Positions 1 to 44,099 of a stretch of 44,099 nucleotides of DNA are shown piece after piece (positions within the stretch are counted from its first letter, which is position 1; every line of letters begins with the position of its first letter). The notes under the pieces are model-generated. The model did no database searches, was not told the DNA's origin, and saw nothing but the letters and a program-made list of their open reading frames with translations. The position numbers and the translations under genes are program-made. Source of the stretch: Gemmatimonadota bacterium (GTDB lineage: Bacteria > JAAXHH01); contig VXTP01000018.1 in the NCBI GenBank assembly GCA_009837395.1, positions 1 to 44,099 of the forward strand. The letters are read 5' to 3'.

Positions 1-595
1 GGTGGGGAGCGTAGGGGTTGAGCGTCAGCATCCAGGGCTCGTCGGGCGCGCGGCGCTCGCTTAAGAACTCCAGGGCGCACTCGGTGACCCAGGTCGTCTG
101 GTGGAGCTCGGGCGGGACCCGGTCCTCGCTCGCCCGCAGGGCGTCGAGATCGCCGCCGCGCTCGCGCACCCAGTCGCCGTAGTCATGCCCTTCCGGCCAG
201 TCGTCCCGCGGCGCGTGGCTGAAGCGCCAGTACCGGTAGCCGTCGTCCATGCGGGGTTCCGTGCGCTTCCCCGCGCTCTGGAGATGGAACTTGCCCACCA
301 GGCCGCAGTCGTACCCGTTGTCCGCCAGCAGTTTGGAGATCAGGGGAGGCGGATTCTCGAAGACGCCGTTGCCGTTTCGGGTGTTGTGGATCCGCCCGGG
401 ATACATGCCCGTCATGAAGCTCGACCGGCTGGGCGTGCAGATCGGGCTCTGGCAGTAGGCGTGCGTGAAGGCGACGCCTTCCCGCACCAGCCCGTCCAGC
501 GTCGGCGTGCTCACATGGGGATTGCCGAGCGCGCCGATGGTGTCGAAACGCTGTTGATCCGTGCAGTACCAGAGAATGTTGGGGCGTAAAGGCAT
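1..595 (-). CDS. Sulfatase, N-terminal part (cut by window edge)
   Basis: The reading frame starts at the ATG whose complement is at 593-595 and stays open to base 1, giving 198 codons of the N-terminal half. It begins with PNILWYCTDQQR, the metal-binding start of alkaline-phosphatase-fold sulfatases, although the usual second Asp is Gln here. The sulfatase signature CTPSR follows with Cys53, the residue that the formylglycine-generating enzyme converts in this family. The stretch GLVGKFH around residues 105-111 is the next conserved block. No signal peptide is visible, so a cytoplasmic enzyme is possible. No good Shine-Dalgarno sequence precedes the start. The gene lies 29 bases after the lipoprotein gene on the same strand. 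The sulfated substrate cannot be told from this fragment. Confidence 0.9.
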   Translation of the reverse strand, partial: MPLRPNILWYCTDQQRFDTIGALGNPHVSTPTLDGLVREGVAFTHAYCQSPICTPSRSSFMTGMYPGRIHNTRNGNGVFENPPPLISKLLADNGYDCGLVGKFHLQSAGKRTEPRMDDGYRYWRFSHAPRDDWPEGHDYGDWVRERGGDLDALRASEDRVPPELHQTTWVTECALEFLSERRAPDEPWMLTLNPYAPH

Positions 596-624
596 GTTGC
601 TATGCACGCGCCGCCCTTAAGACC

Positions 625-1221
625 TTACTGGGCAGGCTGCGTGGTGGCTTCTTCCTCTCCGCCCATGGACGCATCCGAGTCGCCGTCTTCCGCGCCCTCG
701 TCGTCCATGCCTCCTTCACCTTCGTCCATTTCGCCTTCGCCCATCTCGCCTTCACCCATTTCGCCTTCACCCATTTCGCCTTCGTCCATTTCCGGCGCAT
801 CGGCGGCCATAACGTGGAGCATGTCGCCTACCGCGGCGCCGATATCGGTCGCGGCATTGCCGCCGTTAATGGCGATCTGGAGCGTGCCGGACTCCTCGTC
901 GAACCGGGCGAGCCAGGCGCCTTCGGCCACGTCGCCATAGTCGGTGACCATGGGCATGACGAGGGTCTGTTCGTTATGGGTCACCGAAATCCAGCCGTCC
1001 GCGGCGAATCCGGCTTCCATCAACTGATCGCTCGTGGCGTTCGTGTTGATGTTGGCGAATTCCTCGCTGATACTGCTGACCTCGACGTTGATCATGGCAA
1101 CGTCCATGGCCATCTCTTCGGTTGCCGCCTCTTCCATGGCCGCATCTTCGGCCCCGCCGCAGCCGTAGAGGCCGAACGCGCCGACCATACAGGCCAACAG
1201 GTATGATGTAAACCGCTTCAT
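625..1221 (-). CDS. Lipoprotein with SAM-hydrolase C-terminal-like domain and acidic repeat tail
   Basis: A 198-residue exported protein. I chose the ATG at 1221 because AAAGGA lies eight bases upstream; an in-frame ATG at 1227 is too close to that site. The N-terminus is a type II signal peptide with lipobox LYGC (Cys21), so the protein is probably lipidated. After an Ala/Glu/Met-rich linker, residues about 43-135 contain EFANINTNAT, a Y-x-D-V-x-x-G segment, and LQIAINGGNAATDIGAAVGD. This order resembles the beta-barrel C-terminal half of S-adenosylmethionine hydroxide adenosyltransferase/SAM hydrolases (old DUF62), without the catalytic N-terminal half. The C-terminus is an acidic GEGEM repeat tail from a 15-base tandem repeat. 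Function unknown; the domain match is by eye and moderate. Confidence 0.8.
   Translation of the reverse strand: MKRFTSYLLACMVGAFGLYGCGGAEDAAMEEAATEEMAMDVAMINVEVSSISEEFANINTNATSDQLMEAGFAADGWISVTHNEQTLVMPMVTDYGDVAEGAWLARFDEESGTLQIAINGGNAATDIGAAVGDMLHVMAADAPEMDEGEMGEGEMGEGEMGEGEMDEGEGGMDDEGAEDGDSDASMGGEEEATTQPAQ
715..789. repeat. 15-base tandem repeat in lipoprotein gene
   Basis: About five units of a 15-base repeat, in phase at the cat trinucleotides starting at 727, 742, 757, 772 and 787. On the minus strand each unit encodes Met-Gly/Asp-Glu-Gly-Glu, which makes the acidic tail of the lipoprotein. The period is a multiple of three, so gain or loss of units would change tail length without a frameshift. 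Confidence 0.9.
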
Positions 1222-1339
1222 GATCATGTTCCTTTCACGTGGAAATCCCATCGTGGTGGAATGAAAAAAGTGACGCTATGTAATGTAGAGGAAAATACGT
1301 ACTGCGCTGACTTCTTGATCGTCGGCCATACGTACTACA

Positions 1340-1368
1340 TGTATAGGGTATTTAACACAAATTTGCAA
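1340..1368 (-). promoter_or_regulatory. Predicted promoter of the lipoprotein gene
   Basis: On the minus strand TTGCAA (1368-1363) and TATACA (1345-1340) are separated by exactly 17 bases, a good sigma-70-type arrangement. It lies about 120 bases upstream of the lipoprotein start, in an A+T-rich stretch between that gene and the dioxygenase gene. Transcription would begin near 1333. The rest of 1222-1410 shows no gene. Confidence 0.55.
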
Positions 1369-1410
1369 CTATTAATCGATTGAATTGCGACCGGGTCCGG
1401 CGGCCAGGGA

Positions 1411-2211
1411 TCAGGCGCCATGCTCGGCGGTGGCGGCGAGCTCCGCCCACTGCCTGCGTCCCACCTCCTTGATCCGGCTGTCGTCCCACTTGCCCAGGGG
1501 CCGGTAGGACGGGTGTCCGGGACGGTCCTGGCAGGGATTGTGCCGGGTGTTGTAGCAGCAGATGAGGCTCCACCTCGGGTCGCCGCTCTCGTTCGGGTCC
1601 GAACGGTGCAACACGTTCGCGTGGAAGAACAGCGCGGTGCCGGGCGACATTTCGCAATACACGTGGTCCAAATGTTCCAGCGCGAGTTCCACCCGCTTCG
1701 GGTCGGCGCCCACCTGGGTGCCGTACCGGCCGTGTTCGATCCGGCCCAAGCGGTGTGAACCCCGGATGACCTGGAGGCAGCCGTTGCCCCTGTGAGCCCG
1801 GTCCACCGCGATGTAGCAACTGGCCATGTCGGGATAGAGCGCCTGGTTGTGGTACCAGTACCCGTAGTCCTGGTGCCACTCCCACGCGCCGCCGACGCGG
1901 GGTTCCTTGACCATCATCTTGTAGTGGTACAGGTAGACCTCGTCGCCCATGAGCCGCTCCAGCGTATCGACCATGCGCCGGCCGCGGCAGATGGCGTTGT
2001 AGATGTCCTCCCGATCCGTGTCCGAGGTCAGCCACAGCTTGCTCTCGCGGCCCTCGGTATCCTCGGCGGCGCGGACGAGCGAGGTCTTCTCCCCGTCGTG
2101 ACGGCCCACGTTGAGGAGGAGATCCATTTCCTCCTCGTCGTAGAGGCCCTCCACCATCAGGTAGCCGTCTTCCCTGAACCTGTTCTCGTGTTCTTCGGTG
2201 AGTCGAAACAT
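1411..2211 (-). CDS. Phytanoyl-CoA dioxygenase (PhyH) family protein
   Basis: A 266-residue protein starting MFRLTEEHENRF. It has the Fe(II)/2-oxoglutarate-oxygenase metal triad of the PhyH family: HQD in the context EWHQDYGYWY, and the distal His in GTALFFHANVLHRSDPN. The N-terminal FREDGYLMVEGLYDEEE matches the usual PhyH opening, and the length is normal. Such enzymes hydroxylate small organic substrates with O2 and 2-oxoglutarate; bacterial members act on very varied compounds, so none is assigned. The start lies 11 bases after the stop of the aminotransferase gene, so the two are probably one operon. A longer in-frame extension upstream overlaps the aminotransferase and is rejected. Confidence 0.92.
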   Translation of the reverse strand: MFRLTEEHENRFREDGYLMVEGLYDEEEMDLLLNVGRHDGEKTSLVRAAEDTEGRESKLWLTSDTDREDIYNAICRGRRMVDTLERLMGDEVYLYHYKMMVKEPRVGGAWEWHQDYGYWYHNQALYPDMASCYIAVDRAHRGNGCLQVIRGSHRLGRIEHGRYGTQVGADPKRVELALEHLDHVYCEMSPGTALFFHANVLHRSDPNESGDPRWSLICCYNTRHNPCQDRPGHPSYRPLGKWDDSRIKEVGRRQWAELAATAEHGA

Positions 2212-2222
2212 GGTTGGCACCC

Positions 2223-3455
2223 CTACACGCCGATGCGGTCGCGATGGCGCCGTTCGATATGGTGTGACACCGAGCGGCACACCCGGGAGATGCCTTCGCC
2301 GATGAGCGACTGGTCGAGGAAGCTGTAACACAGGCGGAACTGGTTCGCGCCGCGGCCGTCGGTATAGAACGAGGGGCCGGCCACGTAGGCCACCTTCTCA
2401 TGCTCGACGGCCCAGGCCAGCATCGCCGTGGAGTCGATCCCTTCGGGTGCGGTCAACCACACATAGAATCCGCCGTCCGGTCGGGTCCAGGTGAGGCCGG
2501 GCGGGGCGTGCTCCGCCAGCGCATCCAGCGTGACGTCACGCTTGGCTTGATAGAGCGCCCTGGACAGTACGATCTGGGAGTCCATCAGGCCCTGGCGGCC
2601 GTATTCGTAGACGATGCGCTGTCCGAGGGTGCTGGAACACTGGTCGCTGCCCAGCTTCGCCTGGCACAACTGGGCGATGACGGGAGGCGGCGCCGCGATC
2701 CAGCCGAGGCGGATGCCCGGCCCGAAGATCTTGGAGAAAGTGCTGACGAACAGCACGCCGTCGGGATTCAGCGCCTTGAGCGAAGGCGGAGGCGCGTTGT
2801 CGAAGTAAAGTTCCGCGTAGGCGTGGTCCTCCAGGATGGGGATGTTGTACCGGTCGGCGAGTTCGACCAGTTTGCGCCGCCGTTCCAGGGGCATGGTCAC
2901 GCCGCCCGGATTCTGAAACGTCGGCATGGTGTAAATCAGCTTGGCTCGCTTGCCCTGCCGTTCCAGCTCACTCAACTGCGCTTCCAGGAGGTCCACGCGC
3001 ATGCCTTCGTCATCGATGTCCACCGCGACGAAATCCACGTCGTAGCACCGGAAGACCGAGAATGCGGTCAGGTAGGTGGGGGCTTCCACGACGATGACGT
3101 CGCCGGGGTTGAGCAGCATCTTGGCGATGAGGTCCATGGCCTCGATGCCGCCCGTGGTGACGATAATGTCGTCCACGGTGGCGGTCACGCCTTCGACGGG
3201 CCCCATGCGGTGGGCGATCCACTCCCTCAGGGCCGTGTAACCCGCCGTGGGACTGTATTGCAGCGACATGCTGCCGTGATTTTCGAAGACCTGGACGGCG
3301 ACTTCCTTCATCGCCTCCATGGGAAACGTGGCGTCGTCCGGCAGGCCGCCGGCAAAGGAAAGCACGTCCGGCCGTTCCGCCAGCTTGAGCAGCTCGATGA
3401 CCGCCGTATCGCCAATGAGTTCCATGCGGTCCGCGTATACATCCCGCCAGTCCAT
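2223..3455 (-). CDS. PLP-dependent aminotransferase, class I/II (LysN/MocR-like fold)
   Basis: A 410-residue fold-type I aminotransferase. LSFAGGLPDDATFP near residue 33 is the typical start of 2-aminoadipate/aromatic aminotransferases and MocR C-terminal domains. Further blocks are QYSPTAGYTALREWIA, TTGGIEAMDLIAK, EAPTYL, and the PLP lysine in STFSKIFGPGIRLGW. The ATG at 3455 has AGGGGG six bases upstream; a TTG one codon earlier is less likely. There is no N-terminal HTH, so this is an enzyme and not a MocR regulator. It is first in a two-gene unit with the PhyH-type dioxygenase, suggesting an amino-acid-derived substrate is processed by both, which is an inference. The exact amino donor and acceptor are unknown. 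Confidence 0.92.
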   Translation of the reverse strand: MDWRDVYADRMELIGDTAVIELLKLAERPDVLSFAGGLPDDATFPMEAMKEVAVQVFENHGSMSLQYSPTAGYTALREWIAHRMGPVEGVTATVDDIIVTTGGIEAMDLIAKMLLNPGDVIVVEAPTYLTAFSVFRCYDVDFVAVDIDDEGMRVDLLEAQLSELERQGKRAKLIYTMPTFQNPGGVTMPLERRRKLVELADRYNIPILEDHAYAELYFDNAPPPSLKALNPDGVLFVSTFSKIFGPGIRLGWIAAPPPVIAQLCQAKLGSDQCSSTLGQRIVYEYGRQGLMDSQIVLSRALYQAKRDVTLDALAEHAPPGLTWTRPDGGFYVWLTAPEGIDSTAMLAWAVEHEKVAYVAGPSFYTDGRGANQFRLCYSFLDQSLIGEGISRVCRSVSHHIERRHRDRIGV

Positions 3456-3634
3456 CAACTACCCCCTGCGTAAGTCCTCTGTTTACAAAAAAACCGTGAT
3501 CGAACTGAACCGCGCGGGTGCCCGTCGGGTGCCGTCGCGTGACCTTCGTGGTCGCCGCGCGTGTCCTTCGTGGCCGCCGCGCGCGTGCATTGGATTGTAC
3601 GGTCCGGGCGGTGGAAAGACAAGGCCAATTTTCC

Positions 3635-3685
3635 TTGACACGGGCGGGGAGACATGTCTTATCATGGCCTTCAAATGGTGGTCAA
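3635..3685. promoter_or_regulatory. Possible overlapping divergent promoters
   Basis: In the 350-base gap between the divergent aminotransferase and PC4-like genes, the plus strand has TTGACA (3635-3640) and TATCAT (3660-3665) with a long 19-base spacer. The minus strand has TTGACC (3685-3680) and a weak TAAGAC (3661-3656). They overlap, so the two directions could compete. From 3690 to 3770 the motif CATCGTGT recurs several times, which could be binding sites. All of this is weak pattern evidence. Confidence 0.3.
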
Positions 3686-3807
3686 TGTTGATCATCGTGT
3701 CATGATATTCATCGTGTACACGTTGTCATGGTGTGCATCGTGTAAACGGTGTATTCAGTGTACATCGCGTTCCAGCACACCCATCTACCGCTTCGCGAGG
3801 TATATAC

Positions 3808-4065
3808 ATGGCCGAGGACAGCCAGGTCGTAGCCAGTTTCCAGAAGAACAGCCAGGAAGAGTTCCGCTTCACCATCACGTCCTTCCGCGGAAACGAATAC
3901 GCCGATATCCGGATCTATTACGAGAACGACGGCGATTTCCTGCCCAGCAGGAAGGGCATCACCATCTCCCCGGAGGCATGGAAGTCCTTCCGGTCCTGTC
4001 TCGACGAGCTGGAGTCGGAACTCAAGGAGCGCAACCTGCTCAAGGACGAAGAAGGTGAAGGCTGA
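3808..4065 (+). CDS. PC4/YdbC-like ssDNA-binding transcriptional coactivator
   Basis: An 85-residue protein. It shows the PC4 (p15) core: FRFTITSFRGNEYADIRIYY followed by RKGITISPEAWKSF and a C-terminal acidic helix. This is the fold of eukaryotic PC4/Sub1 and bacterial YdbC-type proteins, which dimerise and bind single-stranded DNA or RNA. I chose the ATG at 3808 because GAGG lies eight bases upstream; an upstream in-frame ATG at 3733 would add a poorly conserved, T/G-repeat-encoded extension. Its stop codon (4063-4065) touches the stop codon of the convergent glycosylase-fusion gene with no bases between. Role in this organism is unknown; a nucleoid or repair-related function is possible. 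Confidence 0.88.
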   Translation: MAEDSQVVASFQKNSQEEFRFTITSFRGNEYADIRIYYENDGDFLPSRKGITISPEAWKSFRSCLDELESELKERNLLKDEEGEG

Positions 4066-5292
4066 CTAGCCCACCCGGTGCCCTTCCGCGGCGAGAAAGC
4101 ACTCCGGGTCGTGACGGATGGGTAGATATCCCGTGCTCATGAGGAATTCGCCGACGATCTCGGGTCCCATGAAACGGAAGGTCTTCCTGAACACCGCCAC
4201 CCATTCGTCCAGGGAAGTGCAGGACTGGCCGTTCAACCAGGCTGCGAAGGAACCGTGTTCCGTCCGGATCTGCTGGATGACCCGCGCGTTGTGGATGGCC
4301 GCGTCGATCTTGAGCCGGTTCCGGATGATGCCGGCGTCCCCGAGCAGGCGCGCCCGGTCCTCTTCTCCATAGGCCGCCACGCGGTCCACGTCGAACCCCT
4401 CGAAGGCCTCCCTCAGCGCCTTGCGCTTCTTCAGTACCGTCAGCCAGCTCAGCCCCGCCTGGTTGATCTCCAGCACGAGCCGCTCGAAGAAATCGTCGTC
4501 CCGGGACAGGGGAAAGCCGTACTCATCGTCGTGGTAGGCGGCCAGTATCGGGTCTTTGAGCGTCCAGGCGCAACGGCGCCGTTCGTCGGCTTCTTCGACG
4601 AATTCGCCCGTCCTGACCGGGTGGACGTCAGCCCCCGTGATCCACGTCTCGGGCAGGTGGCGCGTACAGTTCATCAGGGCCAGGTGCGTGGATGTGGGCG
4701 TGATGATGAACCGGGTGACGGAGGTGTTCGCGAACCAGTCGATCCTATCGTGTCCCATGCCCGGGGTGGCCAGGATCACCCCCACGAGGAACCGCATGAA
4801 CGCCCCGTGGGACACCAGGACGACGCATTCCCCGGTGTGGCCGAACTCGTCGTGGATCCTCCGGGCGACCCGCTCCGCCCGGACCTGGGCTGCATCGTAG
4901 TCCTCCCAGGGTCGGCACTTCCACCAGCCTCCCTCGTCGAACTCATCGCCGAGGCGGACGCCCGGGAAACCACGCTCGATTTCAGAACGCTTCATGCCGG
5001 GCCTGCCTTCGTATTCCGCGTTGCCTGCGCCGGCCTGGACGCCGCCCTGTTCGTGAATGTCGATCCACGCCTCCGCGGACTGGCCCGTCTCGCGGAGGTA
5101 GGGGGCGATGGTTTCCAGGGTGCGGAGGAACGGACTGACGAAAATGCGCGTGGGACGAAGGTGGCGGATGCGGTTAACGAGGTATTCGGCCTGCCGGTAT
5201 CCGAGCGCGGACAGGGAGGGATCGTCGGTTCGCTCTTCCTGCGGCCGGGCATTGTTTTCGGATTCCGCGTGGCGGATGATGTATAGTTCCAT
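4066..5292 (-). CDS. Histidine phosphatase fused to DNA-3-methyladenine glycosylase I
   Basis: One continuous 408-residue frame with two domains. Residues 1-205 are a phosphoglycerate-mutase-like histidine phosphatase: YIIRHAESENNA puts the catalytic His at 8, and VVLVSHGAFMRF carries the second His at 162. Residues about 239-400 are TagI: RRCAWTLKDP with Cys241, YHDDEYG with His254, LEINQAGLSWLTVLKKR, and a C-terminal HDPEC giving His394 and Cys398. These match the Cys-His-His-Cys zinc site of E. coli TAG, and the active-site Glu and Trp of the QAGLSW block are present. TagI removes 3-methyladenine from DNA; the phosphatase substrate is unknown. Both domains look intact. AGGAG lies rather far (about 17 bases) upstream of the start. 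Confidence 0.93.
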   Translation of the reverse strand: MELYIIRHAESENNARPQEERTDDPSLSALGYRQAEYLVNRIRHLRPTRIFVSPFLRTLETIAPYLRETGQSAEAWIDIHEQGGVQAGAGNAEYEGRPGMKRSEIERGFPGVRLGDEFDEGGWWKCRPWEDYDAAQVRAERVARRIHDEFGHTGECVVLVSHGAFMRFLVGVILATPGMGHDRIDWFANTSVTRFIITPTSTHLALMNCTRHLPETWITGADVHPVRTGEFVEEADERRRCAWTLKDPILAAYHDDEYGFPLSRDDDFFERLVLEINQAGLSWLTVLKKRKALREAFEGFDVDRVAAYGEEDRARLLGDAGIIRNRLKIDAAIHNARVIQQIRTEHGSFAAWLNGQSCTSLDEWVAVFRKTFRFMGPEIVGEFLMSTGYLPIRHDPECFLAAEGHRVG

Positions 5293-5488
5293 GAGTTCGG
5301 GCGTTCTTTCTCCTGGTAAGCGGCCGGTGGTTGAGGATTACGGGTCGGCAGCGGACGCGCCGGATGACGGGCCGGCGACTGTGCCCCCGTCCGCGCTTCG
5401 CAGTGGCGCGATTCCGCCGCAACGGACGTGCCGTCAATTTGAACCGACATAAGGTATACTACCGGCCCTGCCGTCGAAAGGAAAAGGT

Positions 5489-5517
5489 TTGACAGGCAGG
5501 GCAGCGCGGGTTAAGGT
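5489..5517 (+). promoter_or_regulatory. Possible promoter of the ABC importer operon
   Basis: TTGACA at 5489-5494 is followed 17 bases later by TAAGGT, a poor -10 match. It lies about 50 bases before the ATPase start codon, within the 272-base gap that separates this operon from the divergent phosphatase-glycosylase gene. A TATACT at 5455-5460 has no matching -35 box. Nothing else was recognised in the gap. Confidence 0.35.
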
Positions 5518-5564
5518 TTCCACCTGTTTCCGAACGGCTCATTTCCCGCCTGGAGCGTGCCTAA

Positions 5565-6674
5565 ATGGAAGGATCAGGCCGGCCCTATGTCGAATACCGC
5601 AAAGTCAGCAAAAGCTATGACGGAAAGACCACGGTAGTAGACGGCGTCGACCTGGACATCCGCAAGGGAGAGTTTCTCACCCTCCTGGGTCCTTCCGGTT
5701 CGGGCAAGACCACCTGCCTCATGATGCTGGCCGGCTTCGAGACGCCCACCTCGGGCGAGATCCTCGTGGGCGGCCGCTCCATCCACAACCTGCCGCCCCG
5801 CAGGCGCGGCATCGGCATGGTGTTCCAGAACTACGCCCTCTTCCCCCACATGACGGTGGGGGCCAATCTCGCATTTCCTCTCGAGGTCCGCGGCATGGAC
5901 CGCGGCCAGTGCCGCGAACGGGTGGAACGGGCCCTGCAGCTGGTGCAGCTGGAAGGATTCGAGCACCGGCGTCCCGGCCAGCTTTCCGGCGGGCAGCAAC
6001 AGCGCGTGGCCATCGCCCGTGCCCTGGTATTCGATCCGGAACTGGTCCTCATGGACGAACCCCTCGGCGCGCTGGACCGCCGGCTTCGTGAGGAGATGCA
6101 ATACGAGATCCGCCGCATCCACAAGACATTGGGCGTCACGGTCGTGTACGTCACCCACGACCAGCAGGAGGCCATGGTCATGTCGGACCGCATCGCCGTG
6201 CTGCGTGACGGCAGGGTCGAACAGGTGGCCGATCCCGAGACGCTCTACGAGGAACCGCAGCGTTCCTTCGTGGCCCGGTTTATCGGGGAGAACAACCGGC
6301 TGCACGGCAAGGTGATGGGCATAGAGGGCGATATCTGCGAAGTGTTCGTGGGCGGCGAGATCATCGAGGCGATCCGCATCGCGCCTTGCCAGGTGGGCGA
6401 CACCGTAACGCTTTCCATCCGCCCCGAGCGCGTGGCCGTCTCGCCGGAATCCGGGCTCTACACCAACGAACTGGTGGCCCTGATCGAGGACATCACGTTC
6501 CTGGGCGACTACCTGCGCCTGCGCGTCACGGTGTGCCGCACATCCGATTTCATCATCAAGATACCCAACACCGTCGGTCACGGCGCTTTGCTCGCGGGCG
6601 ACAAGATTCTCATCGGCTGGACGCCGACGGACTGCCGCGTGCTCGATCCCGAACCGGAAGGAAAAGGAGAATGA
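5565..6674 (+). CDS. ABC importer ATP-binding protein, PotA-like
   Basis: A 369-residue ATPase of the spermidine/putrescine/iron importer class. Walker A GPSGSGKTT is at 42-50, the Q-loop at FQNYALFP, the signature LSGGQ at 140-144, Walker B LVLMDE at 160-165, and the H-loop in YVTHDQQEAM. The C-terminal 130 residues form a TOBE-type regulatory domain. The stop overlaps the start of the binding-protein gene (ATGA at 6671-6674). It energises the membrane complex made by the next genes. PotA-type is the best class assignment; the transported compound is not proven. Confidence 0.95.
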   Translation: MEGSGRPYVEYRKVSKSYDGKTTVVDGVDLDIRKGEFLTLLGPSGSGKTTCLMMLAGFETPTSGEILVGGRSIHNLPPRRRGIGMVFQNYALFPHMTVGANLAFPLEVRGMDRGQCRERVERALQLVQLEGFEHRRPGQLSGGQQQRVAIARALVFDPELVLMDEPLGALDRRLREEMQYEIRRIHKTLGVTVVYVTHDQQEAMVMSDRIAVLRDGRVEQVADPETLYEEPQRSFVARFIGENNRLHGKVMGIEGDICEVFVGGEIIEAIRIAPCQVGDTVTLSIRPERVAVSPESGLYTNELVALIEDITFLGDYLRLRVTVCRTSDFIIKIPNTVGHGALLAGDKILIGWTPTDCRVLDPEPEGKGE

Positions 6675-7846
6675 CCCGAAAAGACGCCATGGGACGACGC
6701 TTCATGCTCCCGGGCCTGGCCGTACTGCTCCCGGGCCTGGCCGCACTGCTTCCTCGCCTGGCCGCACTGCTCCCGGGCCTGGCCGTGGCCGTACTGGCTC
6801 TTCTGCCTTGCGGACGCGCCGCCGCGCAGGAGCAGACACTGACCCTGGTCAGCTGGGGCGGTGCGTACGCCCGCGCCTGCGAGAAGGGATACATCGAACG
6901 ATTCGAGCGGGAAACGGGGATCGACGTCCGGATCGAAGACTACAACGGCGGCCTGGCGCAGATCCGCGCACAGGTCGACGTCGGCAACGTATACTGGGAC
7001 GTCGTCGACATGGAACTTCCGGACATGGTCCGGGGTTGCGACGAGGGCCTCTTCGTACCCATCGACGTCGATGAACTGGCCCCGGGAGCCGACGGGACCC
7101 CGGCGGCGGACGATATCGCCGAGGACGGTCTCACGGAATGCGGTCCCACCAACCTGTACTACGCGACGGTAGTCGTATACAACGACGCGCGGATCGGTAC
7201 GGCGAAGCCCTCTTCCATCGCCGATTTCTTCGACCTGGAACAGTTTCCCGGCAGGCGGGGCATGCGACGCTCCCCGCTGGCGAATCTCGAGTTCGCCCTG
7301 ATGGCCGACGGCGTCCCGCTGGACGAGGTCTACGCCACGCTGGACACGGAAGCGGGTGTGCGCCGGGCCTTTCGGAAACTGGACTCCATCAAGGACCGGA
7401 TCGTCTGGTGGGAAGCCGGCGCCCAGCCGCCGCAGATGCTGGCCGACGGCGAAGTGGTGATGACCACGGCGTACAACGGGCGGATCTTCAACGCGCAGGT
7501 CCTGGAAGATCAGCCCTTCGTCATCGTATGGGACGGACAGCTTCTGGACACGGGAGGCCTCGTGGTCGTGGAAGGCACGCGTAACCTGGAGGCGGCGAAG
7601 GCGTTCGTTCGCTTCGCCAATACGGCACGGGCCATGGCGGACGTCGGCCGTTACATCTCCTACAGTCCCTCTCGCCGCTCCGCCATGAACCTGATTTCGA
7701 CCCATGCGGAGACCGGCGTCGAAATGAGCCCGCACATGCCGACCAGCCCCGAAAACATCGGCCGCGCCCTGCACAACGACTGGGAATGGTGGAGCGACAA
7801 CGGCGAGGAGATGAACGAGCGCTTCAGCACGTGGCTGGCACGATGA
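6671..7846 (+). CDS. PotD-like extracellular solute-binding protein with repeat-expanded signal peptide
   Basis: A 391-residue periplasmic binding protein of ABC importers (family 1, spermidine/putrescine type). The mature part starts near QEQTLTLVSWGGAYA, a typical opening of this class; later blocks are VYWDVVDMELPDM and MTTAYNGRIFNAQV. The signal peptide is unusual: its hydrophobic core is four copies of a Leu-Leu-Pro-Gly-Leu-Ala-Val/Ala heptamer, encoded by a 21-base repeat. The ATG at 6671 overlaps the ATPase stop; ATGs at 6689 and 6704 are also in frame and could be used, since AGGAG is very close to 6671. A second, interrupted copy of this protein lies at 21990-23060. The ligand is unknown; a polyamine or similar amine is likely from the family. 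Confidence 0.93.
   Translation: MTRKDAMGRRFMLPGLAVLLPGLAALLPRLAALLPGLAVAVLALLPCGRAAAQEQTLTLVSWGGAYARACEKGYIERFERETGIDVRIEDYNGGLAQIRAQVDVGNVYWDVVDMELPDMVRGCDEGLFVPIDVDELAPGADGTPAADDIAEDGLTECGPTNLYYATVVVYNDARIGTAKPSSIADFFDLEQFPGRRGMRRSPLANLEFALMADGVPLDEVYATLDTEAGVRRAFRKLDSIKDRIVWWEAGAQPPQMLADGEVVMTTAYNGRIFNAQVLEDQPFVIVWDGQLLDTGGLVVVEGTRNLEAAKAFVRFANTARAMADVGRYISYSPSRRSAMNLISTHAETGVEMSPHMPTSPENIGRALHNDWEWWSDNGEEMNERFSTWLAR
6704..6787. repeat. Four-unit 21-base tandem repeat encoding a signal-peptide core
   Basis: Four 21-base units beginning at 6704, 6725, 6746 and 6767. Units 1, 2 and 4 share ctcccgggcctggcc; unit 3 has three changes. Each encodes seven residues of the hydrophobic core of the binding-protein signal peptide. 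The period keeps the frame, so copy number could vary the length of the core. Confidence 0.9.
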
Positions 7847-9102
7847 GCGAGAACCCCGATATACAGGCCGGCCGTACGAAGACCGGCTCCGGGACCGGCC
7901 GCCCCATGCCCAGTCCCAGGCTCGACCCCAGGCTGCGCGCGGCATTGCTGGTGCTGCCGCTTCTGGTCTTCGTCGGGGTGACCTTTCTCGCGCCCCTGGC
8001 CAACATGCTGGTCCGAAGCGTCTACGATCCGGTGGTCGCCGACACCCTCCCCGAAACCCTCGAGCGGCTGCGTGCCTGGGACGGCCGGGGCCTGCCGGAA
8101 GAGACGGTCTACGAAGCGCTGGCCCGCGAACTGCTCGCGGCCCGGGAGGACCGCACGCTCGGCCAGGTGGCCACGCGGGTCAACCGTGTGCAGTCCGGGC
8201 TGCGCAGCGCGCTGACGCGCACCGCCCGGAGGCTGCGAGACGTCGATGAAGGGCCGTGGTCCGAGGCCATGACCGGCATCCACGCGGCCTGGGGAGAGAC
8301 GGGGACCTGGCGCGCGCTTCGCGAGGCCGGCGACCGATATACGCCGCGCCACTACCTGAACGCCCTCGACCTGCAACGCGATCCCGATGGATCCATCGCC
8401 TTCCAGCCCGAGGATCGCCGGATCTACCTGTTCCTGCTCTGGCGCACCCTCCTCGTGAGTCTGGGGGTCACCGTGCTGTGCCTGCTCATCGGCTATCCCG
8501 TCGCGCGGTTGATCGCCCACGCCCCGCCCAGGCGCGCCAATCTGCTTCTGATCCTGGTCCTCGTGCCCTTCTGGACCTCGCTCCTCGTGCGCACGACGTC
8601 GTGGATCGTGCTCCTGCAGAACCAGGGCGTCCTCAACGACATGTTCGTCTACCTGGGCGTCATCGGCGACGACGGCCGGCTGGCCATGATCTACAACATG
8701 ACCGGCACCTTCGTGGCCATGACCCACGTGCTGCTTCCCTTCATGGTGCTGCCGCTCTACTCGGTCATGAGCGCAATTCCGAAGGTGCAGACGAGCGCGG
8801 CGGAATCGCTGGGCGCGACCCCGTGGCAGTCCTTCTGGCGCGTGTACTGGCCGCAGACTCTGCCCGGCGTGGGCGCCGGATGCCTGCTCGTGTTCATCCT
8901 CGCCATCGGGTACTACATCACGCCGGCCCTGGTGGGCGGAAGTACGGGACAGCTCATCTCCAACATGATCGCCTTCCATATGCAGTCGTCGCTGAACTGG
9001 AGTCTCGCGGCGGCACTGGGCGGCATCCTGCTGGTGTGCGTGGCGGGGCTTTACGTGCTCTACGACCGGCTCGTGGGCATCGAGCGGATGAGGTTGGGCT
9101 GA
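7843..9102 (+). CDS. ABC importer permease, PotB-like
   Basis: A 419-residue inner-membrane permease. A first transmembrane segment (about residues 30-52, ALLVLPLLVFVGVTFLAP) is followed by an extended extracytoplasmic region of roughly 150 residues, then by five more membrane segments. The ABC permease coupling loop is visible as ESLGATPWQSFWRVYWPQTLPG (EAA-type motif). The long loop after the first helix is larger than in E. coli PotB. The start ATG overlaps the stop of the binding-protein gene (ATGA, 7843-7846), indicating coupled translation. It pairs with the next permease to form the channel. Confidence 0.94.
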   Translation: MSENPDIQAGRTKTGSGTGRPMPSPRLDPRLRAALLVLPLLVFVGVTFLAPLANMLVRSVYDPVVADTLPETLERLRAWDGRGLPEETVYEALARELLAAREDRTLGQVATRVNRVQSGLRSALTRTARRLRDVDEGPWSEAMTGIHAAWGETGTWRALREAGDRYTPRHYLNALDLQRDPDGSIAFQPEDRRIYLFLLWRTLLVSLGVTVLCLLIGYPVARLIAHAPPRRANLLLILVLVPFWTSLLVRTTSWIVLLQNQGVLNDMFVYLGVIGDDGRLAMIYNMTGTFVAMTHVLLPFMVLPLYSVMSAIPKVQTSAAESLGATPWQSFWRVYWPQTLPGVGAGCLLVFILAIGYYITPALVGGSTGQLISNMIAFHMQSSLNWSLAAALGGILLVCVAGLYVLYDRLVGIERMRLG

Positions 9103-9152
9103 TGACGACGATGACGACAACGACGACAACGACGACAACGACGACGACCGCC
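9102..9152. repeat. acg/aca trinucleotide run at permease start
   Basis: A microsatellite-like run of acg and aca triplets, broken by one atg, starts at the initiation codon and encodes the poly-Thr leader of the second permease. Being triplet-based it cannot switch frame, but length changes would alter the N-terminus and the early mRNA. Confidence 0.85.
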
Positions 9153-9956
9153 GGCCACGGATTCTGGCGCATGGCCTACCTCGGATTCTGCGCGCTCGTC
9201 TTCGCCTTCCTGATCGCGCCGATCCTCGTGATCGTGCCGCTGAGCTTCAACGCCGAGCCCTATTTCACCTTCACCGAGGGCATGCTCCGCCTGGACGCCG
9301 ACGCCTGGTCCCTGCGGTGGTACCGCCAGATCATGGAGGACGAGGAATGGTCGCGGGCGCTGGCGAACAGCCTGCTCATCGGGGTCTCCGCCACTGTACT
9401 CGCCACGGTTCTCGGTACGCTCGCCGCGCTGGGCCTGTCCAACCCGGCCATGCCGGCCCGCCGCTTCGCCACGGGGCTGCTGATTTCCCCCATGGTCACG
9501 CCCGTCATCATATCGGCGGCGGGGATGTTCTTCTTCTACTCGAACCTGGGCCTGGCACAGACCCACCTCGGGCTGATCCTCGCCCACGCCGCCCTGGGCA
9601 CGCCTTTCGTCGTGATCACGGTCACCGCCACGCTGGCCGGGTACGACGAGAACCTCTCGCGGGCGGCCGCGAGCATGGGCGCGGGCCCCCTGACGGTCTT
9701 CCGCCGCGTCCAGCTTCCCCTCATTGCGCCGGGGGTCGTCTCCGGAGGGATCTTCGCCTTCGCCGCGTCCTTCGACGAGGTCGTCGTGGTGCTCTTCATG
9801 GGCGGGATCGAGCAGCGGACCATACCCCGCCAGATGTGGTCGGGCATCCGCGAGGAGATCAGTCCCGCCATCCTGGCCGTGGCCGTCTTCCTCATCGTCT
9901 TCGCGGTGTTGTTCCTGTTGACCGTGGAGTGGCTCAGGAGGCGGAATGCGCGGTAG
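9102..9956 (+). CDS. ABC importer permease, PotC-like, with poly-threonine N-terminus
   Basis: A 284-residue permease with about six membrane segments. The EAA-type coupling loop is RAAASMGAGPLTVFRRVQLP. Its ATG shares one base with the upstream stop (TGATG, 9100-9104), closing the four-gene operon. The first 16 residues are almost only threonine, encoded by a run of acg/aca codons straight after the start; no such extension is expected in PotC. A second ATG four codons in would also fall inside the run. The gene ends 21 bases before the convergent Rieske gene. Confidence 0.94.
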   Translation: MTTMTTTTTTTTTTTTAGHGFWRMAYLGFCALVFAFLIAPILVIVPLSFNAEPYFTFTEGMLRLDADAWSLRWYRQIMEDEEWSRALANSLLIGVSATVLATVLGTLAALGLSNPAMPARRFATGLLISPMVTPVIISAAGMFFFYSNLGLAQTHLGLILAHAALGTPFVVITVTATLAGYDENLSRAAASMGAGPLTVFRRVQLPLIAPGVVSGGIFAFAASFDEVVVVLFMGGIEQRTIPRQMWSGIREEISPAILAVAVFLIVFAVLFLLTVEWLRRRNAR

Positions 9957-9977
9957 GGGAGCCGTGGGGAAAGACGT

Positions 9978-11069
9978 TCAACCCGTTTCCGCACCGTTCA
10001 TGTACTCGTTCATCAGCGAATGGAAGTGGTGTACGCCGTTCTCCCGCTTGACGGAGAACCGGCCCTGGTTGTAGGACGCGGACTGCAGCCCGCGCTGCAC
10101 GTGCTCGCAGATGAAGATGTCCTCTTCCTGGATCTCGTCGCCGAAGTCCACCAGGTTGTCCACGTCCTGTTCCATGTCGGGCGACAGGTACCATTCGAAG
10201 ATGGTCAGGCAGCGGTCGTGGCCCAGGGGCACGATCAGATTGGTCTGCATCTGGCCCAGGTAGATGTTGAGCATGAGCGTGGGGAAGACCCAGTAGTACT
10301 GCGTGTCGCCCTGGTCCTGCTCCGTCGGCAGGTAGCGGCGCGGGCCCTTGTACCCCTTCTTCTCCGGGCCGTAGATCGGGGCGTGCTGGATGGAGTAATA
10401 ACGGAAGGGCTCCACGCGGTAGGCGTCGTAGTCGATCTCACGATACAATCCCGGGTGCACGACCGGCAGGTGATATCCTTCCAGGTAGTTGTCCACGTAC
10501 ACCTTCCAGTTGCAGTCCATCTCGTAGTCGCGGCGCTTGGCCCACTTCATCTCGCCGATGTTGTGGGCGGCGGCGCGTTTTCCGATGTCGCCCAGGAAAG
10601 CCTCCAGGGGCGGCGCGGTCGGGTCCAGGTTGACGAAGAGCAGGGGCCCCCACTGGCTGACGCGCACCGGTCGGAGCGCCATGGCGCAGCGGTCCAGGGC
10701 CTGTACTTCCTCGAACTCCGGCGCGTGGCGCAGCGAGCCGTCCAGGTTGTAGGTCCACCCGTGGTAGTAGCAGACGAAGGTCCGCCGGTTGCCCTGCTCC
10801 AGGGCCACGGGGCCGGCCCGGTGCCTGCACACGTTGAAGAACGCGCGGACCACGTCGTCGGCCCCCCGGGCGATGACCACCGGCTCACCCGCCACATCCA
10901 CCGTGAAGTAGTCCCCGATGCGGGCCACCTGGTCCGCCCGTCCCACGAGCTGCCACGTCCTGCGGAAGATGTCCTTGTACTCCCGCTGGAGGAACTGCGG
11001 ATCGGTGTACCAGGAAGATGGAATCGTCCAGGCAGTCTCGATGTTTTCGTCGAATGGGTGGTCCTTCAT
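9978..11069 (-). CDS. Rieske oxygenase alpha subunit (choline-monooxygenase/CntA-like)
   Basis: A 363-residue ring-hydroxylating-type oxygenase. The [2Fe-2S] Rieske site is Cys81-x-His83 and Cys100-x2-His103 (CRHRAG and CYYHGW). The mononuclear iron site is in VDNYLEGYHLPVVHP, with His200 and His205, Glu197 in the bridging region, and a later Asp in DIFICEHVQ. The DNYLEGYH context is that of Rieske enzymes that act on quaternary amines (choline monooxygenase, carnitine and betaine demethylases) more than on aromatics. GAGGAG precedes the ATG at 11069. No ferredoxin reductase gene is adjacent. It is 34 bases downstream of the M16 protease on the same strand. The substrate is an inference. Confidence 0.93.
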   Translation of the reverse strand: MKDHPFDENIETAWTIPSSWYTDPQFLQREYKDIFRRTWQLVGRADQVARIGDYFTVDVAGEPVVIARGADDVVRAFFNVCRHRAGPVALEQGNRRTFVCYYHGWTYNLDGSLRHAPEFEEVQALDRCAMALRPVRVSQWGPLLFVNLDPTAPPLEAFLGDIGKRAAAHNIGEMKWAKRRDYEMDCNWKVYVDNYLEGYHLPVVHPGLYREIDYDAYRVEPFRYYSIQHAPIYGPEKKGYKGPRRYLPTEQDQGDTQYYWVFPTLMLNIYLGQMQTNLIVPLGHDRCLTIFEWYLSPDMEQDVDNLVDFGDEIQEEDIFICEHVQRGLQSASYNQGRFSVKRENGVHHFHSLMNEYMNGAETG

Positions 11070-11103
11070 GCCGTCGTTCTCCTCGCCGGCCAGCGATTCC
11101 TGG

Positions 11104-13938
11104 CTACAGCGCGTCCGGGTCCGCAGCCTCCGGCACTTCCGCCGAGGCAGGCGCCCGGGAGGCCGGCTGCGCCTCGGGGTCCAGCGCCTCCGGAACGGGA
11201 AGACCACGGTCGGCCAGCTGCGTCTCGATGCTGGAACCGTCGCCCACGAGCAGGTAGCCCGCGCGCCGCGCATCGAGGTATTTGCGGGCGGTGGACCGCA
11301 CTTCCTCCAGGCTGACGGACTGCAGGTTCTCCACCGCGTCACGTATGTCGGTCATGGGCCGCTCCGAACTCCACAGTGCGCCGATGCTACCCGCGATGCG
11401 TCTCAGGGATTCGAACCGCTGCGCGTAACCGCGGATCCGTCCGGTGCGCGCCTCCTCGAGTTCCTCTTCGCCCACCGGCCGTTCACCGCCCAGTCCGGCC
11501 ATTTCGGACATCAGTTCTTGCACGACCTCGCCGGTCTTGTCCGCCTGGATCGACGTCTGCACCTTCCAGTACCCGGAGACGCCGAGCAGGCCCAGCGATG
11601 TGGATACGCCGTAGGTATAGCCCTTTTCTTCCCGCAGGTTCTGGTTGAGGCGGGACTGGAATCCGCCGCCCCAGATCGCGTCCACGAGCCGGAGGGCGTG
11701 GTAGTCGGGCGTATCTCGGCTCGGCGCTTCGATGAACTGGCAGACCACGGTCTGTGGCGCGCCGGGCCGGTCCACCAGGTAGACGCGGTTCGATCTCCGG
11801 TCCGGGGAGGGATCCGGGACCTCCTTCGCGGGTCGGACGTCGACGCTCCACGAGCCGAAACGCTGGTCTGCCAGCTTCATCGCCTGGTCACGGGAAATGT
11901 CGCCCACGAACACCAGGGCGGACTGGTCCGGCCGCCAGTTCTCCTCGAAGGCCCGGGCGATCTCGTACCGCGACATTTCAGCGACGGAAGACGCGTAGCC
12001 CTGCACCGGCCGGCCATAGGGATGATCCTCGCCGAACACCAGTCCTGGGCACAAACGCTGGGCGAGGGACTGGGGATGGGAGGCCTGCTGCTTGAGGTGG
12101 TCCAGGTGGCGGTGGCGTTCCCGCTCCAGCTCCTCTTCGGGGAACAGGGGATTGCGCGCCACGTCGGCGAAGAGGGCCATGGCCGCGGAAAGCTTGTCGG
12201 TCAGCACGTCCATCCCGATCCGGGCCGATTCGAGATACATGGTCTTCCCGATGACCGTGCCCAGCCGGCTCAGGGCCTCGTCGAGGTCCAGCGCGCCGTA
12301 GCCCCGCGTGCCCTTGTCCATGGTCTGCAGCATGAGCTGGGACATCCCGCACCGGTCGGGGGGATCGTGCACGCCGCCGGACTTCACGTTCAGCGAAACG
12401 GCGACCTTCGGAAGATCGTGGTGCTCGACGACCAGCACCTCCAGACCGTTGTCCAGCCGGTCCTCGTGCACCTCCGGCGTCTGAAAGGGCGTGTCCGACC
12501 CGAGCGCCGGGACCACGGACCGGTCGAGGACGCCATCCGGGGCCGCCTGCGCAGGTCCATTGCCCTCCGCCTGTGTGGATGCCGCGCCTTCCGCCTGCTC
12601 CGCGGCCGCGCCTGCCCCGGCCACCCCGACCACCGCCTTCGGGAGCGTATCGGGGAAGTACCTGAGTGTCAGGCCGTGGCGAGAGACCAGCCACCGTTTG
12701 ACCGCTTCGGCGATCTTCGAACCGGTCAGGCTCCGGAACCGGTCGTGCTCGACATGGAAGTACCCCGGGTCGTTCTTGTAGGTATTTGATTCGTTCAACC
12801 GGTCCGCCTTGCCGCCGAAACCGCCGATGCGCTCCAGGCTGGAGACGTACTGGTACTCCCACACCGTGCGGGCGCGCTCCACCTCGTCCCGGGTCGGGCC
12901 GCCGGAGGCCAGTCTCGCGATCTGGCCGTTGACCAGGTCTTCAACCTCCCGGACGTCGCAGTCCGGCCGGACGGTCGCGATGACGCCGAAGAGGCCGGAG
13001 ATCTCCCTGGCAAAGTTGAAGACGCTGACCTCGGTGCACAGTCTCCGGTCGTAGACCAGCAGCTTCTCGAGACGGGAGGACAGGCCGTCGCCCAGCACGG
13101 CCGCGGCCGCGTCGAGCGCCGTCTCCTCGACTTCGAAACGCTGGGGCGCCGGCCAGATCATGTGGACCCGGGCCTGGGGCACGCGGTCGGTGACCTCCAC
13201 GATCTTCCCCTCGGCCAGGGCAGGCACCCAGCGGCGCTGCCGCTCGAGGAGCGGGCCCGTTTCAAGCGCGCCGTAGTAGTGGGCTACGCGGTCCCGGGCA
13301 ACGTCTTCGTCGAAATCGCCGGCGATGACCAGCGACAGGTTGTTCGGCGTGTAGTAGGTCCGGAAGAACTCGGCCACCTCGTCGACCCCGGCCGCTTCCA
13401 GGTCCTCGTGCCGGCCGATGACGGGCCAGGAATAGGGGTGGCCGGCGGGGTAGAGGTGCTCGTTGACCAGTTCGTACCAGCGGCCGTAGGGCTGGTTCTC
13501 CGTGGTCTGCCGGCGTTCGTTGCGGACGACCTCGCGCTGGTTCTCGAAGTTCTCCGGAGTGAGCGCGTCCGCCAGCGTGGCGACGCGGTCCGACTCCAGC
13601 CAGAGCACGTATTCGAGGTTGCCCGAGGGCACGGTGGCGAAGTAGTTGGTGCGGTCGTTGCTCGTGGTGCCGTTGACGCCGCCTTCCCGCAGGTTGCCGC
13701 CCGCCTGTTCGATGTACTTGAAATACCCTTCCGGCGCGTGCTTCGACCCCTCGAACATCAGGTGCTCGAAAAGGTGGGCGAACCCGGTCCGGCCGGGCCG
13801 TTCCACCTTGGAGCCCACGTGGAACCAGTGGTTGACGTGCACCACGGGCAACTTGCGGTCCACGTGCAGGATGACCTGCAACCCGTTCGGCAGGGTGAAC
13901 TTCTCGAAGGATACCCTAGGAAGGTCCGATTGAGCCAT
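11104..13938 (-). CDS. Two-domain M16 family zinc metalloprotease
   Basis: A 944-residue pitrilysin-type protein made of two M16 halves. The active half has HLFEH at 55-59 and the distal zinc ligand Glu136 (EREV context ENQREVV), matching the family spacing of 76 residues. The second half (from about residue 510) lacks the zinc motif, as is usual. Between them is an Ala/Gly/Gln-rich linker at about 450-490. No signal peptide is seen. M16 enzymes clip short peptides inside a closed chamber. The start is the ATG at 13938. It is followed by the Rieske gene on the same strand; a functional link is not evident. Confidence 0.94.
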   Translation of the reverse strand: MAQSDLPRVSFEKFTLPNGLQVILHVDRKLPVVHVNHWFHVGSKVERPGRTGFAHLFEHLMFEGSKHAPEGYFKYIEQAGGNLREGGVNGTTSNDRTNYFATVPSGNLEYVLWLESDRVATLADALTPENFENQREVVRNERRQTTENQPYGRWYELVNEHLYPAGHPYSWPVIGRHEDLEAAGVDEVAEFFRTYYTPNNLSLVIAGDFDEDVARDRVAHYYGALETGPLLERQRRWVPALAEGKIVEVTDRVPQARVHMIWPAPQRFEVEETALDAAAAVLGDGLSSRLEKLLVYDRRLCTEVSVFNFAREISGLFGVIATVRPDCDVREVEDLVNGQIARLASGGPTRDEVERARTVWEYQYVSSLERIGGFGGKADRLNESNTYKNDPGYFHVEHDRFRSLTGSKIAEAVKRWLVSRHGLTLRYFPDTLPKAVVGVAGAGAAAEQAEGAASTQAEGNGPAQAAPDGVLDRSVVPALGSDTPFQTPEVHEDRLDNGLEVLVVEHHDLPKVAVSLNVKSGGVHDPPDRCGMSQLMLQTMDKGTRGYGALDLDEALSRLGTVIGKTMYLESARIGMDVLTDKLSAAMALFADVARNPLFPEEELERERHRHLDHLKQQASHPQSLAQRLCPGLVFGEDHPYGRPVQGYASSVAEMSRYEIARAFEENWRPDQSALVFVGDISRDQAMKLADQRFGSWSVDVRPAKEVPDPSPDRRSNRVYLVDRPGAPQTVVCQFIEAPSRDTPDYHALRLVDAIWGGGFQSRLNQNLREEKGYTYGVSTSLGLLGVSGYWKVQTSIQADKTGEVVQELMSEMAGLGGERPVGEEELEEARTGRIRGYAQRFESLRRIAGSIGALWSSERPMTDIRDAVENLQSVSLEEVRSTARKYLDARRAGYLLVGDGSSIETQLADRGLPVPEALDPEAQPASRAPASAEVPEAADPDAL

Positions 13939-13985
13939 GGCTCATCCCAAAAGAGGAAACAAAGATAGATTGACGAAGAACAAGT

Positions 13986-14098
13986 GTGCGGTGTTACACG
14001 CGCTCGAGGACGCGTCGCGCACGGGCCGGTGCGGTGTTACACGCGCTCGAGGACGCCCCGATCACGGGTCGCTCGCGGCGTCATACCCGTTCCAGGAC
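13986..14098. repeat. Three near-copies of the oxidoreductase gene 3-prime end
   Basis: A 28-base exact direct repeat lies at 13986-14013 and 14029-14056. On the minus strand both copies contain codons for Val-Leu-Glu-Arg-Val-stop, the same last residues as the oxidoreductase gene that ends at 14081. The three stop codons sit at 14081, 14037 and 13994, spaced 44 and 43 bases. This looks like a partial tandem triplication of the gene end. The region otherwise is the 142-base gap before the M16 gene. Confidence 0.8.
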
Positions 14099-15145
14099 GC
14101 CGGATTTCGACGACCGGTAGGCGGCGTCCAGGATCATGACCGAACGCATGGCCGCGTCACCGGGCGTATAGTTTTCCACGTCCCGACCGAGCACCAGGTC
14201 GGCGAAATTCTCCGGTGGTCCCTCGCAGCTGTAGGCGCCCGCGTCCGGGGCCACGTCGTGGACCTGGTCCCGCCCGTCGTGCCGGTGGATCGCGAGACGG
14301 GCGCGTTCGACGTCGAGCAGCAGCATGCCCTCCGAGCCGAAGATCCGGATGTCGAGCTGGAACATCTGCCCCTCCGGGATGTCTCCCGACCCGGACAGCG
14401 CACCGATCACGCCGTCCTCGAAGCGGACCGTCACGGCGTCGTACATCTCCACCCTGGATTCCGCCTCGGTCATCATGGCGAAGACTTCGCGGGGCATCAG
14501 GCCCGTGAGCCAGGACATGAGGCCCAGGCTGTGGGACATCTGCGCGTGCCCGTAGCCGCCGTCGGCCACCACGGGATCGGCCCAGGTGGCCGGATCGGGC
14601 GCGAAGAGGCCCCCGCCGTTGGCCTCGTGGTCGAAGTCCAGCCCCTGGAGCAGGCCCCGGATGGGCGAGGCCATATGGCAGAGGACGGACTCGATGGTCC
14701 CGACCACCCCGGCGTCGAGCTGCCACTTGGCCTCCTGGATGTACGGCTTGTGGTGCCACCCGTAGGGAACGAGCAGGTGAAGCCCCTTCTCGTTCGCCAG
14801 CCGGACCAGTTCCCTGGCGTCGGCGCTCTTCGTGCACATGGGCTTTTCGACCATGACGTGCAACCCGCGCTCCAGCGCCGCGGCCGCGTGCTCGAAATGC
14901 AGCGTATGGGGACTGGACACCACCACGCCGTCGAGCGCGACCTCGTCCAGCATCCGGCGGTAGTCTTCCGTCCCGTAGGGCACGTCGAAAGCCTCCTGCA
15001 CCTGCCGCAGTTCGTCCTGCCCGAGCCGGCAGACGGCCGACAGTTCCACGTCCCCGGCCTCGTCTGCCCGTTTCCTGAGCACCGGCAGGTGATTGGCCGT
15101 CGCCCACCACCCGGTGCCGATGAATCCTATGCGTGCCTTGTCCAT
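14081..15145 (-). CDS. Gfo/Idh/MocA family oxidoreductase
   Basis: A 354-residue NAD(P)-dependent oxidoreductase. ARIGFIGTGWWATANH is the Rossmann dinucleotide loop and MVEKPMCTKS carries the EKP motif with the conserved Lys. GMWHHK-like PYGWHHKPYIQEA is in the catalytic region. These enzymes oxidise or reduce hydroxyl groups of sugars, inositols and related compounds. I chose the ATG at 15145 with AGGAAC upstream; the longer open frame upstream runs through the propeller gene and is a shadow. The propeller gene ends 49 bases upstream on the same strand. Substrate unknown. Confidence 0.93.
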   Translation of the reverse strand: MDKARIGFIGTGWWATANHLPVLRKRADEAGDVELSAVCRLGQDELRQVQEAFDVPYGTEDYRRMLDEVALDGVVVSSPHTLHFEHAAAALERGLHVMVEKPMCTKSADARELVRLANEKGLHLLVPYGWHHKPYIQEAKWQLDAGVVGTIESVLCHMASPIRGLLQGLDFDHEANGGGLFAPDPATWADPVVADGGYGHAQMSHSLGLMSWLTGLMPREVFAMMTEAESRVEMYDAVTVRFEDGVIGALSGSGDIPEGQMFQLDIRIFGSEGMLLLDVERARLAIHRHDGRDQVHDVAPDAGAYSCEGPPENFADLVLGRDVENYTPGDAAMRSVMILDAAYRSSKSGVLERV

Positions 15146-15194
15146 GATCGGTTCCTGTCGAAAGATTCCTGTTGTTTCAGGTCGTGCCGTGTCT

Positions 15195-15824
15195 TTAGGA
15201 ACGCGTGCCGCGAAACACGCCGCCCGTCGTGGCGTCCACGATCCAGACCTCATTCTGCCAGAGCGTGAACCCGTGCGGTTCCGGTCCCTCCACGTCCAGC
15301 CGATCCAGCTGCTCGCCCGTATCGGGGTCGTACAGGAACAGGGCACGTTGGTTGGTCTCCACGCACCAGAGCCTGCCGTTATCCCACGCGATGCCGTGGG
15401 GCCGGTCGCCCGGCGCGGGGAAGGACTGCAGCACGGTCCATTCATCGGGGTCCATGCGGTAGATGGTGGCGTCCGGGGGAGACGACATCCATAGTTCACT
15501 GTCCCGCCACTCCAGGCCGTGGGCACCGGTTTTCTTTGCGCCCGGCGTGGGGTAGCGTTCCAGCGTCCGGCCGGAGCCGGAATCGATCTTCAGGGTCTCG
15601 CAACTGTAGGTGGACGACACCCAGAGGTGGACGCCGCTGTGGGTGATCCCGCTGCCCCGGTCGGAATCACTGTCGAAGATCCTGCGCGTCGCCCCGTCCC
15701 GGTAATCGTGGAGGCTGATCCGGTTGTCGCCCTGGTCCAGAATCCAGAGGCCTTCGGTCGTGGCCTGCAGCCCGTTGGGATGGGGACCGGGCGCATCGAA
15801 GACGTGGCTGAGGGTGAGTTTCAT
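15195..15824 (-). CDS. NHL/SMP-30-type beta-propeller protein
   Basis: A 209-residue protein made of repeated blades such as PNGLQATTEGLWILDQGDNR, HGLEWRDSELWM, HGIAWDNGRLWCVE and HGFTLWQNEVWIVDA. Each has the G-L-x-W and D-x-x-x-N/R rhythm of NHL, Vgb and SMP-30 propellers. It has no signal peptide. At this length it would make only about four blades, so it may be a small propeller or form dimers. It is upstream of a Gfo/Idh oxidoreductase in the same direction, which fits a sugar-acid or lactone role as in SMP-30, but no catalytic metal residues were identified. Confidence 0.82.
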   Translation of the reverse strand: MKLTLSHVFDAPGPHPNGLQATTEGLWILDQGDNRISLHDYRDGATRRIFDSDSDRGSGITHSGVHLWVSSTYSCETLKIDSGSGRTLERYPTPGAKKTGAHGLEWRDSELWMSSPPDATIYRMDPDEWTVLQSFPAPGDRPHGIAWDNGRLWCVETNQRALFLYDPDTGEQLDRLDVEGPEPHGFTLWQNEVWIVDATTGGVFRGTRS

Positions 15825-15988
15825 GCTACAGCCTTTCCTTGATCTGGCACTGCTGTACAGGGAAACCGTAAGAGGAATACCATTTCAAAAAATGCACCCG
15901 TGCCACCGGGCTGTCAAGGTACAAAGAAGGCGTCGGGACCGGATGTCCCGCCCGTCCACCGGGCGTCGACGGCGGCATAAAAAAAGAA

Positions 15989-16026
15989 TTGACGCGCGGA
16001 CGTCATTACAATATTTTTAGAAATAT
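15989..16026 (+). promoter_or_regulatory. arsR promoter with inverted repeat over the start codon
   Basis: TTGACG (15989-15994), a 17-base spacer and TATTTT (16012-16017) form a good sigma-70 promoter. Transcription would start near 16023-16025, at the arsR ATG itself, and there is no Shine-Dalgarno site. An inverted repeat ATATTT-ttag-AAATAT (16011-16026) covers the -10 box and start codon and could be the ArsR operator. The remaining part of 15825-15988 shows nothing recognisable. Confidence 0.6.
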
Positions 16027-16339
16027 GGAAATGATCAACGCGGGATTCGCTCCTTCCTCTCTCGAGGCCGAACAGAAACACGCCGAAGCGTTCAAGGCTC
16101 TGAGCCACCGGACACGGCTGGCGATCTTCTACCACCTTGTCCGCCGGGGCGTAGAGGGCGATACCGTCGGGAACCTGCAGGAGGCGCTCGGCGTACCCTG
16201 GGCGACCCTGTCCCACCACCTGGACGTCCTGCGCCGCGCCGATCTGCTGGCGTCCCGGCGCGAAGAACGGTATATCTACTACCGCGTGCGGCCCGAACGA
16301 GTAAGCGACCTGGTGCGCCTGCTTACCGCCTGCTGTTAA
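16025..16339 (+). CDS. arsR: ArsR-family metalloregulator
   Basis: A 104-residue winged-helix repressor. KALSHRTRLAIFYHL is the usual first helix pair, VPWATLSHHLDVLRRADLL is the recognition helix, and SRREERYIYYRV is the wing. The DNA-binding helix lacks the classical ELCVCDL arsenic site. Instead the protein ends LLTACC, with Cys103-Cys104, resembling C-terminal As(III) sites of the Acidithiobacillus-type ArsR group. It is 31 bases upstream of arsI in the same direction, which supports control of that gene. Two ATGs (16025 and 16031) are possible; the first fits a leaderless mRNA. Confidence 0.9.
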   Translation: MEMINAGFAPSSLEAEQKHAEAFKALSHRTRLAIFYHLVRRGVEGDTVGNLQEALGVPWATLSHHLDVLRRADLLASRREERYIYYRVRPERVSDLVRLLTACC

Positions 16340-16370
16340 CCGTATCACCTGTCGATACCGGAGGAAATCC

Positions 16371-16853
16371 ATGTCAGACTATCCCAAGATCCACCTGTCC
16401 TTTCCCGTACGCGACCTGGACCGGAGTGTCGAATTCTACAAGAAGTTCTTCGGCGAAGATCCCGTGAAGACCCATCCCGGTTACGTCAAGTTCCTGCCAT
16501 CCATCGCCCCTCTGAACCTGGCCCTGTACGCGGATGGGAAGGCGAAGGGGGACGGGGCGAACCATTTCGGCATCGAGGTCCAGGACCACGAATCGGTCCT
16601 GCGGCACCTGCTGCGGATCAGGATATCCGGACTGGAAACCCGGGAAGAGATGGACTGTGACTGCTGTTTCGCCAACCAGGACAAGTTCTGGGTGGAGGAC
16701 CCGGACGGCCGCGAATGGGAGATCTACGTGCTGAACCGGGACCTGGATGAACCCGGCGGGCGGGATGATGAAGACTGCTGCGCGGAACTTAAGTCCGGCG
16801 ACACTGCCGAAACGGCGCGTTCGTCCGACGCGACAGCGTGCTGCGGCGGTTAG
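16371..16853 (+). CDS. arsI: ArsI-type C-As lyase (vicinal oxygen chelate fold)
   Basis: A 160-residue glyoxalase/bleomycin-resistance-fold protein. The probable iron ligands are His8, His65 and Glu117, spaced almost as in the characterised ArsI (5, 62, 115). A vicinal Cys98-Cys99 pair lies in CDCCFANQDKFWVEDPDG, the substrate-binding motif of the family. ArsI uses Fe(II) and O2 to break the carbon-arsenic bond of methylarsonite and aromatic arsenicals. Beyond the core is a 37-residue tail with two more Cys pairs (EDCC, ACCGG), which could bind or relay arsenite. GGAGG precedes the start. The arsR partner upstream strengthens the call; related CadI-type proteins are the alternative. Confidence 0.88.
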   Translation: MSDYPKIHLSFPVRDLDRSVEFYKKFFGEDPVKTHPGYVKFLPSIAPLNLALYADGKAKGDGANHFGIEVQDHESVLRHLLRIRISGLETREEMDCDCCFANQDKFWVEDPDGREWEIYVLNRDLDEPGGRDDEDCCAELKSGDTAETARSSDATACCGG

Positions 16854-16920
16854 TAAAGATCCGGTGGCCGCGGACAGCGTGCCAGACCGGTTACCAGTTG
16901 TTACCGAACGGGAGCAGACT

Positions 16921-18039
16921 ATGAAACCGGACACGCTGCTGGTCCACGCGGGGGGAGGATTGGAACCCGGGTCGGGGGCCATCGCGCCTTCCATGCACCT
17001 CTCGACCACCTTCGAGCACACGCCGGAGGGCGAGGCGACGCACGACCACGTCTACATCCGGATGGGCAACCCGACCCAGGACCGGCTGGAAGAAGCCCTG
17101 TCAGCCATCGAGGACGGTGCGGAGTCCCTCGTCTACGCGTCGGGCATGGCGGCGGTTACCGGCTGCGGACAGACGCTCGAACCGGGCGCCCACGTGCTGA
17201 TGCACCGGGACGTGTACAGCGTCACCCGCGCGGTCGGCAAGGAACTCCTGCCGAACTGGAACATCGAGGTGAGCGACGTGGACATGACCGACCTGGACGC
17301 GGTCGGGCGCGCGTTGCGGCCCCATACGGCGCTGCTCTGGGCGGAGACCCCGTCGAATCCTGCCATGGACATCATCGACATCGGTGCGGTGGCCGGCATC
17401 GCCCACGCCGCGGGCGCCTTGCTGGCCGTGGACAACACCTTCGCCACGCCGGTGATGCAGCGGCCCCTGCAACACGGCGCCGACATCGTCATGCATTCCA
17501 TGACCAAGTACCTGGGCGGCCACAGCGACGTGCAGGGCGGCGCGCTCGTGTTCCGTGAAGGCGGAGACCGGGTCGAACGCGCGCGGCGCGTGCGCACGAT
17601 CACCGGCGGCGTGCTCTCGCCCTTCAACGCCTGGCTGGTCCTGCGGGGATTGCGGTCACTGGGCTGCCGCATGGCGCGCCACGTGGCCAACGCGGAGGCC
17701 ATTGCCGCGGCGATGACCGGTCATCCGGGGATCGAGGGCGTCGATTATCCCGGCCTGCCCGATCACCCGGGTCACGCCGTCGCGACGCGGCAGATGGATG
17801 GGTACGGCGGCATGCTGTCCCTGCGGGTCAGGGGCACGCGGGAGGACGCGCTGCGGGTCGCAGGCAAGGTCAAGCTGATTCGGAACGCCACGAGCCTGGG
17901 TGGGGTGGAAAGCCTGATCGAGCACCGGCAGTCCATCGAGGGGCCCGGTTCGGTAACGGCGCCCAACCTGCTCCGGTTGTCTCCCGGATTGGAAGCGGCC
18001 GAGGACCTGATCGGCGACCTGGTGCAGGCGCTGGAGTGA
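16921..18039 (+). CDS. Trans-sulfuration PLP enzyme (cystathionine gamma-synthase/lyase family)
   Basis: A 372-residue Cys/Met-metabolism PLP enzyme. The phosphate-binding pair Tyr45-x-Arg47 lies in YIRMGNPT, the cofactor-contacting Asp171 in VDNTFATP, and the PLP lysine Lys196 in HSMTKYLGGHSD. The C-terminal SLGGVESLIEHR block is also typical. The ATG at 16921 has GGGAG six bases upstream; a longer frame over the end of arsI is rejected. It follows arsI by 67 bases in the same direction and might share its transcript. Whether it is a synthase, beta/gamma-lyase or methionine gamma-lyase cannot be decided here. Confidence 0.93.
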   Translation: MKPDTLLVHAGGGLEPGSGAIAPSMHLSTTFEHTPEGEATHDHVYIRMGNPTQDRLEEALSAIEDGAESLVYASGMAAVTGCGQTLEPGAHVLMHRDVYSVTRAVGKELLPNWNIEVSDVDMTDLDAVGRALRPHTALLWAETPSNPAMDIIDIGAVAGIAHAAGALLAVDNTFATPVMQRPLQHGADIVMHSMTKYLGGHSDVQGGALVFREGGDRVERARRVRTITGGVLSPFNAWLVLRGLRSLGCRMARHVANAEAIAAAMTGHPGIEGVDYPGLPDHPGHAVATRQMDGYGGMLSLRVRGTREDALRVAGKVKLIRNATSLGGVESLIEHRQSIEGPGSVTAPNLLRLSPGLEAAEDLIGDLVQALE

Positions 18040-18088
18040 AACCGGCGGATTGCACTGTATAAGCCCGGGTCGGTGGGGCGCGCGGGAT

Positions 18089-18397
18089 TTATGCTGCGGG
18101 CCAGCAGGTACCGCAGGGGGCGTATTCTTCCTCCGCCTTGTCGACGGCTATGGCCCTGGCATTGCCGTTCAGGAAACGGCAGTCGGACCGGTGATACTTC
18201 GAGCCCCCATCGGTGACGTAGACGATCGGCACGTCCAGATCCTCCTCGGACTTCGAGGGCCAGAACCGGTTGTTGACGGTCAGTTCGATACCCCTCTCGA
18301 GCAGTTCCTCCGCCATCGCCCGGATCAGCCTGCGCTTGTGCCACGTGAGGGCGGTGAGCGCCGCCGTTGCGGCCACGGCAATGATCAGTCTCAGCAT
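18089..18397 (-). CDS. Small membrane-anchored protein with Ada/nuclease-type zinc motif
   Basis: A 102-residue protein. An N-terminal membrane segment (residues 2-19) is followed by a basic stretch. The C-terminal 45 residues hold VYVTDGGSKYHRSDCRFL and YAPCGTCWP, giving His69, Cys73, Cys95 and Cys98. This H-x3-C...C-x2-C pattern recurs at the ends of secreted nucleases and ComEA-like proteins and probably binds zinc. The ATG at 18397 has AAGGA upstream. It faces the PLP enzyme gene convergently with 49 bases between. Function unknown. Confidence 0.78.
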   Translation of the reverse strand: MLRLIIAVAATAALTALTWHKRRLIRAMAEELLERGIELTVNNRFWPSKSEEDLDVPIVYVTDGGSKYHRSDCRFLNGNARAIAVDKAEEEYAPCGTCWPAA

Positions 18398-18589
18398 GGT
18401 TTCCTTATCCTTTTTATTCAAGGTCGGCGGCTTCCTGCACGGCCCGGTCGCCGAAACGCGTCGCCAACGTCGGGAATACTCCTGAATGCTCGTTGATGGC
18501 GCCGGGTTTCGGATGATGGTTCAATATAACGATTTCGACCTCGAAAAACAAGCGTGAGCACGCCGGTCAGACGGAATCTCACCATTTCA

Positions 18590-18693
18590 GAAGCCTTGAC
18601 ATCGCACGATTCGAAGCCTTGACAGCGCGCGATCCGGAGCCTTGACAGCGCGCGTTCCGGAGCCTTGACAGCGCGCGTTCCGAACGATATTAT
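18590..18693 (+). promoter_or_regulatory. Tandem -35 repeat array and promoter
   Basis: Four 23-24-base units start at 18590, 18613, 18637 and 18660. Each contains gccttgaca followed by a gc-rich stretch, so TTGACA occurs four times. Only the last TTGACA (18665-18670) has a -10 box: TATTAT at 18688-18693, with exactly 17 bases between. The array drives the downstream oxidoreductase gene, with about 90 bases of leader. It lies in a 390-base gap (18398-18787) that otherwise shows nothing. Confidence 0.75.
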
Positions 18694-18787
18694 AAGTCGT
18701 TTCAAAAGTCGTTCCGATTGACCCGCTTAGGTACGCATTACGGCGTTTTATTCATTCAAACTGACAACAAGACAAATTGGAGCAGAC

Positions 18788-20056
18788 ATGTCAAAGATCA
18801 GACTGGGACTGGTGGGCTGCGGCGGCATGGGGCACCGGCACCTCTACGGCCTGGCCGAATTGCACCGTACGGGCCTCTGCCGGTTCGAGCCCGTGGTCGC
18901 CTGCGACCCGAAGACGGAGAACGCCGAATCCCTGGCCGGTCACGTCGAAGACCATTTCGGCATCCGTCCAGCGGTGGTCGCGAGTCTGGACGAAGTGGAC
19001 GCCGGTGACCTGCAGGCCGTCGACATCTGCACCGATCCGCGTTTCCATCACACTGTGTGTGCCGACGCGGCGTCCAGGGGTTGGGACGTGATGACGGAGA
19101 AGCCCATGGGCCTCACGGTCCGCGCCTGCCGCCTCATGCGCGAAGCCACGGACGGGGCCGGGCGCATCCTGTCGGTCGCCGAGAACTACCGCCGGGATCC
19201 GGTAAACCGGCTCGCTAAGGCCCTGCTGGATGCCGGCGTGATCGGAACGCCCCGCTACATGGTCCACAACACCGCCGGCGGCAGCAACAAGATGCTGATC
19301 ACCGTGTGGCGGCACCTGAAGAACGTCAGCGGACTGCTGCTAGACGTGGGCGTTCACTTCGCGGACATTTTAGAGTACTTCATGGGTCCGGTGTCGGACA
19401 TCTACGCCCAGACGCGGCTCCATGAGAAGATTCGCTACAACGACATGGCGGGCAAAGATCCCGCGACGGCTTCCCGCAACTCGCCGGCCGGAGTCTACGA
19501 GCACTGGCAGGCGGAGATGCCCGCGGAATTCGAGGTGACCGCCGAAGACGCGGCCTATGCTACGCTGACCTTCCAGAGCGGCGCGGTCTGCCAGTACCTG
19601 GAAGAGCACGCCACCTTCGGCAAGGGGTTCTGGCACCGGGGCATATACGGTTCATCCGGATCGATGGAACTGCCAGGCGACCGTTCCGGCCAGCCGTTCT
19701 CCATTGCCCTGGAAGGCAAGACCATCGAGGGAGACGCGCTCCTGGACCTCGTGCCGGACTTCGCCCTGGACGAGGCGACCGCGGCGCTGTTCGGCGGCGA
19801 CCGTATGTGGAAATACAGTTTCCCCTTCCCGGAGACGGACCGCAAGATCATCGCCATCGAGTATGCCGACTTCGCGGAAGCCATCGATGAAGGCCGCCAG
19901 CCCGAGGTCGACGGCTACATGGGCATGCGTTCGGTCGCCGTCTCCTACGGCATCATGGAATCGGGACAGGCGGGCAGGGCCGTCACCATGGACGAGATCA
20001 TGGCGGACGAGACCAACGGCTACCAGCAGGAAATCAACGAAAGCCTGGGAATCTGA
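18788..20056 (+). CDS. Gfo/Idh/MocA family oxidoreductase
   Basis: A 422-residue NAD(P)-binding oxidoreductase. IRLGLVGCGGMGHRHL is the Rossmann loop and MTEKPMGLTV carries EKP. The middle contains GVHFADILEYFMGPV, with the His/Asp pair expected at the active site. It is longer than most family members because of an extra C-terminal segment. GGAG stands seven bases before the ATG. It is the first gene of a unit with the TIM-barrel isomerase 72 bases downstream, a common pairing in sugar or inositol catabolism. Confidence 0.94.
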   Translation: MSKIRLGLVGCGGMGHRHLYGLAELHRTGLCRFEPVVACDPKTENAESLAGHVEDHFGIRPAVVASLDEVDAGDLQAVDICTDPRFHHTVCADAASRGWDVMTEKPMGLTVRACRLMREATDGAGRILSVAENYRRDPVNRLAKALLDAGVIGTPRYMVHNTAGGSNKMLITVWRHLKNVSGLLLDVGVHFADILEYFMGPVSDIYAQTRLHEKIRYNDMAGKDPATASRNSPAGVYEHWQAEMPAEFEVTAEDAAYATLTFQSGAVCQYLEEHATFGKGFWHRGIYGSSGSMELPGDRSGQPFSIALEGKTIEGDALLDLVPDFALDEATAALFGGDRMWKYSFPFPETDRKIIAIEYADFAEAIDEGRQPEVDGYMGMRSVAVSYGIMESGQAGRAVTMDEIMADETNGYQQEINESLGI

Positions 20057-20128
20057 AGTAGAGACGCCCGAGGCGGGGTTGAGTCACGGCTTGGCTGGCC
20101 GGCATTGCGGCCGCAGAGACGGAGATTC

Positions 20129-20971
20129 ATGAAACTCGGTTATTGCACCTGGGGCATGCCGGCCGTCGAATTGGACGAAGCGGTGCCCCACCTGTCGTCC
20201 CTGGGATACGACGGCATCGAAATCACCGTCATCCCGGGCTATGTCACGGAACTGGGCACACTCGACGCCGAGGAACGCCGCCGGATCCGCGGCCTCTTCG
20301 CGACGCACGGCGTGGAGATGCCCGCCATTGCCGGGCACACCAGCCTCCTCGAGCCCGACGTGCGCCTGCACGCCTCCAACATGAAACGGCTCAAGGATAC
20401 CGTGGAACTCTGCGCGGACCTGACCATGGATCATCTCGTGCCCTGCCTGGACACCACGCCCGGCGGCCGGCCGGAAGACTGGAACGACGTGCGAGACCGG
20501 CTGTTGAACGAGACGGGCGATCTCGTGGATCATGGTGCCCGCCACGGCGTGGTCATCGCCATGGAGCCCCACATCGGCTGTTGCCTGTGTGACGTGGAGC
20601 GGACCCTGTGGCTGCTCGAACAGATCGATTCCGGGTACCTGAAGCTCAACTACGACATCAGCCACTTCGACGTGGCCGGCGTGCCCACGGCGGAAAGCGT
20701 GGCGGCCCTGGCGCCCCACACCGTGCACACCCACGTGAAGGACCAACGGGGGAGGGCGCCGGACTTCGAGTTCCTGATCCCCGGCGAGGGCGATTTCGAC
20801 TACGTGGAGTACCTGGACGCCATGCAGGCGGCGGGATACGACGATTACATTACCGTGGAAGTCAGCATGATGGTGCAGCAGCGAGAGGATTACGATCCCC
20901 TCGACGCGGCCGGCCTGGCCTACCGCACGCTGGAGGCCGCTTTCGAGGTGTCGCAGGCTGAGCGGGCTTAG
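20129..20971 (+). CDS. Sugar phosphate isomerase/epimerase-like TIM barrel
   Basis: A 280-residue AP-endonuclease-family-2 fold protein. It begins MKLGYCTWGMP and has LGYDGIEI, the metal-binding Glu in IAMEPHIG, the Asp/His pair in LNYDISHFDVAG, HTHVKDQRG and the final Glu in ITVEVSMM. These match the metal site of xylose-isomerase-like TIM barrels (IolE, IolI, tagatose epimerases). GGAG precedes the ATG at 20129. With the upstream Gfo/Idh gene it likely works on one sugar or cyclitol pathway, substrate unknown. Confidence 0.92.
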   Translation: MKLGYCTWGMPAVELDEAVPHLSSLGYDGIEITVIPGYVTELGTLDAEERRRIRGLFATHGVEMPAIAGHTSLLEPDVRLHASNMKRLKDTVELCADLTMDHLVPCLDTTPGGRPEDWNDVRDRLLNETGDLVDHGARHGVVIAMEPHIGCCLCDVERTLWLLEQIDSGYLKLNYDISHFDVAGVPTAESVAALAPHTVHTHVKDQRGRAPDFEFLIPGEGDFDYVEYLDAMQAAGYDDYITVEVSMMVQQREDYDPLDAAGLAYRTLEAAFEVSQAERA

Positions 20972-21028
20972 GCGGCCGCCGCGAAGTTAACTTTGATTAG
21001 TAATATGTAGTGAATCGTGGTTATTGCA

Positions 21029-21041
21029 GGTATATTATACC
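21029..21041. promoter_or_regulatory. 13-base perfect palindrome before the bacilliredoxin gene
   Basis: GGTATA-T-TATACC is a perfect inverted repeat in an A+T-rich stretch, 54 bases before the bacilliredoxin start. It contains TATTAT (21033-21038), a possible -10 box, without a clear -35 box. It could be an operator overlapping the promoter. Confidence 0.35.
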
Positions 21042-21095
21042 ATACATTGCGTGAATGTTTGTGACGTTCATCATCATTCGAGGAGGCATCACCGC

Positions 21096-21509
21096 ATGTA
21101 CGATCCTGTACTCGTTGAACCCATGCGCAGAGAGCTGACGGATTTGGGCGTGGAAGAACTGAAGACCGCCGACGAAGTGGACGCGCTGTTGGAGCAGCAC
21201 GAGGGTACGGCGCTGGTCGTGGTCAATTCCGTCTGCGGCTGCGCGGCGGCCAACGCCCGGCCGGGCGTCGCCATGGCCCTGCAGAACAAGAAAAAGCCGG
21301 ACCGGATCACCACGGTCTTCGCCGGCATGGACCTGGAAGCCACGAGCAAGGCGCGGGATTACTTCAAGGGGTTTTTCCCCTCATCTCCGCAGATCGCGCT
21401 GATGAAGGACGGCCAGGTGGCGTTCATGCTGGAACGTCATGACATCGAGGGCCGCACGGCGCTCGACGTGGCCCAGCGGTTGATGCTGGCCTTCAACGAA
21501 CACTGCTGA
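21096..21509 (+). CDS. Bacilliredoxin (BrxA/BrxB, YphP/YqiW family)
   Basis: A 137-residue thioredoxin-fold protein of the UPF0403 family. It starts MYDPVLVEPM and has NSVCGCAAANARP, with Cys47-Gly-Cys49, the CGC active site that removes bacillithiol from S-bacillithiolated proteins. FPSSPQIALMKDG near the end is also conserved. GGAGG lies ten bases before the ATG at 21096; an upstream in-frame ATG at 21024 is rejected. A YpdA-like reductase is encoded at 37244, which would recycle bacilliredoxin or bacillithiol disulfide. No bacillithiol-synthesis genes are in the window. Confidence 0.93.
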   Translation: MYDPVLVEPMRRELTDLGVEELKTADEVDALLEQHEGTALVVVNSVCGCAAANARPGVAMALQNKKKPDRITTVFAGMDLEATSKARDYFKGFFPSSPQIALMKDGQVAFMLERHDIEGRTALDVAQRLMLAFNEHC

Positions 21510-21522
21510 AAACCGGCCAGAC

Positions 21523-21963
21523 CTATTCCTTCTCGTACTCCGCCGTGCAGGTCGTGTGGATGCCGCCGCGGACCCGGTAGTCGGTGCTGACCGTCATGCG
21601 GACCGGCCGTACGGCGGCGACGAGGTCGTCGAGGATCCGGCGCGTGACGTGCTCCTGCACCATGCCGACGTTCCGGTAGGAGAGCAGGTAGTACTTGTAG
21701 GACCGCAGCTCGAGGACCCGCTCGTCCGGCACGTAGGACACGATGATCTCGCCGAAATCGGGCAGCCCCGTCCAGGGGCAGACCGCCGTAAACTCGTCCG
21801 TATCGATATCCACGTCGAGGGGATCGCCCTTGGACTCGTAGGGGAAGGTCTCCAGGACTTCGGGCTTGATGGCCTCGGGGCCGTCGAAGTCGAACTGCTT
21901 CTGTCGGGGTTCGATGTTCATGGGTTTGTTGAGGCGGATTGCACAGGGTTGAATGCCGCTCAT
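21523..21963 (-). CDS. queF: NADPH-dependent 7-cyano-7-deazaguanine reductase (QueF)
   Basis: A 146-residue unimodular QueF. The catalytic Cys62 and Asp69 lie in TAVCPWTGLPDFGE. The QueF signature is LELRSYKYYLLSYRNVGMVQEH, and RGGIHTTC is near the C-terminus. It reduces preQ0 to preQ1 in queuosine synthesis. The start is uncertain: neither the ATG at 21963 nor the in-frame ATG at 21921 has a Shine-Dalgarno site, and the first 14 residues may not be translated. It lies 26 bases after the interrupted binding-protein gene on the same strand. No other queuosine genes are present. Confidence 0.92.
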   Translation of the reverse strand: MSGIQPCAIRLNKPMNIEPRQKQFDFDGPEAIKPEVLETFPYESKGDPLDVDIDTDEFTAVCPWTGLPDFGEIIVSYVPDERVLELRSYKYYLLSYRNVGMVQEHVTRRILDDLVAAVRPVRMTVSTDYRVRGGIHTTCTAEYEKE

Positions 21964-21989
21964 AGAAAAACATTAAAGCGCGCCCGTTT

Positions 21990-23060
21990 CTATTTTGTCA
22001 ACCATGTGCTGAAACGCTCGTTGATCTCCTCACCGTTGTCGCTCCACCACTGCCAGTTGTTATGCAGGGCACGTGCCATGTTTTGCGGACCTGTCGGCAA
22101 GTGCGGCATCATTTCCACTCCGGTTTCGGCGTGTACACTGATGAGCTGCATGGCCGATCGGCGTGTAGGACTGTACGCAATGTACCTGGTCAATTCTGCC
22201 ATCGACCGGGCCGATGAAGCAAAGTCCACGAAACGATGTGCGGCTTCGAGGTTCTGTGTGCCTTCTACGATGCCGTAGGCGCCCATCTTCAGTATCTGTC
22301 CGTCCCAGACGATTACGAACGGTTGACCTTCCAGCACCTAGGCGTTGAAGATACGGCCGTTGTAAGCCGTGGTCATGGCTACCTCGCCGTCGGCCAGCAA
22401 TTGCGGCGGCTGTGCGCCGGTTTCCCACCATACGACGTGTTCTTTAATGGTATCCAGTTTTTCAAACGCTCGGTCTACGCCCGCTTCCGTGTCCAGGACG
22501 GCGTATACATCGTCGACACGTACTCCGTCAGCCATTAGCGCAAATTCGAGGTTTCCTTGCGGCACGCGCCGCAAGCCCCTTCGACCCGGAAATCCGGCCA
22601 TATCGAAAAAGTCTTTGATCGTTGTGGGCTTTATGTCACCGATTTGCTTTTCGTTGTAGGCGAACACCGTTGAGAAATACAACTTGCCCACACCGCATTC
22701 GGTAATCGTTCCCGAATCGAAATCCTTGTGAGCGGGTGTACCATCGGACCCTGGTGAGTAGCGTTCGGTTTCTATCGGCACGATCAAACCTTCGTCACAG
22801 GCGCGAACCAGCTCGGCCATTTCGAAATCTACCACATCCCAATATACTTTACCGATCTCGACCTGCGAGCGTACCTGGGCCAATCCACCGTTGAAATGGT
22901 CCATGTCTACACTTATACCGGACTCGACCTCGAAGCGACTGTGGATGGCTTTCTCACTGGCCTGGGCGAACGACCCGCCATAGCTGACCACGGTTACGGA
23001 TTGGCCGTGTGCAGGCGGCGTAAACAAAACCAGCGAAAATAACACGAACAATCGTAACAT
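21990..23060 (-). pseudogene. PotD-like solute-binding protein interrupted by an in-frame amber codon
   Basis: A second copy of the binding protein at 6671-7846, closely similar along its whole length. Residues 1-240 (22338-23060) have a normal signal peptide (MLRLFVLFSLVLFTPPAHGQ) and run to YNGRIFNA. There a TAG at 22340-22338 replaces the CAG Gln of the intact paralogue. The same frame continues without change as VLEGQPFVIVWDGQ to a normal end at 21990 (WWSDNGEEINERFSTWL). So one C-to-T change splits an otherwise complete gene. A GTG directly after the stop could restart translation. Base composition is clearly lower in G+C than the paralogue. There are no permease or ATPase genes beside it. 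Readthrough or sequencing error cannot be excluded. Confidence 0.85.
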
Positions 23061-23127
23061 TCAGACTTCTTTTAGCTGAAGAATGGAAAGGTGCCTGGTT
23101 TTCAGCGCGATTCCTTTACCCTCAAAC

Positions 23128-24324
23128 TCACACCCGGCCCGTGATGTCCGGCGCCTCGGGGTCGACGCTGCCGCCCTCCGGCTGGGAGGCGACGGGCCTG
23201 CAGGGCATTTCCGTGTAGGATTTGTACGCGACGTCGAGCCACGGGGTTTCGATACGGCGGTGGTCTTCGTACCGGCTGTTCATCACGGCGTCGACGATGC
23301 CCGTGACCAGCAGCGTCCGCTCGGGCGGGTACGGCGCGGCGCCCGTCAGGAAGAACTGCTGGATGTTGGCGCACAGGTAGCCGAAGTGGGCGTGATTGCC
23401 TTCGCGGACCAGGTTGAAGACGGCCCCGTGCACGTTGCCGGCGACCCGGGCGGCGTAGGCCCAGGTCTCGATGTAGCCGCCGAGCATGAGGGTCGTCGTC
23501 TTTAATCCGTCTTTACGTTCCACCAGGAAGGCCGCCGGTTCCTTTGCGTGATTCCGCGCCGATCCGTCGGGCTTTCCGGGTATGGCGTCGAGGGCCGCAT
23601 CCATCAGGTCCCGCGACCACAGGCCCTCGTCGCAGGCCCGCCACATTGCATCGCCTTCCAGGCACTGCACCGAAGCCACGCCCGTCTCCCCACCGGTCCG
23701 CCGCTCGACCATGCACTGCAGCGCCTCGAGCGTGTGGTAGCCGTAGGATTCGATCCCGCCGAACCCCACGGTGAGCGCTTCCTCGATGTGGGTTTCCAGG
23801 TCGTACTCGATCCACGGATCGCGCCAGGCCAGGGGCAGGGAGGAGCCGGCCATAAGGGGGATGTCCAGTTCCTCCGCCCGGTTCCACATCCACTGGGCGT
23901 CCCGGTAGTCGTAGGCGAGGTGCTTGTCGCTGAACACGGGCACGGACCGGCCGCTCTCGGCAAAGACGCCGGCGATCTGCTCGAAGAAGTACCGCCGCGG
24001 ATACATGTGGCGGCCCCGCTCGTTCCACGGGTAGTCGCCATGCTCGCCGATCAGCAGCACCGCGTCCACCCCCAGGCTGTCGCCGCCCGCGTGCAGCGCG
24101 CGGCGGATGCTCGGGTAGACGGGCACGCCGAGTTTCTCGGCCAGGGGCAGGCCGATGTCGTTCTCGAGGACATGGTCGATGTAGAGGGATACGACGTCCA
24201 CTTCGGGGGCGAAGTATCCCTCGTCGACCGACCAGCCCTTCAGGAACTTGGAGACGATGACGTCCGCGTGGGCGCCGGGGAAGTAGATCGTGCAGATGGC
24301 GGCGACGCGAAGGCGCTTGGCCAT
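23128..24324 (-). CDS. Conserved protein of unknown function
   Basis: A 398-residue soluble protein without signal peptide. It begins RLRVAAICTIYFPGAHADVI and contains LLIGEHGDYPWNERGRHMYP, PVFSDKHLAYDY, LMAGSSLPL and ALQCMVERRTGGETGV. I recognise this as a family widespread in Planctomycete-like and related environmental bacteria, often near Gfo/Idh genes, without a known activity. The many conserved His, Glu and Asp residues suggest an enzyme. The start is 16 bases after the stop of inositol-3-phosphate synthase, so they form an operon. A role in inositol or cyclitol metabolism is only suggested by this. Confidence 0.85.
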   Translation of the reverse strand: MAKRLRVAAICTIYFPGAHADVIVSKFLKGWSVDEGYFAPEVDVVSLYIDHVLENDIGLPLAEKLGVPVYPSIRRALHAGGDSLGVDAVLLIGEHGDYPWNERGRHMYPRRYFFEQIAGVFAESGRSVPVFSDKHLAYDYRDAQWMWNRAEELDIPLMAGSSLPLAWRDPWIEYDLETHIEEALTVGFGGIESYGYHTLEALQCMVERRTGGETGVASVQCLEGDAMWRACDEGLWSRDLMDAALDAIPGKPDGSARNHAKEPAAFLVERKDGLKTTTLMLGGYIETWAYAARVAGNVHGAVFNLVREGNHAHFGYLCANIQQFFLTGAAPYPPERTLLVTGIVDAVMNSRYEDHRRIETPWLDVAYKSYTEMPCRPVASQPEGGSVDPEAPDITGRV

Positions 24325-24340
24325 GAGTCCCTGGTCTCCG

Positions 24341-25495
24341 TCAGCTGCCGAGAACAGGTTCTTCGACCGGCGCTTCCGCGGGGGCCTCCGCGGGCACTTC
24401 CGCGGGACGGTCCGTCTGCTTGCCGTATTCCTCGATGAACTCCTCCACCAGGCGCCGGCACACGTCGTCGGCGTACTGCTCGGGCGGAGACTTCATGAAG
24501 TAGGACGAAGGTCCGAGCTGGGGACCGCTGAGGCCGTTGTCCAGGGCCAGCTTGCAGCATCGCACCGCGTCGATGACCACGCCGGCCGAGTTGGGCGAAT
24601 CCCAGACTTCCAGCTTCAGCTCGAGGTTCAGCGGCACGCCGCCGAAGGTCTCGCCTTCCATGCGGATGTGGCACCACTTGCGGTCTTCGAGCCACGGCAC
24701 GTGATCGCTGGGACCGACGTGGATGTTGTCCTCGCCCATGTCGTAGCTGAGCTGGGACGTGACCGCGTTGGTCTTGCTGATCTTCTTGGATTCGAGCCGC
24801 GAGCGCTCCAGCATGTTGTAGAAATCGGTGTTGCCGCCGAAGTTGAGCTGGTAGGAGCGCAGGACCTTGACGCCGCGGTCCGCGAACAGGCGCGTCAGCA
24901 CGCGGTGGGTAATGGTGGCGCCCACCTGGGACTTGATGTCGTCGCCGATGATGGGCAGGCCGTGCTTGCGGAACCGCTCCGGCCAGTGGCCTGTGCTCGC
25001 GATGAATACCGGGACGCAGTTCACGAAGCCGCATCCGGCCTGCAGGATCTGCTCCACGTACCACTTTGTGGCTTCCTCGCTACCCACGGGCAGGTAGCTT
25101 ACCACCACGTCCGTCTTCGTGTCCTTGAGCACCTCGACCACGTCGACGGTGTCGCCCGCGTCTTTCTCGATGACCTCGCTGAGATACTTGCCGAGCCCGT
25201 CGTGGGTCATGCCCCGCTGCACCGGCACGCCCAGGTTCGGCACGTCGGCGAACTTTACCGTGTTGTTGGGATGGGCGAAAATGGCCTCGCTGAGGTCCTT
25301 GCCCACCTTGTCCGCGCCCACGTCGAAGGCGGCCGAGAACTCCACGTCGCTGATGTGGTAACCGCCCAGGTTGGCGTGCATCAGGCCCGGAATGAACTCG
25401 TCCTGCGCGGCGCTGCGGTAGTACTCCACGCCCTGCACCAGGGACGAAGCACAGTTGCCCACGCCGACGATGGCCACTCTGACTTTGCTGCTCAT
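24341..25495 (-). CDS. ino1: Inositol-3-phosphate synthase
   Basis: A 384-residue enzyme that converts glucose 6-phosphate to 1D-myo-inositol 3-phosphate with NAD. The Rossmann segment is [16 protein letters not shown]. Family blocks are [32 protein letters not shown] with the conserved Lys, [18 protein letters not shown] and [12 protein letters not shown]. Length fits the prokaryotic (mycobacterial/archaeal) type. The C-terminus adds a repeated Pro-Ala-Glu tail. The ATG at 25495 has GGGGA upstream. Products could feed inositol lipids or thiols; the conserved unknown gene follows in the same operon. Confidence 0.95.
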
Positions 25496-25657
25496 GTTTT
25501 CCCCGCTTTCCTTCCGTCGCCGGGCCCGCGTCATGCGCACCTTGTCACGCGCACCCGGAGTATTGAAGAATGAATGAAACGCTCATTGAGACCTCGGTAA
25601 CATCTGTCGCAATAAGAAACCTTAGAATCTCATATAACTCAAATAAATAATTGTTAT

Positions 25658-25681
25658 ATTATCTATAGGCATTATCTATAG
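25658..25681 (+). promoter_or_regulatory. 13-base-spaced direct repeat upstream of the LysR gene
   Basis: ATTATCTATAG occurs twice (25658-25668 and 25671-25681) in a very A+T-rich stretch between the divergent ino1 and LysR genes. The 219-base gap probably holds both promoters; clean -35/-10 pairs were not found. The repeats could be regulator sites. Confidence 0.35.
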
Positions 25682-25714
25682 TTTGAGGAGCGCACAGTTA
25701 AAGGAGCAAACACC

Positions 25715-26641
25715 ATGAACCTGTACTACCTGCAATACTTCCTTGCCGTCGCGCGGCGCGAGAGTTTCTCCCGGGCGGCCCGGGACATGCACGTGACGCA
25801 GCCCACGGTCAGCAACGGCGTGCGAGAACTGGAAGAGACGCTGGGCGTGAAGCTGTTCAACCGGGGAAGCCGCCACGTTTCACTGACCATGGAAGGCCGG
25901 GCGCTGGTCGACTATGCCGTGCGCATCCAGGATCTGGCCGAGGAGGCGGAGAACCGCCTGGCCAGCGGGGACGTGCTGCCGGGCGAGGGCTTCGCCTTCG
26001 GCGCCACCGACGCCGCGGTGACCTACCTGCTCACCGACATCCTCAAGCGCTACGTGGAACGGTATCCGGAACTGGAACTGTCCGTGCACGTATCGCCCTC
26101 CCAGTACCTGGTGGAGGAACTCCTGGCCAACCGGTCGGAGTTCGCCCTGATCACACTGCCTTATACTCATCCCCGGATCGAGACCATGTCCATCTACCAC
26201 GATGCCATGCCGCTCGTGGTCGGCGGCGGCCATCCCTTCGCCGGCCGGAAGTCCGTCGTGCTGACGGAGGTGGCGGAACAGCCGCTGATCCTCTTCCACG
26301 AGGATTCCGTGTCGAGGCGGGTCGTGGACGAACGATTCACCGAGGTGGGCGTGTCGCCGCGCGTGGTCATGGAAATGCGCAGCCCGGAGGCCATGCGGAA
26401 ACTCGTAGAGGCGGGCGTGGGGATTTCCTTCCTGCCTTCACTGACGGTTCAGGAGTCCATTGCGGCCGGAACGCTTCGCGAAGTTGCCGTCGAGGGCTTC
26501 GAATTCAGCCGGGATATCGGCGTGGCCTGGCGGCGCGGACGGTACTTCAGCCCCGCGCTGGAAGTGCTGTTGGAGGATATCTTCGAAAGTTACGGCGAGG
26601 GTGAGGCCTGGGCGGAGCGGCAGGAAAGGGATCAGTCGTAG
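25715..26641 (+). CDS. LysR-family transcriptional regulator
   Basis: A 308-residue regulator. The N-terminal HTH reads YFLAVARRESFSRAARDMHV followed by TQPTVSNGVRELEETLGVKLF. The C-terminal part is a periplasmic-binding-type effector domain (residues about 90-295). GGAG stands nine bases before the ATG. It is divergent from inositol-3-phosphate synthase, so that operon is a possible target, as LysR genes often regulate their divergent neighbour. Its stop overlaps by ten bases the end of the convergent CcmH-like gene (26632-26641). The effector is unknown. Confidence 0.94.
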   Translation: MNLYYLQYFLAVARRESFSRAARDMHVTQPTVSNGVRELEETLGVKLFNRGSRHVSLTMEGRALVDYAVRIQDLAEEAENRLASGDVLPGEGFAFGATDAAVTYLLTDILKRYVERYPELELSVHVSPSQYLVEELLANRSEFALITLPYTHPRIETMSIYHDAMPLVVGGGHPFAGRKSVVLTEVAEQPLILFHEDSVSRRVVDERFTEVGVSPRVVMEMRSPEAMRKLVEAGVGISFLPSLTVQESIAAGTLREVAVEGFEFSRDIGVAWRRGRYFSPALEVLLEDIFESYGEGEAWAERQERDQS

Positions 26642-27126
26642 GCGTTCAGTTCCGCGTCGATGCGGTCTCTGTGACGGGGATCGGTGCCTGTACCTGCGAC
26701 GACCTGGGCGTCACCGCGGCTTAGCCGTCCGGACCGCCAACGGCGCAGCGTGATGAAGATGACCCCGCCGCCGATGAGGAACATGAGCGGCGTGAAAAGA
26801 TAGGCCAGACGGTTGAACCCGGCATTGGGCGGGGAGGAAAGGATGCGTTCGCCGTACATGGCCTTGTAATGATCAAGGATCTCCTCTTGCGTTTGCCCGT
26901 TGGCGAGCATTTCCCGAAGATCCTCTTTCATCCGTTCCGCAGTACCCGAGTAGTGCTGGCTCAGCGGGGCGCGCCAGCAGCACGGCGCGATCAACAACTC
27001 CTCGACGGACGCGGCGATCTGTTCCCGGCCTTCGTCCACGACAGCTTCAACTTGCGCAACGGCCGTGCCGGGGGTTGCCAGAAACACCAGTACCGGAAGT
27101 ATGAAGAAGAGTGCGGTGCGTCGCAT
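26632..27126 (-). CDS. ccmH: CcmH/NrfF-like cytochrome c maturation protein, Cys-Cys variant
   Basis: A 164-residue exported protein: signal peptide (residues 1-25), periplasmic helical domain, then a membrane segment (about 121-140, LAYLFTPLMFLIGGGVIFI). The domain LREMLANGQTQEEILDHYKAMYGERIL is that of CcmH/CycL. The usual LRCxxCQ is replaced by LIAPCCWRAPLSQHYS, with adjacent Cys49-Cys50, so the redox motif differs from classical CcmH. I believe similar variants occur in other non-proteobacterial lineages. The ATG at 27126 has AGGA upstream; a longer start is rejected. No other cytochrome c genes are near. Confidence 0.82.
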   Translation of the reverse strand: MRRTALFFILPVLVFLATPGTAVAQVEAVVDEGREQIAASVEELLIAPCCWRAPLSQHYSGTAERMKEDLREMLANGQTQEEILDHYKAMYGERILSSPPNAGFNRLAYLFTPLMFLIGGGVIFITLRRWRSGRLSRGDAQVVAGTGTDPRHRDRIDAELNAYD

Positions 27127-27300
27127 GGATCCTGTCAGGCTGGCTGTAGGTTGAGGCAGCAGTCCTTTACTATTATGATTATAATGTACGCCAATTGGCT
27201 CGTCTGTCAATTTGATTTGGTTTGATTGTTTTAGAAAACCAGCTTACGGAATCAGTTCAAGGAATCAGCCAACAGAAGCCCGACCCGTTCTGGCAGCCGT

Positions 27301-27501
27301 TCAGCCCTGGTGGATTTCGACTGAGGACATTCGTTCCTCCATCCGATCGAACCGCCGGTCAACAGCGTCAAACCGCCGGTCAACGGCATCGAACCGCCGG
27401 TCCACTTCGTCGAATCGCCTTTCCACGGTATCAAACCGCACGTCCACGACTTTAATTCTCTCGTCAATCCCGTCGAGAATCCTGGATTCTGTTTCAAGCA
27501 T
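27301..27501 (-). CDS. Small heptad-repeat coiled-coil protein
   Basis: A 66-residue protein. Residues about 19-53 are five copies of the heptad VDRRFDA or close variants, with Phe and Val in the a and d positions, so a stable parallel coiled coil is expected. It has no membrane segment. AGG lies six bases before the ATG at 27501. It starts six bases after the stop of a 33-residue transmembrane peptide gene. In many bacteria a similar coiled coil and a membrane helix are joined in one short protein; here they are two frames. Function unknown. Confidence 0.65.
   Translation of the reverse strand: MLETESRILDGIDERIKVVDVRFDTVERRFDEVDRRFDAVDRRFDAVDRRFDRMEERMSSVEIHQG
27345..27445. repeat. 21-base coding repeat of the coiled-coil gene
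   Basis: About five imperfect 21-base units with the core aaccgccggtcaac encode the Val-Asp-Arg-Arg-Phe-Asp heptads on the minus strand. The units are contiguous, without spacers, so this is not a CRISPR array. Confidence 0.85.
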
Positions 27502-27507
27502 GTCGGC

Positions 27508-27609
27508 CTAGATTTCCCGCCTGCTCCCCCTGGCCTCCCACCAGAAGAAGATAGAGGCTGTCACCAATACGGCTGGCTGGATCCAGATCGATATGTTTTC
27601 CACTTCCAT
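27508..27609 (-). CDS. 33-residue single-pass membrane microprotein
   Basis: An open frame of 33 residues (MEVENISIWIQPAVLVTASI then FFWWEARGSRREI). A strong Shine-Dalgarno sequence, AAAGGAG, ends one base before the ATG. About 20 hydrophobic residues (7-25) would span the membrane, followed by Trp-Trp and a basic tail, so the C-terminus should face the cytoplasm. It is followed six bases later by the coiled-coil gene, so both are probably co-translated. Too small for standard gene finders; no family recognised. Confidence 0.6.
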   Translation of the reverse strand: MEVENISIWIQPAVLVTASIFFWWEARGSRREI

Positions 27610-27696
27610 GCTCCTTTCAAATGATCCGATATGATTGTGATTATAAATGGAATAGTGGAAATGCCGGCCACGATTCTTGTTTTTTCTTTTATATTC

Positions 27697-27726
27697 TTGA
27701 CGTTACCGGTACGGCGCTCCTATTCT
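27697..27726 (+). promoter_or_regulatory. Predicted promoter of the MFS-HEAT gene
   Basis: TTGACG (27697-27702), an 18-base spacer and TATTCT (27721-27726) lie about 150 bases before the start of the transporter gene. The rest of 27610-27873 holds no gene that I can support. Confidence 0.5.
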
Positions 27727-27873
27727 GTGGCGCATTTCGCGCGCCGCGCGTCATAATGACGGGACAAGCTTTTGTCGCGGGAACGCGGGTTCGCGTAACC
27801 ACCGGACTGCATGGTCTATCGCGGCCGAAACCGAAAGACCACCTGTCCTGACAGGCCTACGGAGCAACCGAAC

Positions 27874-30147
27874 ATGCTATCACGGGGCGAAGTCAACCGA
27901 TCGCTTCGATCCTTTATCGTCGTGAGAGGACTCTGGGGCGCCTGGGGCCAGATGGTCGGCACGAATACGGCCGTCTTCGCGGGTTTCGTGCTGTCCCTTG
28001 GACTGGACGCATCGGATATCGCATTCTACTCCGCGATCGCCTCGATCCTCGCGCCGGTGCAGATCATTTCCTCCCTCTTCAGCAAGTCTATCGAAAACAA
28101 GAAGCGCTGGGTCGTCTGGAACGGCGTGCTGGAGGCGTTGTTCCGGGGGCTCATGATCACGATCCCCTTCCTCTTCGTCGAATCGCTGCACCAGCGGATG
28201 CTGCTCATCTTCCTGGTCGCCGGGCTGACCGCGGGGTACATCTACACGCCGTTCTACTCGAGCTGGGTCGCCGGCACCGTCCCGGAGAACATCCGTGCCC
28301 GCTTCACGAGCCGCCAGACCATCGTCAACAGCCTGGTGGGCGCCGCGGTGGGCGTCATGACGGGCCGTTTCGTGGACTGGTTTCCGGATGAAGAAAAGCT
28401 CATGGCCTTCGTGGTGGTGTTCGTCGTGGGGACCCTCTGCGGCGCCGCCGGGCCCCTGTTTCTCAGGCGCACGCCCTACCCGATCCGGGCCGACGAGACC
28501 GAGACCCGGAATCCCCTGCGACACCTGCTGCAGCCCTTCCGCGACCAGAACTTCCGCCGGTTGGTTACATTCTACGCGTCCTGGCAGTTCGCACTCGGAC
28601 TCTCCGGCCCGCTCTTCAGCGTGTTCATGCTCGACCGCCTGGGGTTCGGCTATACCGCCATCTCCCTGCTGAGCGCCCTGGGCACGCTCGCCACCATCGC
28701 GGGGTACCGCGCCTGGAGCGTGATCATCGACCGCTTCGGCAGCAAGCCGGTCCTCCAGATCCTCATCATCCCCGGCGCGTTGAACGCCTTTCTGTGGGGG
28801 CTGTGCCAGCCCGGCAACCACGCCATGGTCGCCGTCGCCATGTTGCTCTCCGGCCTCATCATGGGCGGTATCAACCTGGGCGTCACGCCCCTGCAGTACG
28901 CGCTGCTCCCGAAGGAGAACCAGGACGAACGGGTCGCCTACATGGCCTCGTGGTCCACGTCGATCAACCTGCTCTACGCCGCCGGGCCGCTCCTGGGAGG
29001 AATCCTGGTGGCATCGCTTGCAGGCGTCCGCTTCACCGTGGCCGGGTTCCTCATCCAGGACATCAATCTCCTCTTCTTCCTGAGCGGGATCATGCGTTTC
29101 GTGCCGCTGTTCCTGCTCCGGCCGGTACGCGACGCCCGGTCCATCTCGTCCCAGCAGCTCCTTTCGAACATGTTCCGCGGCAACCTGCTGAGCTACACCT
29201 TCAACTACATCGTGTTTAACGTGGCCACGGCCGAAGACCGGCGCGCAAGGGCGGCCTATCGATTGGGCCGGTCCCGGAACCCCATGGCCATCGACCACCT
29301 CGTCCAGGCCCTGTCCGACGCCAGCTCCAAGGTACGCCGGCAGGCCGCGCGGGCGCTGGGGGAAACCGGCTCGGAAGCGGCGGTCGACACCCTCATCAGG
29401 GAGCTCGAAAGTCCCTCCTCGGACATCCGCAGCGAAGCGGCGGAGGCCCTGGGCAGGCTGAAGCACGCCCGGGCGGTGGACCCGCTGGTCGAGGCCCTGG
29501 AGGACGAAGATCCCAGGGTGCGGATCAGCGCCATTTCCGGACTGGGCCAGATGGAAGGCGACGACGTGCAGGAACTGCTGTTCTGGCACTTCTCGAACAA
29601 CGTGGACCCGTTGACCTTCCCCACACTCGTGGAGGCCCTGAGCCACCGCGAGGACTACCGCATCATCAAGCCGACCTTCGACCGGCTGGGCTCCTTCACA
29701 TCGCCCGCGGTGCGGCTGCAGCTGCTCAACAATATCTGTCGGACGCTGGGCGCCGGCGACCGCTTCTACAAGCTGCTGTCCATGGAGGAAAACGAACGCT
29801 ACGGCGAACTGGAGCGCATGATCAAGCGGACCGTTTCCCGGTTTACCGATTCGAAGGCCGTCCCCGAAGACACCCGCCGGAGCGTGGAAAGCCTCTTCGC
29901 ACTGTTCACCCAGGCCTATGAACGCAACGACGTGCCGGCCATGATGGAACAGGCCCGGTTGCTCGCGGCGCTCATTCGCGACAGCCACCCTGTCGTGGAA
30001 CAGAGTGCCCTTGACACCCTGTCGGTGTATCTCATAATCATGACCATGAACCACTTCATCGAAAGCGAAGCCCACCAGGACCTGCCCGGCGCGCAGGAGA
30101 TCTTCCTGGCGGTGTGCATGCGGCGGATCGCCACGCTGGTGAGTTGA
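27874..30147 (+). CDS. MFS transporter fused to C-terminal HEAT repeats
   Basis: A 757-residue protein. Residues 1-435 form a major-facilitator-type transporter with about 12 membrane segments; YIYTPFYSSWVAGTVPENIRA and DRLGFGYTAISLLSALG are typical loops and helices. Residues about 460-600 are HEAT/PBS-lyase repeats: ARAAYRLGRSRNPMAIDHLV, VRRQAARALGETGSEAAVDT, IRSEAAEALGRLKHARAVDP, VRISAISGLGQMEGDDV. The last 150 residues are helical and unassigned. The ATG at 27874 has GGAG ten bases upstream. Soluble HEAT repeats on the cytoplasmic end of an MFS protein suggest a scaffold or regulatory arm. Substrate unknown. Confidence 0.92.
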   Translation: MLSRGEVNRSLRSFIVVRGLWGAWGQMVGTNTAVFAGFVLSLGLDASDIAFYSAIASILAPVQIISSLFSKSIENKKRWVVWNGVLEALFRGLMITIPFLFVESLHQRMLLIFLVAGLTAGYIYTPFYSSWVAGTVPENIRARFTSRQTIVNSLVGAAVGVMTGRFVDWFPDEEKLMAFVVVFVVGTLCGAAGPLFLRRTPYPIRADETETRNPLRHLLQPFRDQNFRRLVTFYASWQFALGLSGPLFSVFMLDRLGFGYTAISLLSALGTLATIAGYRAWSVIIDRFGSKPVLQILIIPGALNAFLWGLCQPGNHAMVAVAMLLSGLIMGGINLGVTPLQYALLPKENQDERVAYMASWSTSINLLYAAGPLLGGILVASLAGVRFTVAGFLIQDINLLFFLSGIMRFVPLFLLRPVRDARSISSQQLLSNMFRGNLLSYTFNYIVFNVATAEDRRARAAYRLGRSRNPMAIDHLVQALSDASSKVRRQAARALGETGSEAAVDTLIRELESPSSDIRSEAAEALGRLKHARAVDPLVEALEDEDPRVRISAISGLGQMEGDDVQELLFWHFSNNVDPLTFPTLVEALSHREDYRIIKPTFDRLGSFTSPAVRLQLLNNICRTLGAGDRFYKLLSMEENERYGELERMIKRTVSRFTDSKAVPEDTRRSVESLFALFTQAYERNDVPAMMEQARLLAALIRDSHPVVEQSALDTLSVYLIIMTMNHFIESEAHQDLPGAQEIFLAVCMRRIATLVS

Positions 30148-30181
30148 CTGGCCGGCCCGACGATCCTGAAAGAGATCGGCT

Positions 30182-31318
30182 ATGAGCCCTCGCCACGATA
30201 AGTTTCACATCGGCATCGCCGGGGCGTGCGGCCGGGGCATGAGCTTCCGCGCCGCCTGCGACGCCCTCCCGCGGGTCCGCGTACACGCCGTGTGCGACAT
30301 CGACGCCGGCGCGCTGCCCGCCACCGCGGAGCTGCTGGGCGCCTCGGAGCAATACACCGACTACGATGAAATGCTCGAACGGTCCGATCTGGACGGCGTG
30401 ATCATCGCCACGCCCATGCCGCTGCACGCGCCGCAGGCCATCGCGGCACTGGACCGGGGACTGCACGTATTCAGCGAGGTCCCGGCGGCGGTCTCGGTCG
30501 AGGAGTGCCGGGGGATCGTCCGGGCGGCAGTGGCCTCCGGATGTGTGTACATGATGGGCGAGAACTATACCTACATCCGGGAGAACGTGCTGGTGAAGGC
30601 GCTGGTGAAAGCGGGACATTTCGGCACGCCCTTCTACGCCGAGGGGGAGTACCTCCACGAGCTCAAGGGGTACGACGAGCGTCGCCTCGCAGCCCGGGGA
30701 CTGCCGCCCGAGCAGGTCTGGCGCCGCCACTGGCAGTCCGGCATCGACGGCATCACCTACGGGACCCACAGCCTGGGGCCCATCCTCCAGTGGTTCGACG
30801 ACCGGGTCGCGTACGTGACCTGTCACGGCAGCGGGCATCACTACCTGGACGCGGAGGGCAAGCCCTACGCCCAGGACACGAGCGTCATGCTATGCAAGAT
30901 GGCGGGCGGAGGCCTGGCCAAGATCCGCATGGACCTCACCTCCGACCGGCCCCACGCATTGACCAACTACCAGCTCCAGGGGACCGTCGGCTGCTACGAG
31001 TCGGCGCGGGGCAAGGGACAGCCGTTCCGCGTCTGGCTGCGGTCCCGGAGCGCGGACGAAAACACGTGGATGGACCTTCACGAACTGGAGGAAGAATTCC
31101 TGCCCGACTGGATGAGGGCGGCGGCCGCGAAAGGCGCCGGGCACGGTGGGAGCGATTACCATGAACTGGTCGAATTCATCGAAGCCGCGGAGGGTCGGCG
31201 CAAGCCGTCCATCGGCCTGCACGAGGCCATGGACATGACCCTGCCCGGTCTCGTCAGCCAGCAGTCCATTGCCGAGAACGGCAGTTCGCTGCCTGTCCCG
31301 GATTCGAGGGCGTGGTAG
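30182..31318 (+). CDS. Gfo/Idh/MocA family oxidoreductase, EVP variant
   Basis: A 378-residue oxidoreductase-like protein. The Rossmann loop is FHIGIAGACGRGMSF. Where most members have EKP, this one has VFSEVPAAVS, so the conserved lysine is Val. The later MMGENYTYIRE and GITYGTHSLGP match the family. I recognise the EVPAA form as recurring in environmental Gfo/Idh proteins, so it may be a subfamily with altered chemistry. It starts 34 bases after the MFS-HEAT gene. Confidence 0.9.
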   Translation: MSPRHDKFHIGIAGACGRGMSFRAACDALPRVRVHAVCDIDAGALPATAELLGASEQYTDYDEMLERSDLDGVIIATPMPLHAPQAIAALDRGLHVFSEVPAAVSVEECRGIVRAAVASGCVYMMGENYTYIRENVLVKALVKAGHFGTPFYAEGEYLHELKGYDERRLAARGLPPEQVWRRHWQSGIDGITYGTHSLGPILQWFDDRVAYVTCHGSGHHYLDAEGKPYAQDTSVMLCKMAGGGLAKIRMDLTSDRPHALTNYQLQGTVGCYESARGKGQPFRVWLRSRSADENTWMDLHELEEEFLPDWMRAAAAKGAGHGGSDYHELVEFIEAAEGRRKPSIGLHEAMDMTLPGLVSQQSIAENGSSLPVPDSRAW

Positions 31319-31346
31319 ATTACATTTTACCTCGCCGTCCCGACGG

Positions 31347-31368
31347 CTATACATTGACTATACACTAA
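31347..31368 (+). promoter_or_regulatory. 11-base direct repeat before the DSD1-like gene
   Basis: CTATACATTGA and CTATACACTAA are adjacent direct copies (31347-31357, 31358-31368), one helical turn apart, 38 bases before the start of the first DSD1-like gene. It may be a regulator site or promoter element; no clear promoter pair was found. Confidence 0.3.
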
Positions 31369-31405
31369 CCAACTCGCATCTATCGAGTAATCCGGAGTAC
31401 GCCTC

Positions 31406-32494
31406 ATGGCCCGTCCCGGCAGTCCGATCGAAGACATCGACACCCCGGCCCTGGTGATCGACCTGGACCTGATGGAAGGCAACATCGCCCGCATGGCGGC
31501 GTTCTTCGCTGACAAGGACGCCTACTTGCGGCCCCACACCAAGACGCACAAGACGCCGGTCCTGGCCCACCGGCAGATCGAGGCCGGCGCCCGGGGCGTC
31601 ACCTGTGCCAAGCTGGGTGAAGCCGAGGTCATGGCGGCGGCGGGCATTCGCGACATCCTCGTGGCCAACCAGGTCGTCGGTCGGGTCAAGATCGACCGAC
31701 TTGTCGCCCTCGCGCGTCATTCGGACGTCATCGTCGCCTCGGACCACGAAGAGAACGTCCGGCAGATCTCCGACGCGGCGCTGGCCGCCGGCACCCGGGT
31801 GAACATGATCATCGAAGTCGACGTAGGCATGGAGCGTTGCGGCGTGCCGCCCGGCGAACCCGCGTGGCGACTCGCCCAGGCCATCGAACGACATCCCGGC
31901 GTCGTCTTCCGCGGGGTGATGGGCTACGAGGGCCACATCATCGGCAACCCGAACGACGAGGAACGGTACGCCGGCTGCCGGGAGTCCATGACCATGCTGA
32001 CCCAGACGGCCGACTACATCCGCGAGCGTGGCCTGCCCGTGGACCTGGTCAGCGGCGGCGGCACGGGGACGTACAAGGTCACCGGGACATTTCCGGGCGT
32101 GAACGAAGTGCAGGCGGGGTCCTACATCCTGATGGACGGCACCTACCGGAAACGCATCCCCGAGTTCGACTGTGCGCTCACCATCTACGCCTCCATCGTC
32201 AGCCGGCCCGGCGACGAACTCGCCGTCGCCGACGCGGGCCTGAAGACCATGACGAACGACATGGGGCTGCAGACCGTGCGCGGCGTGGAAGGCGCGTCGA
32301 TCCTGCGCCAGTCCGAGGAACACGTCAAGGTCGAGCTGCCCGGCGCGTCCTGCGCGCTCAGGCCGGGCGACAAGTTCCACATTGTGCCGAGCCACTGCTG
32401 CACGACCATCAACCTCCACGACCGGTTCTACGGCGTGCGCGACGGCACGGTCGAATCCGTCTGGGACATCGCGGCGCGCGGAAAACTACAGTAG
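31406..32494 (+). CDS. DSD1/D-threonine aldolase-like PLP protein
   Basis: A 362-residue fold-type III PLP protein (alanine-racemase N-terminal domain plus DSD1 C-terminal domain). The PLP site is LRPHTKTHK at 41-49, and the C-terminal metal motif is VPSHCCTTINLHD. GTGTYKVTG and MGYEGHI are also family blocks. Members are D-threonine aldolases, D-3-hydroxyaspartate aldolases or D-serine dehydratases, all metal-assisted. GGAG lies nine bases before the ATG. A second, more divergent copy starts nine bases after this stop. Substrate not known. Confidence 0.92.
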   Translation: MARPGSPIEDIDTPALVIDLDLMEGNIARMAAFFADKDAYLRPHTKTHKTPVLAHRQIEAGARGVTCAKLGEAEVMAAAGIRDILVANQVVGRVKIDRLVALARHSDVIVASDHEENVRQISDAALAAGTRVNMIIEVDVGMERCGVPPGEPAWRLAQAIERHPGVVFRGVMGYEGHIIGNPNDEERYAGCRESMTMLTQTADYIRERGLPVDLVSGGGTGTYKVTGTFPGVNEVQAGSYILMDGTYRKRIPEFDCALTIYASIVSRPGDELAVADAGLKTMTNDMGLQTVRGVEGASILRQSEEHVKVELPGASCALRPGDKFHIVPSHCCTTINLHDRFYGVRDGTVESVWDIAARGKLQ

Positions 32495-32502
32495 GAGCAC
32501 CC

Positions 32503-33603
32503 ATGGATCCCCGATACCTCGTAACCAACGTCGATGAGATTCCCAGTCCGTCCATGCTGGTCTACCGGGAGCGGCTCAAGGAAAACATCGACCGGACCCT
32601 GGAGATCGCGGGCGGCCCCGAACGCCTGCGTCCCCACATAAAGACCCACAAGATGCGGGCCGTCATCGAGATGCAGCGCGCGGCCGGGATCGACAAGTTC
32701 AAGTGCGCCACGATTTACGAGGCGCGGATGCTGGCGGAGATGGGCGTGGAGGACGTCTTCATCGCCTACCAGATGATCGGGCCCAACATCGGACGCCTGG
32801 TCGACCTCGCCGGCCGTTATCCCGGGACGACCTTCCGAAGCATGGTAGACGACGCGGGCGCGGCCCAGGCGCTGTCGGCAGCGGCAGAGGGCGCCGGCGT
32901 GGCCATCGACGTGCTGCTGGACTTCGACGTGGGCCAGCACCGCACCGGGATCGCGGCCGGCCCGGAAGCGCTCGAACTCTATGCGCTGCTCGACCGCCTG
33001 CCCGGCATTACGCCCGGCGGACTGCACGGTTATGACGGCCATAACCACCAGGTGGACATCGAAGAACGCCGGCAGGCCTGCGGCGCCGCACTGGACCAGG
33101 TGCGGGCGTTCCAGGCCCGGCTGGAGTCCCGGGGACTGCCCGTACCGAGGCGCGTCATGGGCGGTTCCATATCCTTCCCGTGCTATGCCCCGGCCGAAGA
33201 CGTGGAGCCCTCGCCCGGAACCTCGGTATTCTGGGACTGGGGGTACAGCAGTCACTTCCCCGACCTGCCCTTCGAAGCCGCGGCCCTGCTCCTCAGCCGC
33301 ATCATCAGCATTCCCACGGCGACGCGCGTGACCCTCGACCTGGGCAACAAGTCCATCGCCTCGGACCCGGCCGGACAGCGCGGCATCCCCTGGAACCTTC
33401 CCGGCGCCGAACCCGGCCAGCACAACGAGGAACACTGGGTCATGGAAAGCGTGGACAGTTCCGGCCTGTCGGTCGGCGATCCCATCTACGTCTTCCCCAC
33501 CCATGTATGCCCCTGCTCCGCGCTACATCGCCAGGTCTACGTGATTGACGGCGACGGCTGCTGCCGGGAGCAGTGGACGGTCGACGCGCGTGACCGGGAA
33601 TAG
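32503..33603 (+). CDS. Second DSD1-like PLP protein, divergent
   Basis: A 366-residue relative of the previous protein: PLP site RLRPHIKTHK, middle block LHGYDGHNHQVDIEERRQ, and C-terminal metal motif PTHVCPCSAL. AGGAG stands seven bases before the ATG at 32503, so the pair is surely co-translated. The sequence differs strongly outside motifs, so the copies are old and not a recent duplication. They may form a heteromeric enzyme or act on different 3-hydroxy amino acids. The upstream Gfo/Idh gene may belong to the same pathway. Confidence 0.9.
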   Translation: MDPRYLVTNVDEIPSPSMLVYRERLKENIDRTLEIAGGPERLRPHIKTHKMRAVIEMQRAAGIDKFKCATIYEARMLAEMGVEDVFIAYQMIGPNIGRLVDLAGRYPGTTFRSMVDDAGAAQALSAAAEGAGVAIDVLLDFDVGQHRTGIAAGPEALELYALLDRLPGITPGGLHGYDGHNHQVDIEERRQACGAALDQVRAFQARLESRGLPVPRRVMGGSISFPCYAPAEDVEPSPGTSVFWDWGYSSHFPDLPFEAAALLLSRIISIPTATRVTLDLGNKSIASDPAGQRGIPWNLPGAEPGQHNEEHWVMESVDSSGLSVGDPIYVFPTHVCPCSALHRQVYVIDGDGCCREQWTVDARDRE

Positions 33604-33705
33604 GGTTCTGTTCAACACGATTCCGGTCGGCCGTCGCCCGCGGAAACTCCCCCGAAGTCCCCTCGCGGTTATGTGACAAACGTGTTACGATTTTTCACTT
33701 TCCTA

Positions 33706-33734
33706 TTGACGAAGTGATGTAAATACATTATCTT
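33706..33734 (+). promoter_or_regulatory. Predicted promoter of the crotonase gene
   Basis: TTGACG (33706-33711), a 17-base spacer and TATCTT (33729-33734) lie about 95 bases before the crotonase start in an A+T-rich part of the 226-base gap. Confidence 0.5.
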
Positions 33735-33829
33735 AAACTGTTCGCGCTTTCCGCGAAAACCGGGCCTTATTCCATGAGAATCGTCCCGGTGAAATGGGTT
33801 GTTCTAAGGCACGTCGACAAGGCGCTTGC

Positions 33830-34609
33830 ATGTCGTTTGAGCAGATCCTCAAAGAGCAGGACGGCGGGGTGGTCACGATCACGATCGACCATCCTCCCCT
33901 GAACGTGCTCAGCGCCCAGGTCGGACGCGAGCTCGGTGAAGCGCTCGACCAGATTGACGACGACCCGACCGCTTCCGTGGTGATACTCACGGGGAGCGGC
34001 GACCGGGCCTTTGCCGCCGGGGCCGACATCCGCGAACTGCAGCGGCTGTCGGGTTCGGACGCCGAGGAAATGACCCATCGCTGGCATCGCCTCTTCCGGC
34101 GGATCGAAGGTTTCAGATTGCCGGTCATTGCCGCCGTGAACGGGGTGGCACTCGGAGGCGGATGCGAACTGGCCATGGCGTGCGATCTGCGGTACGCCTC
34201 GGAGAAAGCCCGGTTCGGCCAGCCGGAAATCAACCTCGGCCTGGTCCCGGGATGGGGCGGCACGCAGCGGTTGCCGCGACTCATCGGCCGGGGACGGGCC
34301 CTCGAGTTGATGATGACGGGTGATATGTTCGATGCCGCCGAGGCCCATCGCCTCGGGCTCGTCAATCGCGTTACGGCGCCGGAAGACTTGATGGAGACGG
34401 TCCGGGAACTGGCCGGGCGCATGGCCGCCAAGGGCGGCGTGGCGCTGGCTTCCATCAAGACCTGCGTCAACGAAGGGCTGGACCGGGGGCTGGACGAAGC
34501 CCTGGCGCTGGAGGCCCGAGAATTCGGAGCGGTGAGCTCCTCAGAGGACAAGGCGGAAGGCATCGCGGCGTTTCTCGAGAAACGTCCCGCGGCATTCCGG
34601 GGTCGCTGA
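33830..34609 (+). CDS. Enoyl-CoA hydratase/isomerase (crotonase) family protein
   Basis: A 259-residue crotonase. The oxyanion-hole segments AGADI (63-67) and VALGGGCELAMACDL are present, as are the two acid/base glutamates Glu113 and Glu133 (PEINLGLVPGWGGTQRLPRLIG), typical of true enoyl-CoA hydratases. The ATG at 33830 has AAGG seven bases upstream. It has its own predicted promoter. Likely role is hydration of 2-enoyl-CoA in fatty-acid or amino-acid breakdown. Confidence 0.93.
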   Translation: MSFEQILKEQDGGVVTITIDHPPLNVLSAQVGRELGEALDQIDDDPTASVVILTGSGDRAFAAGADIRELQRLSGSDAEEMTHRWHRLFRRIEGFRLPVIAAVNGVALGGGCELAMACDLRYASEKARFGQPEINLGLVPGWGGTQRLPRLIGRGRALELMMTGDMFDAAEAHRLGLVNRVTAPEDLMETVRELAGRMAAKGGVALASIKTCVNEGLDRGLDEALALEAREFGAVSSSEDKAEGIAAFLEKRPAAFRGR

Positions 34610-34686
34610 GTCGAGGCGTGCGCACTCAGTAAGCGACCTGGATTTCATCGGTAACCATGGGCACGCGGCAGGAAGAGAGCGATCGT

Positions 34687-35007
34687 ATGCAGCTACTGGG
34701 ACCCACCGAGGGCGAATACATTCAGGTAACAGGCGAATTCGAAAAGCGTGAAGCCATCGAGTTCTGCGTTCAGGATCTGAACAGCAAGAACATGGAATTC
34801 GGCGTCTGCGAGCAGGACGGCAAGTTCTTCGTGGCCCGGGTCATCGTGCCGGACGAAGAGATCGATACCCGCTCCAAGATCGTCACGGTGCGCAGCGACC
34901 GGGTGGACATACACGGGAATCCCCGCGGGATCATCCGCAAGGGGGTCTACAACTTCGTGGAATGGTACGCGGACGGAGAAGTCACCGCCCAGGAAGCCGC
35001 CGTCTGA
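34687..35007 (+). CDS. Small conserved-looking protein, unknown
   Basis: A 106-residue soluble protein starting MQLLGPTEGEYIQVTGEF. I chose the ATG at 34687 because GGAAGAGAG precedes it; an in-frame ATG at 34657 has no such site. The sequence is mostly beta-like with a repeated V-x-x-D/E-x pattern (ARVIVPDEE, VTVRSDRVDIHG) and no membrane or known motif. It follows the crotonase gene and is followed by an intrinsic terminator, so it is probably last in that transcript. I do not recognise a family. Confidence 0.7.
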   Translation: MQLLGPTEGEYIQVTGEFEKREAIEFCVQDLNSKNMEFGVCEQDGKFFVARVIVPDEEIDTRSKIVTVRSDRVDIHGNPRGIIRKGVYNFVEWYADGEVTAQEAAV

Positions 35008-35187
35008 ATCACGGGCCGGCCTGACCCGACTCGGCGGCACCAGCTCATTCTTCAGGGGCCGCCCCGGCGTGTCAGCATCCGTACCAAGACCTACCCGGTC
35101 CGGATGTACCTGGACTGCCTGGACAGGCCTCTGCCTGGCCGGATCTTGCGCATACAACATGCCGTACTGAGTGCATCCCACTCGAAG

Positions 35188-35226
35188 AAACCATGGAAGC
35201 TTTCGGCCAGCCTTCCATGGTTTTTT
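35188..35226 (+). terminator. Rho-independent terminator
   Basis: A perfect 12-base-pair stem (arms 35188-35199 and 35212-35223, core ccatggaag/cttccatgg) with a 12-base loop is followed by a run of T to 35226. It ends the crotonase-small protein transcript, 55 bases before the ABC-F gene. The rest of 35008-35280 shows no gene. Confidence 0.85.
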
Positions 35227-35280
35227 GATATTACCCGATTTCCTTCGGCGACCACGGCTTCCTCAAACACGACTTGACCC

Positions 35281-37230
35281 ATGGCGCTCGTATCCTTCCA
35301 CAAAGTCACGAAACACTATGGCGCGCAGTGTGTCCTGCAGGGCATCAGCTGGGGCATCGACCCCGGCCAGCACGTGGGCCTGATCGGTTCCAACGGGACC
35401 GGCAAGACGACCATGCTGCAGCTCATCACCGGCGATCTGTCGCCGGACGAGGGCGAGATCTCCCGCCGGCGGGACCTCCGGACCGGCTACCTGACCCAGG
35501 ACGCGCACCTGACGGCCACCAACTCGGTCCTGGACGAGGCGCTGAGCAGCTTCGAGCGCATTCACGCCCTGGAAAAGCAGCTGCGCGAGGCCGAAGCGGC
35601 GTTGGAGAAGGCGAAGGGCGACGCGGAGGAAACCGAGCGCCGGCTCGGGCAGTACGGACGGCTGACCGAAGAATTCGAACGGGCCGGCGGCTACACCTAC
35701 CCGCACCGCGCAAAGACCGTGCTCCACGGCCTGGGTTTCAAGGAGGAAGACCTGTCCCTGCCGGTCAACGTGCTCAGCGGCGGGCAGAAGACGCGCCTTC
35801 GCCTGGGCAAGCTGCTGCTGGGGGACGCGGACCTGCTGCTGCTGGACGAGCCGGAAAGCCACCTGGACGTGGCCGCGACGGAGTGGCTGGAGGAGTACAT
35901 CACCGACCACCCGGCGGCCATCCTGCTCGTTTCCCACGACCGCTACTTCCTCGACCGGACCGTGAACCGGATTGCCGAACTGGAAGACCTGGGACTGCAG
36001 AACTTCCCGGGCAACTACACTCGGGCCATGGAGGTCAAGGCCGAACGCCTCAAGGCACGGCAGCGCGAATACGACCAGCAGCAGGCCTTCATCAAGGAGC
36101 GGGAGGAGTTCATCCGCCGGACCATCGAGGGCGTCAAGACCAAGCAGGCCCAGGGAAGGCGGAGCCACCTGGCGCGCCTGGAGCGCCTCGAGAAGCCGCG
36201 GACGAAGCACCGGTCGGCCTCTCTGAACTTCGGGACGATGAAGCGCAGCGGCCGGGACGTGCTCGCCCTCGATGACCTCTCCAAAAGCTACGGCACGCGG
36301 ACGCTGTTCTCGGAACTGCACTTCACCCAGCACCTGGGCGACCGCGTGGGCCTGATCGGGTACAACGGCGCGGGAAAGACCACGCTGCTCCGCATGATCG
36401 TGGGGCAGGAGACGCCTTCGTCCGGGAGCATCCGCCTGGGGACGGGCGTGGACATCGGCTACTACGACCAGGAACGGGCCAGCCTGACGGGCGACCGGGA
36501 CGTGCTGAACGAACTCTGGTCGGTCAGGCCGGCCATGAACGAGGGAACCGTCCGCAACCTCCTCGGCCGGTTCCTCTTCCGCGGAGACGACGTCTTCAAG
36601 CAGGTGAACCTGCTGAGCGGGGGCGAGCAGGGGCGCCTGGCACTGGCCAAGCTCATTCTGGAGGAACCGAACTTCCTGGTCCTCGACGAGCCGACCAACC
36701 ACCTCGACATCCTCTCCAGGCAGGCCCTCGAGCAGGCCCTGGCCGACTACCCCGGCACGCTCATGGTGGCGTCCCACGACCGGTATTTCCTCGACCAGAT
36801 GGTCAGCGCGCTGCTGATCTTCGAACAGGACGGCGTCCGCCACTGGGAAGGCACCTACTCGGAATACCGGACCTACAAGGAGGAGCAGCGCCTCGCCGCC
36901 GCGCGGGCGAAGGAGAAAAAGCCGCGCCGCAAGGCCGGAGCGGCCGCCGGGACGAATGCCGGGACGAATGCCGGGACGGCTGGCGGGACGGCCTACGATC
37001 CCCGGAAGAAGGAACGCAAGGAGCAGCGGATGATGGCCGAAGCGCTGGAGGCGGCCATTCGGAAGAAGGAAGAAGAGATCGCCCGCCTCGAAGGCGACCT
37101 CGGCGAGGAAGGGACCTTCTCCGACCGGGAGCAGGTCGAACGGGTCGGCAGCGCTTATGCGCGTGCCCGGCAGGAACTGGAGGACCTCTACCTGGAGTGG
37201 GAGGTCGTCGCCATGGAACTAGAAGATTAG
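35281..37230 (+). CDS. ABC-F family ATPase
   Basis: A 649-residue protein with two ABC domains and no membrane segment. Walker A motifs are GSNGTGKTT and GYNGAGKTT, signatures LSGGQKTRL and LSGGEQGRL, and both halves have SHDRYFLD. The second Walker B is DEPTNHLD; the first reads DEPESHLD, a change from the ABC-F consensus. A charged helical linker lies between the domains. The C-terminus has a Gly-Thr-Asn-Ala repeat followed by a coiled coil like Uup. ABC-F proteins act at the ribosomal E site, in translation or antibiotic protection. The start has no strong Shine-Dalgarno site. Confidence 0.94.
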   Translation: MALVSFHKVTKHYGAQCVLQGISWGIDPGQHVGLIGSNGTGKTTMLQLITGDLSPDEGEISRRRDLRTGYLTQDAHLTATNSVLDEALSSFERIHALEKQLREAEAALEKAKGDAEETERRLGQYGRLTEEFERAGGYTYPHRAKTVLHGLGFKEEDLSLPVNVLSGGQKTRLRLGKLLLGDADLLLLDEPESHLDVAATEWLEEYITDHPAAILLVSHDRYFLDRTVNRIAELEDLGLQNFPGNYTRAMEVKAERLKARQREYDQQQAFIKEREEFIRRTIEGVKTKQAQGRRSHLARLERLEKPRTKHRSASLNFGTMKRSGRDVLALDDLSKSYGTRTLFSELHFTQHLGDRVGLIGYNGAGKTTLLRMIVGQETPSSGSIRLGTGVDIGYYDQERASLTGDRDVLNELWSVRPAMNEGTVRNLLGRFLFRGDDVFKQVNLLSGGEQGRLALAKLILEEPNFLVLDEPTNHLDILSRQALEQALADYPGTLMVASHDRYFLDQMVSALLIFEQDGVRHWEGTYSEYRTYKEEQRLAAARAKEKKPRRKAGAAAGTNAGTNAGTAGGTAYDPRKKERKEQRMMAEALEAAIRKKEEEIARLEGDLGEEGTFSDREQVERVGSAYARARQELEDLYLEWEVVAMELED

Positions 37231-37243
37231 GATCGGAGGGATT

Positions 37244-38224
37244 TTGTACGACGCCGTCATCATCGGGGCCGGGCCGGCGGGACTCGCCGCGGCCTACGCC
37301 GCCAAGCAGGCCGGGTTGGACTACGTGGTCGTGGAGCGCCAGTGCATCGTCCACACCATCTACCAGTTCCCCACGGGCCTGGTCTTCTACTCGACCCCGG
37401 AGCTCATCTCGCTGGGCGACGTGCCCATGATCGTCCAGGGGCTCAAGCCCACCCGGGAAGAGGCGCTGAACTACTACCTAAAATTCGTCGAATCCCAGGA
37501 ACTCAAGGTGAACACCTACGAAGAGGTCACCCGCATCTCGGGCCAGGACGGCGACTTCGAGATCGAATCGATTTCGCAGCGGGACGGCGACCGGCAGTAC
37601 CGGACCCGGAAAGTCATCCTGGCCACCGGCGCCTTCGACAGCGCCAACCGGATCGGCGTACCCGGCGAGGAACTGCCCAAGGTCTTCCACTACTTCAAGG
37701 AGGGCCACCCCTACTTCGACCGGGACGTGCTCGTCGTGGGCGGCAGGAGCTCGGCCGTGGAGACGGCCCTGACCCTCTACCGCGCCGGCGCCCGGGTGAC
37801 CATGTCCTACCGCCGCGGCGCCTTCCGGGGCATCAAGTACTGGGTCCTGCCCGACCTGGAGAACCGTATCGCCGAGGGATCGATCACGGCCATCATGGAT
37901 TCCACCCTGAAGGAGATCCGGCAGACCGAGGTGGTCCTGGAAGCAGCGGGCACGGAGCGCGTGATCCCGAACGACTTCGTCTTCTGCATGACCGGCCACG
38001 GCCCCGACGTGCCCTTTCTGAGCGGCACGGGCGTCCAGGTCCAGCCTGAAGACAACATCCCGGTACACGACCCCGATACCTTCGAATCCAATGTGCCCGG
38101 TATCTACATCATCGGTGTCATCACCGCCGGCAATGTGAGCAGCGACATCTTCATCGAAAATAGCCGCTTGCATGGACCGAAGGTGGTGGAGCATATTCTG
38201 GCGAAGGGCGAGACTAAGTTGTGA
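37244..38224 (+). CDS. ypdA: YpdA-like FAD-dependent (bacillithiol disulfide) reductase
   Basis: A 326-residue flavoprotein of the thioredoxin-reductase fold. FAD loop GAGPAG is at 8-13, the NADPH loop VVGGRSSAVETAL at 164-176, and IYIIGVITAGN is the C-terminal FAD segment. The region IVHTIYQFPTGLVFYSTPEL resembles YpdA (Bdr) and no CxxC redox pair is present, as in YpdA. YpdA recycles oxidised bacillithiol or bacilliredoxin. The start is TTG at 37244 behind GGAGGG. It is 13 bases after the ABC-F gene and overlaps the next gene by four. Confidence 0.87.
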   Translation: MYDAVIIGAGPAGLAAAYAAKQAGLDYVVVERQCIVHTIYQFPTGLVFYSTPELISLGDVPMIVQGLKPTREEALNYYLKFVESQELKVNTYEEVTRISGQDGDFEIESISQRDGDRQYRTRKVILATGAFDSANRIGVPGEELPKVFHYFKEGHPYFDRDVLVVGGRSSAVETALTLYRAGARVTMSYRRGAFRGIKYWVLPDLENRIAEGSITAIMDSTLKEIRQTEVVLEAAGTERVIPNDFVFCMTGHGPDVPFLSGTGVQVQPEDNIPVHDPDTFESNVPGIYIIGVITAGNVSSDIFIENSRLHGPKVVEHILAKGETKL

Positions 38225-38535
38225 GTATACGACTGTATTTCAATGAGCAATGTCCCGATTGCACGCGGAAGGCGGCGAGTACGGGTCGCATGGACTGGCT
38301 GGACCAGGTCGAGCTGCGGACTGACCCGTCACCAATCGGAGAGGTTCCCGCAGGCGAAATCGTCGTGGTCGAAAACAGAACGGACAGGATTTTCACCGGG
38401 ATCTATGCGACACGCAAAGTGTGCTTGCAGGTTCCCCTGTTGGTTCCTTTCGGACTGCTGCTGTACCTGCCGCCCGTCCTGAAGATCGCGGGACGAAGAA
38501 AAATGGGATGCAACGGCGACGCATGCGAGATTTGA
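38221..38535 (+). CDS. DCC-type (DUF393-like) thiol-disulfide protein
   Basis: A 104-residue protein starting at GTG, overlapping the upstream stop (GTGA, 38221-38224). It begins IRLYFNEQCPDCTRK, with Cys11-x2-Cys14, as in DCC-family proteins, and continues with the typical V-V-E-N...G-I-Y-A-T-R and a hydrophobic LLVPFGLLLYLPP block. DCC proteins are small thioredoxin-like redox proteins. Co-translation with YpdA suggests a shared thiol pathway. The C-terminus has a further CNGDAC pair. Confidence 0.75.
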   Translation: MSIRLYFNEQCPDCTRKAASTGRMDWLDQVELRTDPSPIGEVPAGEIVVVENRTDRIFTGIYATRKVCLQVPLLVPFGLLLYLPPVLKIAGRRKMGCNGDACEI

Positions 38536-38658
38536 GACGAATGTTTCACTGTCCGCGGTGTGCCATACCGCAGGTGGCGACCTACCGTACGTGGCGAAAT
38601 TCCATCTGGTTGCTCAGTTGCTACACGCCAATGCCCTTGTCGTTGAAGAGGTGAATCC

Positions 38659-39162
38659 ATGAACGTAAACAAACCCACTTCCAATCCCCTCGTCGGCGTG
38701 GTTATGGGCAGCAAGTCCGACTGGGACACCATCCGGAACGTCCAGGAGGTGCTCGAGCAGTTCGGCGTGCCCCACGAATGCCGGATCGTCTCGGCCCACC
38801 GCACACCCCTATGGCTGGCCGAATACGCGGCCGAAGCCGAGGGAAGAGGACTCGAAATCATCATCGCGGGCGCCGGCGGCGCTGCCCACCTGCCCGGCAT
38901 GATGGCGGCCCAGACCCTGCTTCCTGTTCTCGGCGTTCCGGTGGAAAGCAAGGCGCTCAAAGGGATGGACTCCCTGCTCTCCATCGTCCAGATGCCCCGC
39001 GGCATCCCCGTGGGTACCCTGGCCATCGGCCAGTCCGGGGCCGTGAACGCGGGCCTGCTCGCCGTGGCCATCCTGGCCAACTCGCGGCCGGACCTGCGAG
39101 AGAAACTGAGGAAGTACCGGGAGGATCAGACCGGGAAGGTCATGGGGGACGAGCTGACGTGA
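38659..39162 (+). CDS. purE: N5-carboxyaminoimidazole ribonucleotide mutase (PurE)
   Basis: A 167-residue class I Pur[14 protein letters not shown] is the phosphate-binding start, SAHRTP holds the catalytic His, and [13 protein letters not shown] and [20 protein letters not shown] are family blocks. It converts N5-CAIR to CAIR in purine synthesis, in step with PurK downstream. GAGGTG precedes the ATG. Confidence 0.97.
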
Positions 39163-39233
39163 GTGGAACACACGAACTGGCCGTCGCGAGCGCTATGAAC
39201 GACCAGACCGTAACGGACGGCTCCGCGACATGA
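39159..39233 (+). CDS. Possible 24-codon coupling ORF between purE and purK
   Basis: A GTG-started frame (GTG at 39159) overlaps the purE stop as GTGA and ends in a TGA that overlaps the purK ATG as ATGA. It encodes 24 residues ending [10 protein letters not shown] and exactly bridges the 67-base gap. It could pass ribosomes from purE to purK, whose start has no Shine-Dalgarno site. No function for the peptide itself is implied. Confidence 0.35.
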
Positions 39234-40372
39234 ACGACCCAATCCTTCCAGGCTCGACCATCGGTATCCTCGGCAGCGGTCAACTCGGCCGCATGATCGC
39301 CATCTCCGCCCGGCGCATGGGTTACAGAATCCACACCCTCTCGCCCGAAACCGACTCGCCCACCGGTCACGTTGCCGACCGTGAAGTCGTGGCCGCCTAC
39401 GACGACGTGGAGGCCGTGAAGCGCTTCGCGGCAGACGTGGACGTCATCACCCTGGAGTTTGAGAACATATCGGCTGCCTGCGTCGACGCCGCATCGCTCA
39501 TCGCACCGGTTCGCCCCAAAGGCAGCGTCCTTCACACGACGCAGAACCGCCTGCGGGAGAAGACTTTTCTGGCGGAGCACGGGTTTCCGGTCGCGCCGTT
39601 TCGCCACATTAAATCCAGAGATGAGTTGGTAGCAGCCGTCGACGAAATCGGCACGTCCGCCGTGCTCAAGACGGCCGGATTCGGATATGACGGCAAGGGC
39701 CAGGTGAAGATTGAAACGGCCGAAGACGTGGGAAGTGCGTGGACGACCATGGCGGGGCAGGAAGCGGTGCTAGAAGCGTTTATCGATTTCGAACTCGAAC
39801 TGTCCGTGGTTGCTGCGAGGGGATTGACCGGCGACTTCGCGCACTACGGTGCCGTCCAGAACAAGCATTCAAACCACATACTTGACGTCACGGCCGCCCC
39901 GGCCGACGTGTCGGGTGCGGTTAACGTCACCGCAGTAAACCTTACGCGGAAGTTATTCGAAGCCCTCGATGTCGTCGGGGTCGCCTGCGTCGAGTACTTC
40001 CTCGACCGCGACGAGAACCTCATCATCAACGAGATCGCCCCCCGCGTCCACAACTCGGGCCACTTCACCTTCGACGCCTGCGTCACCAGCCAGTTCGAAC
40101 AGCAGGTTCGCGCCGTGTGCGGGATGCCCCTCGGATCGACCGACCAGCCCCGGCCCGCGGCCATGGCCAACTTGCTGGGAGATCTGTGGGCAAACGGAGA
40201 GCCAGACTGGACGTCGGCCCTGGCCATTCCGGAAGTCAAGCTGCATCTATACGGGAAGCAGGAAGCCCGGCCAGGAAGAAAGATGGGGCATTTGACGGCG
40301 ATGGCGGATACGCAGGAGCAGGCGGTGGAGAGGGTGGTGGAGGCGAGGAAGAGTCTGGACAGTACTTTGTGA
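39230..40372 (+). CDS. purK: N5-carboxyaminoimidazole ribonucleotide synthase (PurK)
   Basis: A 380-residue ATP-grasp enzyme. GSTIGILGSGQLGRMIA is the N-terminal loop, KTAGFGYDGKGQ the ATP-binding segment, and INEIAPRVHNSGHFTFDAC the metal-binding and active-site block. It makes N5-CAIR from AIR, ATP and bicarbonate, working with PurE upstream. The ATG at 39230 has no good Shine-Dalgarno sequence. Confidence 0.96.
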   Translation: MNDPILPGSTIGILGSGQLGRMIAISARRMGYRIHTLSPETDSPTGHVADREVVAAYDDVEAVKRFAADVDVITLEFENISAACVDAASLIAPVRPKGSVLHTTQNRLREKTFLAEHGFPVAPFRHIKSRDELVAAVDEIGTSAVLKTAGFGYDGKGQVKIETAEDVGSAWTTMAGQEAVLEAFIDFELELSVVAARGLTGDFAHYGAVQNKHSNHILDVTAAPADVSGAVNVTAVNLTRKLFEALDVVGVACVEYFLDRDENLIINEIAPRVHNSGHFTFDACVTSQFEQQVRAVCGMPLGSTDQPRPAAMANLLGDLWANGEPDWTSALAIPEVKLHLYGKQEARPGRKMGHLTAMADTQEQAVERVVEARKSLDSTL

Positions 40373-40410
40373 GCTTTCTGCCCGTTGAATGCTGTGCCGT
40401 AAGCCATACA

Positions 40411-40980
40411 CTAGAACGACACGGCCAGACCGATTCCTATCTTGCAGGCTGATTGATCGGCAAATTGGACTTCCATCGTAGGGTAAAACTGAAGACTTCC
40501 GGATGTAGGGACGGAAGTCTGCTGCCAGACATCCCTTCTGATCAGCGCGCCGACCATGTATCCGGTTATCGCAAGGCTGGATCCCCCAATCGAAGCAGCC
40601 AACTTTCCATCGATCCAGGGTTTTACGTCACAGGAATCATCAGATACCATTCCCTGTGCACAGGAGTTGTCTGCGATTTGACTTAATAAAACGCCCGCCG
40701 CGACCCCGATGCCCCCGCCAACAAGGAAACCTACTGCCCTGTATGACCTTGACCCCATGTGACGCTCAAGAAATTCGATTTCGCCATGGGGAATCCGCAG
40801 AAGATCTCCGTCTCGCTGAATCAAGCTGAAACTGGTTGAGTCATGGGCCGACAAGTAACCATCATAGCGAGCATCCGGCGTAGTGACTCGAAGCCTGTCT
40901 CCCACACTCTGTGCCGCAGTGAACGACGGATAACCAGCAGAAAGCAGTAAAACGAAAACAGTGATTGGTAACCTTCTCAC
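40411..40980 (-). CDS. Exported small protein, unknown
   Basis: A 189-residue protein with signal peptide (about residues 1-23, ending TAAQ). The first part, GDRLRVTTPDARYDGYLSAH followed by IPHGEIEFLE, resembles a small beta domain seen in Gemmatimonadota-like exported proteins. A hydrophobic glycine-rich segment (about 84-102) and another near 130-147 may sit in a membrane. The GTG start at 40980 overlaps the kinase stop as GTGA. It ends 38 bases from purK on the opposite strand. Function unknown. Confidence 0.75.
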   Translation of the reverse strand: MRRLPITVFVLLLSAGYPSFTAAQSVGDRLRVTTPDARYDGYLSAHDSTSFSLIQRDGDLLRIPHGEIEFLERHMGSRSYRAVGFLVGGGIGVAAGVLLSQIADNSCAQGMVSDDSCDVKPWIDGKLAASIGGSSLAITGYMVGALIRRDVWQQTSVPTSGSLQFYPTMEVQFADQSACKIGIGLAVSF

Positions 40981-42029
40981 ACCATCCCCCGCAACGTCTC
41001 AACCGCCCAGTCCAGATACTCGTCCTGGGTCAGATCTCCCTCGACCAGGTCCGGCCGGTGACCGCCCCACTCCGTTGCCAGCACCAACGTCTCGCCGATA
41101 TCCCATAGTGTCCATGCGTTCGCGAAAACCGGCAGGCAGTCCAGTTCCTGCTGCGTCAGTGGACGCACTCGGTTGTAACCTTCCAGGAAACAGCGCCAGA
41201 TCTCGTCCGTCAGATGGTCGGGCACCGTCTCGATAATGTTGTACTTGAAGGTCGCTACGTCATACGACCGCCAGCCGAAGGCACACTGGTCGAAATCCAG
41301 GATGCAGTATCCGTTGTCGGGATGGTACAAGATGTTTCCGACGTGCAGATCGGCGTGGATGAGACCGTAGATGTCCTTACCCTTGCCCAGTCCGCTGATT
41401 TGCCGGCGCATGTGATCGGCGTAATCCTTGAAGAAAGCCAGGTCCTCGCCGCGCCGCTCCTTCAGGATGGATTCCAGCGTATGCAACGGGCCGTCCAGCA
41501 GGTATTGGAGATCAAAATGGTGACGACGATAAGGTTTTGGAAACTGGTCCGCCTGCTGGTGAACCTCAGCCACCGCAGCACCGAAGGAGGTCACGACCGG
41601 TTCCTTCACCTCGGGATACCAGGTCACGTGCTCCTCGCCTTCGAAGAAGCGGAACAGGGCGCTGCAGGCCCCGTCGCGCCAGGGGTCGGGGCTGCCGGAC
41701 CCAGCATCCAGAACACTCAGCCGCTCGCCATCCAGCCGTCTGACCGGTTCGGGTACGGCCAGGTTGTATTCTCCCAGGTAGGCCAGAAGGTCGAGCTCGT
41801 ACCGGTAGGCCTCGGGATTGCGGACGTAGAAATCGTGGTCGGTATAGATTCGGTAGACGTACCGCTGATCCTGCGAGGTTATGATAAAGTTCCTGTTGGC
41901 CCCGGGCTCCAGTTCGTGTACATCGACGGGTGGAGCCAGGCCATAGTGCTCCACCAGGTATGCGGCGACGGCGGAACAGGACTGCTCCGAGGATTTATCA
42001 GATGCGGAAGAATCGGAAGTATTGTTCAT
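40977..42029 (-). CDS. APH/choline-kinase-like phosphotransferase
   Basis: A 350-residue protein of the aminoglycoside phosphotransferase fold. YGLIHADLHVGNILY holds the catalytic Asp and Asn, and CILDFDQCAFGW the metal-binding Asp. FRFFEGEEHVTW lies in the N-lobe region. The length and helical C-terminus resemble the homoserine-kinase/choline-kinase-like branch, so a small metabolite is as likely a substrate as an aminoglycoside. I chose the ATG at 42029; a TTG at 42041 is possible. It is followed with overlap by the exported protein gene. Confidence 0.88.
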   Translation of the reverse strand: MNNTSDSSASDKSSEQSCSAVAAYLVEHYGLAPPVDVHELEPGANRNFIITSQDQRYVYRIYTDHDFYVRNPEAYRYELDLLAYLGEYNLAVPEPVRRLDGERLSVLDAGSGSPDPWRDGACSALFRFFEGEEHVTWYPEVKEPVVTSFGAAVAEVHQQADQFPKPYRRHHFDLQYLLDGPLHTLESILKERRGEDLAFFKDYADHMRRQISGLGKGKDIYGLIHADLHVGNILYHPDNGYCILDFDQCAFGWRSYDVATFKYNIIETVPDHLTDEIWRCFLEGYNRVRPLTQQELDCLPVFANAWTLWDIGETLVLATEWGGHRPDLVEGDLTQDEYLDWAVETLRGMV

Positions 42030-42198
42030 GATGGAAGCCAATATTAGGGAGTATCCTTGACCATGACAACAGGTTTATTTTCATTGCCTGAGCGATCCTA
42101 TATCGTCGACCTGATGTCCGGCCAGCAACAGCTCGACCTGGTGAGTTGCTTCGGACTGAACGAGATGTGCCGGACCCGCACATCTATCTGAGGAATGT

Positions 42199-43320
42199 AT
42201 GAGTAAGGCGGGATTCATGAATCGTGTGTTGATCTGCCTTCTCGGTGCAATGATAGTCGTTGCCGCGTTTTTCGCCTATCTGTTGTTTCGCCCGGATGTC
42301 GGGACGCGGATTTTCTTCGGAGCAGGTCCCTCATCGGTAGAAATCAAGTTCAAGAACGATTACGAGGTCCCCGCCGCAGACGAGAAAACCGAGGCGATCG
42401 TGGCGGCTGCAAGGCTCTTTATGGATTCACTGGATAACAATCAGAGGCAAGCGGCGACATACCGGTTTACCGATAACGCTCAGCGCTCAAACTGGTCCAA
42501 CTTACCCGAGGGGATGGTTCCGCGTGGAGGTGTAATGCTCGGTGATCTCACTGAAGCACAGCGGGCGAATCTGGATGAACTTCTTGGGGAGCTGCTCAGT
42601 GAAGCCGGCATGGAGAACATCACGCATCAGCTGGCCGCGGAAGACCTGCTGATCTCAGGAGACGTGCTCGGCGTCATGAAATACGGCAGCAGGTATTTCA
42701 CCGCTGCATTTCTCGGTGAACCGTCCACTACTGAGCCCTGGATGTTCCAGTTCGGCGGGCACCATCTCGCCATAAACGCCACCGTATTCGGACCGAACGT
42801 TTCCTTTTCGCCTATGCTGACGGGTGGCCAACCGCTGCACCTGCGCTTTGACGGTGACGATATCTTCGTTACGCGAAGGGAAACTGCGGCAGCACAGGCG
42901 TTCATGGAGAGCCTTACGGACAAACAGAAAGGACAAGCCGTGCGTTCAGATCGGCCCATCGACCTTCAGTTGGGGCCGGGAAAGTATGGTGTTACCGTTG
43001 CGCCGGAAGGCATCAAGGGAAGCGAACTGACCGCCATGCAGAAAACGTTGCTCCTGGATGTCATTGAGGCCCGTCTGGGTTTCATGAACAATGACGATTA
43101 TGCGCAGAAAATGAAAGCGGTCGTGGCCGGTATCGAGGATACGTATTTCGGATGGTGGGGACGGCAGGATGTCCCGGGCGCCGTGTATTTTCGCGTTACC
43201 GGCCCGTCCATCGTACTCGAATACGCGGTTCAAAACGGCGAGGACACCGTAGATCACGTACACAGCCTGTATCGTGAGATGGACAACGACTACGGTTACG
43301 CGTGGATTGGGGCCGAGTGA
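42199..43320 (+). CDS. DUF3500-like exported protein
   Basis: A 373-residue protein with an N-terminal membrane or signal segment (about residues 9-29). The core WMFQFGGHHLAINATVFGPN, followed by SPMLTGGQPL, is the signature of the DUF3500 family, as is the early RFTDNAQRSNWSNLP. Function of the family is not established. AGGA precedes the ATG. Base composition is lower in G+C than the central window. The 170 bases before it contain only a weak 42-codon frame. Confidence 0.85.
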   Translation: MSKAGFMNRVLICLLGAMIVVAAFFAYLLFRPDVGTRIFFGAGPSSVEIKFKNDYEVPAADEKTEAIVAAARLFMDSLDNNQRQAATYRFTDNAQRSNWSNLPEGMVPRGGVMLGDLTEAQRANLDELLGELLSEAGMENITHQLAAEDLLISGDVLGVMKYGSRYFTAAFLGEPSTTEPWMFQFGGHHLAINATVFGPNVSFSPMLTGGQPLHLRFDGDDIFVTRRETAAAQAFMESLTDKQKGQAVRSDRPIDLQLGPGKYGVTVAPEGIKGSELTAMQKTLLLDVIEARLGFMNNDDYAQKMKAVVAGIEDTYFGWWGRQDVPGAVYFRVTGPSIVLEYAVQNGEDTVDHVHSLYREMDNDYGYAWIGAE

Positions 43321-43520
43321 ATGCTGCGAGCGTGTTTAAACGTCCTGGCGTTGGCAGTAGTCGTCTAGGCGTTGGCAGCGGATCGTCCAGTTTAATGGGT
43401 CCGGATCGTTTACATTGCAGGATCGATCCGTACCCGATTAGGTCTCAAAAGATCCCAGCCTGTTTGGTATGTTTTGACCGGCGCAGGACCGTCTACATTC
43501 GTACCCGACATCAAGGCTCA

Positions 43521-44099
43521 TCAAGGCTGTTCGTAGATTCGTTCACGATACATCTCGGCAAGCTTCTCGGCCTGTTCGATTTGGTTTGTTGACATGAAAA
43601 CCCTGAAGATTCTTCTGTTGTCTATCGCCAGACTGTCTCCCTGTGATGCCGCGACCTGATTCCAAGCATAGCCCAGGATCTTGTTTTCTGGCACTCCATC
43701 GGCATTAAAATAGGCGTGCCCCAGGTTAATCTGGGACGAGGTAAGACCCTGCTCGGCGGCCAGACGGTACAATAATATCGCTTCCTCGTCGTTCTCCGGT
43801 GTGCCATCGCCATTGTCGTACATTACAGCAAGGTTATGTTGCGCATCCGGGTCACCGTTTTTCGCCGCCAGTTTGTACCAATGCATAGCTTCTTCGTTGT
43901 TTTCTGTTACGCCTTTGCCGTTGTCATAGATGATACCCAGGCTCAGTTGAGCGTTTACGATTCCCTGTTCTGCGGCGAGTCGCAACCATAGTAAAGCTTC
44001 AACAACATTCTCTTCAACCCCAGTTCCTTGGAAATACATAATTGCCAGATTATGTTGAGCGGAAGCATTGCCCTGCTCGGCAGCCAGACGATACCATCT
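43521..44099 (-). CDS. Sel1-like repeat protein (start beyond window)
   Basis: The frame is open to the window edge; 192 residues are visible. Four Sel1 repeats of about 36 residues are seen, for example VEALLWLRLAAEQGIVNAQL, EEAMHWYKLAAKNGDPDAQH and EEAILLYRLAAEQGLTSSQI, each followed by an L-x-x-x-Y-x-x-G-x-G/D-x-x-E-N turn. The last repeat degenerates before a charged helical C-terminus. Such repeats form a solenoid for protein binding. The gap 43321-43520 before the convergent DUF3500 gene holds short direct repeats (ggcgttggcag twice, catcaaggct twice) and no gene. Confidence 0.9.
   Translation of the reverse strand, partial: RWYRLAAEQGNASAQHNLAIMYFQGTGVEENVVEALLWLRLAAEQGIVNAQLSLGIIYDNGKGVTENNEEAMHWYKLAAKNGDPDAQHNLAVMYDNGDGTPENDEEAILLYRLAAEQGLTSSQINLGHAYFNADGVPENKILGYAWNQVAASQGDSLAIDNRRIFRVFMSTNQIEQAEKLAEMYRERIYEQP

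Follow-up and report, generated by a model that had tools for sequence, protein, structure and literature searches.

A histidine phosphatase and a DNA glycosylase in one frame

The window, a 44,099-nucleotide stretch of contig VXTP01000018.1, carries on its minus strand a single frame of 408 residues plus stop (4066–5292; ATG at 5292, stop at 4068–4066). Pfam resolves two enzymes within it: residues 3–209 match the histidine phosphatase family PF00300 (E = 2e-26, 93.3 bits against a cut-off of 21.7, profile positions 1–193 of 194), and residues 243–354 match PF03352, the family of 3-methyladenine DNA glycosylase I (TagI; E = 3.1e-40, 138.4 bits against a cut-off of 25), the latter profile being aligned over positions 1–112 of 177 only. 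A sequence-only reading of this DNA had proposed such an uninterrupted frame joining a phosphatase to TagI, and both the translation and the order of the Pfam matches bear it out.

The N-terminal phosphatase part (residues 1 to about 229; 4606–5292, minus strand) is delimited by the PF00300 match, by invariant residues and by a stand-alone 231-residue phosphatase from a sister genus (genome G013), whose end approximately coincides with its own. The junction (residues about 230–238; 4579–4605, minus strand) was placed by DNA comparison with G013, a scan for in-frame starts and sequence variability. The remainder (residues 239–408; 4069–4578, minus strand) is a TagI-type glycosylase of a short subtype, assigned from PF03352, an alignment of 85 TagI-type domains and matches to TagI structures in the PDB. 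Its zinc ligands are Cys241, His254, His394 and Cys398, with Tyr253, Glu275 and Trp283 in the pocket. The fusion is present in single copy in its genome, which holds one PF03352 gene in total and one other PF00300 match, SixA-like in appearance when its translation is read.

A PC4-type coactivator protein (3733–4065, plus strand; PF02229) runs convergently to the fused gene, with a PLP aminotransferase beyond it (2223–3458, minus strand; PF00155); by synteny, both are kept in the examined genus loci and in G013. On the other side lies a divergent, polyamine-type ABC transporter ATPase (5565–6674, plus strand; TIGR01187 above cut-off, synteny), which was not found at the phosphatase locus of G013 or of a third genus, G012. 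Elsewhere in the window, 625–1251 (minus strand) encodes a small protein that matches PF20257 (SAM hydroxide adenosyltransferase C-terminal domain) and has an acidic, repetitive tail of Glu, Gly and Met. At 5310–5314, upstream of the fusion, all six genus sequences inspected retain an AGGAG or GGGAG motif; it stands 16–17 bases before the ATG, exceeding the usual spacing of a ribosome-binding site.

The phosphatase half

Branch-1 histidine phosphatases use a catalytic Arg-His motif, a second Arg, an acidic donor and a second His. The present half resembles them in carrying Arg7-His8, Arg57, Glu81 and His162, in scoring above the PF00300 cut-off and in its fold matches, the last obtained with a model of moderate quality. 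These five residues are also invariant in 30 aligned sequences (8 of them fusions), a conservation that is biased at the N-terminal motif: the other relatives were found with short exact patterns including MELYIIRH and therefore lean towards the same N-terminus. A fold search with the better of two models (mean pLDDT 66.4) returned tau55, Sts-2 and histidine-type phosphoserine phosphatases, after TagI structures. Branch-1 enzymes usually stand alone, unlike this fused half, for which no equivalog model reaches its cut-off. A named substrate class was sought with NCBIfam; eight phosphatase-type models (PspA, CobC, SixA, GpmB and others) match, all below their cut-offs. The phosphatase half most likely hydrolyses some small phosphomonoester.

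The neighbours of its relatives were read at 35 loci, G012 and G013 included. An APC-type permease is present at five and tsaD at seven (one of these cut by a contig end), both being minimum counts as flank lengths differ. The tsaD loci (L069, L071, L076, L079, L082, L083 and L088) belong to Chloroflexi-type genomes, with tsaD mostly directly behind the phosphatase, and this sharing could be a hint at the phosphatase substrate or at shared expression. No repair gene was found among ten neighbours scanned with Pfam. At three Gemmatimonadota-type loci (L059, L065 and L085), the next gene encodes a TIM-barrel protein of PF01261, a family that is named AP_endonuc_2 but covers isomerases too. We rejected it as an AP endonuclease: NCBIfam gives weak ribulose-phosphate-epimerase matches and no Nfo match.

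The TagI half belongs to a short subtype

The best PDB matches to this half, by sequence and by fold, are TagI; among the fold-search results, the TagI entries show 30–40% identity. We take its pocket residues Tyr253, Glu275 and Trp283 to be equivalent to Tyr16, Glu38 and Trp46 of the E. coli enzyme. All three align with identical residues of 1lmz. A zinc snap motif has been described for TagI, in which the snap holds the N-terminal tail (PMC9266487); here, two Cys and two His are likewise contributed by the N- and C-terminal tails. Compared with E. coli Tag (PDB 1lmz/1p7m; PF03352), the half thus shares the zinc-snap ligands, the pocket residues and the first two thirds of the domain, but it is fused to a phosphatase, lacks about 19 residues ahead of the second zinc pair and falls below the NCBIfam cut-off.

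Set against the classical type in the 85-domain alignment, the shortening falls after the helical core and ahead of the second zinc pair; it recurs among relatives from Pseudomonadota, Balneolota, Gemmatimonadota and others. The NCBIfam TagI model TIGR00624 gives 129.5 bits where its cut-off is 232.5, the match ending at model position 108 of 179; we therefore file this half as a PF03352 member of the short subtype and not as a classical TagI. The earlier description of TagI as complete is right for the zinc ligands and the pocket residues checked, but has to be qualified for the domain as a whole, given the partial Pfam match, the absent residues and the TIGR00624 score.

In a tree of 72 of the 85 domain rows (two damaged and eleven distant rows left out; bootstrap not settled), a branch with 100/99 support separates short from classical types. 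Within the short types, the fused genes join G013 (88/82); G012 and G014, from the same order, are classical. The tree suggests that the family may have acquired its short TagI from outside. The fused TagI is no less similar to that of Billgrantia (74% identity over 146 residues) than to that of G013 (71% over 162 residues). At another locus (L142, genome G125), two TagI-type frames stand in tandem (3011–3583 and 3587–4087, minus strand), one belonging to the short type, the other divergent and lacking the usual N-terminal zinc ligands.

The predicted activity of the half is most likely removal of 3-methyladenine from DNA; because TIGR00624 stays below its cut-off, this excision is likely but not assured. 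The genome also encodes a 326-residue HhH-GPD protein whose best NCBIfam match is the AlkA model, below cut-off. Another alkylation glycosylase may thus be present, and the cell need not depend on the fusion for repair of alkylation damage.

The fusion is real and restricted to one genus

Among 191 genomes searched, the full 408-residue fusion is present in all 12 of the window's genus, its own included (86–100% identity), and in no others. Order-wide and phylum-wide searches (16 genomes each, an identical set) and a search of 28 relatives of G013 agree with this restriction. A separate sequence collection yielded seven named records with the full fusion (L031–L037), all metagenome-assembled genomes, five labelled Candidatus Latescibacterota and two Gemmatimonadetes; the window would belong with them by its genus and by contigs in common. 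The fusion is real but local: it belongs to one Latescibacterota-type genus that is known from metagenomes.

All 12 genes are stop-free and of exactly 408 codons. Invariant in every one are Arg7, His8, Arg57, Glu81, His162, Cys241, Tyr253, His254, Glu275, Trp283, His394 and Cys398; among them are the residues that the sequence-only reading had named (His8, His162, Cys241, His254, His394 and Cys398), each at the position it gave. As ratios of means over the 66 pairs of the 12 genes, dN/dS is 0.10 for residues 1–218, 0.13 for residues 239–400 and 0.27 for the 20 residues between (219–238), the junction region and the most variable stretch of the protein. By this comparison, both halves are under purifying selection. 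In the nine of 12 genus genomes whose loci were examined for synteny, the fusion has the same flanking genes, as far as contigs or fetched stretches extend.

An artefact (an assembly join, a sequencing error removing a stop or an unrelated overlapping frame) might be suspected from the draft state of the genome (47 contigs) and from the occurrence of two separate genes in G013, but it is extremely improbable given the recurrence of the unbroken frame across the genus, on contigs up to 2.9 Mb, and the shared flanking genes. The same 408-residue frame in 12 of 12 genomes leads us to reject an assembly join, one of two doubts attached to the original reading; the other, that related genomes might carry no homologous fusion, is answered by the same 12 genomes.

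The two genes stand apart in a sister genus

G013 and G012 represent genera different from the window's but within its family. At the syntenic locus of G013, phosphatase (231 residues) and TagI (168 residues) are separate neighbouring genes, in the order M16-type peptidase, APC-type permease, phosphatase, TagI; beyond TagI, on the other strand, are a P-type-ATPase-like frame and PC4, with the aminotransferase further on (peptidase, permease and ATPase labels read from translations). The boundary consists of the phosphatase TGA, a 17-base gap containing GAGGAG, which by its sequence is a putative ribosome-binding-site-like element, and the TagI ATG. The junction in the window occupies the place of this stop, gap, GAGGAG and start codon. 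The corresponding locus of G012 keeps the peptidase–permease–phosphatase order and has no TagI; a short-chain-dehydrogenase-like frame (label read from translation) comes next, and a classical TagI is encoded on another contig.

A history consistent with these states can be proposed. The histidine phosphatase gene was probably already at the locus in the ancestor of the family; a short-type TagI gene would then have come to stand directly behind it on the same strand; and loss of the intervening stop, gap and start in the genus of the window would have left one two-enzyme chain. Fusion of an adjacent pair in the window's genus is the simplest history on the sequences at hand, fission in G013 being less parsimonious. 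Phosphatase identities among the three genera (57.8–60.6%) are too even to fix the branching order, so that fission in G013 is possible; we infer the direction of fusion from the unfused sister-genus state, a polarity that rests on three genera. The gene is a lineage-restricted fusion of two known enzymes, and comparison with the sister genus accounts for its likely origin.

The pairing is rare beyond the genus

In a survey of 384 genomes, a sample of prokaryotes from which rare cases may escape, PF03352 occurs in 116 genomes and the fusion in only 12, all of the window's genus. A local profile found no phosphatase in the nine PF03352 frames of at least 299 residues outside the genus (read or scanned in G014, G072, G121, G152, G260, G277, G317, G326 and G363). 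The other frames are too short for both domains, apart from three that were left unjudged and outside the fusion count: matches cut by contig ends in G300 and G058, and one read across TGA codons in G258.

We also scanned 131 loci with flanks of about 1 to 6 kb. Both domain types occur at 25, TagI alone at 63 and phosphatase alone at 43, which gives 88 loci with a TagI-type domain. All but one of the both-domain loci (24/25, repeats of the same places counted) come from the window's genus or G013. Outside these, 63 of 64 TagI loci are without phosphatase by the local profile, which may miss remote members though it did detect the domain within a tRNA synthetase gene neighbouring TagI at the remaining locus (L055). 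A further scan of 25 TagI loci (10 already counted, 15 added) found a phosphatase at none. Plasmid and phage collections gave 119 and 16 matching records, respectively, none covering 80% of the query at one place; among the matches listed (15 plasmid, 10 phage), all fall in the TagI part. No earlier description of the fusion was found by title or abstract start in the open-licence PubMed Central literature.

The L055 gene (7108–10626, plus strand; Candidatus Kaiserbacteria) is a combination in its own right, a 1,173-residue isoleucyl-tRNA synthetase frame with PF00300 inserted in its catalytic domain (residues 524–689, profile positions 2–166 of 194, E = 2e-30). The 0.6 Mb genome G215 (L150) is the one genome of 384 to match this synthetase-insert query at E = 1e-20 or better, over all 236 query residues, insert and both flanks (36% identity). 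A literature search found no paper on a tRNA synthetase combined with a histidine phosphatase.

Do the two halves work together?

The native end of one protein is joined approximately to the native start of the other, an anatomy that suggests two working enzymes in tandem. Predicted models of the fused protein (mean pLDDT 66.4 and 58) are too low in confidence to read domain packing. Their alignments left out ten phosphatase rows, L060 for a reported stop codon and nine as a precaution (L069, L076, L078, L080, L084, L086, L088, L091 and L092), as well as broken or partial-match loci (such as L058, L067, L075 and L093–L109). An alignment that mixed the two sorts of single-domain relative was kept out of the folding; in it, phosphatase tails fell under the TagI half.

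We think it probable that two independent enzymes were joined here by loss of a gene boundary. The halves would then most likely work independently, with the fusion mainly ensuring co-expression or having simply become fixed; from sequence comparison, we infer both the enzymatic activities and their independence. Independence is ranked first, an accessory role second and a repair or cleansing link third, in view of this anatomy, of the AlkA-like protein in the genome and of two mycobacterial parallels, RNase HI-CobC and MutT1. MSMEG_4305, an RNase HI-CobC, offers a precedent for domains acting independently in vivo: as reported, removing its phosphatase domain hardly affected growth, and the authors describe the domains as functionally uncoupled in vivo and fixation as most probably due to drift (PMC7466739). 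The 63 of 88 TagI-domain loci without a phosphatase, and the 15 added loci, point the same way. However, none of the 12 species has broken the fusion, so that selection might be acting on the physical link itself, and in the homologue Rv2228c the CobC domain is reported to have affected RNase activity in vitro (PMC7466739).

It is rather unlikely that the phosphatase half is chiefly an accessory domain that stabilises or targets the glycosylase or binds a partner. The RHG domain of MutT1 is described as aiding the other domain without catalysis of its own, its Nudix half not being purifiable alone (PMC11784022), and the TagI N-terminal tail, held by the zinc snap (PMC9266487), directly follows the junction here. 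Against this, the phosphatase motif residues are invariant across the genus and dN/dS in this half is at least as low as in the glycosylase half, which fits a working enzyme; the junction, moreover, is the least conserved region.

Functional coupling, with the phosphatase dephosphorylating alkylated nucleotides or a repair by-product while TagI clears the same lesion from DNA, seems distinctly doubtful. It would fit with active-site residues of both enzymes being intact in one chain in all 12 species, with the adjoining genes of G013 and with MutT1, the mycobacterial Nudix–histidine phosphatase protein that acts on 8-oxo-(d)GTP (PMC11784022). Yet phosphatase relatives share loci with a permease or tsaD, none of ten scanned neighbours is a repair gene, and the PF01261 neighbour gives weak epimerase-type matches and no Nfo match. 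The AlkA-like protein of the genome, though below its curated cut-off, also weighs against coupling, as does the report that the RHG histidine of MutT1 was dispensable for the activities tested (PMC11784022). A stricter version, a dedicated two-enzyme alkylation-damage protein whose glycosylase clears methylated adenine and whose attached phosphatase destroys methylated nucleotides or a phosphorylated repair by-product, is very unlikely; if true, damage would be neither left in nor put back into DNA. The sequence-only reading had suggested, as an inference, a link between base-excision repair and removal of a phosphorylated metabolite, perhaps cleansing of damaged nucleotides. The fusion stands as real, genus-wide and kept by selection, but neither the loci of phosphatase relatives nor those with a TagI-type domain gave positive evidence for the link.

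There is at best a slim chance that the product is later split, by proteolysis or by translation starting internally, leaving the cell with two separate enzymes. In-frame GTG or TTG codons lie between codons 210 and 262 in 11 of the 12 genes, but no start position in this range is common to the whole set, and the gene in the window lacks any in-frame start codon within it.

Comparison with known fused enzymes

Histidine phosphatases are known in fusion with enzymes that act on nucleic acids or in damage avoidance, and the present gene brings a DNA glycosylase into that group. It also makes fused, separate-neighbour and phosphatase-alone states visible at one syntenic locus in one bacterial family. 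Should the halves prove to be coupled, glycosylase repair and nucleotide clearance would be connected through it; otherwise the case cautions against inferring function from a domain fusion on its own.

The closest studied parallel is RNase HI-CobC of mycobacteria (MSMEG_4305/Rv2228c), also a nucleic-acid enzyme joined to a histidine-type phosphatase in one lineage; both of its domains are reported to be under purifying selection, and its linker to vary (PMC7466739). It differs in having an RNase H in place of a DNA glycosylase and in carrying its phosphatase at the C terminus. Mycobacterial MutT1 likewise joins a damage-avoidance enzyme to a histidine phosphatase domain (PMC11784022), but that enzyme is a Nudix hydrolase acting on free nucleotides, and its phosphatase, too, is C-terminal.
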